From the NCBI GenBank assembly GCA_015143295.1, contig CM026560.1, positions 8,496,501 through 8,560,500 on the forward strand: a stretch of DNA of 64,000 nucleotides, given 5' to 3'. Positions 1 through 64,000 of the stretch are shown piece by piece; positions within the stretch are counted from its first letter, which is position 1, and every line of letters begins with the position of its first letter. The stretch comes from Tetracentron sinense (taxonomy: Eukaryota; Streptophyta; Magnoliopsida; Trochodendrales; Trochodendraceae). The translations under genes were made by a program, and so were the position numbers. The notes below the pieces were generated by a model. It ran no database searches and was not told where the DNA came from. It worked only from the letters and a program-made list of their open reading frames with translations.

Positions 1-23
1 ACAAGAATCACGAAGCATGGAAG

Positions 24-453
24 GATGTTAGTGTACTAAGACCAGGTACGGGCACTAACATCTATTCCCAAACATGTATGAGAGGATGCTGGTATACTAA
101 GACCAGGTACGGGTACTAGCATCTATCTCCAAGTAAAATAACAAGCATGAAAGGATACTAGTGTACTATGACCAGGTATGGGCACTAGTATCTGTTTCCA
201 AGACAAGAATAATATGAAAGTATGCTAGTGCACTAAGACCAGGTATGGGCACTAGCATATGTTTCCAATGCAAGTATGAAAGGGTGTTAATGTACTAAGG
301 CCAAGTACGGGCATTAACACCTGTTTCCAACAAGTATGAGAGGATACTAGTATACTAAGACCAGGTACGGGTACTAGTATATATCTCCAAGCAAGAATCA
401 AGAAATAATGGAAGGGTGATAATGTACTAAGACCAAGTACGGGCATTATCATC
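24..453 (+). repeat. Tandem array of seven covarying hairpins in LTR U3
   Basis: Seven units of about 55-70 bp. Each has a left arm of about 10 bp, a near-constant 19-nt loop (TACTAAGACCAGGTACGGG or 1-3 changes from it) and a right arm complementary to the left. Arm pairs differ between units but stay complementary: unit 1 GATGTTAGTG/CACTAACATC, unit 3 GATACTAGTG/CACTAGTATC, unit 4 TATGCTAGTG/CACTAGCATA, unit 5 GGTGTTAATG/CATTAACACC. Units 2 and 7 have one G-T wobble each; unit 6 has one end mismatch. Confidence 0.92.
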
Positions 454-773
454 TGTTCCCAAGCAAACAAGAAAATTCACAAGCAAGTAGACAAGAAAAC
501 ATGCATGATACTCACGAGACATGTAAGGAACCCACAAGAAGCATAAAATGTAAAGTGTAATTTACAAAAATCACAAGGAAGGTGAAATATGTTTTAGTTA
601 AAGCATGAACCTAGGTATGAGCTTAAATATGATGTTTAAGATTATACTTGTTATTTGTTATTGCTTCCGCACTCTGATTTTAGTAATGTAATGATGAACT
701 GTATTATGTATATTAGTTTATTGTTAGCTAGTAGCTTGTACTTGCTGAGTATTCCATACTCAATCGTACTTTC

Positions 774-839
774 ATGTCGGCAGGTACATCATGCGATATA
801 TGGGCTCTGGGTCTCCTTGGATATAGGCGGCTCATGTAG
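774..839 (+). pseudogene. Relic of the LTR micro-ORF, frameshifted
   Basis: It starts ATGTCGGCAGG directly after the conserved stem-loop at 745-762, as in the other chromovirus LTRs. The first 13 codons read MSAGTSCDIWALG and match the frame of the intact 30-codon copy at 26404-26496 (MSAGTVCDLWTLV). A small indel before the expected Pro-Trp-Ile then shifts the frame and it ends at TAG after 21 codons. Confidence 0.6.
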
Positions 840-1170
840 AGTAGGAGACCGCTCTGATTGTCACCCAGATATTAGGAGCCTTGGCATGTGGCCAATGGTT
901 GGGATGAGTGAGAGAGAGACATGTATTTTGGGTTCTTATGTCTGGGGGGGTTTGTCTCATTTGGATTGGGACTCAAGTTAAGGAGTTCATGTTCATGTTG
1001 TTAATTTTATTCAATTATTGTAATCAATTGCACTTGGAATATAGTTAAGTTATTAAAGAAAATTTTAGTTCTCTATTTTGCATGCCTTGTATACCCTCTG
1101 CAGGTTAGTTTAAGTACAGGTCACGTCGCCAAAGTATCCTGACCCCTAGGGGGTATTTTGGGGCGCGACA

Positions 1171-1496
1171 AAAAGTCTAGATGGACTGTGGATTTTATTG
1201 GGCTTCATAGCTCACTGACATTAAATGTCAGCAAATTATGGTGCTACTGTCCTGAGAATAGAGGGTCCTAACAAGACGTTTGGGGCATATAAGGACCGCC
1301 GTATTAAGTGAAGGTAATGTATTTGCTTATGATGGTTTATTGTGATGACCAATTGTTATTACTTATGTAAGATCATAAGAAAAGTTGAAAAAAAATTCCC
1401 ACATTTTTCGCAAGTAAAGTCTTTTGTATGCGTGGTAATGACGAACAGGCGTGCGTTTTGGAACTTGATTCCCTAGGCACGGGTCGGGGCATCACA
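1171..1496 (+). mobile_element. Possible 3' end of an older gypsy-type LTR
   Basis: The stretch ends GGGTCGGGGCATCACA, similar in style to gypsy LTR ends, preceded by a GGCGTGCGTTTTGG block. It may be the LTR into which the element ending at 1170 inserted. No second boundary is visible. Confidence 0.35.
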
Positions 1497-1639
1497 ATTT
1501 TAAGTTACATGGAATTATAATAAAATTACTATAAAAAAACTTAACTTAGACATATGCACAGATTTCTAACTGGAACTCCTTTTTCGATGTTGTCTATTCC
1601 GACACTTTTGTGTCAATGTATACTAACTTTTAGAATTGA

Positions 1640-1830
1640 CTGCGTTCAATTTACACCTCCTTTATCCGATTTGAACAATGAGGATCTTTCTTTTACTAAA
1701 ACAGTTCAGCTTAAACCTAATAGTGTGCCTCAAATCCTAATCGGGACTGGATTTTTGATGCGGTCTCTTCTAACATGTGTATTTCAATATAACCTGTAAA
1801 GTCCATATTTGTGTTGCCTCAATTTTGATA
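1640..1830 (+). repeat. Diverged relic monomer of the 178-bp satellite
   Basis: The order of motifs (GGATTTTTGATG, then TCTCTTCTAACATGTGTATT, then ATAACCT) matches the satellite at 23156-23770 (GGATTTCGATG, TTTCTTCTAACGTGTGTATT, CCAACCTAAG). Only about one monomer is recognisable and it is heavily diverged. Confidence 0.4.
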
Positions 1831-2529
1831 CCGAAACAGTGTCTAGTCTGTATTAGTCCTTGCCTCCAGTACTCATGAAGTGAAGATGAAGTGAAGATAA
1901 AGACTGAAGAAAATGCAATCAAGCTTCTCTCTTTCATTACAATGGTAGGTGAGACCTATATACTTAGTTTGTACTCAACTGGAATTGAAGACCTAGATAC
2001 TTATTTTGTCTCTTTAATAGTAACTTAGAGTTCATGTCAAGTTAAAATTAAAGGACATCTCCTTTCCCTTAGAAATATGTTATATCCTTTCTATAACAAA
2101 TAGTTGAATAAAAGTTGGGAATTTTTTGCAAAGTTTTTCTATGTTTAAGCTTTCTAATGGTGAATCGGAATTTGAGGTGTTTTGTCCTTCAACTTTCCAA
2201 GGAGATTGCGAGATCAATCCAAGAATGTGGACTTGTTTTACACTCTTTCATCATCAATTAAATTATTTAATTACTTCAATCTGCGTATTTATTTTTAGAT
2301 TATTCAACTTTCTAAAGCCTTGAATTTTCTGTTATTGCAAAGTATTAAAATCAAAACCTTGATTTGTATCCTTTGCAAGCGTAGGATCCAAATCCTATAT
2401 CTGAGGTTTGGATTGATTGAAACCCCAGATCTCTTAGGCTTTTATTTAGGTTATCAAGAATTGATTATTGATTGGCTATTTTAATTGTTTTGGATTAAGA
2501 TTAAGGGTTATTTTGGAAGGATCCAATGA
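1831..2529. other. No recognisable feature
   Basis: AT-rich intergenic sequence. The 65-codon ORF at 2126-2323 resembles nothing I know and has no supporting context. Confidence 0.5.
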
Positions 2530-3765
2530 GACTTACTAGGGAATGAGAAAGTCGATACTCGGAAGTATCATCTGGTGGATTGGGAAACCATATCCTTACC
2601 TAAAAGGGCGGGGATCTCAACATTCATCCCTTTCATAGGGTGATCAAGGCCTTATTAGGGAAGTGGCTCTAACATTGTGGTGAGGAGGAGGGAAGTTTGT
2701 GGAGGGAGGTGTAGTAGACAAGAATGGGTTGGTTAATCAATGATGCCCTAAGATTAGGTGGGGTCCAATGGGAGTCGGGGTTTGGAAGGTGATGCTATGA
2801 GCATAGGAAAATTTCTCTTCCTACACCCATCTTAAGGTGGGCAATTTAGAGCATATTAGTTTTTGGAATGATCGCTGATGCGGTCACACCACACTTAGGT
2901 AGTCGTACAGTAACCTTTTCCTCCTAATTGTGTCCAAAAGGGGCTCTGATTTGGACACCCAAACTGAGGTGCAACCTATTCGATTAGGAGGTTAAGGGCC
3001 TCTGGGGCAATTAGCCCAAGTTCTGCCGATCACCACCTCTCTTTCTGTTGGAGGTAGTTGTGTCTGGTCCTTAGATAACTAGAGCCAGTTCTCAATGTAT
3101 TCCTTTTTGCAAGCTTTGCAACCTAGGGCCTTGCTACCTTTTCTTCATCAGGCTGTGTGATTTTTGATTTTTCCCTCAAAGGTATCTTTTCTTATAGACA
3201 GCAGTTTTAGATAAAATTTTAACTTGCGATCACCTTATGCGTAGAGGTTGATCTCTAGGTAATAGATGCTTGTGCCTTTTAGTAGATGAGTCAGTGGATC
3301 AATTATTACTTCTTTATCCTGTGCCGAGAAGTTTAGTCCTACTTCCTTTCTCATCTAGGCATCCCTTGGAACTTTCCTAGCTTCTTTCAGAGCTTCTTAT
3401 CCTGTTGCTTGCTAGTGCCATTTCCGTTGCCAACGGGAACAATTTGGCCTCTCCTATCGGGGACAATAGCTTGGTCCCTTTGGAAGGAGAGAAATAGGAG
3501 AGTTTTCGAGGACTCTTCTTTGCTGGTCCCCCAGATTTAGGCTCGAGTTCGTTACCTCGTCTCAGCATGGGTGCAGTTGGGGGAGCTGACGGGGACCTAT
3601 GAGGAAACACTTTTGTATTGTGATTGTTTGTTAGTTATTGTTTCGCTCTGCTTAATGTTATTCTGCTTTTTTCTTTCTCTTTCCTTGGTTTACCATTGGT
3701 GAACCTTGCGATGTAGGCTCTCTTTAATCATCTTTCTATATAATACTACTCTTTACCAATATAAA
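2530..3765 (+). pseudogene. L1-type LINE, 3' part of ORF2, degenerate
   Basis: Translation in shifting plus frames gives the usual end of a plant L1 ORF2. About 2553-2610 reads K-Y-H-L-V-D-W-E-T-I-S-L-P-K, the segment after the reverse transcriptase. Near 2860-2890 is F-W-N-D-R followed by C-G. Near 3215-3310 is the zf-RVT region (D-H-L-M-R-R-G, N-R-C-L-C, ESVDQLLL). At about 3470-3510 is W-S-L-W-K-E-R-N-R-R-V-F-E, typical of the domain's end. Many stops and frameshifts break it. The tail (ATAATACTACTCTTTACC...) resembles LINE 3' ends; no clear poly(A) or TSD was found. The RT and endonuclease are absent, as expected for 5' truncation. Confidence 0.75.
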
Positions 3766-4281
3766 AGGGTTAATTTAATAATCTCTAAATTTAGAGAAAT
3801 CTTATATTTCAGTTAACCATGATATAGGGAAATTAATTTGCTTGAATTGAGATATTGAGTGTGAATATCTCGGATATACATAATTTTGGGGATTTGAAAG
3901 AAGAGATTCATTGCTTAAATTTTGGAGTTTATCTAAACCCTAAAATTTGGTGAGAAGTTATTTAGGAAAGAATTAGTTATTTGCTGAAGAATATTATTTA
4001 GGGATTTGATTTAAGTATTACGTCTAATTGATTGGTTTGGGATTCTATAATAAACTAGCCCTAATTTATCAATTGAGACAACCCAAATATTTTTCTAGAA
4101 TTATTTATATTTTTTGTTACATCTAAGTGTCCTAAACTACTTGATTGTGAGTGAAATCTTGAAGCTTCTTCAAAATCTCTTGCTTTATTGTTTTTTCATA
4201 AAACTTTCCATTTAGTTGATCTGTATGTGTTGATCATATAAAATTCTGGAAGCACATCTCCATCTTAGCCACCCCTTTGTA
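3766..4281. other. No recognisable feature
   Basis: AT-rich sequence between the LINE end and the TSD of the next solo LTR. No conserved coding or repeat signature is visible. Confidence 0.5.
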
Positions 4282-4286
4282 GTTCT

Positions 4287-5145
4287 TGTTGTTCCAAATT
4301 TACCTGTAAAAGCTAATTCCAGAAAATGCAGACTTGGAAAATCACGAACAATACAGCAATCACGAACTCAGGAAAATCTTGCACTTGAAATTTGATCAGA
4401 AACTTGGTAGTTCTTGTGAAGTGAGGTGCGGATCACGTGGCTCTCTTTAAGACAATTCGCGCTCCCACAGATGCAATGGGTTATCGGTCACGATGCTTAC
4501 AGGATACAACAACTCTATAGAATCTATCCGTGATAGTAGAAAATGCTTCTTCTACTGTCGTACACCACTCTATATTATTAGCCTAGCAAAATCGAAAATA
4601 TAGAGATAAAAAACCCAAAACCAGAAGAGGAAAAAACCAACTCTCGAGAGTCAATATACTCTGTGTATAAAATAATAACCCATAAATTTTGTGTAAAAAA
4701 TTTGTATAGAAATTCTCTTTATATAGAGTAAGGAAATAAGCTGTTGATTTCCAAAACTGTCATTTTAATACCGAAATTAATCTCATTGATTACCACTAAC
4801 GAGAGTAAAACAGTCATAAGGTTTTAGTGGTATACTAAACGGTAACCTTGTTTAATTAAAAAATTAATAATAAACATTTGTATAAAAATAATATTTTAAA
4901 CCCAACCCAGCCCGGCTCGGCGTGTGTGTGAGTTGTAGCATAGCATAGTTACAATGTGCAATGGGTGGGTAGACAACAACTTCAAAGGCCCTTGAAGGCC
5001 CAAGCCTTCTTCCAACTTTCTTTCTTATAAAGAGGTAAAACATTTCTTACTTTTCCAATGTGGGACTAAAAGAAGTACCAAACACAATAGATAAGTTTTT
5101 TCTCTTTTGTTTTGAATCACCAAAATTCCACCCAAAACCACAACA
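4287..5145 (-). mobile_element. Solo LTR, copia-like, TSD GTTCT
   Basis: The 859-bp element begins TGTTG and ends CAACA, and is flanked by GTTCT at 4282-4286 and 5146-5150. The minus-strand reading has the usual layout of plant copia LTRs: TGTTGTGG start, a TCCCACATTGGAAAAG segment, then a CTCTTTATAAG TATA-like site. No internal region is present, so it arose by LTR-LTR recombination or is a TRIM-like unit. Confidence 0.85.
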
Positions 5146-5150
5146 GTTCT

Positions 5151-5557
5151 ATGACTCCTCCTCAATCTCTCTCTTGTGAATAACTGAAATGAGACGAGGA
5201 AATGCTTTCTTTAGGGTATCTACTTTGCAAGTAGAACTCGATCATGATTACTGTCCTTGGCCTGGCTAAATTTACACTCCATATACTCTTATCTTCGTCA
5301 GACTTTTTAGAAAGCCCTTGGCTAGGGCACCCCTCCAAATTTCCAGTTTGGTATTACCCCCCTCTCTAGTCTTATCAACATGAAAGAGAGGACCTCATCT
5401 TTACTTTGGGCCATGTTCCCATGTTATAATTAGAAACTAATTTGACAAACTACCAATTATTCCCATGTTCTCTCTCAATATGTTGTCTTAATGATGTCAA
5501 TACATCCACTTGAATTAAGAAAATCCACATTTCATATAGATAGCCTTACTTTTTAGG
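5151..5557. other. No recognisable feature
   Basis: Unassigned sequence between the solo LTR and the foldback element. Confidence 0.5.
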
Positions 5558-5935
5558 CAGGTTAGCTGGGATCAGACCCGCTGCCTCATAGTTGCAATGC
5601 TAACTACCATCCATCTAAGCTATGGGCTTGACCCCCTTCCCGCCAACGCTCCAAGGAAGAATTAATAGTGTACACGTTGAGACTCTGCAAACTCCTTTGT
5701 TTTCCTCTTTTGGCCGAACGCCTACCAGAAAGTAAAACTCTTTGAAATTCTTGCAAACTTGTCTTCACCCTGGGCATGCACAAGTGTTGATATTTAGGCA
5801 TACTTAGTTTTATTTGTCAACATTAATATTCTACTCGGTGGTGCCATTAATATAATTTCATGGTGTTTTGTATGTACCATGTAGTATGTAGTACTGTGAG
5901 GTGAGGACATGGGTCTGATCCTAGCTTACCTTTGG
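5558..5935. mobile_element. Foldback MITE-like element, imperfect TIR
   Basis: An inverted repeat pairs about 5569-5596 (AGCTGGGATCAGACCC core) with about 5903-5933 (GGGTCTGATCCTAGCT core). Arms are about 28 bp with a few mismatches. No convincing TSD was found, so the superfamily is undecided. Confidence 0.5.
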
Positions 5936-6169
5936 ACAAGTGTTTTATGTCTCACCCTTAACTTCAAGTTTTTGAAATAGATCTTTAACAGTCATATGAT
6001 ACCGATGCTCAGTTTCTAGCTTGATTTGGATGTAATTAGCTGCAACAATCTTTGAGAACAAGAATTATCAAGTGGTGCAAGTTGGATGCCTTGCATCAAG
6101 TGGTACAAGCAGGAGACATAATTCTTGGGGGGACCATCTTCTTGATATATTTACAGAGATCATTACAAT

Positions 6170-6499
6170 CATAGTTACCAAGTCTGGGTACGAGTATAAT
6201 ACAAAAATAATCCATTCGGGAAGAACGGGTGTTATACGACAAAAACATGGCAAAAGTACGAAATAATTAGTAATTATAAATAAATAAAATCATGATATTA
6301 ACTAAGAACAAGCATTTAATACGAAATATGTGCTTAACATGGCAAAAAATGTGTATTGTATGCGTTTGATGTGTAATTCGTGTACTAAGCGTGTATCATA
6401 TGACAATACGCATATAATATGTAACATGGTAAAAGTACGTTAAACGACGACCCCCCTAAAAGTATTATACGGGTATAATACGGGGGTTTGGTAACTATG
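6170..6499. mobile_element. hAT-type MITE, TSD ATTACAAT
   Basis: The 330-bp element has perfect 12-bp termini (CATAGTTACCAA at the left, its complement at the right) and an exact 8-bp TSD, ATTACAAT, at 6162-6169 and 6500-6507. The subterminal parts (GTATAATAC, GTATTATAC) are also inverted. Eight-base duplication and size fit a non-autonomous hAT element; no transposase is encoded. Confidence 0.9.
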
Positions 6500-6507
6500 A
6501 TTACAAT

Positions 6508-6854
6508 ACTAAATTTGAAATTTATTTGGAGCATTAGTTTTTTTTTTTTTAGTGTTCTTGTATCGAGGATGTGTTACAATTTAATCATGAATTCATACTA
6601 CGATGAAGACATTGTTTTACAATTTATCTTGAAATGAGGGGAAAAATACTTTAAATAAATAAGATACACCATTTATACAGTTTTTTTTTAAATTTATAGC
6701 CGTGTCATGTTAGTAATGTTCCCTATTTTTCTCGGTGAACCTGTGTATATACATATATATATATATGTGCTTGTGTGTACATTAGAAGAGTAATTGTCAA
6801 GAGAATACTGGCAATTTAAGACATGAACTGGTTTTTTGCTTTGATGTCTTGTAG
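6508..6854. other. AT-rich sequence upstream of the reductase exon
   Basis: It holds a short TA/ATAT microsatellite near 6750 and a T-run at 6540-6550. It ends in a plausible splice acceptor (TTGATGTCTTGTAG, 6841-6854). Nothing else is recognisable. Confidence 0.5.
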
Positions 6855-7948
6855 GTTATTATGCGATGGGGACTGGAAAGAGGAACCAGTGTCCTACCTT
6901 GTAGCTTGAAGCCTGATCGGATCAGATCAAACATGGGTATTTTCAATTGTTCACTATCAGATAGCAAGTGGAACCGGTTGAACAAGATCAAACCACAGGT
7001 ATGTCTCTTTGGAAACGTGCCCGCAGGGGCAGAGCCAGGAATTTACTATGGGGGAGCACATTTAGAAAAAAAAAATTGACGACTTGTGGGTCATTTTATC
7101 CATAGATTTTATACATATAGTACAAGTATTGTTTCACCTTGTATACGGGAGTAGTTGTTCCCTTACCTTATGGCTATACCCTATTAAATAATATAATAAT
7201 TTTTTTTTGAAAAGTTCAGGGAGTAGTTGCTCCCTTGTCCAATGACTATGCCTATTAATAATATAATATAATTTTGAAAAGTTGAGGGAACAGTTGCCCC
7301 ATTTTCAATGACTATGCCCTATTAAATAATTAAACAAAATAGTTTAAAATTATTATTTTTTAATTCAATGGGACAGCTGCCCCCGACTAATCCTCTACGA
7401 TTATAACTCAACTTCTTAGAGTCTGGTTATAACACAAAAGTTTTTTAACTCCAATTAACAACTTTAACCTTTAGAATTAGTTTTTTTTTCTTCTAGAAAC
7501 CAAGGTTAGGTGGTTGAACTCTAAGGGTTCAACAATATAACATTAGTTTTTATAAAAAATATAAAACTCTAGTTCAGGATTTTTAACCCTTAGGAATAAT
7601 ATTTTTTAATATACTTTTACAAAAATTAAAGTTATAATGTTGAACCCCAAAGGTTAGTGAATCTTAACCAGAAGGGGTCAAAAGGGACACGTGTTGGACT
7701 GTTGGTGCGATTGAATTCTCCCGTGTTCAACTGCAATTGGCTGTGATTACATCTCCATACTCTCCATGCCCCATGCTATGCCATGTACTACTATATACAT
7801 TAAAAAAAAAGTATTTTTTCACAAAATTTTAGGGGGGCACGTGCCCCCCTTGGCTCCGCCCCTGCGTGCCCGTGAATCCTTCAGACACTGGTTGGCTGGA
7901 AGCAGTCCCCTCCAAGCTGTACATGAGATGGAAGATGACATTGAATGA
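6855..7948 (+). pseudogene. Aldo-keto reductase 3' end, broken by a hAT element
   Basis: After an acceptor-like TTGTAG, 6855-6999 translates without stops and contains [14 protein letters not shown], then K-P-D-R-I. This matches the NADP-binding C-terminal part of plant aldo-keto reductases, where RWGLQ...SVLPKS and a following R-I-K-E-N are typical; the usual Lys of the PKS motif is Cys here. After the hAT insertion (7024-7864) the frame resumes near 7865 and ends SPLQAVHEMEDDIE then TGA at 7946-7948, resembling the family's C-terminus (GPYKSVEELWDGEI-like). No upstream catalytic exons (Asp-Tyr-Lys-His) were found. The match is a family assignment by motif, not by search. Confidence 0.55.
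7024..7864. mobile_element. Non-autonomous hAT element, TSD CGTGCCCG
   Basis: The 841-bp element has termini CAGGGGCAGAGCCA and its near-complement TGGCTCCGCCCCTG, the TIR style of plant Tip100-like hAT elements. The exact 8-bp TSD CGTGCCCG is at 7016-7023 and 7865-7872. Inside are three diverged copies of a GGGAGTAGTTGCTCCCTT motif (7148-7370) and a dispersed AATCTTAACCA motif. No transposase. It disrupts the reductase reading frame. Confidence 0.9.
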
Positions 7949-9196
7949 AATGTTTGATGATCTTCTATAAAAGATTTCTAGAGATATCTGTTACAATTTT
8001 AATGGAGTCACAAACATATATAAAAGTAAAAATGCAGATATTATAATGGTTTGATGACCAGAATACAAATCCAGAAAATTGTGATGTATAGAAACTGTGG
8101 TATGATCTCCGCAAAGGGATCCTCGAGTTTGTGTTGGTCTATTAGTTTTGTATAAGATGTTAAACTATTTCTGAGAGATATAAAAGAAGTACAAACATTA
8201 TAATAATGTTACTGAATAAGAGTGTAACATTTATGTGCAACAAAACAGAGGACAAAATTTTCAATAACATTGTTATTTCTGGTTATTACTAAATATTATC
8301 ATTCTGCTGCCAAAACTGGCCAAGGATGGAAATTAGTTACCCCGGGGGGATTGAGAAATACAATTAGTGCAATTATTAAGCAAATAACCAAAATAAATAA
8401 ATAAAAGATCAAGAACAAGATACAAATTTACGTGGTTCACATGGCATGGCTATGAGAGATTAAGCATTCACTATGATAATTTAGAAGAAAAAACAATAGA
8501 AACAATCTCTATTACTTTACATATTCTTGCAAGAAAAAGCCTTTCATTTTTCTTCTAAAAAACAATAAATTGATTTTCACACTTATTATTTTTGAAGAAA
8601 ATAGAATTAATTATATCCCCAAATTGTTATGGTCACATTCTAAAATAATAGAGTTATTTATATCCCCAAACTGTTATGGTCGCATTCTCCTAATGTTGCT
8701 TTGGCAAAACATTGTTTTAATATTTTATTAAAAAGGGATTTACCCATCACTTTACTATAAATGGGCCAGGGGCTTCATAAGGTAAATTGGACATTTTTTT
8801 TATAGCTAGATTGATTCCGTTCTTTTGCAGAGATTTATGAAATCCGGTACATTATGGTCGCGTTCTCCTAATGTTGCTTTGGCAAAAACATTGTTTTAGT
8901 ATTCTTAATTTATAAATCTAGTTAAGAATGGATTTACCCATCACTTTACTATAAATAGACTAGGGGCTTCAAAATTGGAAGCAAAATTGGACATATTTAT
9001 CTTATTGCTAGATTGATTACAAGGATCCTTTCTTTTGCAGAAACTTATGAAATCCAGTACTTTGCAAGTTTTGTCAATGGACAATATGCATTTTCTTTTG
9101 AGAATTTGATGTATCCATGCTTTTCATTTATTGGGTTGCAATTCCCATAAGACTTTAAATGCAACAAAAGGAATGACTTCAAATCTCATTAAAAAT
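7949..9196. other. AT-rich intergenic stretch
   Basis: Apart from the duplication at 8672-9060 there is an ATTTACGTGGTTCACATGG segment (8427-8445) of the kind seen in copia LTRs. No TSD-bounded element could be delimited. Confidence 0.45.
8672..9060 (+). repeat. Imperfect tandem duplication, about 180-200 bp unit
   Basis: Both units begin TTATGGTCGC(A/G)TTCTCC and continue with AATGTTGCTTTGGCAAAA, GGATTTACCCATCACTTTAC and a terminal CTTTTGCAGA..TTATGAAATCC. Small indels separate the copies, so it is not very recent. Confidence 0.75.
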
Positions 9197-9201
9197 GGTA
9201 A

Positions 9202-11951
9202 TGTGGGCACAGGTTTTGAACTCACTAGGTATACCCTCTCGGGTGTGAAGATGTTTAGAGTCGTCACCTATTCATTCAGAAAGAATAAGTACCTGAGAGT
9301 TGGATAAGATCTTGGTCTACAATTAAGATTAGGGTAAGAGGTTCGGTTAAGTCCGGGGAAGGTGTTAGGCACCTCAAGGCTTCCATTTTACAATGGTTCC
9401 CTTGCCAATTAAATTCAATGTTTGTTAAAATGCCTATGTGTTTAAGCTAATATTAATCCAAGAAAGTAAAGCTAACTAGGGTCGAACCTGGGTTGAGTTG
9501 CCTACGTACTCATAAGGGTAAGGTCAGACTGAGCGTAGTTCTAGCACATGAGCCCGTGCCGAGGCTAGGAGGGTGTGTGTGCGCACCAAAGGTGGCTAAC
9601 TGGGCTAGTCTGGTAGATTAGGGTTTGATTGACCGAAGTTGGTCAAGTGCATGGTTCAAGCCTGGTAGGTTTCGAGATAGTCCGGTAGACTAGGGTTTGG
9701 GCCTAGTAGGCTGAGGCGGTGTTTGACCAAGGTTAGGATTGCTAACCATAGTGAAAGGAGAGCATGGTCAAGCCTGATAGGCTGAGATGGGGCCTGGTAG
9801 GCCAAGGGGTAAGTCCGGAAGATTTGGCTTGGGCCCGGTAGGCCGAGAGCGGGCCCGGAGACCAAAGGTAAAGCCTGGGGGCTAGGGTTTAGGCCCGATA
9901 GGCCTGGATTGGGGCCAGAGCCAAGATTGGCACCGGAGGCCAGGATTAGGCCCGGTAGGGTAAAGGGTGAGTCCGGTAGACTGGATTTTAGGCCCGGTAG
10001 GCCAAAATCGAGTTTTAACCGAAGTTAGGGATGCTAATCGGGGTTAAGGATGGTCTAACCATGGTTAGGGTTGCTAACCAGGGTTGAAAAGGGCCAAGAT
10101 CAGTTTTATGGTCCATTTAGTATTTTTAGGGACTTTTCTAGAATTTACCAAAGTTAAATGGGCTTAATCATGGTTAAAGAAAGGTATTAATCATGGTTAT
10201 ACTAATTTAACTGTGGTTAGGAATGCTGTTGAGTCCAGTTTGCTCACACTCTGCATTTTTTAGATTTTTTGAAAATTATTGAAAATTTATAGGGTTTTTC
10301 TCTCATGGCTAGGTTAGTTAACCATGGTTAAAGTTTAACCAGGGTTAGGTTAACCCATGGTTAGGACTGGAACTGGTCTTAGATGGGGCTAGGCAAGGCT
10401 GAAAATGACCTCCTACCAGGCTTGGGCCCTTACAAAGCCTAGAAAATCAGAAAAATAGAAATGGCGGTAGAGATTCTACCGCTATTTTTAGCTTTCGATT
10501 AACCCTGGTTTACTGGTCTGTAACTAGGGTTTGGGATCAACACAAGGGTCAAGGACCCATAGGTTTTGATGGGGGAAGTCCCAAGATGGTTTTGGGCCTT
10601 TGGTGGGCCCAGTGGAGGTTCTGTAATGAGCCTGAGTTAAGCCAAAAGTCCTTGCACATAAAATGATAGAATGGTGGTAGAGTATCTACCGCCATTCTTG
10701 ACAGTCTTGAGTTTTTGCATTTTTAACCATGGTTAAGGCAATGGCATGAACCTGGAAGGATGAGGTTAAACTTAGAGAGGTCTGGGGAGTCTAGCCCAGG
10801 CCCTGGAAATGGATCAGGGCCCACCTACATGGGTTTATAGTTGTTGAAACAATGAGTACCAGGAATGGTGGTACTGAGTTTACCGTCATTCCTGGATCTG
10901 TCTAGAACTGGGTTTGTGCTCTTAGGGGTTGTGCACTCGTGCTCCTAGGGGTTCCCTAATGGAGTGAGAGACCCCCAAAAGGTATGAGGTTGGCCTAAGA
11001 GGTTCAAGGAGATGGCTATACCCACTAGGGGTTCCCCATACCTATAAACAAGGTAGGAGAAGCCGCTATCTTGGGTTTTTGAACAGCAAGATGACAACAA
11101 AAATAAAGGAATAGTCCCCTGAAAATGATCAGGGTCTCACAGTGATTTAAAACAAGAGAATGGGGGAGTGGGCAGGACCCTACCCTGTTGCTCTGCTTCT
11201 TGCTAAAGTGATGGAGGCTGCTGACAGTGGTGGTGATGTACAGAGGCTGGGGGAGCTGAGGGTGGTTCAGAGCACTCCTAGAACTGGTGGAGGGTTTATG
11301 GAAGCTTGGAAGAGGGCTTAGGGTCTTGGTAAATGCTCAAGGGTTCTACTAGGGGTTTTTGCAAATCGTTTTCAGGCTGTGGGGAGGCTAGTTCTTATAG
11401 GAGAGCTCGAAAGGACATCATGGGGATTTAAGAGAAAGGCCTAGAGGGTGTATGGACCTCACAGAGGTCGAGTGAGGAGGTTGAGGTGATGGTGGAGTGT
11501 GCAGGGGGACGAGTGCAGGCTGCAAACTGAAGTTCAGGTAATGGCGATAAATGATCTACCGTCATTGTCATACTTGGTAAGAAATTGAATGGTAGTAGAT
11601 CAACTACCGCAAAACTTGGATTTTGTTTAAACAGGCCTGGCCCATGCACACCTATGGTAAGGGGGTTTGACTTTTGGACTTTTTGGGCCCCGTGTGCCCA
11701 AGCCAAGGGTTCAGGCCCTAGGGGCCTTGGATTAGGGGTTTAAACCCTAAGGGCTCTAGGGCTAGGCTAGGGTTTTAAGATCTAAGGGTTTAGGCTAGGG
11801 TTACCTAGGGTTTCACTAGGGTTGACTTACAGTTGGACTTAAGGTTAACTAGAGGTTTACCTAGGGTTAAGGGCGACTTGGCTGGGGATAATCATGGTTG
11901 AAAAACCTTAACCATGGTTTAAGAAAGGGGTGTAAAAATTGGGTGCTTACA
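9202..11951 (-). mobile_element. Ogre/Tat-type solo LTR, TSD GGTAA
   Basis: Exact 5-bp TSD GGTAA at 9197-9201 and 11952-11956. The minus-strand LTR begins TGTAAGCACCCAATTTTTAC and ends CCTGTGCCCACA; 2750 bp. It shares TACGTAGGCAAC, a GTGTTAGGCACC-type block and a CTATTCATTCAGAA block near its 3' end with the LTR at 24670-31860, and the general layout with the complete 5' LTR at 56150, whose internal region is Ogre/Tat gag. It carries repeated CGGTAG-type hairpins and long tracts of AACCATGGTTA and CCTACCGGGCC motifs. Confidence 0.88.
10464..11610. repeat. Dispersed covarying hairpins in an Ogre-type LTR
   Basis: At least four separate inverted repeats with a GGTAG/CTACC core: 10464-10482 (8-bp perfect arms GCGGTAGA/TCTACCGC, loop GAT), 10669-10697 (13-bp arms with one wobble, loop GTA), 10859-10895 (outer 9-bp perfect arms CCAGGAATG/CATTCCTGG) and about 11591-11608 (GGTAGT/ACTACC). 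Spacing is irregular and unrelated sequence lies between them. Confidence 0.8.
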
Positions 11952-11956
11952 GGTAA

Positions 11957-12960
11957 TAATTAATTTTTTTTTAAACCTTGACAAAGTGACTCTAGTTTCC
12001 TACCAACGACCGTCACCAAGTGTAAAGTGTCAAGCCTTATACGTCTTAGCAGAAGAACGGATCCCAAATTAACTTTATTTTGTCATGCAATGGGCTCCAA
12101 GTTTTTCATGAATTTTCACACCAAGAAGCACCCCATATAAGAAACATTATACTACAAAAGAAAGGCAACAACTTCCCATATAACAAACATTACAGCATTA
12201 CAGCTAACAATCGAATACGGAGAGGTGGAGAAAAATGACGCAAATTTTTACAGGGACCCTTGCAAGAATTTCCACCATGCACCTCACATGCAAGGTGTTT
12301 TTGGAAAAACACCATAAAGAGAAGGGTATTTTAGCGCCGTTTAAATATAAAATAGTAGAAAAGTAGAGCTCCCTTTTTACCTATGGTGGTGGAAATTTTG
12401 TAATTATAGAAAGAACTGTTTTGCAAAACTGACAGTCTTCACAATTACAAAAGTGTTACTGTCTTTACACTAAGAACAGGGGCTCCACTTTTTTGCCGTG
12501 AAGTAGAGTAGCTCCGCCTCAAAATTAAACTCTTTTTTATGTGAAATTTTGTTTTGCCCCAAGTTGCTTACACATTGGGTTCTTAGAATTGCAATTGGTG
12601 CCCGTGGTGTCTACATAGGAAAATTCCTATTGATTTCTATTGAAGATTATCGCTCCAAATGTAGGGTTCACAATGTTCATTTATTTAAACTAGGGTCCAA
12701 TTTGATAAGGATATCTTGTAACAACAATTGGTATTTGCAAAAGAGCAATAGTCCCCTCTGTAACAGAGTCGGGACTATTCCTTCTCGTCCTCACAAAGCC
12801 CCTTTGAATTATGGTTAAAAGTTTTAAATCTTGTGATTAATTTTTTTAATAAGTTCTAAAATCAAGGATATATGCTTTAACATTAAGAATTAGTGAATCT
12901 TAACCACAGTTAAAAGGAGTACAAAAGAGGGTGGGGCCCAAAGAGGTGATTATTTTCCTT
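11957..12960. other. No recognisable feature
   Basis: Unassigned AT-rich sequence. The 89-codon ORF at 12549-12818 has no recognisable similarity. Confidence 0.45.
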
Positions 12961-13096
12961 GGGAAGTGATTTAAAACTCTCAATAGTAGGTATTATCGGG
13001 AGTTGGGCGACCATTTAATGCATGTGTGGCTTGATGCTGTTGGATTTTCAATCGGACGGCTCAGCTACTATATGAGAGTTTATTAAATCACTTTCC
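12961..13096. mobile_element. Small foldback MITE, about 136 bp
   Basis: Left arm GGGAAGTGATTTAAAACTCT (from 12961) pairs with the right arm ending AAATCACTTTCC (13085-13096) over about 28 bp, including the inner AGTAG/CTACT. TSD not resolved. Confidence 0.6.
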
Positions 13097-13390
13097 ACGT
13101 TCCTTTGCAAAAATCATTCATTTGGATTCCCTCTCTTATCTTTATCTTTACAATAGAGGATGTCATGTTCAAAACACTGATTGAATCTTTTTCGTAATTC
13201 CAAAACTACCATTTGCTCTTATCTAATCTGCTTATATATAAAGACAACCTTTGGATTGAATATTTACTTAATTCTTATATTACCCTTACTCATCTATCTA
13301 TTAATTAGGCTTGAAGTTTCTACCATTATAACCGGACTCCTTGAAGTTGGTTACTCCACTAAGGTCATCATGTGTCCCTTTTAATATTCA

Positions 13391-13581
13391 GTAACTGTGG
13401 TTAAGATTCATCAACCCATAGGGTTCACCCATTTATCCTTGGATTTTTTAAAAAAAAATTATGAAGAAAAATTTAACCCTAAGAATTAGTGAATTTTAAT
13501 TAGTGTTTAAAAAAAAAAAAATTTCTAAAACCAAAGGTAATTGGTGAACTCTAGGGGTAGATGAATCTTAACCACAATTAA
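13391..13581. mobile_element. Foldback MITE with TTAAGATTCATC arms
   Basis: Left arm TGTGGTTAAGATTCATC (13396-13412) and right arm GATGAATCTTAACCACA are exact complements; pairing continues inwards with mismatches (GGGTTCACC against GGTGAACTC; CCTTGG against CCAAAGG). Related sequence recurs near 7500-7690, 12890-12920, 13620-13665 and 16865-16945, so this is a dispersed family. Confidence 0.65.
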
Positions 13582-14114
13582 GGTTAAAGGGTGTCAAAAG
13601 AGAAATGTGGCAACCTCAAGGGCTTAACTGATTAAGATTCACCGACCCCTAGGGTTCACCCATTGACTCTCTTTCACTGCAGTTGAAAAGATAAAAGGAA
13701 AGAGTAGGAGTCTATGGAGATGATGCATTTTCTACATGCAAATGGGGTTCTTCCAAATTCATGTACCCTCTCTAAATTTTCTTTATTTTTTCTCAACTGA
13801 AATTGTTTGATAATTGATATCTCATTTCATAGTCATTAATTAGCCATGTTGTTACACAAATTATAACACATGTTTTAAAAGATATATTAAAACTTTTATT
13901 CTTGCAAAGGTGGAATAAAAGTTTTTTCTTAGAGGTCATATAAAAATTCATTTTGATGTGTTGAATGTCAAATTCACTCATGTTTTTCAAACATTGTTTG
14001 GTCTAATATTTTGCAATTATCAGGACTTTCATTTTCATGTGCATCGCATGTGCTCTCTGCTGGTGTAATTTAATGACTCAATGTCCTCAATAAAAAGGTT
14101 AAAAACTAGCGCCT
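13582..14114. other. No recognisable feature
   Basis: A single-arm copy of the preceding repeat lies at 13625-13665. The rest is AT-rich and unassigned, up to the P450 fragment. Confidence 0.45.
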
Positions 14115-14359
14115 CCATGAAGACCTCTTTCACCTAGCCGAGACCTATGGCCCATTATTCAGCCTCCAGATGGGTCAGAAGCCTGCCATCGTGGTATCCT
14201 CGCCGGAGATAGCTCGGGATCAGATCCTTAAGCAATACAATGCAACGTCTCTGGTGTTTGTTCCTTACAGGGCTAGGTGGAGGCTGCTCTGCAAGATGTT
14301 GACGACGGAGCTCCTCTTCCCGGGCCATTGAGCTTTTACAGCCAGCTCGAAAGCAACAG
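14115..14359 (+). pseudogene. Cytochrome P450 pseudogene, N-terminal fragment
   Basis: Translation gives H-L-A-E-T-Y-G-P-L-F-S-L-Q-M-G, A-I-V-V-S-S-P-E-I-A, then R-A-R-W-R-L-L-C-K. These are the N-terminal region and C-helix (W-R-x-x-R/C-K) of clan-71 P450s such as CYP76. The membrane anchor is missing, about 35 residues are deleted between the two blocks, and a TGA follows at about 14328. It ends CAACAG at 14359, where a GT donor-like sequence starts; the next recognisable coding block begins at 18352 in the right order. Substrate cannot be inferred. Confidence 0.75.
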
Positions 14360-14627
14360 GTTTGTTTTATTTCTGTAAGTACACGTTTGTCTCACGGCAA
14401 GTGACCGTGCCTTTTACAATTTTAACTTTGGTAAATAATTTTTTCTGAGCAGTTTTCTTTTTGTTGATAAATATCAATAAAGTCGAAAAAAAAAAACTTA
14501 CACCGAAGATATGGGCCCATCCTCTCCATAAACATAGATTGTACAGACCAGTCTCCATGACCAATAAAAGGGGCTCTCTGAGAAAGTTTCTAATTTCATA
14601 TTCTCAACAGTTTCCTTGATTTTTCTC

Positions 14628-15215
14628 TTAGGGGACGTGGGCTTCACTACTGGCCATGGCCGGGGCAGAATCCATCAAGCTGGCAGCAATCGCAGCCTTC
14701 AAATCCTCATCTTCCATGTCCAAAAGCATTTCCTCTTCCCTAGACGTCTGAGAAGGATCAGAATATGTCTGAGACAGATTATACCACTCCCCATCTACTT
14801 TCCTGATGCAGAACCAATGGTCCTGCGAGTGACAGATGAATGAATTTTCCAGCTCGGGGTCAATCTGGGCAGGCTCTGCAACTGGACAGTTGAGGGGGGT
14901 GACCTGCAGATCCCATACCTCCAGAGCCTTCTGCAAAACCTGGATGCTGAAATCACCGTCCATGGAAACATTATGAGACTCCTCTGAATCGAACCGAAAG
15001 AAATCATCGGAGACGGTACCGCCTTCAAGCATCATCTGCTGCTCCATTCGATCGAGATAAGAAGCAAGCTCGGCCAAATCGAATTCAGAGAAGAATGGGC
15101 CCTGTAATACCGTGTTCACGCAATGTACGGCGCATAGCTTTGACTCCTGCACTTCGTGGTACAACATTCCGCCATTGCTCGGACCTTCGTGACCGTGCCT
15201 TTTCAATTCGACCAT
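14628..15215 (-). CDS. Ataxin-3-like Josephin protein, shortened, intronless
   Basis: The 195-residue ORF resembles plant ataxin-3 (MJD) deubiquitinases, cysteine proteases that cut ubiquitin chains. Residues about 17-35 hold Y-H-E-V-Q-E-S-K-L-C-A-V-H-C-V-N, with the catalytic Cys in LCA and the oxyanion Gln before it. The catalytic His is in DHWFCIRK (about 131-138) and the Asn in EWYNL. After that Asn the second half of the Josephin fold and the linker, some 80-100 residues in plant relatives, are missing. The frame passes directly to E-D-E-D-L-K-A-A-I-A-A-S-L, a ubiquitin-interacting motif, and stops 19 residues later. Absence of introns and its antisense place inside a P450 pseudogene suggest a retrocopy with an internal deletion. 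No poly(A) or TSD was found. Activity is doubtful without the rest of the fold, though the frame is open. Confidence 0.75.
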   Translation of the reverse strand: MVELKRHGHEGPSNGGMLYHEVQESKLCAVHCVNTVLQGPFFSEFDLAELASYLDRMEQQMMLEGGTVSDDFFRFDSEESHNVSMDGDFSIQVLQKALEVWDLQVTPLNCPVAEPAQIDPELENSFICHSQDHWFCIRKVDGEWYNLSQTYSDPSQTSREEEMLLDMEDEDLKAAIAASLMDSAPAMASSEAHVP

Positions 15216-15346
15216 CCAATCTTAAAGTGAAGTGGGGTTGCTATGAGAGATAGTGACAAAAAATTAGTCTGGTTAAATTGTTGTGACCATCAAATTAGAT
15301 CCTTAGTTAATCAGATACTTTTCGAGATGCGAATTTGGCTATAAAA

Positions 15347-15477
15347 CCAACGGGGTTGTTGTGCTGGTCAGGACCACGCCTCAGGAGGCGGACGTCTTGA
15401 GATCGTTTCCCTTCCGTGTGTGGTTGGGTGCTCTAATTGGACCGCACACCCTTATTCCCATAAACAAAAAAAAAAAT
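15347..15477 (+). mobile_element. SINE-like insertion with A-tail and 13-bp TSD
   Basis: About 130 bp, ending in an A-run (15465-15476), flanked by TTTGGCTATAAAA (15334-15346) and TTTGGCTATAGAA (15478-15490), one mismatch. GTTGTGCTGGTCAGG and GATCGTTTCCC sit where pol III A and B boxes would be, but both are weak matches. Confidence 0.7.
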
Positions 15478-15592
15478 TTTGGCTATAGAAATCTTTTTTT
15501 TAGATTAACTATGACTTCGAGCTACCGTTGAGCAGACAACTGGAGCAACCACAAAAAAAAACCCTTAGGGGAAGTTATGGAAAAAATTTAAT

Positions 15593-15798
15593 GTTAACAA
15601 ATACCCTTTTTTGTGTTCATAATTACTAAACTACCACTCCCCAAGGCTTTCCTATCATTTAATTTCTTTTTATTTTACTTCCAATCAAACGGTTTGAAAA
15701 TGGAGATTAACTATGAATAGGAGCTCTGGTTGAACCCAAAAAATACCTTTGGTAATGGTAGTTTTGTAATTATGAACATAAAGAAGGTTTTTTTTAAC
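15593..15798. repeat. Imperfect foldback repeat
   Basis: About 48 bp at 15593-15641 pairs with 15751-15798 (core GTAATTATGAACA against TGTTCATAATTAC) with scattered mismatches. It may be a small MITE; TSD unresolved. Confidence 0.5.
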
Positions 15799-16557
15799 AC
15801 TATTTTTTCCATATATAACCCTTTCCAATGCAAATTTTGGGTTGGTCCGCGATTAACTCTTCAACCAGAACTCGTTGATAGTTCTCTTGAAAACTTCAAT
15901 CGAAATAATTTTATGCGAAGTGTCTCTATAGGTGGGTCCCTTGGGTGTGTCCATTGGAATATAACCGTATATATCCTCTACTATTATAATGAAAGCAAGG
16001 AGGGCTAGGTGACGCTTATTGACTTTTTTTTGCTATGATAAAAGTCAAATAATATATTTAATAAATAGATATTTAAGGATATTAAAGTTATTTTAAATTT
16101 ATTAACTTCAATCCGTTTAAATAGGGTAGATTCTCTTAACTATCTACTCTCCTATTCTCTGTATCTTTTCAATTGTTGTACAACTTATCGTTTCTATACA
16201 TTTTCTCTCTCACGTATCCACTCTAACACGTGCATGACGTGGGTCTCTCTAAGGCCCCTCTTTCCACTTTCTCCCCCCTTCCCTCTCTCATGCGGCCCAC
16301 TAGTATATATATGTCAAAAGGTTTAAAAGTTACTATAGCTTTTGATATAATTATTTCAGAATTTAATTAAAATAATATTTGAAGATCCATCTGGTTGCAT
16401 TGGAATTTGCTTTTCCAAACCCATTTAATTGGTTAGTTTTGGATCGAGGGTTTAATAACTGCTTCCAATGACCAATACAATCTACATATGAGCCTGAGGT
16501 ACCCTCGTAAATATGGGTGGAACTCCCATTTTCAAGGTAAAATACAGGGGCAATCTA

Positions 16558-17528
16558 TCTATACTATATACTATAGAAATAGGATGCCTAGGTGGCATCC
16601 TCTTTGATCTCCATTTTAAGATTTGTGATGTCACATCATCACATAGTGGGAGTCATAAATACTCTCTCTTAACTTCCCATTTTCTCTCCCCATTATCAGC
16701 TCTCTTCCATGTCCCAACAGATTCTTTTACTCAACAATGACCTCTCTCTCCCCAAGTTCCAACTCCACTTAAGTGAGACTCATAAATACCCTCTCTTAAC
16801 TACCTACTTTATACCTTTTTTTTAATATTAAAAAAAAAATTAATATTTTTTCTAAAAACCAAGGATGGGTGGATGAACCCTAGGGGTGGGTGGATCTTAA
16901 CCATAGTTAAGGGGTTTCAAAAGGGACACGTGGCGACCTCAGGGGTGATTACCGGATTTTCCAAATCCAGTTATCATTGTAAATGATTTGGTCTCTTAAT
17001 ATTTTTGTTTTATGGTTTATACCAACTGAATTTTATAGAAGATGAGAAACCTTACAATTTCATAATTATACTTATCAATTTTGATTCTTAAAAAATCAGT
17101 TGTTTCATTCATTTTTCCCTGTTGATTACTTTCCTAAATTTGCACTATTCTCTTACAAAGTTTATTTATGTTTTAATCAAATGATTTTGGAGGAGGAAAG
17201 TTGGTTTACCAAAAAAAAAAAATTTTGGGGGTACTTGATGTTTTGGTTTTAAGGTTTATATACCAACTAAAGTTTCAGATTTTAGATTTTAATTACAAAT
17301 TATTTCTAATTATTTCTCATTTTCGCAATTAGTTGGAAGATTACATTGGATACATATAGAGTTCATGATTCTCCGGTTAATGTATTTTTCGTTTCATATC
17401 TCATTAGTTGTGATGATTTTCCTTCCTTATCTTACATATGCATACAAACACATATCTTAAAAATATATGAGCATGCATGTTTATCTCATTCTACTTTGTG
17501 CCCGTGCATTGCACGGGGGTTTTGCTAG
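16558..17528 (+). mobile_element. Non-autonomous Helitron
   Basis: The 3' end has the canonical form: a GC-rich stem CCCGTGC-ATT-GCACGGG (17501-17517), 7 nt, then CTAG (17525-17528) and a host T. The likely 5' end is TCTATACTATATACTATAG (from 16558), a usual plant Helitron start, preceded by A. About 970 bp; no Rep/helicase. The 5' boundary could instead be 16554, because TCTATC directly precedes. Confidence 0.75.
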
Positions 17529-17936
17529 TTGTATAATTATTTGAAAAGGAAGTTTCTCAAATAATTCATACAAAAGTTCAACCAAATGGAGTTTAACTTG
17601 GTTTTTGGGTTGACACGAGTTGAGTATACCACAAAATTTCTGAGGCAGTCCTAGCCTCCCCTAACAGCAATCGTGTAAACCATTAATAATTCTGTAAACA
17701 ACAAAATCAAATTACATTTGGTGGCTCACATTTAAAAATGGTTCAACTTTGCCTTCATAAGATGATTAATTGGAGTGAAACTTAGCAGCAATATTCATTA
17801 CAGTTTTGGGCGATAAATAATTAAGCAACTGCCCAAACATCAGAAAAATGTCAGAGATAAAATCTTAAATAATAAATGTGTTGACATATTTGACTTTTTA
17901 CTAATGCAAGGGCATTTGGTTGGTCCTTTGTAGCCC

Positions 17937-18244
17937 AAGTTACAAGTCATTGCGGCTAAGTTTCACTCGATTAATTGTAGATTGTATTGGTGTCATTGTT
18001 GCTAGCATTCTCCAAATTTCTAATTTACTCATTTCCTTTTTTTTTTTTTGTTTTTTGGTATAATATAACACCTATCACACACGATGCGCACAAGTTACAA
18101 GTCATTGCTGCTAAGTTTCACTCGATTAATTGTAGATTGTATTGGTGTCATTGTTGCTAGCGTTCTCCAAATTTCTAATTTACTCATTTTTTTTTTTTTT
18201 TTGTTTTTTGGTATAATATAACACCTATCACACATGATGCGCAC
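17937..18244 (+). repeat. Nearly identical 155-bp tandem duplication
   Basis: Units 17937-18091 and 18092-18244 start AAGTTACAAGTCATTGC and end GATGCGCAC. They differ by a few substitutions and the length of a T-run, so the duplication is recent. Confidence 0.92.
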
Positions 18245-18351
18245 GTAATCAGACCTAAGGTAACCGCTAATTAGGTGTCATAAGGGTGAGTCCAAGCAAC
18301 CACTCCAAAAGAGACTGACATTTTAATTTACTAATCATTTCTTCTTAATAG

Positions 18352-18793
18352 GTCCATGGCCTACTCTCCACATTGTACTCAGCCTCAAATTCCGAGACTT
18401 CTGTAAATATAGCCGACTCCACATTTGTCGTCTCTGCCAACCTCATAAGCAACCTTGTATGCTCCAAGACCCTATTCGACACCACAAAGGAAGGAAGAGA
18501 TCTAAAAGAGATGGTATGGGGAATCCTAGAGGATGTAGGTGCACTGAACCTCACTGACTAGATCCCATTCTTGAAACTGTTTGACCCCCAAGTGGTGAAG
18601 AGGAGAGTGCAGAAGCTTGCAAAGATGTTGGATGGTTTCTGTGAGAAATTGATCGACCATATGCTGGAGGAAAGAAATTAAGGTTTGAAGATGAACGAGA
18701 ATGGGAGGCTGGACATGTTGGATGTGTTCTAAGGAGTGATAGGAAGGACGATGAGTTGAAGCAGTTCTCTAGAATTGACATCAAGGGCACTCT
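18352..18793 (+). pseudogene. Cytochrome P450 pseudogene, middle fragment
   Basis: The frame gives V-N-I-A-D-S-T-F-V-V-S-A-N-L-I-S-N, then V-W-G-I-L-E-D-V-G and, past a TAG (18559-18561), L-K-L-F-D-P-Q-V-V-K-R-R. These correspond to the E to G helices of CYP76-type P450s (F-x-T-S-L-N-L-I-S-N and D-P-Q-G-x-R-R). Further stops follow near 18680 and 18730. It ends with an F-S-R-I-D-I-K block just before a GTAAGT donor (18793-18798), the place of the usual CYP76 intron ahead of the I-helix exon. Confidence 0.8.
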
Positions 18794-18879
18794 CTGTAAG
18801 TAGTTTGATATCCATGGACCTGATCCCGACAGCTAAAATCCTGATAAAAGGAATGCGCCTATTGAGACCGTGTGGTCTT

Positions 18880-19321
18880 AGGGCAACCCAAGACTGTTCA
18901 CATTTGGGAGAGATTTTACGGCGTCCAAAATTTTGGATGTCCAAAATTGCACGATTGAAGTTATTTTACTTGAATCAGTTCATTTGTATGATCCAATCCA
19001 AATAACATGATTAAGTTAAAATAACATGATTTAGTTAAATTAACATGAAATAGGTTATACAGGACCAACAAGGGAACCAAATCATTTGTGCTCTTCCCTG
19101 TGGCTTGGGTGATTAATGTCTAGGATTTCTTAATGTACAGTTGTAAATCTGTACATCCAATTTGATCCTAGGCTTCAAACACCCATGGCCACAGGAAAAA
19201 CCAGGGAAGTGCACAAACGATTTGCTTCCATAAACAACAAATAACAGGGACATTAGGGCGTCTTAGAAAAAATTGGATGCTCTAGAATCCTACATCCTTG
19301 CATTTGGTCTTGGGTTGCCCT
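18880..19321. mobile_element. MITE in the P450 intron, 15-bp perfect TIR
   Basis: AGGGCAACCCAAGAC (18880-18894) and its exact complement (19307-19321) bound a 442-bp foldback; an inner inverted pair surrounds TTCCCTGTGGC and GCCACAGG. TGTGGTCT (18871-18878) and GGTGGTCT (19329-19336) might be a decayed 8-bp TSD. Confidence 0.7.
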
Positions 19322-19401
19322 ATGATCAGGTGGTCTGAGAAGCTTTATGTTGATTTAATAAAATAAATTTTAAAATGAAAATCTTTCATTTTGTTTTCCA
19401 G

Positions 19402-22369
19402 GACATGTTTATTGCAAGCACTGTGTCATGCCCCAAAATCCCGCCTAGGAGAATGTGAAACTTTGGCACTTGACTTACTTATCATACCATCATGTTAGAA
19501 GCAGTTAATGCAATCTAAATTCTGAACCTGAAAATTTCTTTAATTAATATCATTAAATAAATATATGATCCATAACTGCAATTGAAATATAATAATATCT
19601 TGATCCTAAACCATCAAATTAAACTAAATATAAATCCTGAATAACTCCAATCACAATCTCTTATTAAATCAAACTACTATTAATAAAACAAACTCAATAA
19701 TAAGACCATCGATCGAAATCCCGTTTCTCTTCGGAATGATCACCTGCAAGATTTTCCTTTACGTACTCCTCTTCAACTCAAGACTTCGGAGCACAACTTT
19801 CAAATTCTGAATCTGCCGGCAACAAAGTCATCGGCTGAGTAACAAGTTACTCCGCGTATATAACAAACAATAGTAAATAATATCTTAAACATTAACTTAC
19901 ATGCATTTAACAATTCATACTTCAGTTTACATACATAAATCACAGTACGAAAACGAACAGGTACATTATGTCAATTGCTTTTTTTTCTTTCTTTCTTTTC
20001 TTACTTTCTTACTTTTTCGTTTTATGAACAACACTTTCACATGCATCAGTAATAAATTAAAATACCACTTTACCGTATATGGAAAGGGGTTACTATACCT
20101 TACTTTACTGAGATACCACCCTTCGTACATTATCCGGCATGGACGGCTTAGTATATTTTCCAGTACGACGGCTTACTTTGGCATACTTATCGCCATTTTG
20201 ATGGTATTTGGTAGTGCTAAACATAATCATGCATTATCACTTTTATGTGTTTTTCTTACTTACTTACTTACTTTGTTTTTGGTCTTACTTATAATCTTAT
20301 TAGTGCATTTAATTTCCTCTTCATACATGTGCGTATTTTTCATTGGTGAGTGCACAATGATACACCTTTGGTTAAGACTAACAATTAAGGGTCATAGGAC
20401 ATCTCACCATAGCATCTCATTCCACTATGTTAACTAGGCCTAGGCAAGCTTGACTCTCATCAAAGGTTCTTTTACCCAAATATATATCAAGTATAAAAAC
20501 ATAAAATAAACACACAACTTTCATATATCCAATAATTTAACAATCTATAATCACAGTTTATCTTCAATAGGCATAAGTCACAATTTAATTTAAACATCAA
20601 AACCCCATTTTTAATAGAGATCAATATCATAACTATGCCACATATTTTATCAATAATAATTCTCATGAATTACAATCACAAAATCACACTAACATATAAT
20701 TATAATCTCACAAATAATTCATCTCAATCATTTAAATTCCTTCATACAATCCATTCAACTCCATACATTCATCTCATCCTCCTCATATATCCACATATAT
20801 TCAATATAAATTCTCAATCCTCTTGTTCAAGTATAAATAAAGTATAAACATAGTTATTCACATAATAATTTAACGATTCATGAAATAATAACGTAGAAAC
20901 AATAACAATTCATAGATCTTACATATCTTTACATTCTTACTTAGATCTACCTCTTTTAGTTCATCCTTTAGATTAATATTCAAGATATGGAAAACTAGGT
21001 TCATTATTTACCTCACTCGATCACTTCCCTATGATCTATCGCTTGCGAATAAGGCTTAATCTCGATCTTCAAGCCTCCTTCTTCCTTTTTCTGATCTAAT
21101 CCTTGAACTCCTTAAGATTCCCCCTTTTGATATCTTAGAAAGCTCTCTCTTTTCTCTCTTTTAGGTTTAGAAGCCTATAAAAACCCTAACTCACGAGTTG
21201 AAGGGTTATTTATAGAGTTTGGGGATCAAAGGAAACTTAAAAGTCAAAAATCGGTGTTTTTGCGCATATTTCAACGCCTACCGATCAAGCGGCGAGTTTG
21301 GCCGATGAATCCCAGCCGCCACCGATCAATCAACGCTAGTTGACCGATCGATCGGCGTGGTCGGATCCCTTTATATTTTTACGAACATTTCTCTATTAAT
21401 TTGTCTGTAACTTTTGACTCGGTTATCGGAATTGGACGATTCAAATTGCGTTGAAACCATTATTCGAAGAGGAACAATTTCTTGTCTAATAGACAAGTCC
21501 AATTTCAATTCTATAGAGGTCAAAATGTCTCATCAAGTTGGATGAAGGTGAAAGCGAATCCTGAAACATTTGGGTTAATACGAAGAACCCAAGCTTTGAA
21601 CTCCTAGACTCCTAGAAGTTAGAAAACAGATACCTTAGATTAATTTTAAGCAATGAGATGCCCCTTAAACCCAAAACTTATAATTTAATAATAATAAGTT
21701 AATCACTATTATTATTATTATATAAGGGTTTACTAATCTAGGCATCCCACATTAATTCCCATAGGAACACATGCATTTAAAATTAGATGCATATTCCAAG
21801 AAATTCATATAAATGACACTAATGCCGGGGAACTTAATTTCGGGTCTCTACACACTGATACTAGTTCAAGCACCATTGAATGTGGGATGATTGAAATCCT
21901 CAGAAATCGGAAATCTAGAAGAAGATAGTATCAGAGTTCGATCAAGTGGTCAGAAAGAATCAATTCGTGGAAGAAACTGACTTGCTAAATTGACCTACTT
22001 CTAAACTGCAGTGAAGGAAGTCTTTCGCCTCCACCCGGGTGTCCAACTCCTTGTCCCTCGCCGCACAAACAAAGCATGTGAGGTGTGTAGCTATTATGTC
22101 CCTAAACATGCCATTGTCTTTGTAATCGTCTAGGGAATGGATAGGGACTCCAAAGTGTGGTCGTTCAAGCCAAAAAGGTTCCTTGGGTCAGAGATAGACG
22201 TGAAGGGGCAAGTCTTCGAGTTATTGCCGTTCAGGACTGGGAGACAATCGTGTGTCGGCATGCCTCTTGGTCACCGAATGGTTCACTATTCTCTAGCATC
22301 TTTGCTCTATGCTTTTGAGTGGAACTTCCCAGCAGATATCTTGGAAGACATGACCAAGAAGGTAGCGAT
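19402..22369 (+). pseudogene. Cytochrome P450 pseudogene, C-terminal exon split by a solo LTR
   Basis: After a TTTTGTTTTCCAG acceptor, 19402 onward reads D-M-F-I-A-S-T-D-T; removing the LTR at 19424-21852 restores the I-helix oxygen-binding motif ending S-S-S-T-I-E. Downstream are V-P-R-R-T-N-K-A, V-W-S-F-K-P-K-R-F (PERF motif with Glu to Lys) and the heme loop P-F-R-T-G-R-Q-S-C-V-G with its Cys ligand. Stops and frameshifts lie at 21930-22140 and the ExxR helix is decayed. The last part (22137 on) is open until it runs into a CACTA terminus at 22370, which removes the final residues. With the two upstream fragments this is one broken CYP76-like gene. Confidence 0.88.
19424..21852 (-). mobile_element. 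Chromovirus-type solo LTR in the P450 I-helix codons, TSD CACTG
   Basis: Exact TSD CACTG (19419-19423, 21853-21857). The plus strand starts TGTCATGCCCCAAAATC and ends GGGTCTCTACA, so the element reads on the minus strand. It contains the shared block (GACGATTCAAATTGCGTTGA, 21435-21454), a palindrome GACCGATCGATCGGC, and a decayed micro-ORF (about 19740-19830) with the V-E-E-E-Y signature but TGA in place of the preceding Trp. Confidence 0.9.
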
Positions 22370-23150
22370 CACTACAAAATTGAAGGTTTTTTGCAGTGGT
22401 GCAAAACCGCTACAGTAAATGTCAAAACCGTCGTTATAAACATATAACGACAGTTTAACAAAATGCTAGGACAGGTCTTGTCGCAAGATCTGGATTTATA
22501 ACAGCAGTAATTATAACCGCGGCTGTAGAGCACATTTATAATGACGGTTATTTTATCCTTGTAACGGTGATTATTAAGGGTAATTCTATCATTCTAATTC
22601 TCCATGTTATAGTGGTTCTAATCACTGTTATATATAGAATATATAACGGCAGTCGCAACCGTCGTTGATAATCTATATCTCTAATGACGGTTTCAAACCA
22701 CCACAATTAATTAAAAATTAAGAAAAATATATATTTTTTACCTGTATTAACTGTATCTGTGAGCAATATAAAATAAATTCAAATTATCTAAAAAATTTCT
22801 GAACGCCGAAATATAATCCATCAATATATAAATTAATGTCCATAAAAATGTCATAATAAACCGTCTAAATGCAATAATTGCAATATATACATGTCCATAA
22901 AAATGTATCAAATATAAAATAAAAAATATGCTAAAGCTGCCTAGCAGGTCCCTCTGACTGGTTTGCTCCTACTGCACCAAAAGCTAACAGATGTTCGCTA
23001 CCGACACCCTCCTACAAAAATAATAAAATAAAATTTATTATAAGAATTTCGAAATGATAAAATTTATGAATTTGATCACAAATATGAAAATAAAAAAAAT
23101 TAATCTTATATATTTCATAGTTATTCAGTTGAACACAAACGTTTAGTTCA
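22370..23150 (+). mobile_element. CACTA (En/Spm-like) transposon 5' end, truncated
   Basis: It starts CACTACAAAATTGAAGG right after P450 coding sequence. Subterminal repeats of an AACCGTCGTTATA type occur in both orientations between 22420 and 22690, as usual in CACTA elements. No matching 3' terminus (…TAGTG) occurs before the satellite, so the right boundary is approximate. Confidence 0.65.
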
Positions 23151-23155
23151 TTAGC

Positions 23156-23770
23156 CTAAACCTACAAACGCGCACCAAATACAAACCAGGGGTCGGATTT
23201 CGATCTCGTTTCTTCTAACGTGTGTATTTCAAGCCAGTCTAAATGTGGGAATTCGTTTCGATTGAATTTGAGGTCGTTTGCACGATTTGGGGACCGAGAG
23301 GCCCAAATCCATGCTTAGAAAGTATACTTCGGCCAAAACCTACAAACGCACACCAAATCCAAAATGGGGGTTGGATTTCGATGACGTTTCTTCTAACATG
23401 TGTATTTCGACCAAACTTGCCTAATTTGGGCACCGAGTGGCCCGAAATCCATACTTAGAAAGTATACTTCGGCCTAAACCTACAAACGCCAACCAAATCC
23501 AAACCAGGGGTCAGATTTCGACGTCGTTTCTTCTAACGCTTGTATTTCGACCCAACCTAAGTGTGGGAATTCATTTCAATAGAATCTGAAATCATTTGCC
23601 CGATTTGAGTATCGAGAGGCCCGCAATTAGGAAGTATACTTTGGCCTAAACCTACAAATGCACACCAAATACAAACTGGAGGTCAGATTTCAATGTCGTT
23701 TCTTCTAACGTGTGTATTTCGACCTAACCTAAGTGTGAGAATTCATTTTGATGGAATCCGAGGTCGTTTG
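23156..23770. repeat. Satellite array, left part, monomer about 178 bp
   Basis: Monomers start at CCTACAAACG at 23161, 23339, 23479 and 23651; the second lacks about 38 bp. Conserved parts include GGGGTCGGATTTCGAT, TTTCTTCTAACGTGTGTATT, GGAATCCGAGGTCGTTTG and GAAAGTATACTTCGGCC. The array stops mid-monomer at GTTTG (23766-23770), the TSD of the large nest, and resumes at 46377. Confidence 0.92.
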
Positions 23771-26403
23771 TGAAAGTATGCCTCTTTAATTTTAGAAAAA
23801 AAGTTCTTGGGGGGCATACATCGAATCCTAAGATCTGACTAGGATTCTAATTGATTTTATTCAATGAGAGTTAAAATCACAATCACCTTTGCGACTTTGA
23901 AATTATTAAGTCAATTCCACGATAGAATGCTAGACCGGCAAAACTTCACAAGTGTCAAGTCTCCTTCGCAATCCACATGGACCTTCTTTTTCTTTAAAGC
24001 TTTCTCTAATGGAAGCTAATGGCCCTTCCAAATTTCCAGCTCTAGGATCTTTAATAAAAGATCCAATCTTTTTAATCAAGAACATTGATCTTCTTCTTCT
24101 TGAAATTCAAACCTTAGAACACAAGAGAAGAGGGGGAGGGGAGAGGTGACCGTACAACTTTGAGTAAGGGAGAGAGGGGCGTGAGATTGAGGAGAAAGGG
24201 AGAAAGAAAAATCTGGAATTAATTATTCTCCCAATGCTTGGACGTCCACCCATATATAAAGGGTTTGCTTGGGTTGCTTGCAACCCAAGACTCCTAATCC
24301 TTATCCAATAAGGATTCCTCAATTGTTTCTATTCTTGATTTCTCCTAATTAATTAGGTTTAATCATTAATAGAAACTAACCTTATCCATTAGTAACCAAC
24401 TAACCATATCCTTATCCAATAAGGAATCTTAATTAGTAACTAATTAATAATTAGTAACAAACTAATGGAATCCCTAATAATTAGGGAATCTTTAATTAGT
24501 AACTAACTAACTAACTAACTAACCTTATCCAATAAGGAGAGTAGTCATTAGAACTAATTAAATTAGGTCTCCTTGAAGTGGGCGACCCACCCTAGGTGGG
24601 CCCCACTCCTACATGCCCCCTTTGAGGGTTCCAAACCCTATATGGTCTCTTATGATCTTTTGTCATAATTGTAAGCACCCAATTTTTACACCCCATCTAA
24701 CCATGGTTAAAGTCTTTTTTACCATGGTTATCCTCTGCCAAATCCCCTAAAACCTAGGCAAACCCTTACTGCAAAACCTAGCCCTAGGTGAACCTAGCTG
24801 AAGCCCTAATCTAAGCCCTAGAGCCCTTAGGGCTTGAACCCAAAGTCCATTGCCCATAGGGCCTGAACCCTTCACTGGACCCACAAGATCCAAAAATCCT
24901 AAAGCCCAAACTCCCTAGACTGAGTGTGCTTGGGCTAGGCCTTGTACATTTAAAAATTGCTTATTGGCGGTAGAATGTTTACCGCCAATTTAAAAATGGT
25001 CTGTTTTCATATTGTCGGTAGACCTTCTACCGATACCCTACGAGTTTCGGGTTTACAACACTGCAAACGCCTTGCACACTCCACCCTCACTTCATCCTTC
25101 ACCTCAAGCCTCTCACACGACCTTCCCTTGGTCCAACCACCTCTTCCCCCTTCTCCTTAATCCCTTGTAGGTCCTCAATGGTTTTCCCTATGAAACCCAA
25201 TCCCCCTCCTGTGCAAACGATCGAATTTCTTCATACTCGAACCTCTGCTGGAAAATAAAGGTTAAACCCCTGTCCTCATCTGCCTAAAGCTTTGGTGAGG
25301 TCCCTGAGATCACCTCAACTCTCTCCTTGCCTGTGCAGCACCCCCATTATAGCACCACCACCACTGCCACCACCCCTCTTCGGCAAGAGCAGAGCAGGGT
25401 AGGGCCCTACCCTCCCCACTTTTTCTTCCTTTTTGAACTGCTATGAGCCCTTGGTCAGTTCCAGGGGAGTTATTTACTGTTCATTGCTAGTTTTTAGTGT
25501 GTAGTTTGAACCCAACAGGGTGTTCACCCACCTTGTTCATAGGTGTGGTGAACCCCAATAGGTAGAGCACTTTTCATGAAGCTTGGCGGACCTTCACAGA
25601 CCCTCTGGGGGTCCCTCACATCAAGAGAGAACCCTTGGACATACCTGTGCACAGCCCTTATGGGCAAAATCTGATTTTTTTGCAAAATCAAGAATGACGG
25701 TAATCTCAGTACCGCCATTCCTGGCACACTCTGTTACAAGTTTTTTTTGGCCTACTTAGGTGGGCCCTGGTCCATATCCAGGGCCCAAGTTGAACTCCTC
25801 TCACTCCCCTGGACCAGACCTGGTCCTTCCAGGTCCTTGGATTAGCCTTAACCATGGTTAAATTCAAGAGCAAGCAAACTGTGCATTTTGCCGGTAAAGC
25901 TTCTACCGCCAATCTGTTTCTGGCCTATTTCAGTATTGGTGGTAGAATAATTACTACCAATATGTGTTTCTGTGCACAGTGCCTTTGGACCTCAGTGGGA
26001 CCCACTCCAGGCATCCCCTGGGGCCCACACCAGAGTCAAAATGTTCCAAGGAGTCCCCTCTACACTCTCCCGATCTCAGATCACCCTGCGTTACATCTTA
26101 ACTGTAACGCCCCAAAATACCCCCTAGGAGTTAGGATACTTTGGCGATGTGACCTAACCTTAAATCAACCTGCAAGAGTATACAAGGCATGCAAAATAGA
26201 GAACTAGAAATTTCTTTAAATACTTAACTATATTCCAAGTGCATTTGATTACAATAATTAAATAGGATTTACAACATAAACATGAACTCCTCCACTTGAG
26301 TCCCAACTCAAGTGAGACAACATCCCCAAACACAAGAACCCAAATACAAGTCTCTCTCGCTAACTCATCCCAACCATTGACCATATGCCAAGCCGCCTAA
26401 TAT

Positions 26404-26496
26404 CTAGGTAACCATCCGAAGGATCTCCTGCTCACACCGAGCTACCTCGATCCAAGGGACAAGAGTCCACAAATCGCATACTGTACCTGCCGACAT
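26404..26496 (-). CDS. LTR leader micro-ORF, 30 codons, intact
   Basis: It starts ATGTCGGCAGG 11 nt after the conserved CTGAG stem-loop and encodes M-S-A-G-T-V-C-D-L-W-T-L-V-P-W-I-E, then a charged tail, ending TAG. It aligns with the 39-codon micro-ORFs of E1 and of the LTR at 47474 at the start (M-S-A), at a hydrophobic centre after Asp, and at P-W-(V/I)-E. No known function. The support is conservation in other LTRs, not length. Confidence 0.5.
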   Translation of the reverse strand: MSAGTVCDLWTLVPWIEVARCEQEILRMVT

Positions 26497-26816
26497 AAAA
26501 AGTACGGCTGAGCATGGAATACTCAGCGAGTACAAGCTACTAGCTAACAATAGTAATAACATTAATATGTCATACATGATACAGTTCATCAAAGGTACAT
26601 AATCAGAGTGCGGAAGCTAAAAGAAATAATAATGTAAAGGAAATCATGAATAACATATTTTAACTCATGCATTGTAAACTTGTATTCAAAAGTCATGACT
26701 TGTTCTTGATAATACTTCTTGTGATTTTCCGAAACTCATTTGCCGTATTTACAACTTATTCTCGTCTTATTCTTGTATCGTGGGAATCACACATGCTTTG
26801 TTTCGTTCTTGTTTAG

Positions 26817-27325
26817 CTAGTACCCGAACTATGAACTGGACGGACATACTAGGTTCTTGCTTTCCTTTGCTAATGCCCGGACTATAATGGAACGGAACAC
26901 ATTAGCACCATGCTTACTAATGCCCGGACTATGATTGAACGGAACACGTTAGTATCCTTATCTTGACTTGACTAGTGCCCGGACTATGGTTGAACGGAAC
27001 ACACTAGTTATCATTGTTTACTAATGCCCGGACTATAATTGAACGGAACACATTAGTACCATGCTTACCAATGCCCGGACTATGATTGAACGGAACACAT
27101 TAGTATCTTTCCTGTTTTACTTTGCTAATGCCCGGACTATAATGGAACGGAACACATTAGCCTCATGCTTGACTTGACTAGTGCCCGGACTATGGTGGAA
27201 CGGAACACACTAGTTATTCTTGCTTACTAATGCCCGGACTATGATTGAACGGAACACATTAGTAACTTCACTTGTTTCACTTGCTTAGCTAATGCCTAGA
27301 CTATGATGGAACGGAACACATTAGC
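26817..27325 (-). repeat. Tandem array of ten covarying hairpins in LTR U3
   Basis: Ten units, each with arms of 6-9 bp around a conserved 24-nt loop (starting CCCGGACTAT, ending ACGGAACA). Arm pairs on the plus strand include TGCTAATG/CATTAGCA, TACTAATG/CATTAGTA and ACTAGTG/CACTAGT, alternating irregularly. Unit 3 has a G-T wobble and unit 6 one A-C mismatch. In reverse complement the loop begins TGTTCCG and ends CCGGG, like the loops at 24-453 (TACTAAG...ACGGG), so the arrays are homologous. Confidence 0.93.
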
Positions 27326-29726
27326 ATCTTCATTTCCTTGATTATCGTGTTTTCTTGTGAGCCAGGTATGACATATCCTAGGGATATGCCCTACCCTTGA
27401 CATTCATGTTAATTTAACTTGTGAGCCAGAGGCTAGCACCCGCACATCCCTGGGCTACCAACGTCCTTGTCATATGCTTATTTCTTGTTATTTCATATGC
27501 TTATATTCAAAAAGTTTGGTTTATGCATGCGTGACAATCGCACTATCATAGATGAATCAAGGGACACATATTGCATTTCGATTCTCTTTTTCATAATCAT
27601 GTTAACATGAAACCGTAAAGCATAATATGGCATTTCTTGTAATTGCATAGGCATGGGGAATTTAATGAAAACATATAAAGCATTTGTTTTAAAATCACCC
27701 TTTTAAGAAAACTACATAAGTCATATTTCCCAATTCCTTCATTTTATTCTTGGCATTCTCATTCATCCATTTTGTCAAACACCTAATGAGTAACACATTG
27801 AAACCACATTATTTCAAGTTCTTAAATGTTCATATGTTTCATCATACACAAGGCGTGCGTTCATTATTCGTACAATGCCCATCCACCATTTTTCATCACA
27901 CACTTCACACAATACGGCATCCAATCGCCTCCATGTCCAACAATCCACATCCCATTCACCAATTAATTATCTTGTTTATAATTAGGGAAAATAATGCATT
28001 TTAAGGAAAGGAAAGAACACAAGATCCAAAAATCATCATTTTCAAGAAAGGAATCTAGGTTATTGCTAAAGAAGTTAGTAGGGTGTACTAACCTTGAAGA
28101 AGAGAAGAAAACCCTTGAAAAATGCCATGGAGAACGCTGCCCTAGCTTGGAATGGGACTCCACACGTGCTTGAGGTTGGATTTGAGAGATCCAAGCTTTA
28201 GAGATGGTCGTGGGTTCCAAAACCCCTTGATTTTCTCAAGTTGATGCCCTAGGGTGAAAACCCCTTCTCTCCTCTCTCACTCCCTCTCAAAATATGTATA
28301 AGGGTGTTTATGAACCCCCTTGGCTCGAGCCAACCCTTAAAAATAAGGGTGGAGTGGCCAAAAGACCAAAAAAACCCCTAAATGAAAATCGCGTAGGACC
28401 GATCGATCGGTGGTTTTGACCGATCTCTCAGTATTGACTGGTGCTGCAAAATGCACTTTAGTATTTTGGTCATAACTTTTGACTCGGTTCTCCGATTTTG
28501 ACGATTCAACTTGCGTTGGATTCGTCTTTCAAAGAGGAACAACTTTTATGTTTTAAAGACATTCTAATTCTTCTTTATTCATAGACAAAAATGCCCCTAA
28601 AGCTGACTGGTCTGCAATGGGTTGCGACAGCCCAGATTTGCAGCCAACCCGATCTTGGAAATCCCACTTTTGACTCGACTCCGACTCAAAATCAGGGAAA
28701 TTGATCAACATGAACCTTGAAGAGGGTTTTAATACCTTTCCAAAAATTCAGTAATCACTCGATTCTGAACAACAATGACTAAACTAGAGCCCTTTAAAGT
28801 TGAAGCAAATGCCGAGACATACCTTTTCAACACCTAGAACACCTCGAGTGTTTTCACTCTTTTCCCTTGTGTCCAACACCCTGTTCACACCTCATAAATC
28901 ATTATCCATAAGTATTTAACCCACCTCAATGATCATTAAATTCACACCGACATGCATGAGAGACTCCGGCCTCTCTATGCCTCATGCACTAGCACTATGC
29001 ACCAACAACCCATTGAAACACTTAGGGTATATGTACCCTTGATTTTACCCACTTAGAGTATCTTTACACTCTCTTTTTAAGACTCAAACCATGTACCTAA
29101 AACCCTCACTTAACTAATCATAATATCAAGAACACAATGGGAGGCCTTAGGCCTTCACACATACCATACAAGGGCACCTTTCACTGGCACTATTCATAGT
29201 ATAGTGAATTTGAATTTCCGGGGTTCTACATTAACCCTAGTTAACAGAGGTAAAAACACAGGTTAAAAACACTGTTCTTAATGTCGATAATCCAATAACC
29301 GACATTAACTTTGTTTTGATTTTGGGCTTTTATAGGGGCCCAGGCCTGGTAGGAGGCCACTTTAGGCCCTGCCCAGTTCCCTAGGCCCACCTCAAACTTT
29401 ATCAGACCGTTAACCACGGTTAAATACACCTTAGGTTAACATTTAACCGCATTTAAGCACCCCTTAACCTCACAAACTTTTAGAAATTAAATAGAAATTC
29501 CTAAAAATCAAGTGGACCATAAAACTAACTTTGGCCCTTCCCCTCACCCTGGTTAGCAACCCTAACCACAGTTAGACCCCCCTTAACTCCGGTTAGCAAC
29601 CCTAATCACAGTTAATCTCGGTTTACGACCTACCGGGCCTAAAAACTAAGTCTATCGGACTTACCTTCGGCCTACCGGGCCTCCCTTTAGCCTACTGGGC
29701 TACATCTCACATCCCTTTAACTGTGG

Positions 29727-31231
29727 TGAAAAATCTAATTCGGTGAACCTCAAATCTATGGTTTGAGTTAAGAATCTCACAAAGTCAAGGGGATGGTTAG
29801 GGCTCCCTATAGGTCTATCTACTCTTTTTGATGTTTTAACAATTAAGTTATGAATTAAGGGATGATGTACTTTAAGTGCGAAAAATAGAAAGCCAAGCAA
29901 ACCCCAACACAAGGATTTTTACGTGGAAACCCTTCCAGGAAAAACCACGGGACCTAGTCTAGCCATGAGAATCCACTAAGACAAAGTAAACAATAACTTA
30001 CAAGACTCGAACTTGACTCCTTCGGACTCGCCACTTCGATCCTTCAGTTCTTAGTCCTCCATGCCTCAAAAAGTCACCACGTACTCACAATTCCCGTGAT
30101 CAACCGCAACCGCTTGTACTTCTCTTTGTGTCTTGAAAACAGTCTATGACCTTCCGATCGATCTCCATCAATGACGGCTTCGAATTCCATCGACCAAATC
30201 ACTCTACCACGATCCTTCTCGGATCGATCTCCTTTGCAAAGGCTCTGGAACACTCCGGCCAAGGTGTTCTATCTAGAACGAGTTGATGGTTTTATAGAAA
30301 TCAATACCTAGATGGACTCCTTCAAAGAACAAGTCCAAACAAGCAAAATTGTAGCTTTAGGCTTGCAAACTCTAGGTTGAATGAAGCTAACCAAGGGGAG
30401 GAGAACAAAAATATTCCAGAGCTTTTATGAACTCTAGAAGGAGTTAAACACTCTCTATACTCTCCCAAAGTTCCTCACCATGAACTAGAAGGGTTCCCCT
30501 TTAATAGAGGATCAAAAAACAATTTTAGAGGTTGCTAAAACCAAAGAGGGAAGTTGCCAAAATAGCAAAAAAACAGTTTTTAAAAAATTTCCATATCAGG
30601 GTCGACCCTAGGGGATAGTTGGGTCGAACAAAGTGTGCCTTTCGGTCGACCAAACCATCCTCCAGGGTCGACCTCCAAAAATCCAACTCTTTGGTCATTT
30701 TTCCCATACAAAAAATTCTATACCTAGGGTCGACCCCCAATGGTCAGGGTCGACCCTGAGGTGCCAACCTAAAATTTAAACTTCATTTTTTGGTCTCACA
30801 TCCTTCATAAAAGTTGTAGCTCTTTTTAACATGGTCGTTTTGACATATTATGAAGCAAAATCCGAGCTACGGTTTGGGAGATATGCCCAAAACAACCAAC
30901 CTTGGTTTTTTGAAAAATTTCAGAATTTTAAACAAATTTTGCACTGCTTATCTCACCACCTAGGGTCCGTATGATTAGTCTAGGTCACTCACCACCTAAG
31001 GTATGATATTAGGATTATTATAAGTCAATTCCCACCTATGGTAGCATGGTATCTAGGTCACTTACCATCCTATGAAGGAAATGATCAACCGAGACTTCAA
31101 CGGGTCTTCTTCGGTCTTCAACTTCACTTGTCGTGGATGCTTGAAGGCAATGACACAAGATACACACCTAGACACCTAGACTCACTTGTTTTGACACCGG
31201 AATATGTCAATACAAAAACATGGACTTTACA
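29727..31231. mobile_element. Solo LTR, copia-like, TSD TGTGG
   Basis: Exact TSD TGTGG (29722-29726, 31232-31236) around a 1505-bp unit with ends TGAAAAATC and ACTTTACA. It contains TTTTACGTGGAAACCC, common in copia LTRs, and four copies of a palindromic GGGTCGACC(C/T) motif (30600-30760). The sequence on either side is continuous with the Ogre-type LTR. Confidence 0.85.
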
Positions 31232-32554
31232 TGTGGTTAGCAATCCTAACCATAGTTAGTTCAACCTAACCATAGTTAGTTCAACCTAACCCTGGTTAGT
31301 AACCCTAACCTGGGCCGGACTCCGTCTTAGTCTACCGGACTACCCCCTAAGCCTACCGGGCTTGAATACCTTGCACTTGGCCAACCTCGGTCAATCAAAC
31401 TGTAGTCTATCGGACTAGTCCATGTTAGCCACCTTTGGTGCACACACACATGCCCGTAGCCTCGGCACAGGCTCACATGCTAGAACTACGCTCGGTCTGA
31501 TCTCACCTTGTGAGTACGTAGGCAACCCAACTCGGGTTCGACCCCAGTTAGCTTTTTCTTTCTTGGATTAGTGTTAACTTAAACCACCCGACATTTTAAT
31601 CAAGATTAACTTTATTTGGTTTAAACCTGAGGAGTACGGAACCGTTGTAAAATGGAAGTCTTGGGTGCCTAACACATTCCCCGGACTTAACTGAACCCCA
31701 TACCCCGATCTCACTCGCAAACCAAGACCTTATCCAAACCTGGGAGATTTATCCCTTCTGAATGAATAGGTGGCAACTCTTAATAGTAAAACCCTTCCAC
31801 ACCTGCGAGGGTATACAGGTAATTACACTTCTTTGGTGAGTGAAAGAATTTCCGCGCTCAAAATAATCCCCAATGGGTCCTACCCATTTGGTTTTTCACA
31901 TCTAATGTGATTCCACCTGATAGAGCTTCACTATACCATATAATGATTACTTAGAGAAATTAATTAATTAATTAAATTAAATACTTTAAGAAATTCGTTG
32001 TGTGTGGGATCTAAAGAGATCTCTTATTTCTGGTTGTGGGACCAAGTACTCAACCTTTTGGTTAAAGCATTGTTATTAGGAAACACATTTCCTACACTCC
32101 ATCAGGATTATAGAATTTTATCTATATCCCTGGACTTCCACCAATAACAATAATGTCCATTAACACAATGTGATTAACCTCCAGAAAATAGAGAATTACT
32201 TGTAGGTATCTCTATCTCAAGATTTGTTTACAGATGTGTCCCTCCACTTCCAATATTGTTATAAGCTTATGAGACAATATCTAATACTGTCTTTAATCCC
32301 TGGCTTATATTGAGAACCCATTCTCTTTGATACTTTTAGTCAACTTGGACTTTCAAACATTTTAGAAATTCTTTAAAAGAAATAATAATAATAATTACAT
32401 TTCTTTTATATAGAAAATAAACTCCTCGATAAAACCATTTCATCGATAAAGACCAGTGCTAGGTTTTTCAAGTCCGGTTTTGACAAGTATCAACTCAATA
32501 TTAATTACTCTGTAAGAGTAGTGGAATCCATATTGAGTGTACACACACTTCTTC

Positions 32555-35379
32555 TGTAGAGCCCCGGAATTTGGGTTCACTGTTCATGTGAATAGTACCC
32601 ATATATGGTGTGTGTAAAGGCCTAAGGCCTTCCATTGTGTTCTTGGTATGAGGGTGAGTCAAATGAGGGTTTTCGATACATGTTTTGAGTCTCAAAGAGA
32701 GAGTGTAAAGATGCTCTAAGTGGGTAAAAGCAAGGGTATAAATTACCCTAAGTGTTTAATGAGTTGTAAGTGAATAGTGAATGGTGAATAGTGTTAGTGC
32801 GCGAGGCATAAAGAGGCCGGGGCCTCTCATGCATATTGGTGTGATTTCAACGATCACCGAGGTGGGTTAAAAACCTATGGAGAACGAGTCATGAGGTGTG
32901 AGTAGGGTGTTGGACCTGAGGGAAAAGAGTGTAAAAGCACTCGAAGTTTTCTAGGTGTTGAAGAGGTATGTTTTGTCTTTTCCCTCAACTTTAAAGAGCT
33001 CTAGTTTAGTCACCATTAGTCAGAATCGAGTGATTCTTGAATTTTTTGAAAGGTATTGGACCCCTCTTCGAGGTTCATGTTTACTATTTGTCTTGATTTT
33101 GAGTCAAGGTTGAGTTAAAAGTTAGATTTTCAAAACTGGGTCTGCTGCAAATCTAGTTTTCTGAAATCAATTTCCAGACCAGTTGTCTTATGAGCCCATT
33201 AAGGTAATTAAAAACTCAAAAGTAAGATTTGTCTATTAGACACAAAATTGTTTCTCTTTGAATGATGAGTCCAGTGCAAGTTGAATCGTCAAAATCCAAT
33301 AAGCAATTCAAAATTTATAGCCAAAACACTGAAGCATGTTTTTGCAGAAAATCTTGCTCGAGCGAACATCATTGAAATAGCGTTTTTGAGTCCAGGGAGT
33401 AGCCCGCTCAAGTGAGACCCAAGACCACTTGAGCGAGATCTCATAGAAACCTTTTTATTGGGGTTTTTCACTAACCTAACACTATATATATTCAATTTTT
33501 GGGGGTCCAAGGGTTCCAACACTTAGAGAGAGACTTTTTGAGAGAAAAATGAGGAAACCTAGGTTTCCAAAAGGATGTTTTCTTGTGAGATCAAGGAGGA
33601 GCCCAAATTCTTGCTTTCAAAGCTTCTTCAAGCTTAGATTTCATCCTCACATGCCCTCAAAGCTTGGACCTTCTTCTTCAAAGCTTAGAGCATCATCCTC
33701 AAGCTTAGGTTTGGCTTCTTCAAGCTTCTCAACCCTTCTCAAGTGTTTGATCAAAGAGATTTGATCTTCTAAGGTAGATACACTCTACTAGATTCTAATT
33801 CCATAAACCATGAATGAGATGCATGAGTTTCTTGATAAATGTGGATATATAGCCTTGTATATATGTAAACACACTCTCCTAGCTTTTAATTTCATAAACC
33901 CTTTTCTAAAGCAAGAAAAAATCCTATGAATTGTGATGTGAGTTAACTTGTGATGATGCTATGCTTTTAACCAATGAATAAAAGATGGTACAAAGTTAGA
34001 TGTTTTATATGTTAGTATCCAAAGATGAAAAGCATGTTAAAAGACATAAGTTTTGGGAAAAACGAAGGAGAAAAACCGTATTTTCGTTGTAATTGGAATG
34101 GTGTGATTAAATTGTATATGGACTATTGTGATGGATGAATTAGGTTGAGTATTGGCTATATGGCTATATGTAAAGTGTTTCCTTTATGTCTACCATGTTA
34201 TTCACAATACTACACTGACACATGCACAGTATGATCGAGTCTTTCTAAATTATGGATATCCAAAAGAATAAGTAAAAGTATATAAGAGGAAATACAAAAA
34301 TCAGAAGAGGAAAAGTGTAAGATGCAAATGAACCAAATGAAAAGTAAAAGAAGAACATGAAAAGAGAAAAGTACAAGAAGCAAAAGAAGTATATGGAAAG
34401 TATAAGAGGCAAAAGAGGTTACAAGAAGTACATGGAAAAAGCCGACGGGAGGCATGATAGCAGGCCGCCTGAAAGGGAATTGGATACTGGCATCAGATTC
34501 CGATGATACCAGGCCACCCAGAAGGGAAATGGATACTGGTCGTCTACTCCGAAGGTAGCCAAGGGTGAGGATGATATTAGGCCACACAGCTTATGTGGGT
34601 ACAGGTACTAGTTGTCCGACTCCCGAGGTAGCAAAAGATGAATACCGCGGTATTTTAAATACCCGTACATGAGAAGATAATAAAAGATGAGAACCAAGGT
34701 ATTTTACATACCCGTATATGCAAAGATAAAAGATGATAAGAAGATTTTACGAGATTTTCTGAGATATATGCACACGATATTATTTTGTTTTCCGTGCTCT
34801 GATTTCCAGAATGCATGTGAAATGATTAAACTGCGATATATGGTGTATTATTGTTTATGACATTACTATCTAGTAGTTTGTATACGTGAAGTATTTAATA
34901 CTCAGCCGTACAAATTTATGTTAACAGGCTCCTTAGATATCTATGGTGAGCGTCCTCAGGAGCCGTGAGTCGAGGAGGAGTTCGTTGAGGAGGAGGAGAC
35001 TTGGGGTATTCTTTAGAAGCAGAGGGCTCAGGAGGAGCAGAGGGCCTTGGTTAGGTGGCCCCATCATGAGTGATGAGAGAGAGAGAGACTTGTATATAAA
35101 TTTTGTTGAGTGAAGTTGTTCCCTCTTTATTTTGGGTTTTGTTTATAAACTTAGATTGCTCTATTTTTTGGGTTTGTTCATAAACTTGGATTACGGTATG
35201 CATAAAAAGAAAAAGTTTGTTCTACTTCCGCTATAGTATGCATAGAAGATTTGTATTATACTTCTGCTATCATATGTCTTATATGTTGTACAAGATTTAT
35301 ATGTTGTATAGGATGGTTTGGTAATAAGTTCATGACATCAAAGTATCCTAACTCATAGGGGGTATTTTGGGTCACGACA
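32555..35379 (+). mobile_element. Chromovirus-type solo LTR, TSD TCTTC
   Basis: Exact TSD TCTTC (32550-32554, 35380-35384). It starts TGTAGAGCCCCGG and ends TTTTGGGTCACGACA; 2825 bp, no internal region. It contains the shared block in complement (33271-33290), CTCGAGCGA/CTTGAGCGAG palindromes (33355-33445), two GGTATTTTA..ATACC hairpins (34646-34720) and a broken micro-ORF. The 71-codon ORF at 33549-33764 lies in transcribed-looking LTR sequence and is not a recognised protein. Confidence 0.93.
34918..35016 (+). pseudogene. LTR leader micro-ORF broken by one stop
   Basis: The frame from ATG 34918 reads M-L-T-G-S-L-D-I-Y-G-E, has TGA at 34966-34968 where other copies have Trp, then continues V-E-E-E-F-V-E-E-E-E to TAG at 35014-35016. 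A single G-to-A change explains the break; the rest of the frame is kept. Confidence 0.6.
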
Positions 35380-36217
35380 TCTTCTAATATAGCGTACATA
35401 ACCCAATGAGCCCGTATTTCGTCTGGTGTGTTGGACATTGATGATTGGCTACATCATAGCTATATAGGCAAATACCAGAGAAGATGTTGACCTTTTAGGT
35501 TCAGGAGAATCTGTCCAATGGACTACCCTAAATATAAAGACAGTATATTTATAAGGGTATCCACTGAGTGATTCAGTTGCAATATAAGTACTTCTTACTT
35601 ATATCCACTTCTTAGTCAAGAGACCCTTCTCTCAGTGATTGAGATTCACTACTCCATCATATGGAACTAACAATTGTAAGTTAGTTAGAATACATTGTCC
35701 AGATGTATCCTGAATAACTTAGAGCAATTTTAGGTCTACAAGGAACTGGAAAACCATATCTCATTTGCAATTAGTTATTAATTAATTGGATGGTTTTCCT
35801 ACAATGTTACCTAAGGGATAAAGTAGTCTTATCTAATGAGATACTTTTAACATGTTACCCAATGCAGAAGATAATGTGTGAATGTAAAATATGCTTTTAT
35901 TGATTAAGCAGACTAAGTTTCGCGACCCAAAACCCACCCTAGGAGTTAGAGTGAACTTTGGACGACTAATCATAGCTTACATGACTTGCTCGACAAACCA
36001 ACCTGCAAAAACCCACAGAGCATATACAATAGAGGATATAAACAGCGGAAACATACTCTAACATAGCACAGCGGAAGTTTAAACAAACCTCTATGTATAT
36101 ATGAATCCAAGTTTACACAAAAGGAATCCAAAAGAAAGTGCGGACAGACCTGCCAAAATACATGAAGGTATATCTCTCATCTCACCCACAGCTAATCCAC
36201 TCAGAATCTACAACCAC

Positions 36218-36337
36218 CTAATGGTAACCCTCTACTGGAGGTTCCTCCAAAGGCTCCTCGACGTACTCCTCTTCCACCCATGGACCAGGAGCACAAACAT
36301 CAAATGGAGCAGCAGCTCCCTCAGAACCTGCCGACAT
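36218..36337 (-). CDS. LTR leader micro-ORF, 39 codons (E1 3' LTR)
   Basis: Same reading frame as 43893-44012 in the other LTR: ATG in ATGTCGGCAGG, P-F-D at residues 11-13, P-W-V-E-E-E-Y at 19-25, acidic tail, TAG. It differs from its sister by Val for Ile at residue 14. Confidence 0.5.
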   Translation of the reverse strand: MSAGSEGAAAPFDVCAPGPWVEEEYVEEPLEEPPVEGYH

Positions 36338-36659
36338 GAGAAGTACGGCTGAGCATGGAATACTCAGCGGGTACTAAATACTAACCAATAGTCATAGCAA
36401 AACCATAGCAGTATAGGAAGCAGGAAGCATTTCACATATATAAAGCAGGAGCCATCAATATCATAACAAGGAAATAAGGCAATTTATAATCATGCTTGCA
36501 TTTCATGAAAAGACGATAACACCCTTGAAAACACCGTGCACTTGACTTGATTGAAAATACCATTTCCGTGCTTGAAAACTTGTCATGTTTGTCTTATCTT
36601 ATCGTATCATGCGTGTCATGTGTGTCATGCCATGTCATGCTTGCTTGGAAAAGTAAACT

Positions 36660-36979
36660 ACTTGTGAGGGAAGGGAGACCCTTCTTCCTAAATGCCCATG
36701 CTTGTCATGTCATGTATCATGCTTGCTTGTTCGGAAAAGTAATCTACTTATGAGGGAAGGGAGACCCTTCTTCCTAAAATGCTCATGCTTGTCATGCCGT
36801 GTCATGTCATGCTTGTATCATGCTTGGAAAAGTAAACTACTTGTGAGGGAAGGGAGACCCTTCTTCCTAAATGCCCATGTCATGTCCTTTCACTTGTAAG
36901 ATGTCCTTGTGAGATGTACTTGCGAGGGAAGGGAAACCCTTCTTATGATATGTATGTACTTGCGAGGGAAGGGAGACCC
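36660..36979 (-). repeat. Array of GAAGGG/CCCTTC hairpins in the E1 3' LTR
   Basis: Four complete and one cut unit of GGGAAGGGAGACCCTTCTT, arms GAAGGG/CCCTTC with loop AGA (AAA in the fourth), separated by CATG-rich spacers. The fifth unit is cut by the 262-bp deletion. The inverted equivalent is at 48820-48955. Confidence 0.8.
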
Positions 36980-37639
36980 TAGCAATATTCATAATTTATT
37001 AGGCATGCATTTCCTACTTTACAACTCACTTTATTCACCTTGGCATTTCATCAAACATGGTGTGTTCATTATTCGTTAAACCTACATCATGCTTTTTCTA
37101 GGTGGGTTCACCATCACAACATACTTGTATGTTTATTATTAGTACAATGCCCTTTCCCATTCGTTCATCACATCATTCACACGGCATCCATTCGCCAACA
37201 TCCATCTCCATTCACCATTCAAACCCATCCATCTCTTAGCACATGTGTAAATGAAAGAAAATCAAAAGAAATAAAGGGAAAAGAGGAACTATAACTAGGA
37301 GGGTAGCAAGAAGTACCGACCTTGAAGAAATGAGGAAGAAATCCCCTTCCAAAAACGACCGTGAGTTGCTGCCCTAGCTTGAGGAGATGCTCCTCACGAG
37401 CTTGTGCCTTGATCTCGAAGAAAAATGGGCTTGAGTTGAGTGTGGGTTCACAAACCCCTTGATTTCTCTCCAAAATGGAAACCCTAGGTTTAGGAATCAC
37501 CCTCTCCTCTCTTCTTATCTCCCAATCTCTCTAAGTGTTGAAATGAAGCCCTAAAGGCTCGGGTTAAACTCTTAAGGTAAGAGTGAACCGACCAAAAGAC
37601 CATAATACCCTTACTAAAATTTTTGCAAAATGCGAGTAC

Positions 37640-38095
37640 CAAGCACGTTGAGCTGTGAATAGTGCCAAACACGTTGTGCTGTGAATAATGCCGAACACGT
37701 TGTGCTGTGAACAGTGCTGAACACGTGGTGCTGTGAACAGTGCTGAACACATTGTGCTGTGAACAGTGCCGAACACGTTGTGCTGTGGACAGTGCTGAAC
37801 ACGTTGTGCTGTGGACAGTGCTGAACACGTTGTGCTGTGAACAGTGCTGAACACGTTGTGCTGTGAACAGTGCCGAACACGTTGTTCGTTGTGGATAGTG
37901 CCGAACACGTTGTCCGTTGTGGATAGTGCCGAACACGTTGTGCTGAGCTCGTTGTCCGTTGTGTTGTGCATAGTGCTGAACTCGTTGTCCGTTGTGTTAT
38001 CTACAACGTGCCCGATGAGCTGTACAACGTACACGTTGTTGCTGTACAACGTACCCGTTGTGAGCTGTACAACGTACCTGTTGTCTGTTGCATAA
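37640..38095 (-). repeat. 26-bp tandem repeats and ACGTTGT repeats, E1 3' LTR
   Basis: About ten copies of a 26-bp unit (GAACACGTTGTGCTGTGAAC plus AGTGCT) followed by GTACAACGTACACGTTGT-type units. Because 26 is not a multiple of three and the units lack stops, long open frames appear in all three minus frames; these are not proteins. ACAACGTACACGTTGT is nearly self-complementary. Confidence 0.9.
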
Positions 38096-38408
38096 CGGAT
38101 GCACAACGTATACGTTATCAGAGCTAGAGCTACGTTATCGGAGTACGTCCTTAGTGCCTTCCGAGCTACATCCTTAGCGCATAACCGAGCTATGATTTCC
38201 TACAGGTCCAGACTGTTTTGGCCATATCTTTTGACTCGTTCGTCCGATTTTGACGATTCAACTTGCGTTGGGTTCGTACTTCGAAAAGGAATATTTCCGA
38301 CGTTTTAGAATTTCCAATTTCTTCCTTATTTATTAATTATACCTCTTTAAAGGCAAAATGGCAACGAAAGTGTCATGCATTAAATGTGAAAAGGTCCGGG
38401 GCTCTACA

Positions 38409-38421
38409 TCCTCCCCCCCTT
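38409..38421 (-). promoter_or_regulatory. Polypurine tract of E1
   Basis: Minus-strand AAGGGGGGGAGGA directly abuts the TGTAGAG start of the 3' LTR, the expected plus-strand DNA priming site. Confidence 0.9.
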
Positions 38422-38509
38422 ACAAAAATTTCGTCCTCGAAATTTAGACGCTACTTGCATTACAAACCAAAAAGAAAATTACAAGTCATATATAGACTTA
38501 CACAAAAAC

Positions 38510-41500
38510 TCATTCAATTAATTCTGGGTACTTTGCTTTGACTTCGGCTTCACGCTCCCATGTAGCTTCTTCCCGAGCATGGTGTTGCCATTGCACAAGA
38601 ACCAAAGGGATTGTCTTGTTGCGAAGCACCTGATCTCTTCGATCCAAAATCTGAACCGACTTTTAATCAAGGTGAGGTCCTCTCGAATCTCCAACGGTTC
38701 CAAGTCTATGACATGCGAAGGATCCGCAATGTACTTCCGAAACTTAGACACATGGAAGACGTTGTGAACTGCGGCCATGTGAGGTGGGAGAGCTACCCTG
38801 TAAGCAACCTCACCAACTGGTGTGATAATCTCAAAAGGCCCAACATACCGAGGACTAAGCTTGCCTCGCTTTCCAAATCTCATGATCCCTTTGCTAGGAG
38901 ATACTTTCACAAAAACTTGATCCCCTACTTGGAATTCCAAGTCCCTACGGCGCGTGTCCGCATAACTTTTCTGGCGATCGTGAGCGGCTTTCAATCGATC
39001 CCGAATGATCTTAATTGTGTCTGCAGTTTGCTCAATCAACTCCAGACCAAGTACTTTCCTTTCTCCTACCTCATCCCAATAGAGAGGAGACCTACAACTT
39101 CACCCATACAAGGCCTCAAATGGTGCCATTTGGATACTCGCCTGATAGCTGTTATTATAGGCGAATTCAACCAAAGGAAAGTGCTCTTCCTAACTGCCTC
39201 TGAAATCCAGCATACAAGCCCGAAGCATGTCTTCAATGACTTGGTTCACTCTCTCGGTTTGTCCATCCGTCTGTGGATGAAAAGCGGTGTTGAAATCAAG
39301 TCGGGAACCCATAGCCTCTTGGAAACTTTTCCAAAATCTTGACGTGAATCTTGGATCCCGATCCGACACAATACTGACGGGCACTCCGTGCAGCCTCACC
39401 ACTTCCTTGATGTATAGAGCGGCCAACTGGCTAGAGTTGAAAGTAGTTCGGTAGGGTAGGAAGTGCGCAGACTTCGTCAGACGGTCTACTACAACCCAAA
39501 TTGCATCTGAGCCCCTTGCCGTTTTTGGCAAGCCAACTATGAAATCCATGGATATGTTCTCCCATTTCCACTCGGGAATAGGAAGGGACTGTAATAGACC
39601 TGCGGGCCGCATGTGTTCTACTTTCACCTGTTAACACACCAAGCACCGTGCTACATATTCCGCAACCTCCCTCTTCATATTCCGCCACCAAAAGTTACTC
39701 TTGAGGTTCCGGTACATCTTTGTACCCCCTGGATGCACTGTGTACTTCGAACGGTGTGCTTCATCCAAAATCTCTCTTCGAAGATCTACATTGGCTGGGA
39801 CGCACAGCCTTCCCTTGAATGTGATAGCACCCCGACTAGTGAGAGAGAAGTCCTCACTACCCTTAGCAACTTCCTTATCCTGATAAGCCAACAATTCAGC
39901 ATCCGTGGCTTGATATTCTTGGATCAAATCTATAATGTACGACCGAACCGTAACATTTGCCAAGGTAGGACCACGGACAGAGTCATTCACACTGATGTCC
40001 AGATTTGCCAAATCTTCTAGTAGCTTCCATTCTTGAACCAACATGTGTGCTAACAACCCCTGAGGTCTTCTACTCAAAGCAGCAGCCACTACATTTGCTT
40101 TACCCGGGTGGTATTGAATGGTACAATCATAGTCTTTCAAAAATTCCATCCAACGCCGTTGCCTTAGATTCAGCTCCTTTTGGGAAAAGAGATACTTGAG
40201 ACTCTTGTGATCAGTGAACACATAGAACTCCACCCCATAAAGGTAATGACGCCAAATCTTAAGTGCAAACACGACCGCCGCAAGCTCCAAGTCGTGCGTG
40301 GGATAATTCTTCTCATGCTCCTTCAACTGCCTTGATGCATAGGCAATGACTTTCTTGTGCTGCATGAGTACCACACCCAAGTCCAATGTGTGAGGCATCA
40401 CTATACACCTCATACCCATAAGGTCTGGATGGCACAGCAAGGACAGGGGCTGTAGTAAGCCTCTTCTTCAGTTCCGTGAAACTGATCTCGCACTTATCAC
40501 TCCATACAAACTTGGCGTTCTTCCTTGTCAGGTAAGTGAGCGGTGCCGCAAGGCTAGAGAAACCCTCTACGAATCTCCTGTAGTAGCCTAACAATCCAAG
40601 GAAACTACGTATTTCTTTGACACTCTTGGGCCTCGCCCAACTCATGACTGCATCTATCTTCCTTGGATCAACCGAGATGCCTTCCACAGAAACAACGTGG
40701 CCTAGGAATGCCACCTCTTCCAACCAAAACTCACACTTACTGAGTTTAGCGTATAGCTTATGCTCTCTCAGCATTTCCAAAGCAAGGCGAAGGTCTCGCA
40801 TGTGATCTTCCCGTGTCTGGGAATACACCAAGATATCGTCGACAAACACTATTACGCATCGATCTAGGTATGGTCGGAACACCTGGTTCATTAAATCCAT
40901 AAAAGCTGCCGGCGCGTTCGTGAGTCCAAAAGGCATCACCAAGAACTCGTAGTGTCCATACCGAGTCCTGAAAGCAGTTTTGGGAACATCTTCCACCTTA
41001 ATCTTCAACTGGTGATAACCCGATCGAAGGTCTATCTTCGAGAAAAATCTCGCTCCCTTCAAATGATCGAACAAGTCATCAATCCTAGGCAAGGGATACC
41101 TATTCTTTATAGTGACTTTGTTCAATTGCCTGTAATCGACGCACATCCGCATCGAGCCATCTTTCTTCTTAACAAATAACACCGGGGCACCCCACGGTGA
41201 GACACTTGGTCGAATGAAACCAAGACCTTGTAATTCCTCCAACTGAGTCTTCAACTCCTTGAGTTCAATAGGGGCCATTCTATATAGAGCTCTGAAAACA
41301 GGAGCTGTGCCTGGTGCAAGCTCGATCACAAACTCAATCTCCCTATCTGGAGGCAATCCCGGCAACTCCTCTGGAAATACATCCAGGAATTCACTCACAA
41401 CCGGAATAGTCGATGAGTCCTTTGCTTCAGGGTTAGCTAAGCTCAACGCCGCAAAGTGGGCAATGTCTCCACTTTTCAACCCTCGAAAGTGAAATGGTTT

Positions 41501-41926
41501 TCCTTCTACCAGCTTGAAGAGTACCATCTTCTCAAAGCAAGCTACATGCCCATGATGTGCTGCTAACCAATCCATTCCCAATATAACATCAAAGTCTTGG
41601 AATCCAAGGACGATGAGATCGACCGCCAACTCGTGGCTTCCAACTTGGACCACACTATTTCTATACACTTTATCTGCCAATACTGTTTTGCCGAGAGGAG
41701 TCGAAATGGCTAACTCCTGTTCTAGCTGACTTGGCTCTACAGAAAAGCCTTCTAAAAAACTCGGCGAAACAAATGAATGAGTAGACCCGGTATCAATCAA
41801 CACTCGAGCCAAATACTCATTGACTAGTAGGGTTCCTGAAATTTTAACTAGCGGAGTTAATCCATGCATCAACAGTGTATACATGTAGGTATATGTACAT
41901 ATATAACATGCCAAGTACGTACACAA
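38510..41926 (-). pseudogene. pol: E1 pol: protease, RT, RNase H, integrase, chromodomain; broken
   Basis: 41926-40313 holds the aspartic protease (L-I-D-T-G-S, residues 43-48) and reverse transcriptase with F-V-D-D at 361-364. Near 40371 an extra base shifts the frame into 40440-39631, with RNase H (F-T-D-H-K-S-L; the usual N-V-V-A-D-A-L reads N-V-V-A-A-A-L) and the HHCC zinc finger. The integrase core (39627-39190) keeps D-F-I-V-G, S-D-R-D-P and the Glu in D-G-Q-T-E-R-V. Stops: TAA 39631-39633, TAG 39190-39192, TGA 39100-39102. 39039-38518 is the GPY/F C-terminal domain. A shift near 38670 moves the chromodomain (W-Q-H-H, then E-E-A-T-W-E) to another frame ending TGA at 38510. The first 22 residues of the upstream ORF look non-coding. 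Confidence 0.93.
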
Positions 41927-41969
41927 TCAATTAATACTTAACAGTTTAATTTACGGATAATTAAATAAG

Positions 41970-43231
41970 CTACAACTGCGTACCTTGCACTGCATCGTCA
42001 GATGCAAGTGCATCACCCTCTGTTAAGGCAAAAACTCGCCCCTGGTTCGCCTGGCGAGACTGAGGTGTAGACCGGGTAGTCTGAGATGACGCCTGATATG
42101 ATCCTGCTGGGCGTGCTGGTGGCCTAATCCCCTGAGACTGGCTTGGTAAATGCCGACTGGGGCAATCCCTGATCATATGGCCCTGGCGACCACAATGAAA
42201 ACATCCACCCGATGCTCTTCTGCAATCTCCTGTCGGGTGCCTTCGGTCGCATGAAGTGCAGACCTCGTGTATATAAGTCGGAGGGGCCGAAGGTGGAGCA
42301 TACCTCATCGTCTGAGGTGCAACAAGTTGTGGGGCCAGAAGAGCCTGAGGTCGCGGTGCCTAAGGCACATTCTACCGTGGAGCTGGAGGCGCATAAGATG
42401 GCCTCATCGGTGGTGCTGGCCACGCACTCGATAAGGACTGGTACGAGCCCGCCTCTCTAGAGGTGCTGAACTACTGGATTGGCCTCTCGTCAATTCCCTC
42501 TTCTTGGACACCGCCTCAGAGTTGGTCTCAACCAACAAGGCTTTATCCACCACTTCAGCGTAAGTGGCGTGCCTAAAGACCGATACTTTCTCCATGATGA
42601 CATCCTTGAGTCCTTGCTCAATCCTCCTCGCCTTCATTGCTTCGGTGGCAATCATATGTGTCGCGAAGCGTGATAGCTCCGAGAACTTGGCCTCGTATTG
42701 TGCCACCGACATCAAACCTTGCTCGAGGTTGATGAATTCTCTCTCTTTCTTTTCCCGTGCTCCAATCGGAAAATACTTCTTGTAAAAAGTATCTTTGAAC
42801 TCCTCCCAAGTCCAAGGTTGACCCTGCATGGTCAAATCTCGCGTCCTCAATGCGGACAACCACCAATGGTGGGCTTCACCTTCTAGCATGAAAACTGCCC
42901 ATGCTACTCTATCCTCCTCTGTAGGTGAGAGGACCGCAAAGATCTTCTCCATTTGGAGGATCCATGCCTCCGTAGCAAGAGGGTCCACACTCCCATGGAA
43001 GGGTGGAGGCCTCAATCTCCTGAATGCCTCAACTCCAGCGGGTACGATGTACTGGAGCTGCGGGCGATGGAGTAGGTGCCACCAATGATGGTATAGCCTG
43101 CCGAGCCCCCAGTATGGCGAGTGTCTCAGCAATAGAGCCTAAGACCTGGGGAGGTCCGGCTGCTCATCCTCATCTCTGGAAGAAGATGAAGCTCTGGTTT
43201 GTGGTCCACGACCCCGTGTGCCCCGCCTCAT
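41970..43231 (-). pseudogene. gag: E1 gag, three frameshifts
   Basis: The likely start is ATG at 43231 (M-R-R-G-T-R-G), matching the E3 gag start at 63290. The frame then shifts near 43160 (S-I-A-E-T-L-A-I-L block), again near 43045 (the E-A-F-R-R-L-R-P-P capsid start, open in 43132-42404), and again near 42410. The capsid is of retrotransposon gag type (W-E-E-F-K-D-T-F-Y-K-K-Y-F). The nucleocapsid part (42308-41970) has a CCHC zinc knuckle, C-F-H-C-x4-H-x4-C, at residues 36-49 of that ORF and a weaker Cys/His cluster before it. It stops before pol. Confidence 0.9.
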
Positions 43232-43576
43232 GACTAAAGTCCTGAGAACAATAGCACCACATGAGTCTCACTTGAAACCACAGTTTATTTCAATGTCGTT
43301 TCACAATAATTCAATTTGTATTAGTTGTATAATACTAATATACATCACATCAAGTCATCAGAGTATTCATCACATTATACTTATACTTTAGCGTTCTAGC
43401 GTACCTAGGACCCGTACTTGGTTAAAGCAACCATTTTAGACTAAGACTAAAGTCTAGTCTTACACTTGGAACCAGACTCGCTCCCGACTTACTTCCTTCC
43501 TAACTTGTTTCCTAACATATGCTCTTGTCAAGCCGTGGTATAAGATTCTAAATGACCCTAAAGACCTAAAGCCTAA

Positions 43577-43588
43577 GCTTTGATACCA
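43577..43588 (-). promoter_or_regulatory. E1 primer-binding site (initiator Met tRNA type)
   Basis: Minus-strand TGGTATCAAAGC lies four bases after the 5' LTR end. It matches the initiator-tRNA(Met) primer site TGGTATCAGAGC with one change; the perfect form is present in E3. Confidence 0.9.
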
Positions 43589-43892
43589 CTTCTGTCGCGA
43601 CCCAAAACCCACCCTAGGAGTTAGAGTGAACTTTGGACGACTAATCATGGCTTACATGACTTGCTTGACAAACCAACCTGCAAAAACCCACAGAGCATAT
43701 ACAATAGAGGATATAACTAACGGAAACATACTCTAACATAGCACAGCGGAGGTCTAAACAAACCTCTATGTATATACGAATCCAAGTTTACACAAAAGGA
43801 ATCCAAAAGAAAGTGCTGACAGACCCGCCAAAATACATGAAGGTATATCTCTCATCTCACCCACAGCTAATCCACTCAGAATCTACAACCAC

Positions 43893-44012
43893 CTAATGGT
43901 AACCCTCTACTGGAGGTTCCTCCAAAGGCTCCTCGACGTACTCCTCTTCCACCCATGGACCAGGAGCACAAATATCAAATGGAGCAGCAGCTCCCTCAGA
44001 ACCTGCCGACAT
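43893..44012 (-). CDS. LTR leader micro-ORF, 39 codons (E1 5' LTR)
   Basis: It starts ATGTCGGCAGG, 11 nt after the stem-loop and about 100 nt after the TATA-like box, so it would be the first ORF of the LTR transcript and lies about 300 nt before the LTR end. The peptide has A-P-F-D-I-C at residues 10-15, P-W-V-E-E-E-Y at 19-25 and an acidic V-E-E-P tail. No signal peptide or known domain. Conservation across LTR families, mostly by silent changes, is the reason to list it. Confidence 0.55.
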   Translation of the reverse strand: MSAGSEGAAAPFDICAPGPWVEEEYVEEPLEEPPVEGYH

Positions 44013-44324
44013 GAGAAGTACGGCTGAGCATGGAATACTCAGCGGGTACTAAATACTAACCAATAGTCATAGCAAAACCATAGCAGTATAGGAAGCAGGA
44101 AGCATTTCACATATATAAAGCAGGAGCCATCAATATCATAACAAGGAAATAAGGCAATTTATAATCATGCTTGCATTTCATGAAAAGCCGATAACACCCT
44201 TGAAAACACCGTGCACTTGACTTGACTGAAAATACCATTTCCGTGCTTGAAAACTTGTCATGTTTGTCTTATCTTATCGTATCATGCGTGTCATGTGTGT
44301 CATGCTTGCTTGGAAAAGTAAACT

Positions 44325-44644
44325 ACTTGTGAGGGAAGGGAGACCCTTCTTCCTAAATGCCCATGCTTGTCATGTCATGTATAATGCTTGCTTGTTCAGA
44401 AAAGTAATCTACTTGTGAGGGAAGGGAGACCCTTCTTCCTAAAATGCTCATGCTTGTCATACCGTGTCATGTCATGCTTGTATCATGCTTGGAAAAGTAA
44501 ACTACTTGTGAGGGAAGGGAGACCCTTCTTCCTAAATGCCCATGTCATGTCCTTTCACTTGTGAGATGTCCTTGTGAGATGTACTTGCGAGGGAAGGGAA
44601 ACCCTTCTTATGATATGTATGTACTTGCGAGGGAAGGGAGACCC
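44325..44644 (-). repeat. Array of GAAGGG/CCCTTC hairpins in the E1 5' LTR
   Basis: Five units equivalent to 36660-36979. The last, at about 44630, is complete here because the deletion is absent. Confidence 0.8.
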
Positions 44645-45569
44645 TTCTTATGATAATGCATGATTGACTTGTCCTTGCCAAGAGCGAGGTAAAACATATC
44701 GTAGGATATGTCCCACCTCTAACCATGTTCTTGAAAACCTCGATAAATCATGTCATGCATGCCGTGCTCGTGGGAACCGTGTACATACTTGCATTTAAAT
44801 TTAAATATGACATTTGGGTAATTTCACAACATATATAACATCAATGATTGAGCAATGAAATATTCATATCATTTAGGGAAAGCAAGAAACACACTATCAT
44901 AGGCCCTAGCAATATTCATAATTTATTAGGCATGCATTTCCTACTTTACAACTTACTTTATTCACCTTGGCATTTCATCAAACATGGTGTGTTCATTATT
45001 CGTTAAACCTACATCATGCTTTTTCTAGGTGGGTTCACCATCACAACATACTTGTATGTTTATTATTAGTACAATGCCCTTTCCCATTCGTTCATCACAT
45101 AATTCACACGGCATTTATTCGCCAACATCCATCTCCATTCACCATTCAAACCCATCCATCTCTTAGCACATGTGTAAATGAAAGAAAATCAAAAGAACTA
45201 AAGGGAAAAGAGGAACTATAACTAGGAGGATAGCAAGAAGTACCGACCTTGAAGAAATGAGGAAGAAATCCCCTTCCAAAAACGACCGTGAGTTGCTGCC
45301 CTAGCTTGAGGAGATGCTCCTCACGAGCTTGTGCCTTGATCTCGAAAAAAAATGGGCTTGAGTTGAGTGTGGGTTCACAAACCCCTTGATTTCTCTCCCA
45401 AATGGAAACCCTAGGTTTAGGAATCGCCCTCTCCTCTCTTCTTATCTCCCAATCTCTCTAAGTGTTGAAATGAAGCCCTAAAGGCTCGGGTTAAACTCTT
45501 AAGGTAAGAGTGAACCGACCAAAAGACCATAATACCCTTACTAAAATTTCTGCAAAACGCGAGTACCAA

Positions 45570-46030
45570 GCACGTTGAGCTGTGAATAGTGCCAAACACG
45601 TTGTGCTGTGAATAATGCCGAACACGTTGTGCTGTGAACAGTGTTGAACACGTTGTGCTGTGAACAGTGCTGAACACGTTGTGCTGTGGACAGTGCTGAA
45701 CACGTTGTGCTGTGGACAGTGCTGAACACGTTGTGCTGTGAACAGTGCTGAACACGTTGTGCTGTGGATAGTGCCGAACACGTTGTCCGTTGTGGATAGT
45801 GCCGAACACGTTGTCCGTTGTGGATAGTGCCGAACACGTTGTGCTGAGCTCGTTGTCCGTTGTGTTGTGCATAGTGCTGAACTCGTTGTCCGTTGTGTTA
45901 TGTACAACGTGCCCGGTGAGCTGTACAACGTACACGTTGTTGCTGTACAACGTACCCGTTGTGAGCTGTACAACATACCCGTTGTTGCTGTACAATGTAC
46001 ACGTTGTCTGTTGCACAACGGATGCACAAC
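45570..46030 (-). repeat. 26-bp tandem repeats and ACGTTGT repeats, E1 5' LTR
   Basis: Same array as 37640-38095 with slightly different unit numbers, showing expansion or contraction since insertion. Confidence 0.9.
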
Positions 46031-46381
46031 GTATACGTTATCAGAGCTAGAGCTACGTTATCGGAGTACGTCCTTAGTGCCTTCCGAGCTACGTCCTTAG
46101 CGCATAACCGAGCTACGATTTCTTGCAAGTTCAGACTGTTTTGGCCATATCTTTTGACTCGTTCGTCCGATTTTGACGATTCAACTTGCGTTGGGTTCGT
46201 ACTTCGAAAAGGAACATTTCTGACATTTCAGAATTTCCAATTTCTTCCTTATTTATTAATTATACCTCTTTAAAGGCAAAATGGCAACGAAAGTGTCATG
46301 CATTAAATGTGAAAAGGTCCGGGGCTCTACACTAAGAAAATACCGGAATGACTTTCGTGGGCATATATGTCTAACAGTTTG

Positions 46382-47105
46382 CCCGATTTGGGCACCGTGA
46401 GGCCTGAAATCTAGACTTAGAAAGTATACTTCGGCCTAAACCTACAAATGCCCACCAAATCCAAACCCGGGGTCGAATTTCGAAGCCTTTTCTTCTAATG
46501 CGTGTATCTCGACCCAACCTATTGTGAAAATTCATTTCGATGGAATCCGAGGTCGTTTGCCCGATTTGGACACCGAGAGGCCAGAAATCCATACCTAGAA
46601 AGTGTACTTCGGCCTAAACTTGCAAATGCCCACCAAATCCAGACCAGGGGTTGGATTTTGATGCCGTTTCTTCTAACGTGTGTATTTCAACCCAACCTAA
46701 GTGTGAAAATTTGTTTCGACGGAATCCGAAGTCGTTTGCTCGGTTTGAGCACCGAGAGGCCCGGAATCCATACTTAGAAAGTATACTTCAGCCTAAACTT
46801 ACAAACATCCCCCAAATCCAAAGCAAGGGTCGGATTTTGATGTCATTTCTTCTAACGTGTGTATTTCGACCCAACCTAAGTATGAGAATTCATTTTGATG
46901 GAATCCGAGGTCGTTTGCCCGATTTGGGCACCAAGAGACCCGTAATCCATACTTAGAATGTATACTTCGGCCTAAACCTACAAATGAACACCAAATCCAA
47001 ACTAGGGGTCGGATTTTGATGTTGTTTCTTCTAATGTGTGTATTTTGACCCAACCTAAGTGTGGGAATTCGTTTCGATGGAATTCGAGTTCGTTTGCCCA
47101 TATTT
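46382..47105. repeat. Satellite array, right part, monomer 178-180 bp
   Basis: Anchor positions 46441, 46619, 46798 and 46978 give spacings of 178, 179 and 180 bp. The first partial monomer continues the one interrupted at 23770. The array ends near a TTTGCCCATATTTCGACCC segment. Confidence 0.92.
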
Positions 47106-47473
47106 CGACCCACTCAACCCAATAGACCGGCTTATTACGCTAACGGCTACTGGATGATCATCCTTAGTGTCTGTAGCTTAAACGTCTTAGAGGTCCGCGG
47201 AGTTACTCCTGTTGGGTGATTACCCCCAAGGAAGGATTCTGAACGCTCCCGCTTACACCAATCATCCCTTTTTAGGTATGTACTATATCGGGGAGTCGCA
47301 TATACGGTATTAAGTGATCCCTCCATCCTGCTAAGAACACACTTGCATCAAACCAGCATTCATACATATAGCCTAGGCTAAGGCATAGTCTACAAGCAGC
47401 CCATCCAAGGAAGGCTACTATAAACCCTAACCTGTTTGCAGCCTATACCTATCCCCAGTCATGGTTGACTACC
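47106..47473 (+). mobile_element. Fragment of Ogre/Tat leader region
   Basis: GGGGAGTCGCATATACGGT (47290-47308) and flanking text (CTCCCGCTTACACCAAT, TTAGGTATGTACTATAT) match 58640-58760 in the Ogre/Tat element (CTCGCTTGCACCAAT, TCAGGCATGTTCTATAT). Confidence 0.7.
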
Positions 47474-47737
47474 ATTAGAACCCCGAAACTTTTTGTATAT
47501 GCCTTGGTATGTATGAAGGCATGTTGGCTTGTAATCTCCCATTTCATGAAATGAGAATTGGGGACTTTTAGAATTTGTTTCAAGAATGCTATAATTAATT
47601 AAATAAATTATTTAATAATGAAATATAGCCTTGAAAGAGTCCTAGTCATGTTTAGAAAAGGTCAAAAGGGAAGTAGGATAAGTCCAAGTAGTAGGAATGG
47701 GTGAAAAATGGAATCAGTGCAGAAATTGCAGAGAACC

Positions 47738-47930
47738 GATCGCTCGATCCATGTATAGATCGATCGGTCCGTAACCGATCGATCGGTAGCTATCGACTGG
47801 TGCACTTTTTTGGATGAGAAAAAATTCCAGAGAGCTTGTTTTTGACCAGTCGATCGGTCAAAAACCAGTCGCTCGGTAGGCGACCGATCGCTCGGTAATT
47901 ACCACCAATCGATCGGTCTATTGCGTTTTG
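47738..47930 (+). repeat. CCGATCGATCGGT palindrome cassette
   Basis: About nine CGATCG(A/C)TCGGT-type motifs, several perfect palindromes (ACCGATCGATCGGT), spaced 15-35 bp. Equivalent cassettes lie at 54600-54792, 55916-56030 and 61287-61480. Confidence 0.85.
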
Positions 47931-49272
47931 TAGAATTTCATTAAGGGCCTTTTTGTCTTTGAGGCTTTATACCCTTACCTATTAAGGCTTGCCCAAGCCT
48001 TATGGGTTTCATAAACCCTAAGTAAGCCATTTTGAGAGAAAGGGAGAGAGGAGAAAGGGGATTCTAACCTAGGGTTTTAAACTTGAGAAGAAATCAAAGG
48101 GTTTAAAGACCCTAAATCATACCTCAAGGCTTGGATTCTTCAATCCAAGGTTCAAACTCGTGAGGAGCACGTTCTTCAAGCTAGGACAGTGACTCCACAC
48201 TCATTTTTGGAAGGTTTTCCTCACTTCTTCAAGATCGGTACATTATACTACCCTCCTAGTTCATATCCTCCATTGTTCTTCCCTTCTTTATTGTTTTTCC
48301 TAAAGTGTGAACCAAATAGGAGATGAATGGTTGTGTGAGAATGGATGTTGGGCGATGGATGCCATGTGAATGTGTTGTGATGAATGGAATGGGAAGGGTA
48401 TTGTGCCAATAATTAACACACATGTATGTTTTGAACATAAACCCACCTAGAAAAGCATGGTGTAGGCTTTAACAAATAATGTACACACCACATGTTTGAT
48501 GAAATGCCAAGGTGAAGAAAATGTGTTGTAAATCAAGAAATGCATGTTTGAAAGCATATGAAATTGCTAGGGTTTATGATAGTGTGATTAATTGTTTTCC
48601 TTAAATGGCATGAAAGTTTACTTGTTTAAAATTATGATATTCTATGTATTGTTGAAATCCCAAATGTCATATTTAATTCCAAATGAAAGCATGTGCACGA
48701 TCCCATGAGCACGGCATGCATGACATGGTTTATCGGCGTTTTCAAGAGTAAGGTTTAGAGGTGGGACATGTCTTACGATAAGTTTTACCTCGCTTTTGAA
48801 AAGAGGACAAGAACAAACATTACATAGGAGGGAGTTTAGACTTCCCTCCCTTTCATGAGAGCCTCACTCACAAGTGCTTATCATTGAAAGAAGGGTCTCC
48901 CTTCCCTCTCAAGTGCATGTCATTGAAAGAAGGGTCTCCCTTCCCTCCCAAGTGCATCTCACAAGTTACATGAGCATGTTTAAATTCCAAGCAAGTACGC
49001 ATGACACGCATGACATGACACGCTCGACATGATTAAGCAAGATAGACATGACAAGTTTTTCAAGCATGAAAAGAGTACTTTCAAGTCAAGTCAAGTGCAC
49101 GATGATTTCAAGAGATTTATCGGCATTTATGTGATGTAAGCATGAATATAAACTGTTTTACCTTCTTGTTATGATATGAATTGCTTCCTGCTTTATATAC
49201 CGTTATTGTTATGCTGTGACTATTGGTTAGTATTTGGTACACGCTGAGTATTCCATGCTCAGCCGTACGTTT

Positions 49273-49392
49273 ATGTCGGCAAGTACTGAGGGAGCTACTG
49301 CTCCATTTGATATCTACGCTCTTGGCCCTTGGGTGGAGGAGGAGTATGTTGAGGAACCTATGGAGGAGCCTCATGTAGATGAGTACTACTAG
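49273..49392 (+). CDS. LTR leader micro-ORF, 39 codons
   Basis: It starts ATGTCGGCA after the stem-loop 49244-49262 and about 75 nt after a TATA-like box. The peptide has A-P-F-D-I-Y, G-P-W-V-E-E-E-Y and V-E-E-P-M-E-E-P, ending Y-Y then TAG. It is the same length as the E1 copies although the DNA has diverged, with many third-position changes. Confidence 0.55.
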   Translation: MSASTEGATAPFDIYALGPWVEEEYVEEPMEEPHVDEYY

Positions 49393-49488
49393 GTGATAAA
49401 TTCTGAGTGATTTGTGGGTGAGCTTGAGAGTTATATTGATGTATTTTGGCGAGCATGTCCGTACCGTGTTTTGCTTCCCTTTTGTATC

Positions 49489-49724
49489 CTAGCGATCGGT
49501 GTTCTGCAGATTTTTTTGACCCCTTTTACTATTTTGGCCATAACTTTTGACTTGTTCGTTGGATTTTGACAATTCAACTTGCGATGGATTCGTCTTTCGA
49601 AAAGGAACATTTCCGAATTTTCAAAATTTTCAATTTCTCTTTTATTTATTAATGAGACTACGTGGAAGGCCAATTGGCTATGAAAGTGTTATTCATTAAC
49701 TATGGAAAAGTCCGGGGTGCTAGA
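49489..49724 (-). mobile_element. First 236 bp of the E2 3' LTR
   Basis: The minus reading starts TCTAGCACCCCGGAC (CA-to-GA change at the plus-strand end) and contains the shared block (49568-49587, two changes). It is fused at 49488/49489 to the inverted LTR on its left. Confidence 0.8.
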
Positions 49725-49737
49725 TTCTCCCTCCTTA
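49725..49737 (-). promoter_or_regulatory. Polypurine tract of E2
   Basis: Minus-strand purine run AAGGAGGGAGAA directly before the LTR start, as in E1. Confidence 0.8.
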
Positions 49738-52697
49738 CAAAAATTTCATCCTCGAAATTTGGACGATACATACATGCATAAAATCACCACAAAATACAAG
49801 GGAATGTCAAGGCCTAAACAAATAACTGAGGATACTTTTCTCGTACTTCGACCTCTCGTTCCCATTCTCACAAGTACTAAGTGAATGGTCTTATTGCACA
49901 AGACTTGATCTCGCTTGTTCAAGATCTACACTGGTTGCTCAATTAGTGTGAGATCCTCCCAGATTTTTACCGGATCAAGCTCGATGACATGTGAAACACG
50001 TTGTGGACCGCCGCCATATAAGTGGGTAAGGCAACACGGTAAGCCACCTCACCGACTCTAGTAGTGATCTCGAATGGACCCACGTATCTCGGGCTAAGTT
50101 TGCCTCTCTTCCCGAACCTCATAACACCCTTGATTGGAGAAATCTTGACAAAAAAAAGGTCGCCAACTCGAAACTCAAGGTCTCTCCTTCGGCTGTCGGT
50201 AGAGCTCTTCTATCTATCTTGTGCGGTCTTCAACCTCTCCTGGATAAGCTTGAGTCTATCCGCGGTTTGTTCAATTAATTCGGGGCCCAACACCTTCTTT
50301 TCCCCAACTTCATCCCATTACAACAGGGATCTACAACTCCTCCCATATAAAGCCTCAAAAGGTGCCATCTCTATGCTTGCCTGGTAAATATTGTTGTAGG
50401 CGAACTCCACCAAAGGTAGGTGATCTTCCCAACTTCCCTTGAAGTCTAGTATACATGCTCGGAGCATATCTTTAATAACCTGATTCACTCGCTCGGTTTG
50501 CCCATCCATCTGTGGGTGGAAAGTCGTGCTAAAGTCCAACCGGGAACCCATTGCACTCTGAAAGCTTTTCCAAAACCTGGAGGTCCCGATCCTAGACAAT
50601 ACTCACTGGTACCTGTGCAACTGAACTATTTCTTTGACATACAATGTAGCCAACTAATTTGAATTGAAGGTAGTCCGGTATGGCAAAAAATGGGCGGACT
50701 TTGTCAGTCTGTCGACCACAACCCATATAGCATCAAAGTCTCTAGCCGTCTTCGGCAACCCCACAATGAAGTCCATAGATGTATGCTCCCATTTCCACTC
50801 GGGAATAGGGAGAGACTGTAAAAGTCCAGCCAGTCTCCTGTGCTCAGCCTTGAATTGCTGGCACACCAAGCATCAGGACACATACTCCGCTATTTCTCGC
50901 TTTATGTTCCGCCACCAAAAGGGCTTCTTCAAGTCCCTATACATTTTGGTACCCCCGGGGTGAACGGTGTACTTGGACCGGTGAGCCTCGTATAAGATTT
51001 CTCATTTAAGCTTCTCATCGACTGGGACACATACTCTTCCCTTGAAAGTGATAATCCCATCATTACTCATCGTAAAATCCTTGCTGCCACTCTTAATTGA
51101 CTTGTCTCTGTAAGAAATAATTCGGCATCCACTTCCTACAACTCTTGGATCATGCCCAAGATATATGGCCTAACTGTGATGTTAGCCATTACCGGCCCAA
51201 AGGTAGGGAGGCTAAAACTGATGTCGAGGTTGGATGCATCGTCTAACAATCTCCACTCCTTTAGCATCATGTGAGCTAAAAATCTAGTAGGCCTCCGACT
51301 AAAAGCATCGGCTACAACATTCGCCTTGCCCGGATGGTATTGGATTGAGCAGTCGTAGTCTTTCAGAAACTCTACCCATCTTCTTTGCCTTAGATTTAGC
51401 TCTTTCTGGGAAAATAAATACTTAAGGCTTTTATGGTCCGTGAATACTTCGAACTGTTTCCCATAGGGATAATGTCGCCAAATCTTCAATGCAAACACAA
51501 CCGCGGCAAGCTCTAAGTCGTGAGTTGGATAATTTCTTTCATGCTCCTTCAATTGCCTTGAGACGTAGGCAATAACCTTGCTATACTACATGAGCACACA
51601 TCCCAACCCCACGTGGGAAGCATCACTGTACACAACAAAACCACCACTCCCAGATGGTACTGAGAGGATGGGAGCCGTGGTAAGGTGCTTCTTCAACTCC
51701 TGGAAGCTCACTTCACATCGGTCGCTCCAACTGAACTTTGCATTTTTCTTTGTCAAGTAAGTGAGAGGTGCATCCAAACTGGAGAATCACTCCACAAATC
51801 TCCGGTAATAGCCTGCCAGTCCAAGGAAACTCTGGATTTCGGTAACACTTTTGGGTCTTTCCCAACTCATAACTACCTCAATCTTTGCTGGGTCAACAGA
51901 AATGCCCTCAGCTGACACTACATGTCCGAGAAATGCTACCTTCTCTAACCAGAATTCATACTTACTTAGATTGGCATATAGCCTATGCTCTCTCAACATC
52001 TCTAGAGCAAGGCGGAGGTCTCGTGCGTGATCTTCCCGTGTCTGGGAATACACCAAAATGTCGTCAATGAATACAATCACACATCGATCCAAGTAAGATC
52101 AGAACACCCAGTTCATCAGATCCATGAACGCCGCCGGTGCATTCGTCAGCCCAAAAGGCATGACAAGGAACTCGTAATGCCCATATCGAGTCCTGAAAGC
52201 CGTCTTCGGAATATCTTCCGCCTTAATCTTTAACTGATGATATCCCGATCTAAGATCAATCTTGGAGAAGAATCTCACTCCTTTCAATTGTTCGAACAAG
52301 TCGTCTATCCGTGGTAAGGGATAACGATTCTTGATAGTGCCCGTATTCAACTGACGGTAGTCTATACACATTCTCATCGACCCATCCTTCTTCTTTACAA
52401 AGAGGACCGGAGCTCCTCATGGTGACACACTTGGTTAGATGAAACCAAGTTATTGTAACTCTTCAATTTACTTTTTCAATTCCTCCAGTTCTATTAGGGC
52501 CATCCTATACGAAGCTCTTGAAATTAGAGCAGTGTCCGGAGTAAGCTCTATAATGAACTCAATCTCTCTATTAGGAGGCAACCCGGGAAGTTCCTCTGGA
52601 AACACATCCAAGAACTCACTCACAACCAGAATGGCTGAGGAGTTTGGTGCCTCGGGGTTCGCTATACTCAAGGCTGCGAGGCGAGCAATATCCCTTT
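49738..52697 (-). pseudogene. pol: Chromovirus E2 pol, decayed, cut by an LTR insertion
   Basis: Pieces in order on the minus strand: protease-RT linker (52671-52468), RT (52377-52099 with [11 protein letters not shown]; 52092-51787 with F-I-D-D), RT connection (51777-51586), RNase H (51552-51136, with the usual V-A-D-A-F), integrase core (50869-50654 and 50599-50318) and C-terminal/chromodomain remains to about 49760. Stops separate the pieces: Arg to TGA after M-N-W-V-F, and Gln to TAG after V-L-M, both explained by C-to-T change. Sequence is clearly related to E1 but more decayed. Protease and gag would lie right of 52697, where an LTR has inserted; they are not in the window. Confidence 0.92.
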
Positions 52698-53116
52698 TGT
52701 AGAGCCCCAGAAATTTAGTTCACTGTTCATGTGAATAGTGCCCTTACATGGTGTGTGTGTAAAGGCCTAAGACCTCCCATTGTGTTCTTGATATTATGAT
52801 TAGTCAAGTGAGGGTTTTAGGTACATGGTATGTGTAACGACCCCAAAATCCTACTAAGGCTAAAATAGGAATTTGGAATCGTCACATTCACTTAACCTGC
52901 TTACAAACCATGCATACAAGGCTACTACACGAGTCTCCCAAAAATTAGAGTAATAAAATTCCGATATATAAACCCAGTCCAACCTGCACAAGTCTAAGGT
53001 CTATATATACAACTCACAATGAACCAACAAGTCTGATACACAACTAATAAGAAGTTTACTGAGCAACATCCTCTAAAAGTCAAATACAAAACTCTCTCAA
53101 TGAAAAGAAATGTAAA

Positions 53117-53245
53117 CTAAGAGGTGTAGCCGCCCAAGTCTCCGGCTCCCTCCTCGGCAGGCTCACCTTCACCTCCTTCCTCGAGGTAAGTCTCCTCAAC
53201 CCATGGCTCCGCCGTGTACTCCTGCTCTAAACCTGCCAAGACAAA
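53117..53245 (-). CDS. LTR leader micro-ORF relative without the usual ATG
   Basis: In the frame of the other copies it reads L-A-G, then A-E-P-W-V-E-E-T-Y-L-E-E and a Gly/Glu-rich tail to TAG at 53117-53119. The ATG of ATGTCGGCAGG is replaced (TTTGTCTTGGCAGG); an upstream in-frame ATG exists at 53311. Confidence 0.4.
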   Translation of the reverse strand, partial: FVLAGLEQEYTAEPWVEETYLEEGGEGEPAEEGAGDLGGYTS

Positions 53246-54599
53246 GTCCGGCTGAGTACAAAGGTACTCAGTGTATATAAAATCTAACCAACAATAATGA
53301 TATACCTGCACTTAGTCAGAAACATATCCAATAGCATAATAACATAATCAGAGTGCGGAAGAACGTGTGCGCATATACATCATATCATCACCTTGACTCG
53401 TGTACTTGTGAGAATCTTAGACTTAGAAAACCATACACTTATGAGGTACTTATGCTTACGAGACCACGTGCTTGTGAGATGCTTATGCTTATGCTTATGC
53501 ACTTATTCAGATCATACACGGATGAGACATGCCGTTCTTGGCGGATACGGACCATGCCTTATGCACTTATTCAGATCACACAGTAATGAGACATGCCGTT
53601 CTTGGCGGATACGGACCATGCCATGCTTATACTTATTCAGAATGTCATACGTATGCCATATTCATGCTTGTAGTCCATATGTGTGACTTGTGAGACTCTT
53701 ATCTTAACATACACGTGCATATGTGCTTAAGTGTCGAAATTAACATTCGAGTTGGTAATTGCTTAGATTCCGACCTCCCACCATGGAAACTCCACTATAC
53801 TGTCCCATACCAAATAGTTAGAGAATTCCCGGTCTGAGAGATGTTCCTCTAAGTTCTTACCTTCCCGACTATCAATTCCCAAGCAAGTAATTAAGTATAC
53901 TTAACAAACAATCACATATATATTTCTTATCATAATTCTTAACATCATTTATAATCCATTTACCACCATTTCATAAAAGTATCATAACATTTATTCTCAC
54001 AGACATTTTCACAACCACCTTGAGTACACATAATATAAATCCATTGTTTCTCTACCTTTTCATGCATTCATCATATCATAATTTCATCCATACAATCCAT
54101 ATATTCATCCACATCCACAATTAATCCCATCCTCCATACATTTCCCATCCTCCATACATTTTATCCATATTTAATCCACATTTCCAATCCACATATCCAT
54201 CCATAATTAGCTTGCTTCTTAGAAAATTAGGGAAAATGCATCAAACATCTATTTCTACCATTCCTAGCATCTTAACATTTACAAAACCTTAAATTAAAGT
54301 TGATTAGGATAGTATATCGACCTTAGGAATCCTTCCCTTGGATTCAAAACGCTCCCGAGACGATTTGGAGAAGCTTTGAGGACGATCTCCCAACTTTCCT
54401 CTCAATCTTCTAGCAACCTCCTTCTTCTCCAAGCAAAACCCTCTCTCAAAACCCTAGGGTTTCTCCCCTTTTTTTGCCAAATTAGGTTAGAACTAGGTGG
54501 AGTATTTTAATATTTCGAGTAGGACCCCCTATTTATAGCCTCAAGGTCTGAGAACAAAAAGACCAAAAAGCCCTTACTAAAAATCAGCAAAAACACGAA

Positions 54600-54792
54600 G
54601 GACCGAGCGATCGGTGGTAATGACCGAGCGATCGGTTGCCTACCGATCGATCGGTGTTTATGACCGGGCGATCGGTCAAAAACACACTCTCTGGAAAATT
54701 TCCCCATACAAAATTTTGGACCAGTCGATAGATACCGATCGATCGGTTTTGGACCGATCGATCGCTACTTCTGACCGAGCGATCGGTTGCCT
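54600..54792 (-). repeat. CCGATCGATCGGT palindrome cassette
   Basis: About nine ACCGA(T/G)CGATCGGT-type motifs in about 190 bp, directly beside the shared block at 54852-54871. Confidence 0.85.
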
Positions 54793-56861
54793 ACAGGTTT
54801 TGACTCCCTTTACTGTTTTGGCCATAACGTTTTACTCGTTCATCGGATTTTGACGATTCAACTTGCGTTGGATTCGTCTCTCGAAAATGAACATTTCTGG
54901 CATTTTAGAATTTCCAATTTCCGCTTAATTTATAGACTAAAATATCCCCAAAGTTGATTGATCTGTAATTCCATTAGACAAAACTCACTATTGACTTGAC
55001 TTAAACTCAAAATGAGGAAAAACACTAAACATGAACCTCGAAGAGGGTTCCAACACCTTTCTAATGGTTCAAGAATCACACAATTCCAGTAAACGGTGCC
55101 AAAACTAGAGCTTCCTAAAGTTTAGGGTGTGCTATGACATCCATCCGTTACAAGTTGATTAAGCCTAGTTTACATCACCATACTTAGATATAAAAAAACA
55201 ATAAACATCAAACATCACAAGGACTAAAATACCCTTAACACAATGAAATAAAAACATGAAAAAGATTCGGGTCTCTACAGTATGAGTCTTAAAAAGAGTA
55301 TAAAGATACTCTAAGTGGGTAAAATCAAGTTATAAAATATCCTAACTGTTTAAATGGGTTGTTGGTGAATAGTGCTAGTGCATGAGGCATAAAGAGGCTG
55401 GAGCCTCTCACGCATGTTGGTGTGAATTTAATGATCATTGAGGTGGGTTAAAAACCTATGGAGAAGGATTTATGAGGTGTGAGTAGGGTATTGGACACAA
55501 GGGAAAAGAGTGTGAAAACACTCGAGGTGTTGAAAAGGTATGTCTCGGCATTTGCCTCAACTTTAAAGGGCTCAAGTTTAGTCATCGTTGCTCGGAATCG
55601 AGTGATTATTGAATTTTTGGAAAGGCACTAGAACCCTCTTCAAGGTTCATGCTGATCACTTTCCCTGATTTTGAGTCGAGGTTGAGTCAAAAGTCTAAGT
55701 TCCAAAGTCGGGACTGTTGAAAATCTGGGCTGTCGCAACCCATTGCAGACCAGTCCGCTTTAGGGGCATTTTGGTCCACGAATAAGGAAGAATTATAATT
55801 TTTGTAAAACATAAAAGTTGTTCCTCTTCGAAAGAAGAATCGAACGCAAGTTGAATCATCAAAATCGGCCAAGCAGTCAAAGATATGGCCAAAATACCAA
55901 AGCGCATTTTTGCAGAGCACCGATCACTGCCGATCGCTCGGTCCACTACCGGTAGATCGGTCATAAGCACCGATTGATTGATCCACTACCGGTAGATCGG
56001 TCATCTATCGGTCGTGTATCGGTCTTACGCATTTTGCAGAAATTTTCTTAGGGGTTTTTTGGTCTTTTGGCCACTCCACCCTTATTTTTAAGGGTTGGCT
56101 CGAGCCAAGGGTGTTCACAAACACCCTTTGCAATATTTTGAGAGAGAGTTGTAAACACCCCAATTTTACACCCCCTTGCCTCTTTGAACACATCTAAATA
56201 CTCTTTAAAAAACCCTCTTTTAAACCCCTCTTTCCACGGGCTTCGATTTCCAAAAAAACGCCCCTCAGGTAGAAAATGACCAAAATACCCCTAGGATGAA
56301 AAATGACCAAAATACCCCTGAAAAGTGCTAAAAGGTTTACATTTTGTCCAAAATAATTTTACAAATTTTTTGATGAATTTTGGCTATTTTTGGAATTAAA
56401 TTGGGCATAAAACGGTAGATAATGATCGAAATGCCCCTAGAGTGTAAAATGACCAAAACGCCCTTGAGAAGTGGTCAAAAGTTATGATTTCATCCAAAAT
56501 AATTTTACAAATTTTTTTGTTCAATTTCGGCTATTTTCGGGCTCAAAATGGGCTTAAATCGACAAAAACAGTTTTTCAGCAAATAAGAGCATAAACCAAA
56601 AAAACCCAAAAAACAGTTTTTTGAAGAGCCAAATAGGCCCTAAGGGGAAACCTCGCCCTTTTAAAAGCCGCGGGACCATGTGGGCCCCACTTTCACTGCA
56701 AACTTCATTTTTTATTATTTTATTTGTTCATAATAAAATATATTAAATCTCGCCTTTTAAAACGGCGCGGATTTAGTCTGATCCGCTCACACCGCTTTAC
56801 TATTCATTAAAATATAATAAATCTCGCCCTTTAAAACGGCGCGGGCACTATTCCGAAACAC

Positions 56862-56869
56862 TATAAATA
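56862..56869 (+). promoter_or_regulatory. TATA box of the Ogre/Tat LTR
   Basis: TATAAATA followed by a pyrimidine-rich leader (CCGCCCTCTCTTCC); the start site is expected about 30 bp downstream. Confidence 0.65.
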
Positions 56870-57124
56870 CCCGCCCTCTCTTCCTTCATTAATCATCCAT
56901 TCTACTTCCTCTCTTCTCTCTACTCTTTCAAAAATCTCCTTTTAGCGTTTAGCGATCCCGGGAATTTGATTTTGAAGAATCATTCTTGGGGGCACTTATT
57001 TCAGAGACCCTTTTGGGTTTCCCGGAAGGTAAAATATCGCCAAACTTAGATGTTTGCTTTGTCTTTTAGTAGTTTAATTAGCTTTTTAATTATTTTTTAA
57101 ATTGCTTTAATTGCTTAGACTGCT

Positions 57125-57660
57125 TGCCCCTGTTGAACCCCTGCCCGGTTTTACTTAAACTTAGCTTACCCTGTCGTACCCCTGCCCGGTTTTACTTAAA
57201 CTTAGCTTACCCTGTCGAACCCCTACCTGGTTTTACATAAACTTAGCTTATCCTGTCGAACCTCTGCCCGAACTTCGGTTCAAACTTAGCCTACCCTGTC
57301 GAACCTCTGCTCGAACTTTGGTTCAAACTTAGCCTCTCCTGTCGAACCTCTGCCTGAACTTCAGTTCAAACTTAGCCTCCCCTGTCGAACCTCTGCCTGA
57401 ACTTCAGTTCAAACTTAGCCTACCCTGTCAAACCTCTGCCCGAACTTCGATTCAACCTTAGCCTACCCTGTCAAAGCTCTGCCTGAACTTCGGTTCAAAC
57501 TTACCAAACCCTGTCGAACCTCTGTCCGAACCTCGGTTCAAACCCTGGTTCAAACCTTACTTACCTAGTCGAACCTCTGTCCGAAACTCAGTTCAAACCC
57601 TACTTGCCTTAGCCAAACCTCTGTCTGAACCTTGCTTCAAACCTTGGTTCAAATCCTATC
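57125..57660 (+). repeat. Tandem repeats of about 40-50 bp in the LTR
   Basis: About eleven units built on CCTGTCGAACC(C/T)CTGCC plus a GGTTTTACTTAAACTTAGC or AACTTCGGTTCAAACTTAGC half; variants change gradually along the array. Confidence 0.85.
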
Positions 57661-58262
57661 AAACCCTTACCCAATCCAAATGCTCCCCGGCAATAGCATA
57701 AAAGGCCCAAACACTCCTGAATAGGAGCCCAAACCATTCAAAAATACCCTACCATCCAAAGACAAGTCTTAGCCTATCAAACACCCACAATCCAAACAAA
57801 ACAAATCAAACCATCAACTACCCATCTGGAACTACGTGTGGCTTGATTCCACTAACGGTGGATACGTAGGCAACCCTGATCGGGTTCAGCTCACCTAGGA
57901 TAGAACTCCTATCATGTCCCTACTTATTTCAGCATATACATTACTGTTCATATAATACATATCAAACATATAGATAAAATGACAGCTTCTCTTATGGTTT
58001 CCCCCACTTTAATTCAGACTTAGGGAGTAGGTAACCATCTCTGGATGGGAGTTTAGGGGTGCTTAACACCTTCCCCTGACTCAAATGAATCCTTACCTCG
58101 AACTCTATGTTTAGACCAAAGCCTTATCCAACCTTTTAAGGGACCCTATTTTTCCTAATAATCTAAATAGGTGGGGACTCTCTCTTTCCAACATTTTTAG
58201 CATTATTCCTACTCAGGTTCAATCCTGATCGGGAGTGGGGTTAAAAACCCGGGTCTATAGCT

Positions 58263-58280
58263 TGGCGACTCTGCTGGGGA
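58263..58280 (+). promoter_or_regulatory. Primer-binding site of the Ogre/Tat element
   Basis: TGGCGACTCTGCTGGGGA resembles the primer site reported for Ogre-type elements, where it is assigned to tRNA-Arg. I rely on memory for the tRNA identity. Confidence 0.7.
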
Positions 58281-59526
58281 CTCTGGTTTCGCAGACCAGT
58301 ATTCGAGCCAAAACCAAAGTCTGAACTGAACAAGGGAAACCACATCAGAAACTTTTACTTTCATCGATATACTGCTAATTTGGTACATATTCTTACTTTA
58401 CTATCATTCATCAAATCTCGGACATTTGTTTGCCAACTTAGCAACATGCCTAGGATTCAATTTTTTATTCATTGCTTGATTTCTATTGATGCATATTCAT
58501 TCATATTCATTGCATAATAGAATAAAAACCTTTCACCTATCTAGTTGGATCCGGTAAGCTTACAATCGAGGGATGGTTATCGCCGATGCTGGAGCCCAAA
58601 GATCTGTGGAAAGTACCGGTTGTAGACCGAGGGATGGTTATCCCCAGTTAACGCAACTAGTCTTTCTCGCTTGCACCAATTGTCCATTTTCAGGCATGTT
58701 CTATATTGGGGAGTCGCATATACGGTCAAGTGCTCATCAACCTTTTAGACAAAAACCTTGCATACACCAACATAAGCATATAGAGTATAGGTCTTTGTTT
58801 GGGCATAAACCAAGAACACCTGTCAGGAGGGACTACCTTATCCCTATTCTGTTACTGGTTTAAGCCGCTCCTGCATCATTTGTTCAGGTATAGGGACAAT
58901 CTTATCCCTATACTTAACCATTTATGGAGCTTGTGTGAGCCTTGATTGCTAGATAGGTCTAATCCTATTTTTTTCTAAATCAACAAGATGTTGTGAGGGT
59001 TGAAACCCTGGACTCTAAACGAATCACATGGTTAAACCATTGATTCATTTTGATCTTAACCCAATGAGCTCTGGTTTCCTACAACCCAGGTAAGTGAAAT
59101 GGATCTTTATCCACTCACCCCATTGGGTCACACATGTTGAGTTGACACATTTTTTTTTTTAGTATACTTGATTAATTCATTCATTCAATTCATCAAAAAA
59201 AAAATTTGATTCAAGTCAATTCCAAAAACTTCATTCAATCATTTTGCTCATCATCATATTGTTTAATCATATATTAGTCTTACTACTTTCCACATCCATC
59301 ATTTTGTGCATACTTATATTCGTAACCTGACAAGGGGCAATGTCCCATGTCAAAACATCATCCATTAGATCATATGTGTGTCGCATCACTACTTTCATCA
59401 GTGTCTTAATTTAGTCTTCATTTAGCATCTCAAGCGTCATCTGACTCATCTGTACATACCTCTTATTACTACCCAGTTTATAGCACCCTGAGTAGAAGCA
59501 GTACTAAGCTATTTGCCCTCTTCGAG
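58281..59526 (+). other. Untranslated leader of the Ogre/Tat element
   Basis: No long coding frame. It contains GAGGGATGGTTATC twice (58568, 58630), the GGGGAGTCGCATATACGGT block shared with 47290, and T- and A-runs near 59160-59205. Confidence 0.6.
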
Positions 59527-61054
59527 ATGACTCCAGTAAGCACGAGATTAACTAATCGAGAATAGCAAGTTGTCGAAGGCGTGGAAACCGACCCTGACAG
59601 CCCAATATCACCTCAACATGTATTGCAGTAAATCCCTGATTTAGAGGCGAGGGTATTTGGAACTGAACAAGGCATCCTAGAGTTGAAAAACATCATGCAG
59701 GATATTTTGAATGTTGTGAATAGGGAACAAGCGTCCTCCTCTTTTATCCCAATTGCCGAACCACTAGCCTTGAACCGATCAAATCCACCACCTCACAACC
59801 CATCACCTCCAAATCCACCATCTCACAACCCATCACCTCCAAATCCACCATCTCACAATCCACCACCTTCAAATCCACCATCTCACAATTCACCACCTCC
59901 AAATCCACCATTTCACAACCCACCACCTCCAAATCCACCATCTCACAACCCATCACCTCCAAATCCACCATCTCACAATCCACCACCTTCAAATCCACCA
60001 TCTCACAATTCACCACCTCCAAATCCACCATTTCACAACCCACCACCTCCAAATCCACCATCTCACAACCCATCACCTTCAAATCGGCCATCTCACAATT
60101 CATTACCATTTAACCAACCATCCTCTAACATCCCGCCACCTCACATTGACCAGTATTAGGAAGAGGAGGCAAAGATGGCCCAGAATACAGAGCAACCAGG
60201 CATATCAACCAGCTCAGCCCATCCTCCAGACTTCTACAATGATAGGATTGAGAGGTTAGAACAATTGGTGAAGAGGGCCCAGGGGTCCTACAACTTACCA
60301 TCCACAGACTTCCGAGATATGTGTTTGCATCCGGGGATTCAATTGCCTCGAGACTTTAAAATGCCCGAATTTGAGAAATACAATAGAAAAGGATGCCCAG
60401 AGACACACCTGAAAGTCTACTGCGGAGAGTTATTCCAGCTAGAGTATGGTTACAAGTTGCTGGTGCAACTATTTCAGAGAAGTTTGAAGGGACCAGCCCT
60501 GCAGTAGTTCACCAAGGTTGACCCAACTAAGGTCCGCACATGGGATGGCCTTTGTGAGGCATTTGTCGCTCAATACTCTTACAACATTGACTTGGTCCCA
60601 CAGAGAGTAGATCTGGAGAGAATGAATCCTTTATCGAATATTTTGTTCGATGGAGGGAAAATGCTGGAAAGATGAACACTCCTCTACCCGAGGACGAGTT
60701 GGTGACCACATTCCTCCGCACACTCAAGCATCCATTCAAGACTTTGCTAGCAGCCCAACCTATTTCCAACTTCAGCACTATGGCCAAATGTAGGGCCAGG
60801 ATTGAGGCTACAATGGGAGATGTGGGAGCTGTTGACATGTTCTCAGGATCCAAGGGGGTGTTATCCTCTAATCGTCCTCAACCATCGCGAAAAGATACAC
60901 GGAGAAGAGAGGATGAGGTGCAAATGGTGACAACAATGCCTATCCATATTCCCCATTTACCGCAACAACCTCGACATCCCGAGCAGACTCAGCAACAGCT
61001 TCCCTCGCAGCAGATGACATTTGAGCAGAAAAAGAGAAGAGTCTTCACTCCCAT
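59527..61054 (+). pseudogene. gag: Ogre/Tat gag, four stops and a frameshift, cut by E3
   Basis: From ATG 59527 one frame runs to 60507 through four stops (TAG near 59560, TAA near 59632, TAG near 60158, TAG 60505-60507, the last where a Trp codon is expected). Order: short N-terminus, Pro-rich repeats (59779-60100), a coiled-coil-like D-R-I-E-R-L-E-Q-L segment, then capsid with P-D-F-K-M-P-E-F-E-K-Y type text, L-Q-stop-F-T-K-V and A-Q-Y-S-Y-N-I-D. The frame shifts near 60620 and continues as F-V-R-W-R-E-N-A-G to R-R-V-F-T-P at 61052, where E3 begins. The capsid wording is that of Tat/Ogre gag. Confidence 0.85.
59779..60100 (+). repeat. Pro-rich decapeptide repeat with a 120-bp higher-order unit
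   Basis: 30-bp units encode N-P-P-(S/F)-H-N-(P/S)-(S/P)-(P/S)-P. Four units form a 120-bp block (40 residues) that is present twice with almost no change, so the block duplicated recently. Confidence 0.9.
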
Positions 61055-61286
61055 TGTAGAGCCCCGAAATTTCATTTCACTAAGAATGAATAGTGTGTAA
61101 ATAGTGCCCAAGTGTGGTCTTGTACACCTATGGGTCTTATGTTCATATATGTGTTTGGAATTATGGCGTATATGTACCAATGGGTCTATATATCCTTAGG
61201 GAATGTGGTGAAAGCATAAAAGAGTGTTGGAAGTGCATTGGGGAAGATTCGAGTGGTGTAAACAAGGTTTTCAGCAAAACAGGGGT

Positions 61287-61480
61287 CGACTGATCGCTCG
61301 GTCATTACCTGCGATCGATCGGTCAACTACCGATCGCTCGATAGCTGTCGCACGGTCAACTTTTTTGTATGGGGAAAAATTCCAGAGAGTGTGTTTTTGA
61401 CCGATCTCTCGGTCATAACACCGATCGACTAGTAAGCCACCGATCGCTCGGTCCATACCACCGATCGATCGGTCATACGC
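61287..61480 (+). repeat. CCGATCG(A/C)TCGGT palindrome cassette of E3
   Basis: About nine motifs of the ACCGATCGATCGGT type in about 190 bp. Confidence 0.85.
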
Positions 61481-62475
61481 AGATTTTCTTCATTAAGGGT
61501 ATTTGAGACTTTAACCATCACCCTTTGCCTATAAAAGGGCTGGGTTCGTGCCTTAGGGTTTCACAAACCCTTTATGCATTGTTTTTGAGGGATTTGAAAA
61601 GGAGAGGACCTTGGTGATCGTTCAAGCTTGTGGAAGATCGAGTTCTTCCTTTCCATTTGGTGTTTTCCAACCAAGAACTCACTGTTCTTGCTTGTTCCAG
61701 CCATTGGGAGTCAAACTCATTGATTTCTCTAAGGTAGATACACTCTACTACAATCTTGCAATCCTACTAGTTACTAATTATGATTCTTCTTGTCTATGCC
61801 CTATCTATATGTATTGATTTTACGTATGAAAAGGTGTGATTATATACTTGGATGAAGGTTACTATTATGATGCACTCTAAGTGTTTGATAAAATGCCTCT
61901 AAGGGATTCTATGCTTAAATACGATGATTTCTCTTATTAAGTGCATATGCTCGCATGTCTCGCATAAACCGATGGTTTCCATGGATTTCTCAAAGTACAA
62001 ACAAGGGTTTTTCACGAAAAGACGAATAATGAATGATTCTAAGTAACTCTATGATTTCTCTAAGATCGTTTCACAAGCTCTAAGGATCATACCATGCTCA
62101 CAAGGAAACTCTATGATAATGCTCTAAGATCGTCTCACAAGCTCCACGGATCACAATGAAATGCTCTAAGATCTCTAAGGTTATGCTCTATGGAAATGCT
62201 CTACGGTATTGCTCTATGCTCTATGTCTCTACGGATCATAATGACTCTAAGTAACTCCATGAACTCACAAGAACTCATAAGGCTATGATTATCGATTGAC
62301 TCACATGGTTACAGTTTTGGTTTCGAATATCATCTCACATATGTTTTCACGGTTCCCATGCTTTAAGGAATTTACGGATTTCATTCTCCATGTCTTGTAT
62401 GCTCCATGCCTAACCGCTTTATTGTTATTAGTTTGTATACACTGAGTATTCTATGCTCAGTCGATATTGTTATGA

Positions 62476-62616
62476 TCGGCAGGTGCTCGGGTTCCATTCG
62501 ATTTGTGTGGCGAAGAACCTTGGGTCGAGGAAGAGTACCGTGACCCGGAGCCTTCCATGGATCACTATCATGACGATGGTGCTTTAGATAGGAGTCGTGG
62601 CTTCGATTTCTGTTGA
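62476..62616 (+). pseudogene. LTR leader micro-ORF relative, start codon out of frame
   Basis: The frame reads S-A-G-A-R-V-P-F-D-L-C-G-E-E-P-W-V-E-E-E-Y, then runs 25 codons further than E1 to TGA. The ATG (62472) is out of frame because of one extra base (ATGATCGGCA against ATGTCGGCA). Confidence 0.5.
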
Positions 62617-62926
62617 TCGACCGACTTAGAACTTGTGTCATTTTGTTATGTGAGTGTGGGGTTTGTCCACTCCACTTTTGGATTTCTCACACATGTATAC
62701 TTGTTGGCTCTTACTTGAGCCAAGTTATAGGAGTATTCATTTTGCTTCCGCTATGTTTAGTATTTTATTTTCCGCTGTGCACTGTATTTCGTTTCTGCTA
62801 TGTATATTCTCAGGTACTCTGACAGGTTTCCACGTGTGCCTTATGTATCATACTGGAGGTATGATACGGCGGTCACGAGTCAAAGTATCCTTAACTCCTA
62901 GGGGGTATTTTGGGTCACGACAGACT

Positions 62927-62938
62927 TGGTATCAGAGC
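62927..62938 (+). promoter_or_regulatory. E3 primer-binding site (initiator Met tRNA type)
   Basis: TGGTATCAGAGC, the perfect plant initiator-tRNA(Met) primer site, four bases after the LTR end. Confidence 0.93.
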
Positions 62939-63289
62939 TAGTATGTCTAGCGACAGACTTAGTTAGGTCACTCAGGCTTGGCCTAAGCGGAAGTAATTCC
63001 TATGGGTTGAACTTAGAACTCAGAAGGACTGAGTTGTCTTAGGCTTGTTACCACGACATAACCGGTATCAAGTGAATTCTTAGGTCAGTATAGGATCCGA
63101 GATCGATGTGATCCTATGCGAGGTTCTAGTATAGGCTCTAAAGTATAATTATATGATGATATATATATATCTCGATGTATACTATGTGCGGTATAGCATT
63201 TCATGATTATTGAATTGCTATATGATATGTGAGGTGTGGTATCCAGGTTAGACTCATGTTTTGCCAAATTTATCTCAGGATTTGATATC

Positions 63290-64000
63290 ATGAGACGTGG
63301 CAATCAGGGTCGAGGTTACCATACTCGGAGGGCCAAGAGTGAAGTTCCGAGAGAAGAGGAACCGTTGTATTTCACAAATGCTATGGACTCCATAGCCGAG
63401 ACTTTGGCATTGTTGGCAGCGAGGCCTATGCCTACCCCACCGTCCACGCCTGTGCCTACACCGGTGCATCACACCGCGGGGCTCGAAGCTTTTAGGAGAC
63501 TGCGGCCTCCTACATTCTATGGCACTCTAGACCCCATGGTGGCCGAGGTTGATAGAGCGGACCGCAGAAAGGGTCAAAATTATCCGGGAGCGATTGAAAA
63601 GTGCTCAGGATAGGCAGAAGAGCTATGCGGATATACGCCGCAGAGATTTAGAGTTCCGAGTTGGAGATCGGGTCCTTGTGAAGATTTCGCCGAGTCGGGG
63701 AATCATGCGATTCGGGAAGAAGGGAAAGCTCAGTCCTAGGTACGTGGGACCATTTGAGATCGTCACAAGGGTTGGTGAGGTAGCTTACAGGGTAGCACTA
63801 CCGCCTCACATGGCAGCGGTCCATAATGTATTTCATGTCTCTATGCTTAGAAAATACATTTCGGATCCGTCTCACGTCATCGCTCTTGATCCTGTTGAGA
63901 TTCGAGAGGATCTTACGTTGGTTGAACAACCAGTTCAGATTCTGGATCGTCGAGATCAAGTGTTGCGAACCAAGACTATCCCTTTAGTCCTAGTGAAGTG
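63290..64000 (+). pseudogene. E3 internal-deletion derivative: gag start joined to pol end
   Basis: From ATG 63290 the product starts M-R-R-G-N-Q-G-R-G and keeps the gag N-terminus to the E-A-F-R-R-L-R-P-P-T-F-Y-G capsid start. At about 63548 it switches to the integrase C-terminal region in another frame: R-Q-K-S-Y-A-D, then the GPY/F domain (G-P-F-E-I, Y-R-V-A-L-P-P-H-M), and the start of the chromodomain (I-L-D-R-R), open to the window edge. By comparison with E1 about 3.9 kb of gag-pol is missing. It keeps LTR, primer site and leader, so it could in principle be copied only with help from other elements. Confidence 0.88.

Follow-up and report, generated by a model that had tools for sequence, protein, structure and literature searches.

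Covarying tandem hairpins in retrotransposon LTRs of Tetracentron sinense, a putative sense RNA signal

The 64,000-nucleotide stretch of Tetracentron sinense DNA analysed here (the window) holds ten tandem hairpins (array A) within the long terminal repeat (LTR) of a probable Ty3/gypsy-type element, and a second array of seven (array B) within another LTR. Two-sided covariation between the arms exceeds controls in both arrays. The explanation preferred here, held with about even confidence, is that the sense transcript of an LTR retrotransposon forms successive RNA hairpins at the array, with stems kept by selection on the replicating elements and loops kept by sequence. Under such selection the stems would stay paired while their letters drift in matched pairs, the loops would be retained letter by letter, and each copy would decay once inserted. 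We infer that the array stretch is transcribed, folds in the cell and is bound by a protein to some purpose. The positions of the arrays and of related features in the window are collected in Table 1.

Table 1. Hairpin arrays and associated LTR features of the window
Feature	Position	Strand	Remarks
Array B	17..473	+	seven hairpins, 10-bp arms, 19-base loop; in second LTR with 3' end at 1170
Solo LTR holding array A	26103..29231	-	3,129 bp; boundaries from comparison with other copies
Conserved block GAGTATTCCATGCTCAGCCGTACTT	26500..26524	-	common to LTRs, arrays lie 5' of block
Array A	about 26817..27325	-	ten hairpins; sense unit approximately ACTAATG-TGTTCCGTTCAATCATAGTCCGGG-CATTAGT
Single type F hairpin	27365..27395	-	
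Single type E hairpin	27426..27466	-	
Type C array, 3' LTR	36608..36879	-	matches array of 5' LTR; Ty3/gypsy element with coding remains
Type C array, 5' LTR	44313..44544	-	sense GAAGGG-TCT-CCCTTC; Ty3/gypsy element with coding remains
Type C array, further LTR	48867..48961	+	

The LTR that carries array A

The LTR holding array A has TG..CA termini (TGTAGAACC..GTTACA) and is flanked on either side by GTTAA (26098-26102 and 29232-29236), a 5-bp target duplication. Given this duplication, and the absence of a primer-binding site from the downstream bases read after its end, it was called a solo LTR. Self-comparison and reading of the boundaries place array A at LTR positions 1907-2415 of 3129. 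Three other array-A copies each possess two arrays, approximately 4.9 to 5.7 kb apart, and in all three of these GAAG followed by TGGTATCAGAGC lies directly after the LTR end. Four bases past the LTR end in these copies, TGGTATCAGAGC is a tRNA primer-binding site of the initiator-Met type, and it fixes the sense strand of the LTR independently. In two of the three, about 1.65 and 2.77 kb lie between the LTRs, so that these elements look non-autonomous. The LTR is assigned to a Ty3/gypsy-type element, related to the one described below. The earlier note had placed the array just upstream of the presumed promoter of the LTR; this placement is unsupported. The sole TATAWA on the LTR sense strand (27980) precedes the array.

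A Pfam scan of ten open frames in the window gave matches for eight, none of them inside the array-A LTR. A related minus-strand element occupies 36-46 kb of the window, and in it the scan identified pieces of gag, protease, reverse transcriptase, RNase H and integrase, with the gag-pol remains of this Ty3/gypsy element spanning 38.5-43.1 kb. Its LTRs can be aligned with the array-A LTR, and where the latter has its array they have GAAGGG-TCT-CCCTTC hairpins. The 5' part of this LTR pair contains further tandem arrays (37644-37945 and 45571-45846, also 38002-38084 and 45901-46020) with units of 26 bp, plus units of 22 bp such as ACAACGTACCCGTTGT, which are short palindromes themselves. Elsewhere, a tandem array of approximately 179-bp units is common to two distant sites of the window (23154-23770 and 46377-47109), and an open frame on the minus strand (14631-15221) encodes a Josephin domain and is probably a host gene.

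Pairing and covariation in arrays A and B

The earlier note described ten tandem hairpins whose arms covary while their loops stay constant. Loop matching confirmed ten units of 38 bases each at 26816-27325, spaced 47 to 62 bases, the first of which is diverged with six pairs and a G.G outer pair. Within the arms, 67 of 70 cells are Watson-Crick pairs; when the 3' arms were re-dealt among units the mean was 56.8 paired cells, and 67 was reached in a share of 0.0001 of 20,000 shuffles. Counted over 63 distinct cells, sense-strand pairing is 96.8%. The single wobble and single mismatch noted before hold for the plus strand, and on the strand of the LTR correspond to a U.G wobble in unit 6 and a C.A mismatch in unit 3. 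The covariation score was matched by 0 of 500 shuffles, and sliding the columns by 1 to 3 left no pairs with two-sided changes. Despite this, only three of the seven arm pairs covary, a count reached by 23 of 500 shuffles, and block duplicates are present within the array (units 2-3 and 5-6, 94% alike; units 4-5 and 8-9, 95%). Independent two-sided events in array A may therefore be as few as three, and array A alone constitutes modest evidence for covariation. Its loops are not constant, differing by 0.144 on average between pairs of units against 0.20-0.21 for the arms.

Array B is stronger evidence. Read as sense RNA, 69 of its 70 cells are paired, and two-sided changes occur at six of ten pairs, which was reached by 1 of 500 shuffles, with one pair showing three pair types. 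Slid controls never gave more than one two-sided pair, although the number of further pair types was not above shuffles (255 of 500). The contrast between arms and loops is also sharper than in array A, with differences between units per site of 0.29-0.31 in the arms and 0.095 in the loops. Pairing might also reflect ancestry only, if one perfect palindrome had been tandemly duplicated and then hitch-hiked with the element. Block duplications are plain within array A; however, ancestry alone would lead to one-sided decay, not to the two-sided changes and the three-state pair of array B, and such an origin is considered highly improbable.

To compare copies, the 1.16 Gb assembly was searched for array A, 40 of 1,570 first candidates were scored and 39 further copies were fetched, mostly 91-99% alike over the matched part. 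Together with the window copy these comprise 412 units, at 8 to 17 per array. Corresponding units were compared across the 40 copies, using only columns present in the window copy, and the arm changes comprised 23 one-sided kinds (28 cells) and 0 two-sided kinds. The earlier note had taken unpaired arm changes as frequent as paired ones in other copies to speak against its account, and among these 40 copies that is the pattern seen. Because the paired changes sit between paralogous units and between families, the one-sided changes are read as decay after insertion and the paired changes as the older. Minority-letter rates in the array-A copies rise from arms (0.0055) through loops (0.0146) to spacers (0.0287), so that arms change less than loops between copies, although CpG sites in the loops possibly explain part of the gap between these two. 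For copies of array B the rates are 0.0179 in arms, 0.0316 in loops and 0.0289 in spacers, leaving out one copy in which indels shift the arms (L054) and the window copy, which is identical to another (L053).

The same count bears on the alternative, raised earlier, that one arm is copied from the other. Repair of this kind within genomic DNA is contradicted by the 23 one-sided and 0 two-sided kinds and was set aside. If instead one arm templates the other through template switching, for which reverse transcription is the likeliest occasion, palindromes would stay perfect without selection on pairing; the available part of PMC8794818 describes template switching for RNA hairpins and shows how it can produce matched changes in stems. 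The count among copies weighs against this version too, which is considered unlikely and is taken up again with the strand evidence below.

Hairpin families and the strand on which they pair

Exact genomic copies of the block that accompanies the array number 13,005, and copies of a looser, shorter form 18,029. Sequence 5' of the block was retrieved at 60 of the 100 listed exact sites, all from a single contig (C1), and at 20 variant sites; one piece fetched from the wrong side of the block (L091) was left out, giving 59 exact sites. Families were called by motif matching with mismatches allowed. At least two hairpin units were present in 58 of the 59 sampled exact-block LTRs (26 of type C, the commonest in the sample, 22 of E, 8 of D and 2 of A, with 1 having none) and, for types A-E, at 10 of the 20 variant sites. 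Hairpin F, which occurs singly, was recognised in 48 of the 82 pieces, giving 51 matches of which one is a chance match. Similar arrays, differing in loop type, sit 5' of the block in most sampled LTRs. One variant site (L141) has three copies of a new hairpin type around TCTATACC.

A transition in one arm converts a pair to G.T or A.C, and in RNA only G.U still pairs. For the strand counts, chance matches (one F row, five C rows), A units in which at least 4 letters are unpaired and the first A unit's outer pair were left out. Sense-strand cells of G.U and A.C then number 29:13 in A, 65:6 in B, 6:10 in C, 11:2 in D, 358:10 in E and 151:5 in F. Because E and F were identified by folding the sense strand, the choice of these two families may favour sense. 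Among pair states common to at least 3 LTRs in families B-F, 17 are G.U, 2 are A.C and 2 are neither (P 0.0004 on the assumption of independence, though the states are few and not independent), and among those common to at least 5 LTRs 14 are G.U and 1 is A.C. Rare states in these families, each counted once, are divided 31 to 20, and an earlier count over families A-E alone gave 10:3 for shared and 39:23 for rare states. At one pair of family E, seen in 101 units, U-A occurs 37 times, U.G 46, C-G 17 and C.A once, and in 17 of the 40 array-A copies the last unit has G.U as its outer pair. Outside the arms, changes are near even for A and B together, with 72 of the G.U kind and 61 of the A.C kind (A: C>T 26, G>A 29, A>G 9, T>C 3; B: C>T 24, G>A 21, A>G 13, T>C 8).

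Folding energies were compared with dinucleotide shuffles for 8 of the 39 fetched A copies, 8 of the 20 fetched B loci and sampled LTRs. Family E favoured the sense strand (mean -2.50, with 18 of 24 beyond 1 and 2 the opposite way) as did family B (mean -2.04; 9 of 10), and neither strand was favoured in A (-0.50), D (-0.32) or C (+0.17). A first run with fewer LTRs had a similar outcome, with values of +1.17 for array A and -2.49 for array B of the window. A raw count of stems of at least 9 with wobble gave no strand difference (173 sense and 177 antisense, against 51 and 100 in shuffles).

Family C behaves differently. Directly beyond its 6-bp stem, two further pairs read A.C in 126 and 124 of 135 units, which is nearly all of them (L079 and 44313-44544 are examples). 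On the antisense strand these pairs would be G.U and the hairpin longer, and family C therefore leans antisense. If its outer pairs are counted as stem, the shared states become 17 against 5 (P about 0.008).

The strand on which the stems pair also bears on whether the repeats are DNA palindromes, either cruciforms or enhancer repeats to which a dimer binds, comparable to the U3 repeats of other retroelements. Stems of A (99.3% and 98.8%) and of C (96.8% and 97.3%) are near perfect on both strands, as expected of such palindromes. However, a dimer site would preserve both arms by sequence and not let them covary, and the stems of E and F are poor palindromes, pairing at only 76.2% and 74.8% when read antisense. 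A palindrome or cruciform acting as DNA is disfavoured by the E and F stems, and is regarded as distinctly unlikely.

Template switching needs no strand rule, which fits family C, but by itself it would not account for the G.U states that LTRs of B, E and F share on one strand. The type D loop (for example L084, L075 and L103) matches the array A loop only when inverted (nominal P 0.0006), as inversion by a switch would leave; since the D unit matches B as well, in direct orientation (P 0.008), the inversion is not firm. The D loop may stem from an inverted A hairpin or reflect loop-loop complementarity in trans. Selected base pairing was one of the options of the earlier note. In the form of sense RNA it has good support in families B, E and F; it is only plausible in D and in A, the family of array A itself, and unsupported in C. 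Family A is presumed to behave as B, E and F do.

Proposed role and comparison with known systems

On the preferred reading of selected RNA hairpins, the array would offer several binding sites for one RNA-binding protein, as expected from the repetition (2 to 17 units), the family-specific loops and the stems free in sequence. Matched drift of the stems together with kept loops suggests that the protein would read the loop, and the many units in a row that several molecules would be bound. The putative partner is most likely the element's own Gag, for packaging, or a host factor for export or stability. A further proposal, offered tentatively and judged unlikely, is that tandem RNA hairpins serve an abundant plant Ty3/gypsy lineage as an identity tag that can be exchanged, with stems drifting in matched pairs, loops specific to the family and arrays swapped at one place of the LTR, the binding protein sorting which RNAs, including non-autonomous ones, are carried. 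To our knowledge, the cis-acting RNA signals of plant LTR retrotransposons are poorly known, above all those by which non-autonomous elements are recognised. The genomic copies, which run into the thousands, and the several families of loop together act as a mutational scan by nature of a single candidate signal, and covariation in these arrays is within reach of ordinary RNA methods.

Retroviral transport elements and packaging hairpins have repeated or symmetric stems and conserved loops in the element RNA; the arrays described here are many-copy with a loop that varies by family, and a role for protein is only putative. In retrozymes, the ribozyme is placed in the LTR. The available part of PMC4918200 describes retrozymes as plant non-autonomous retrotransposons with hammerhead ribozymes, which are alike in placing structured RNA in non-autonomous plant LTR elements but possess one catalytic fold in place of repeated simple hairpins. 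Retrozyme identity was rejected, as no Rfam family, the hammerhead ribozyme included, reached its gathering score in a scan of the whole 64-kb window. Short tandem repeats inside the U3 of the LTR are described for retroviruses and tobacco Tnt1 in the accessible part of PMC3601003, and differ from the present units, which are hairpins with covarying arms. As far as the consulted part of PMC11963269 describes them, plant Retand (Gypsy) elements have tandem arrays that are likewise family-specific, although these lie between pol and the 3' LTR, outside the LTR, and are not described there as hairpins. In the available portions of the open-access literature (including PMC8794818, PMC3601003, PMC11963269, PMC3212565 and PMC4379980) we found no account of tandem hairpins with covarying arms in LTRs of plants.

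Within the window, CTATAAAAGG at 61529 in a related LTR aligns well before the array, and as a lead only, the array possibly lies within a transcribed leader. Such elements have LTR sequence at one or both ends of their genomic RNA, save where splicing removes it. Splice-like sites flank array A on the minus strand (AAG/GTTAGTAC at 28085-28095 and TTGCAG/GTTG at 26166-26175), and, again as a lead only, the array may sit within an intron of its LTR. The site at 26166-26175 recurs in the gypsy LTR pair of the window.
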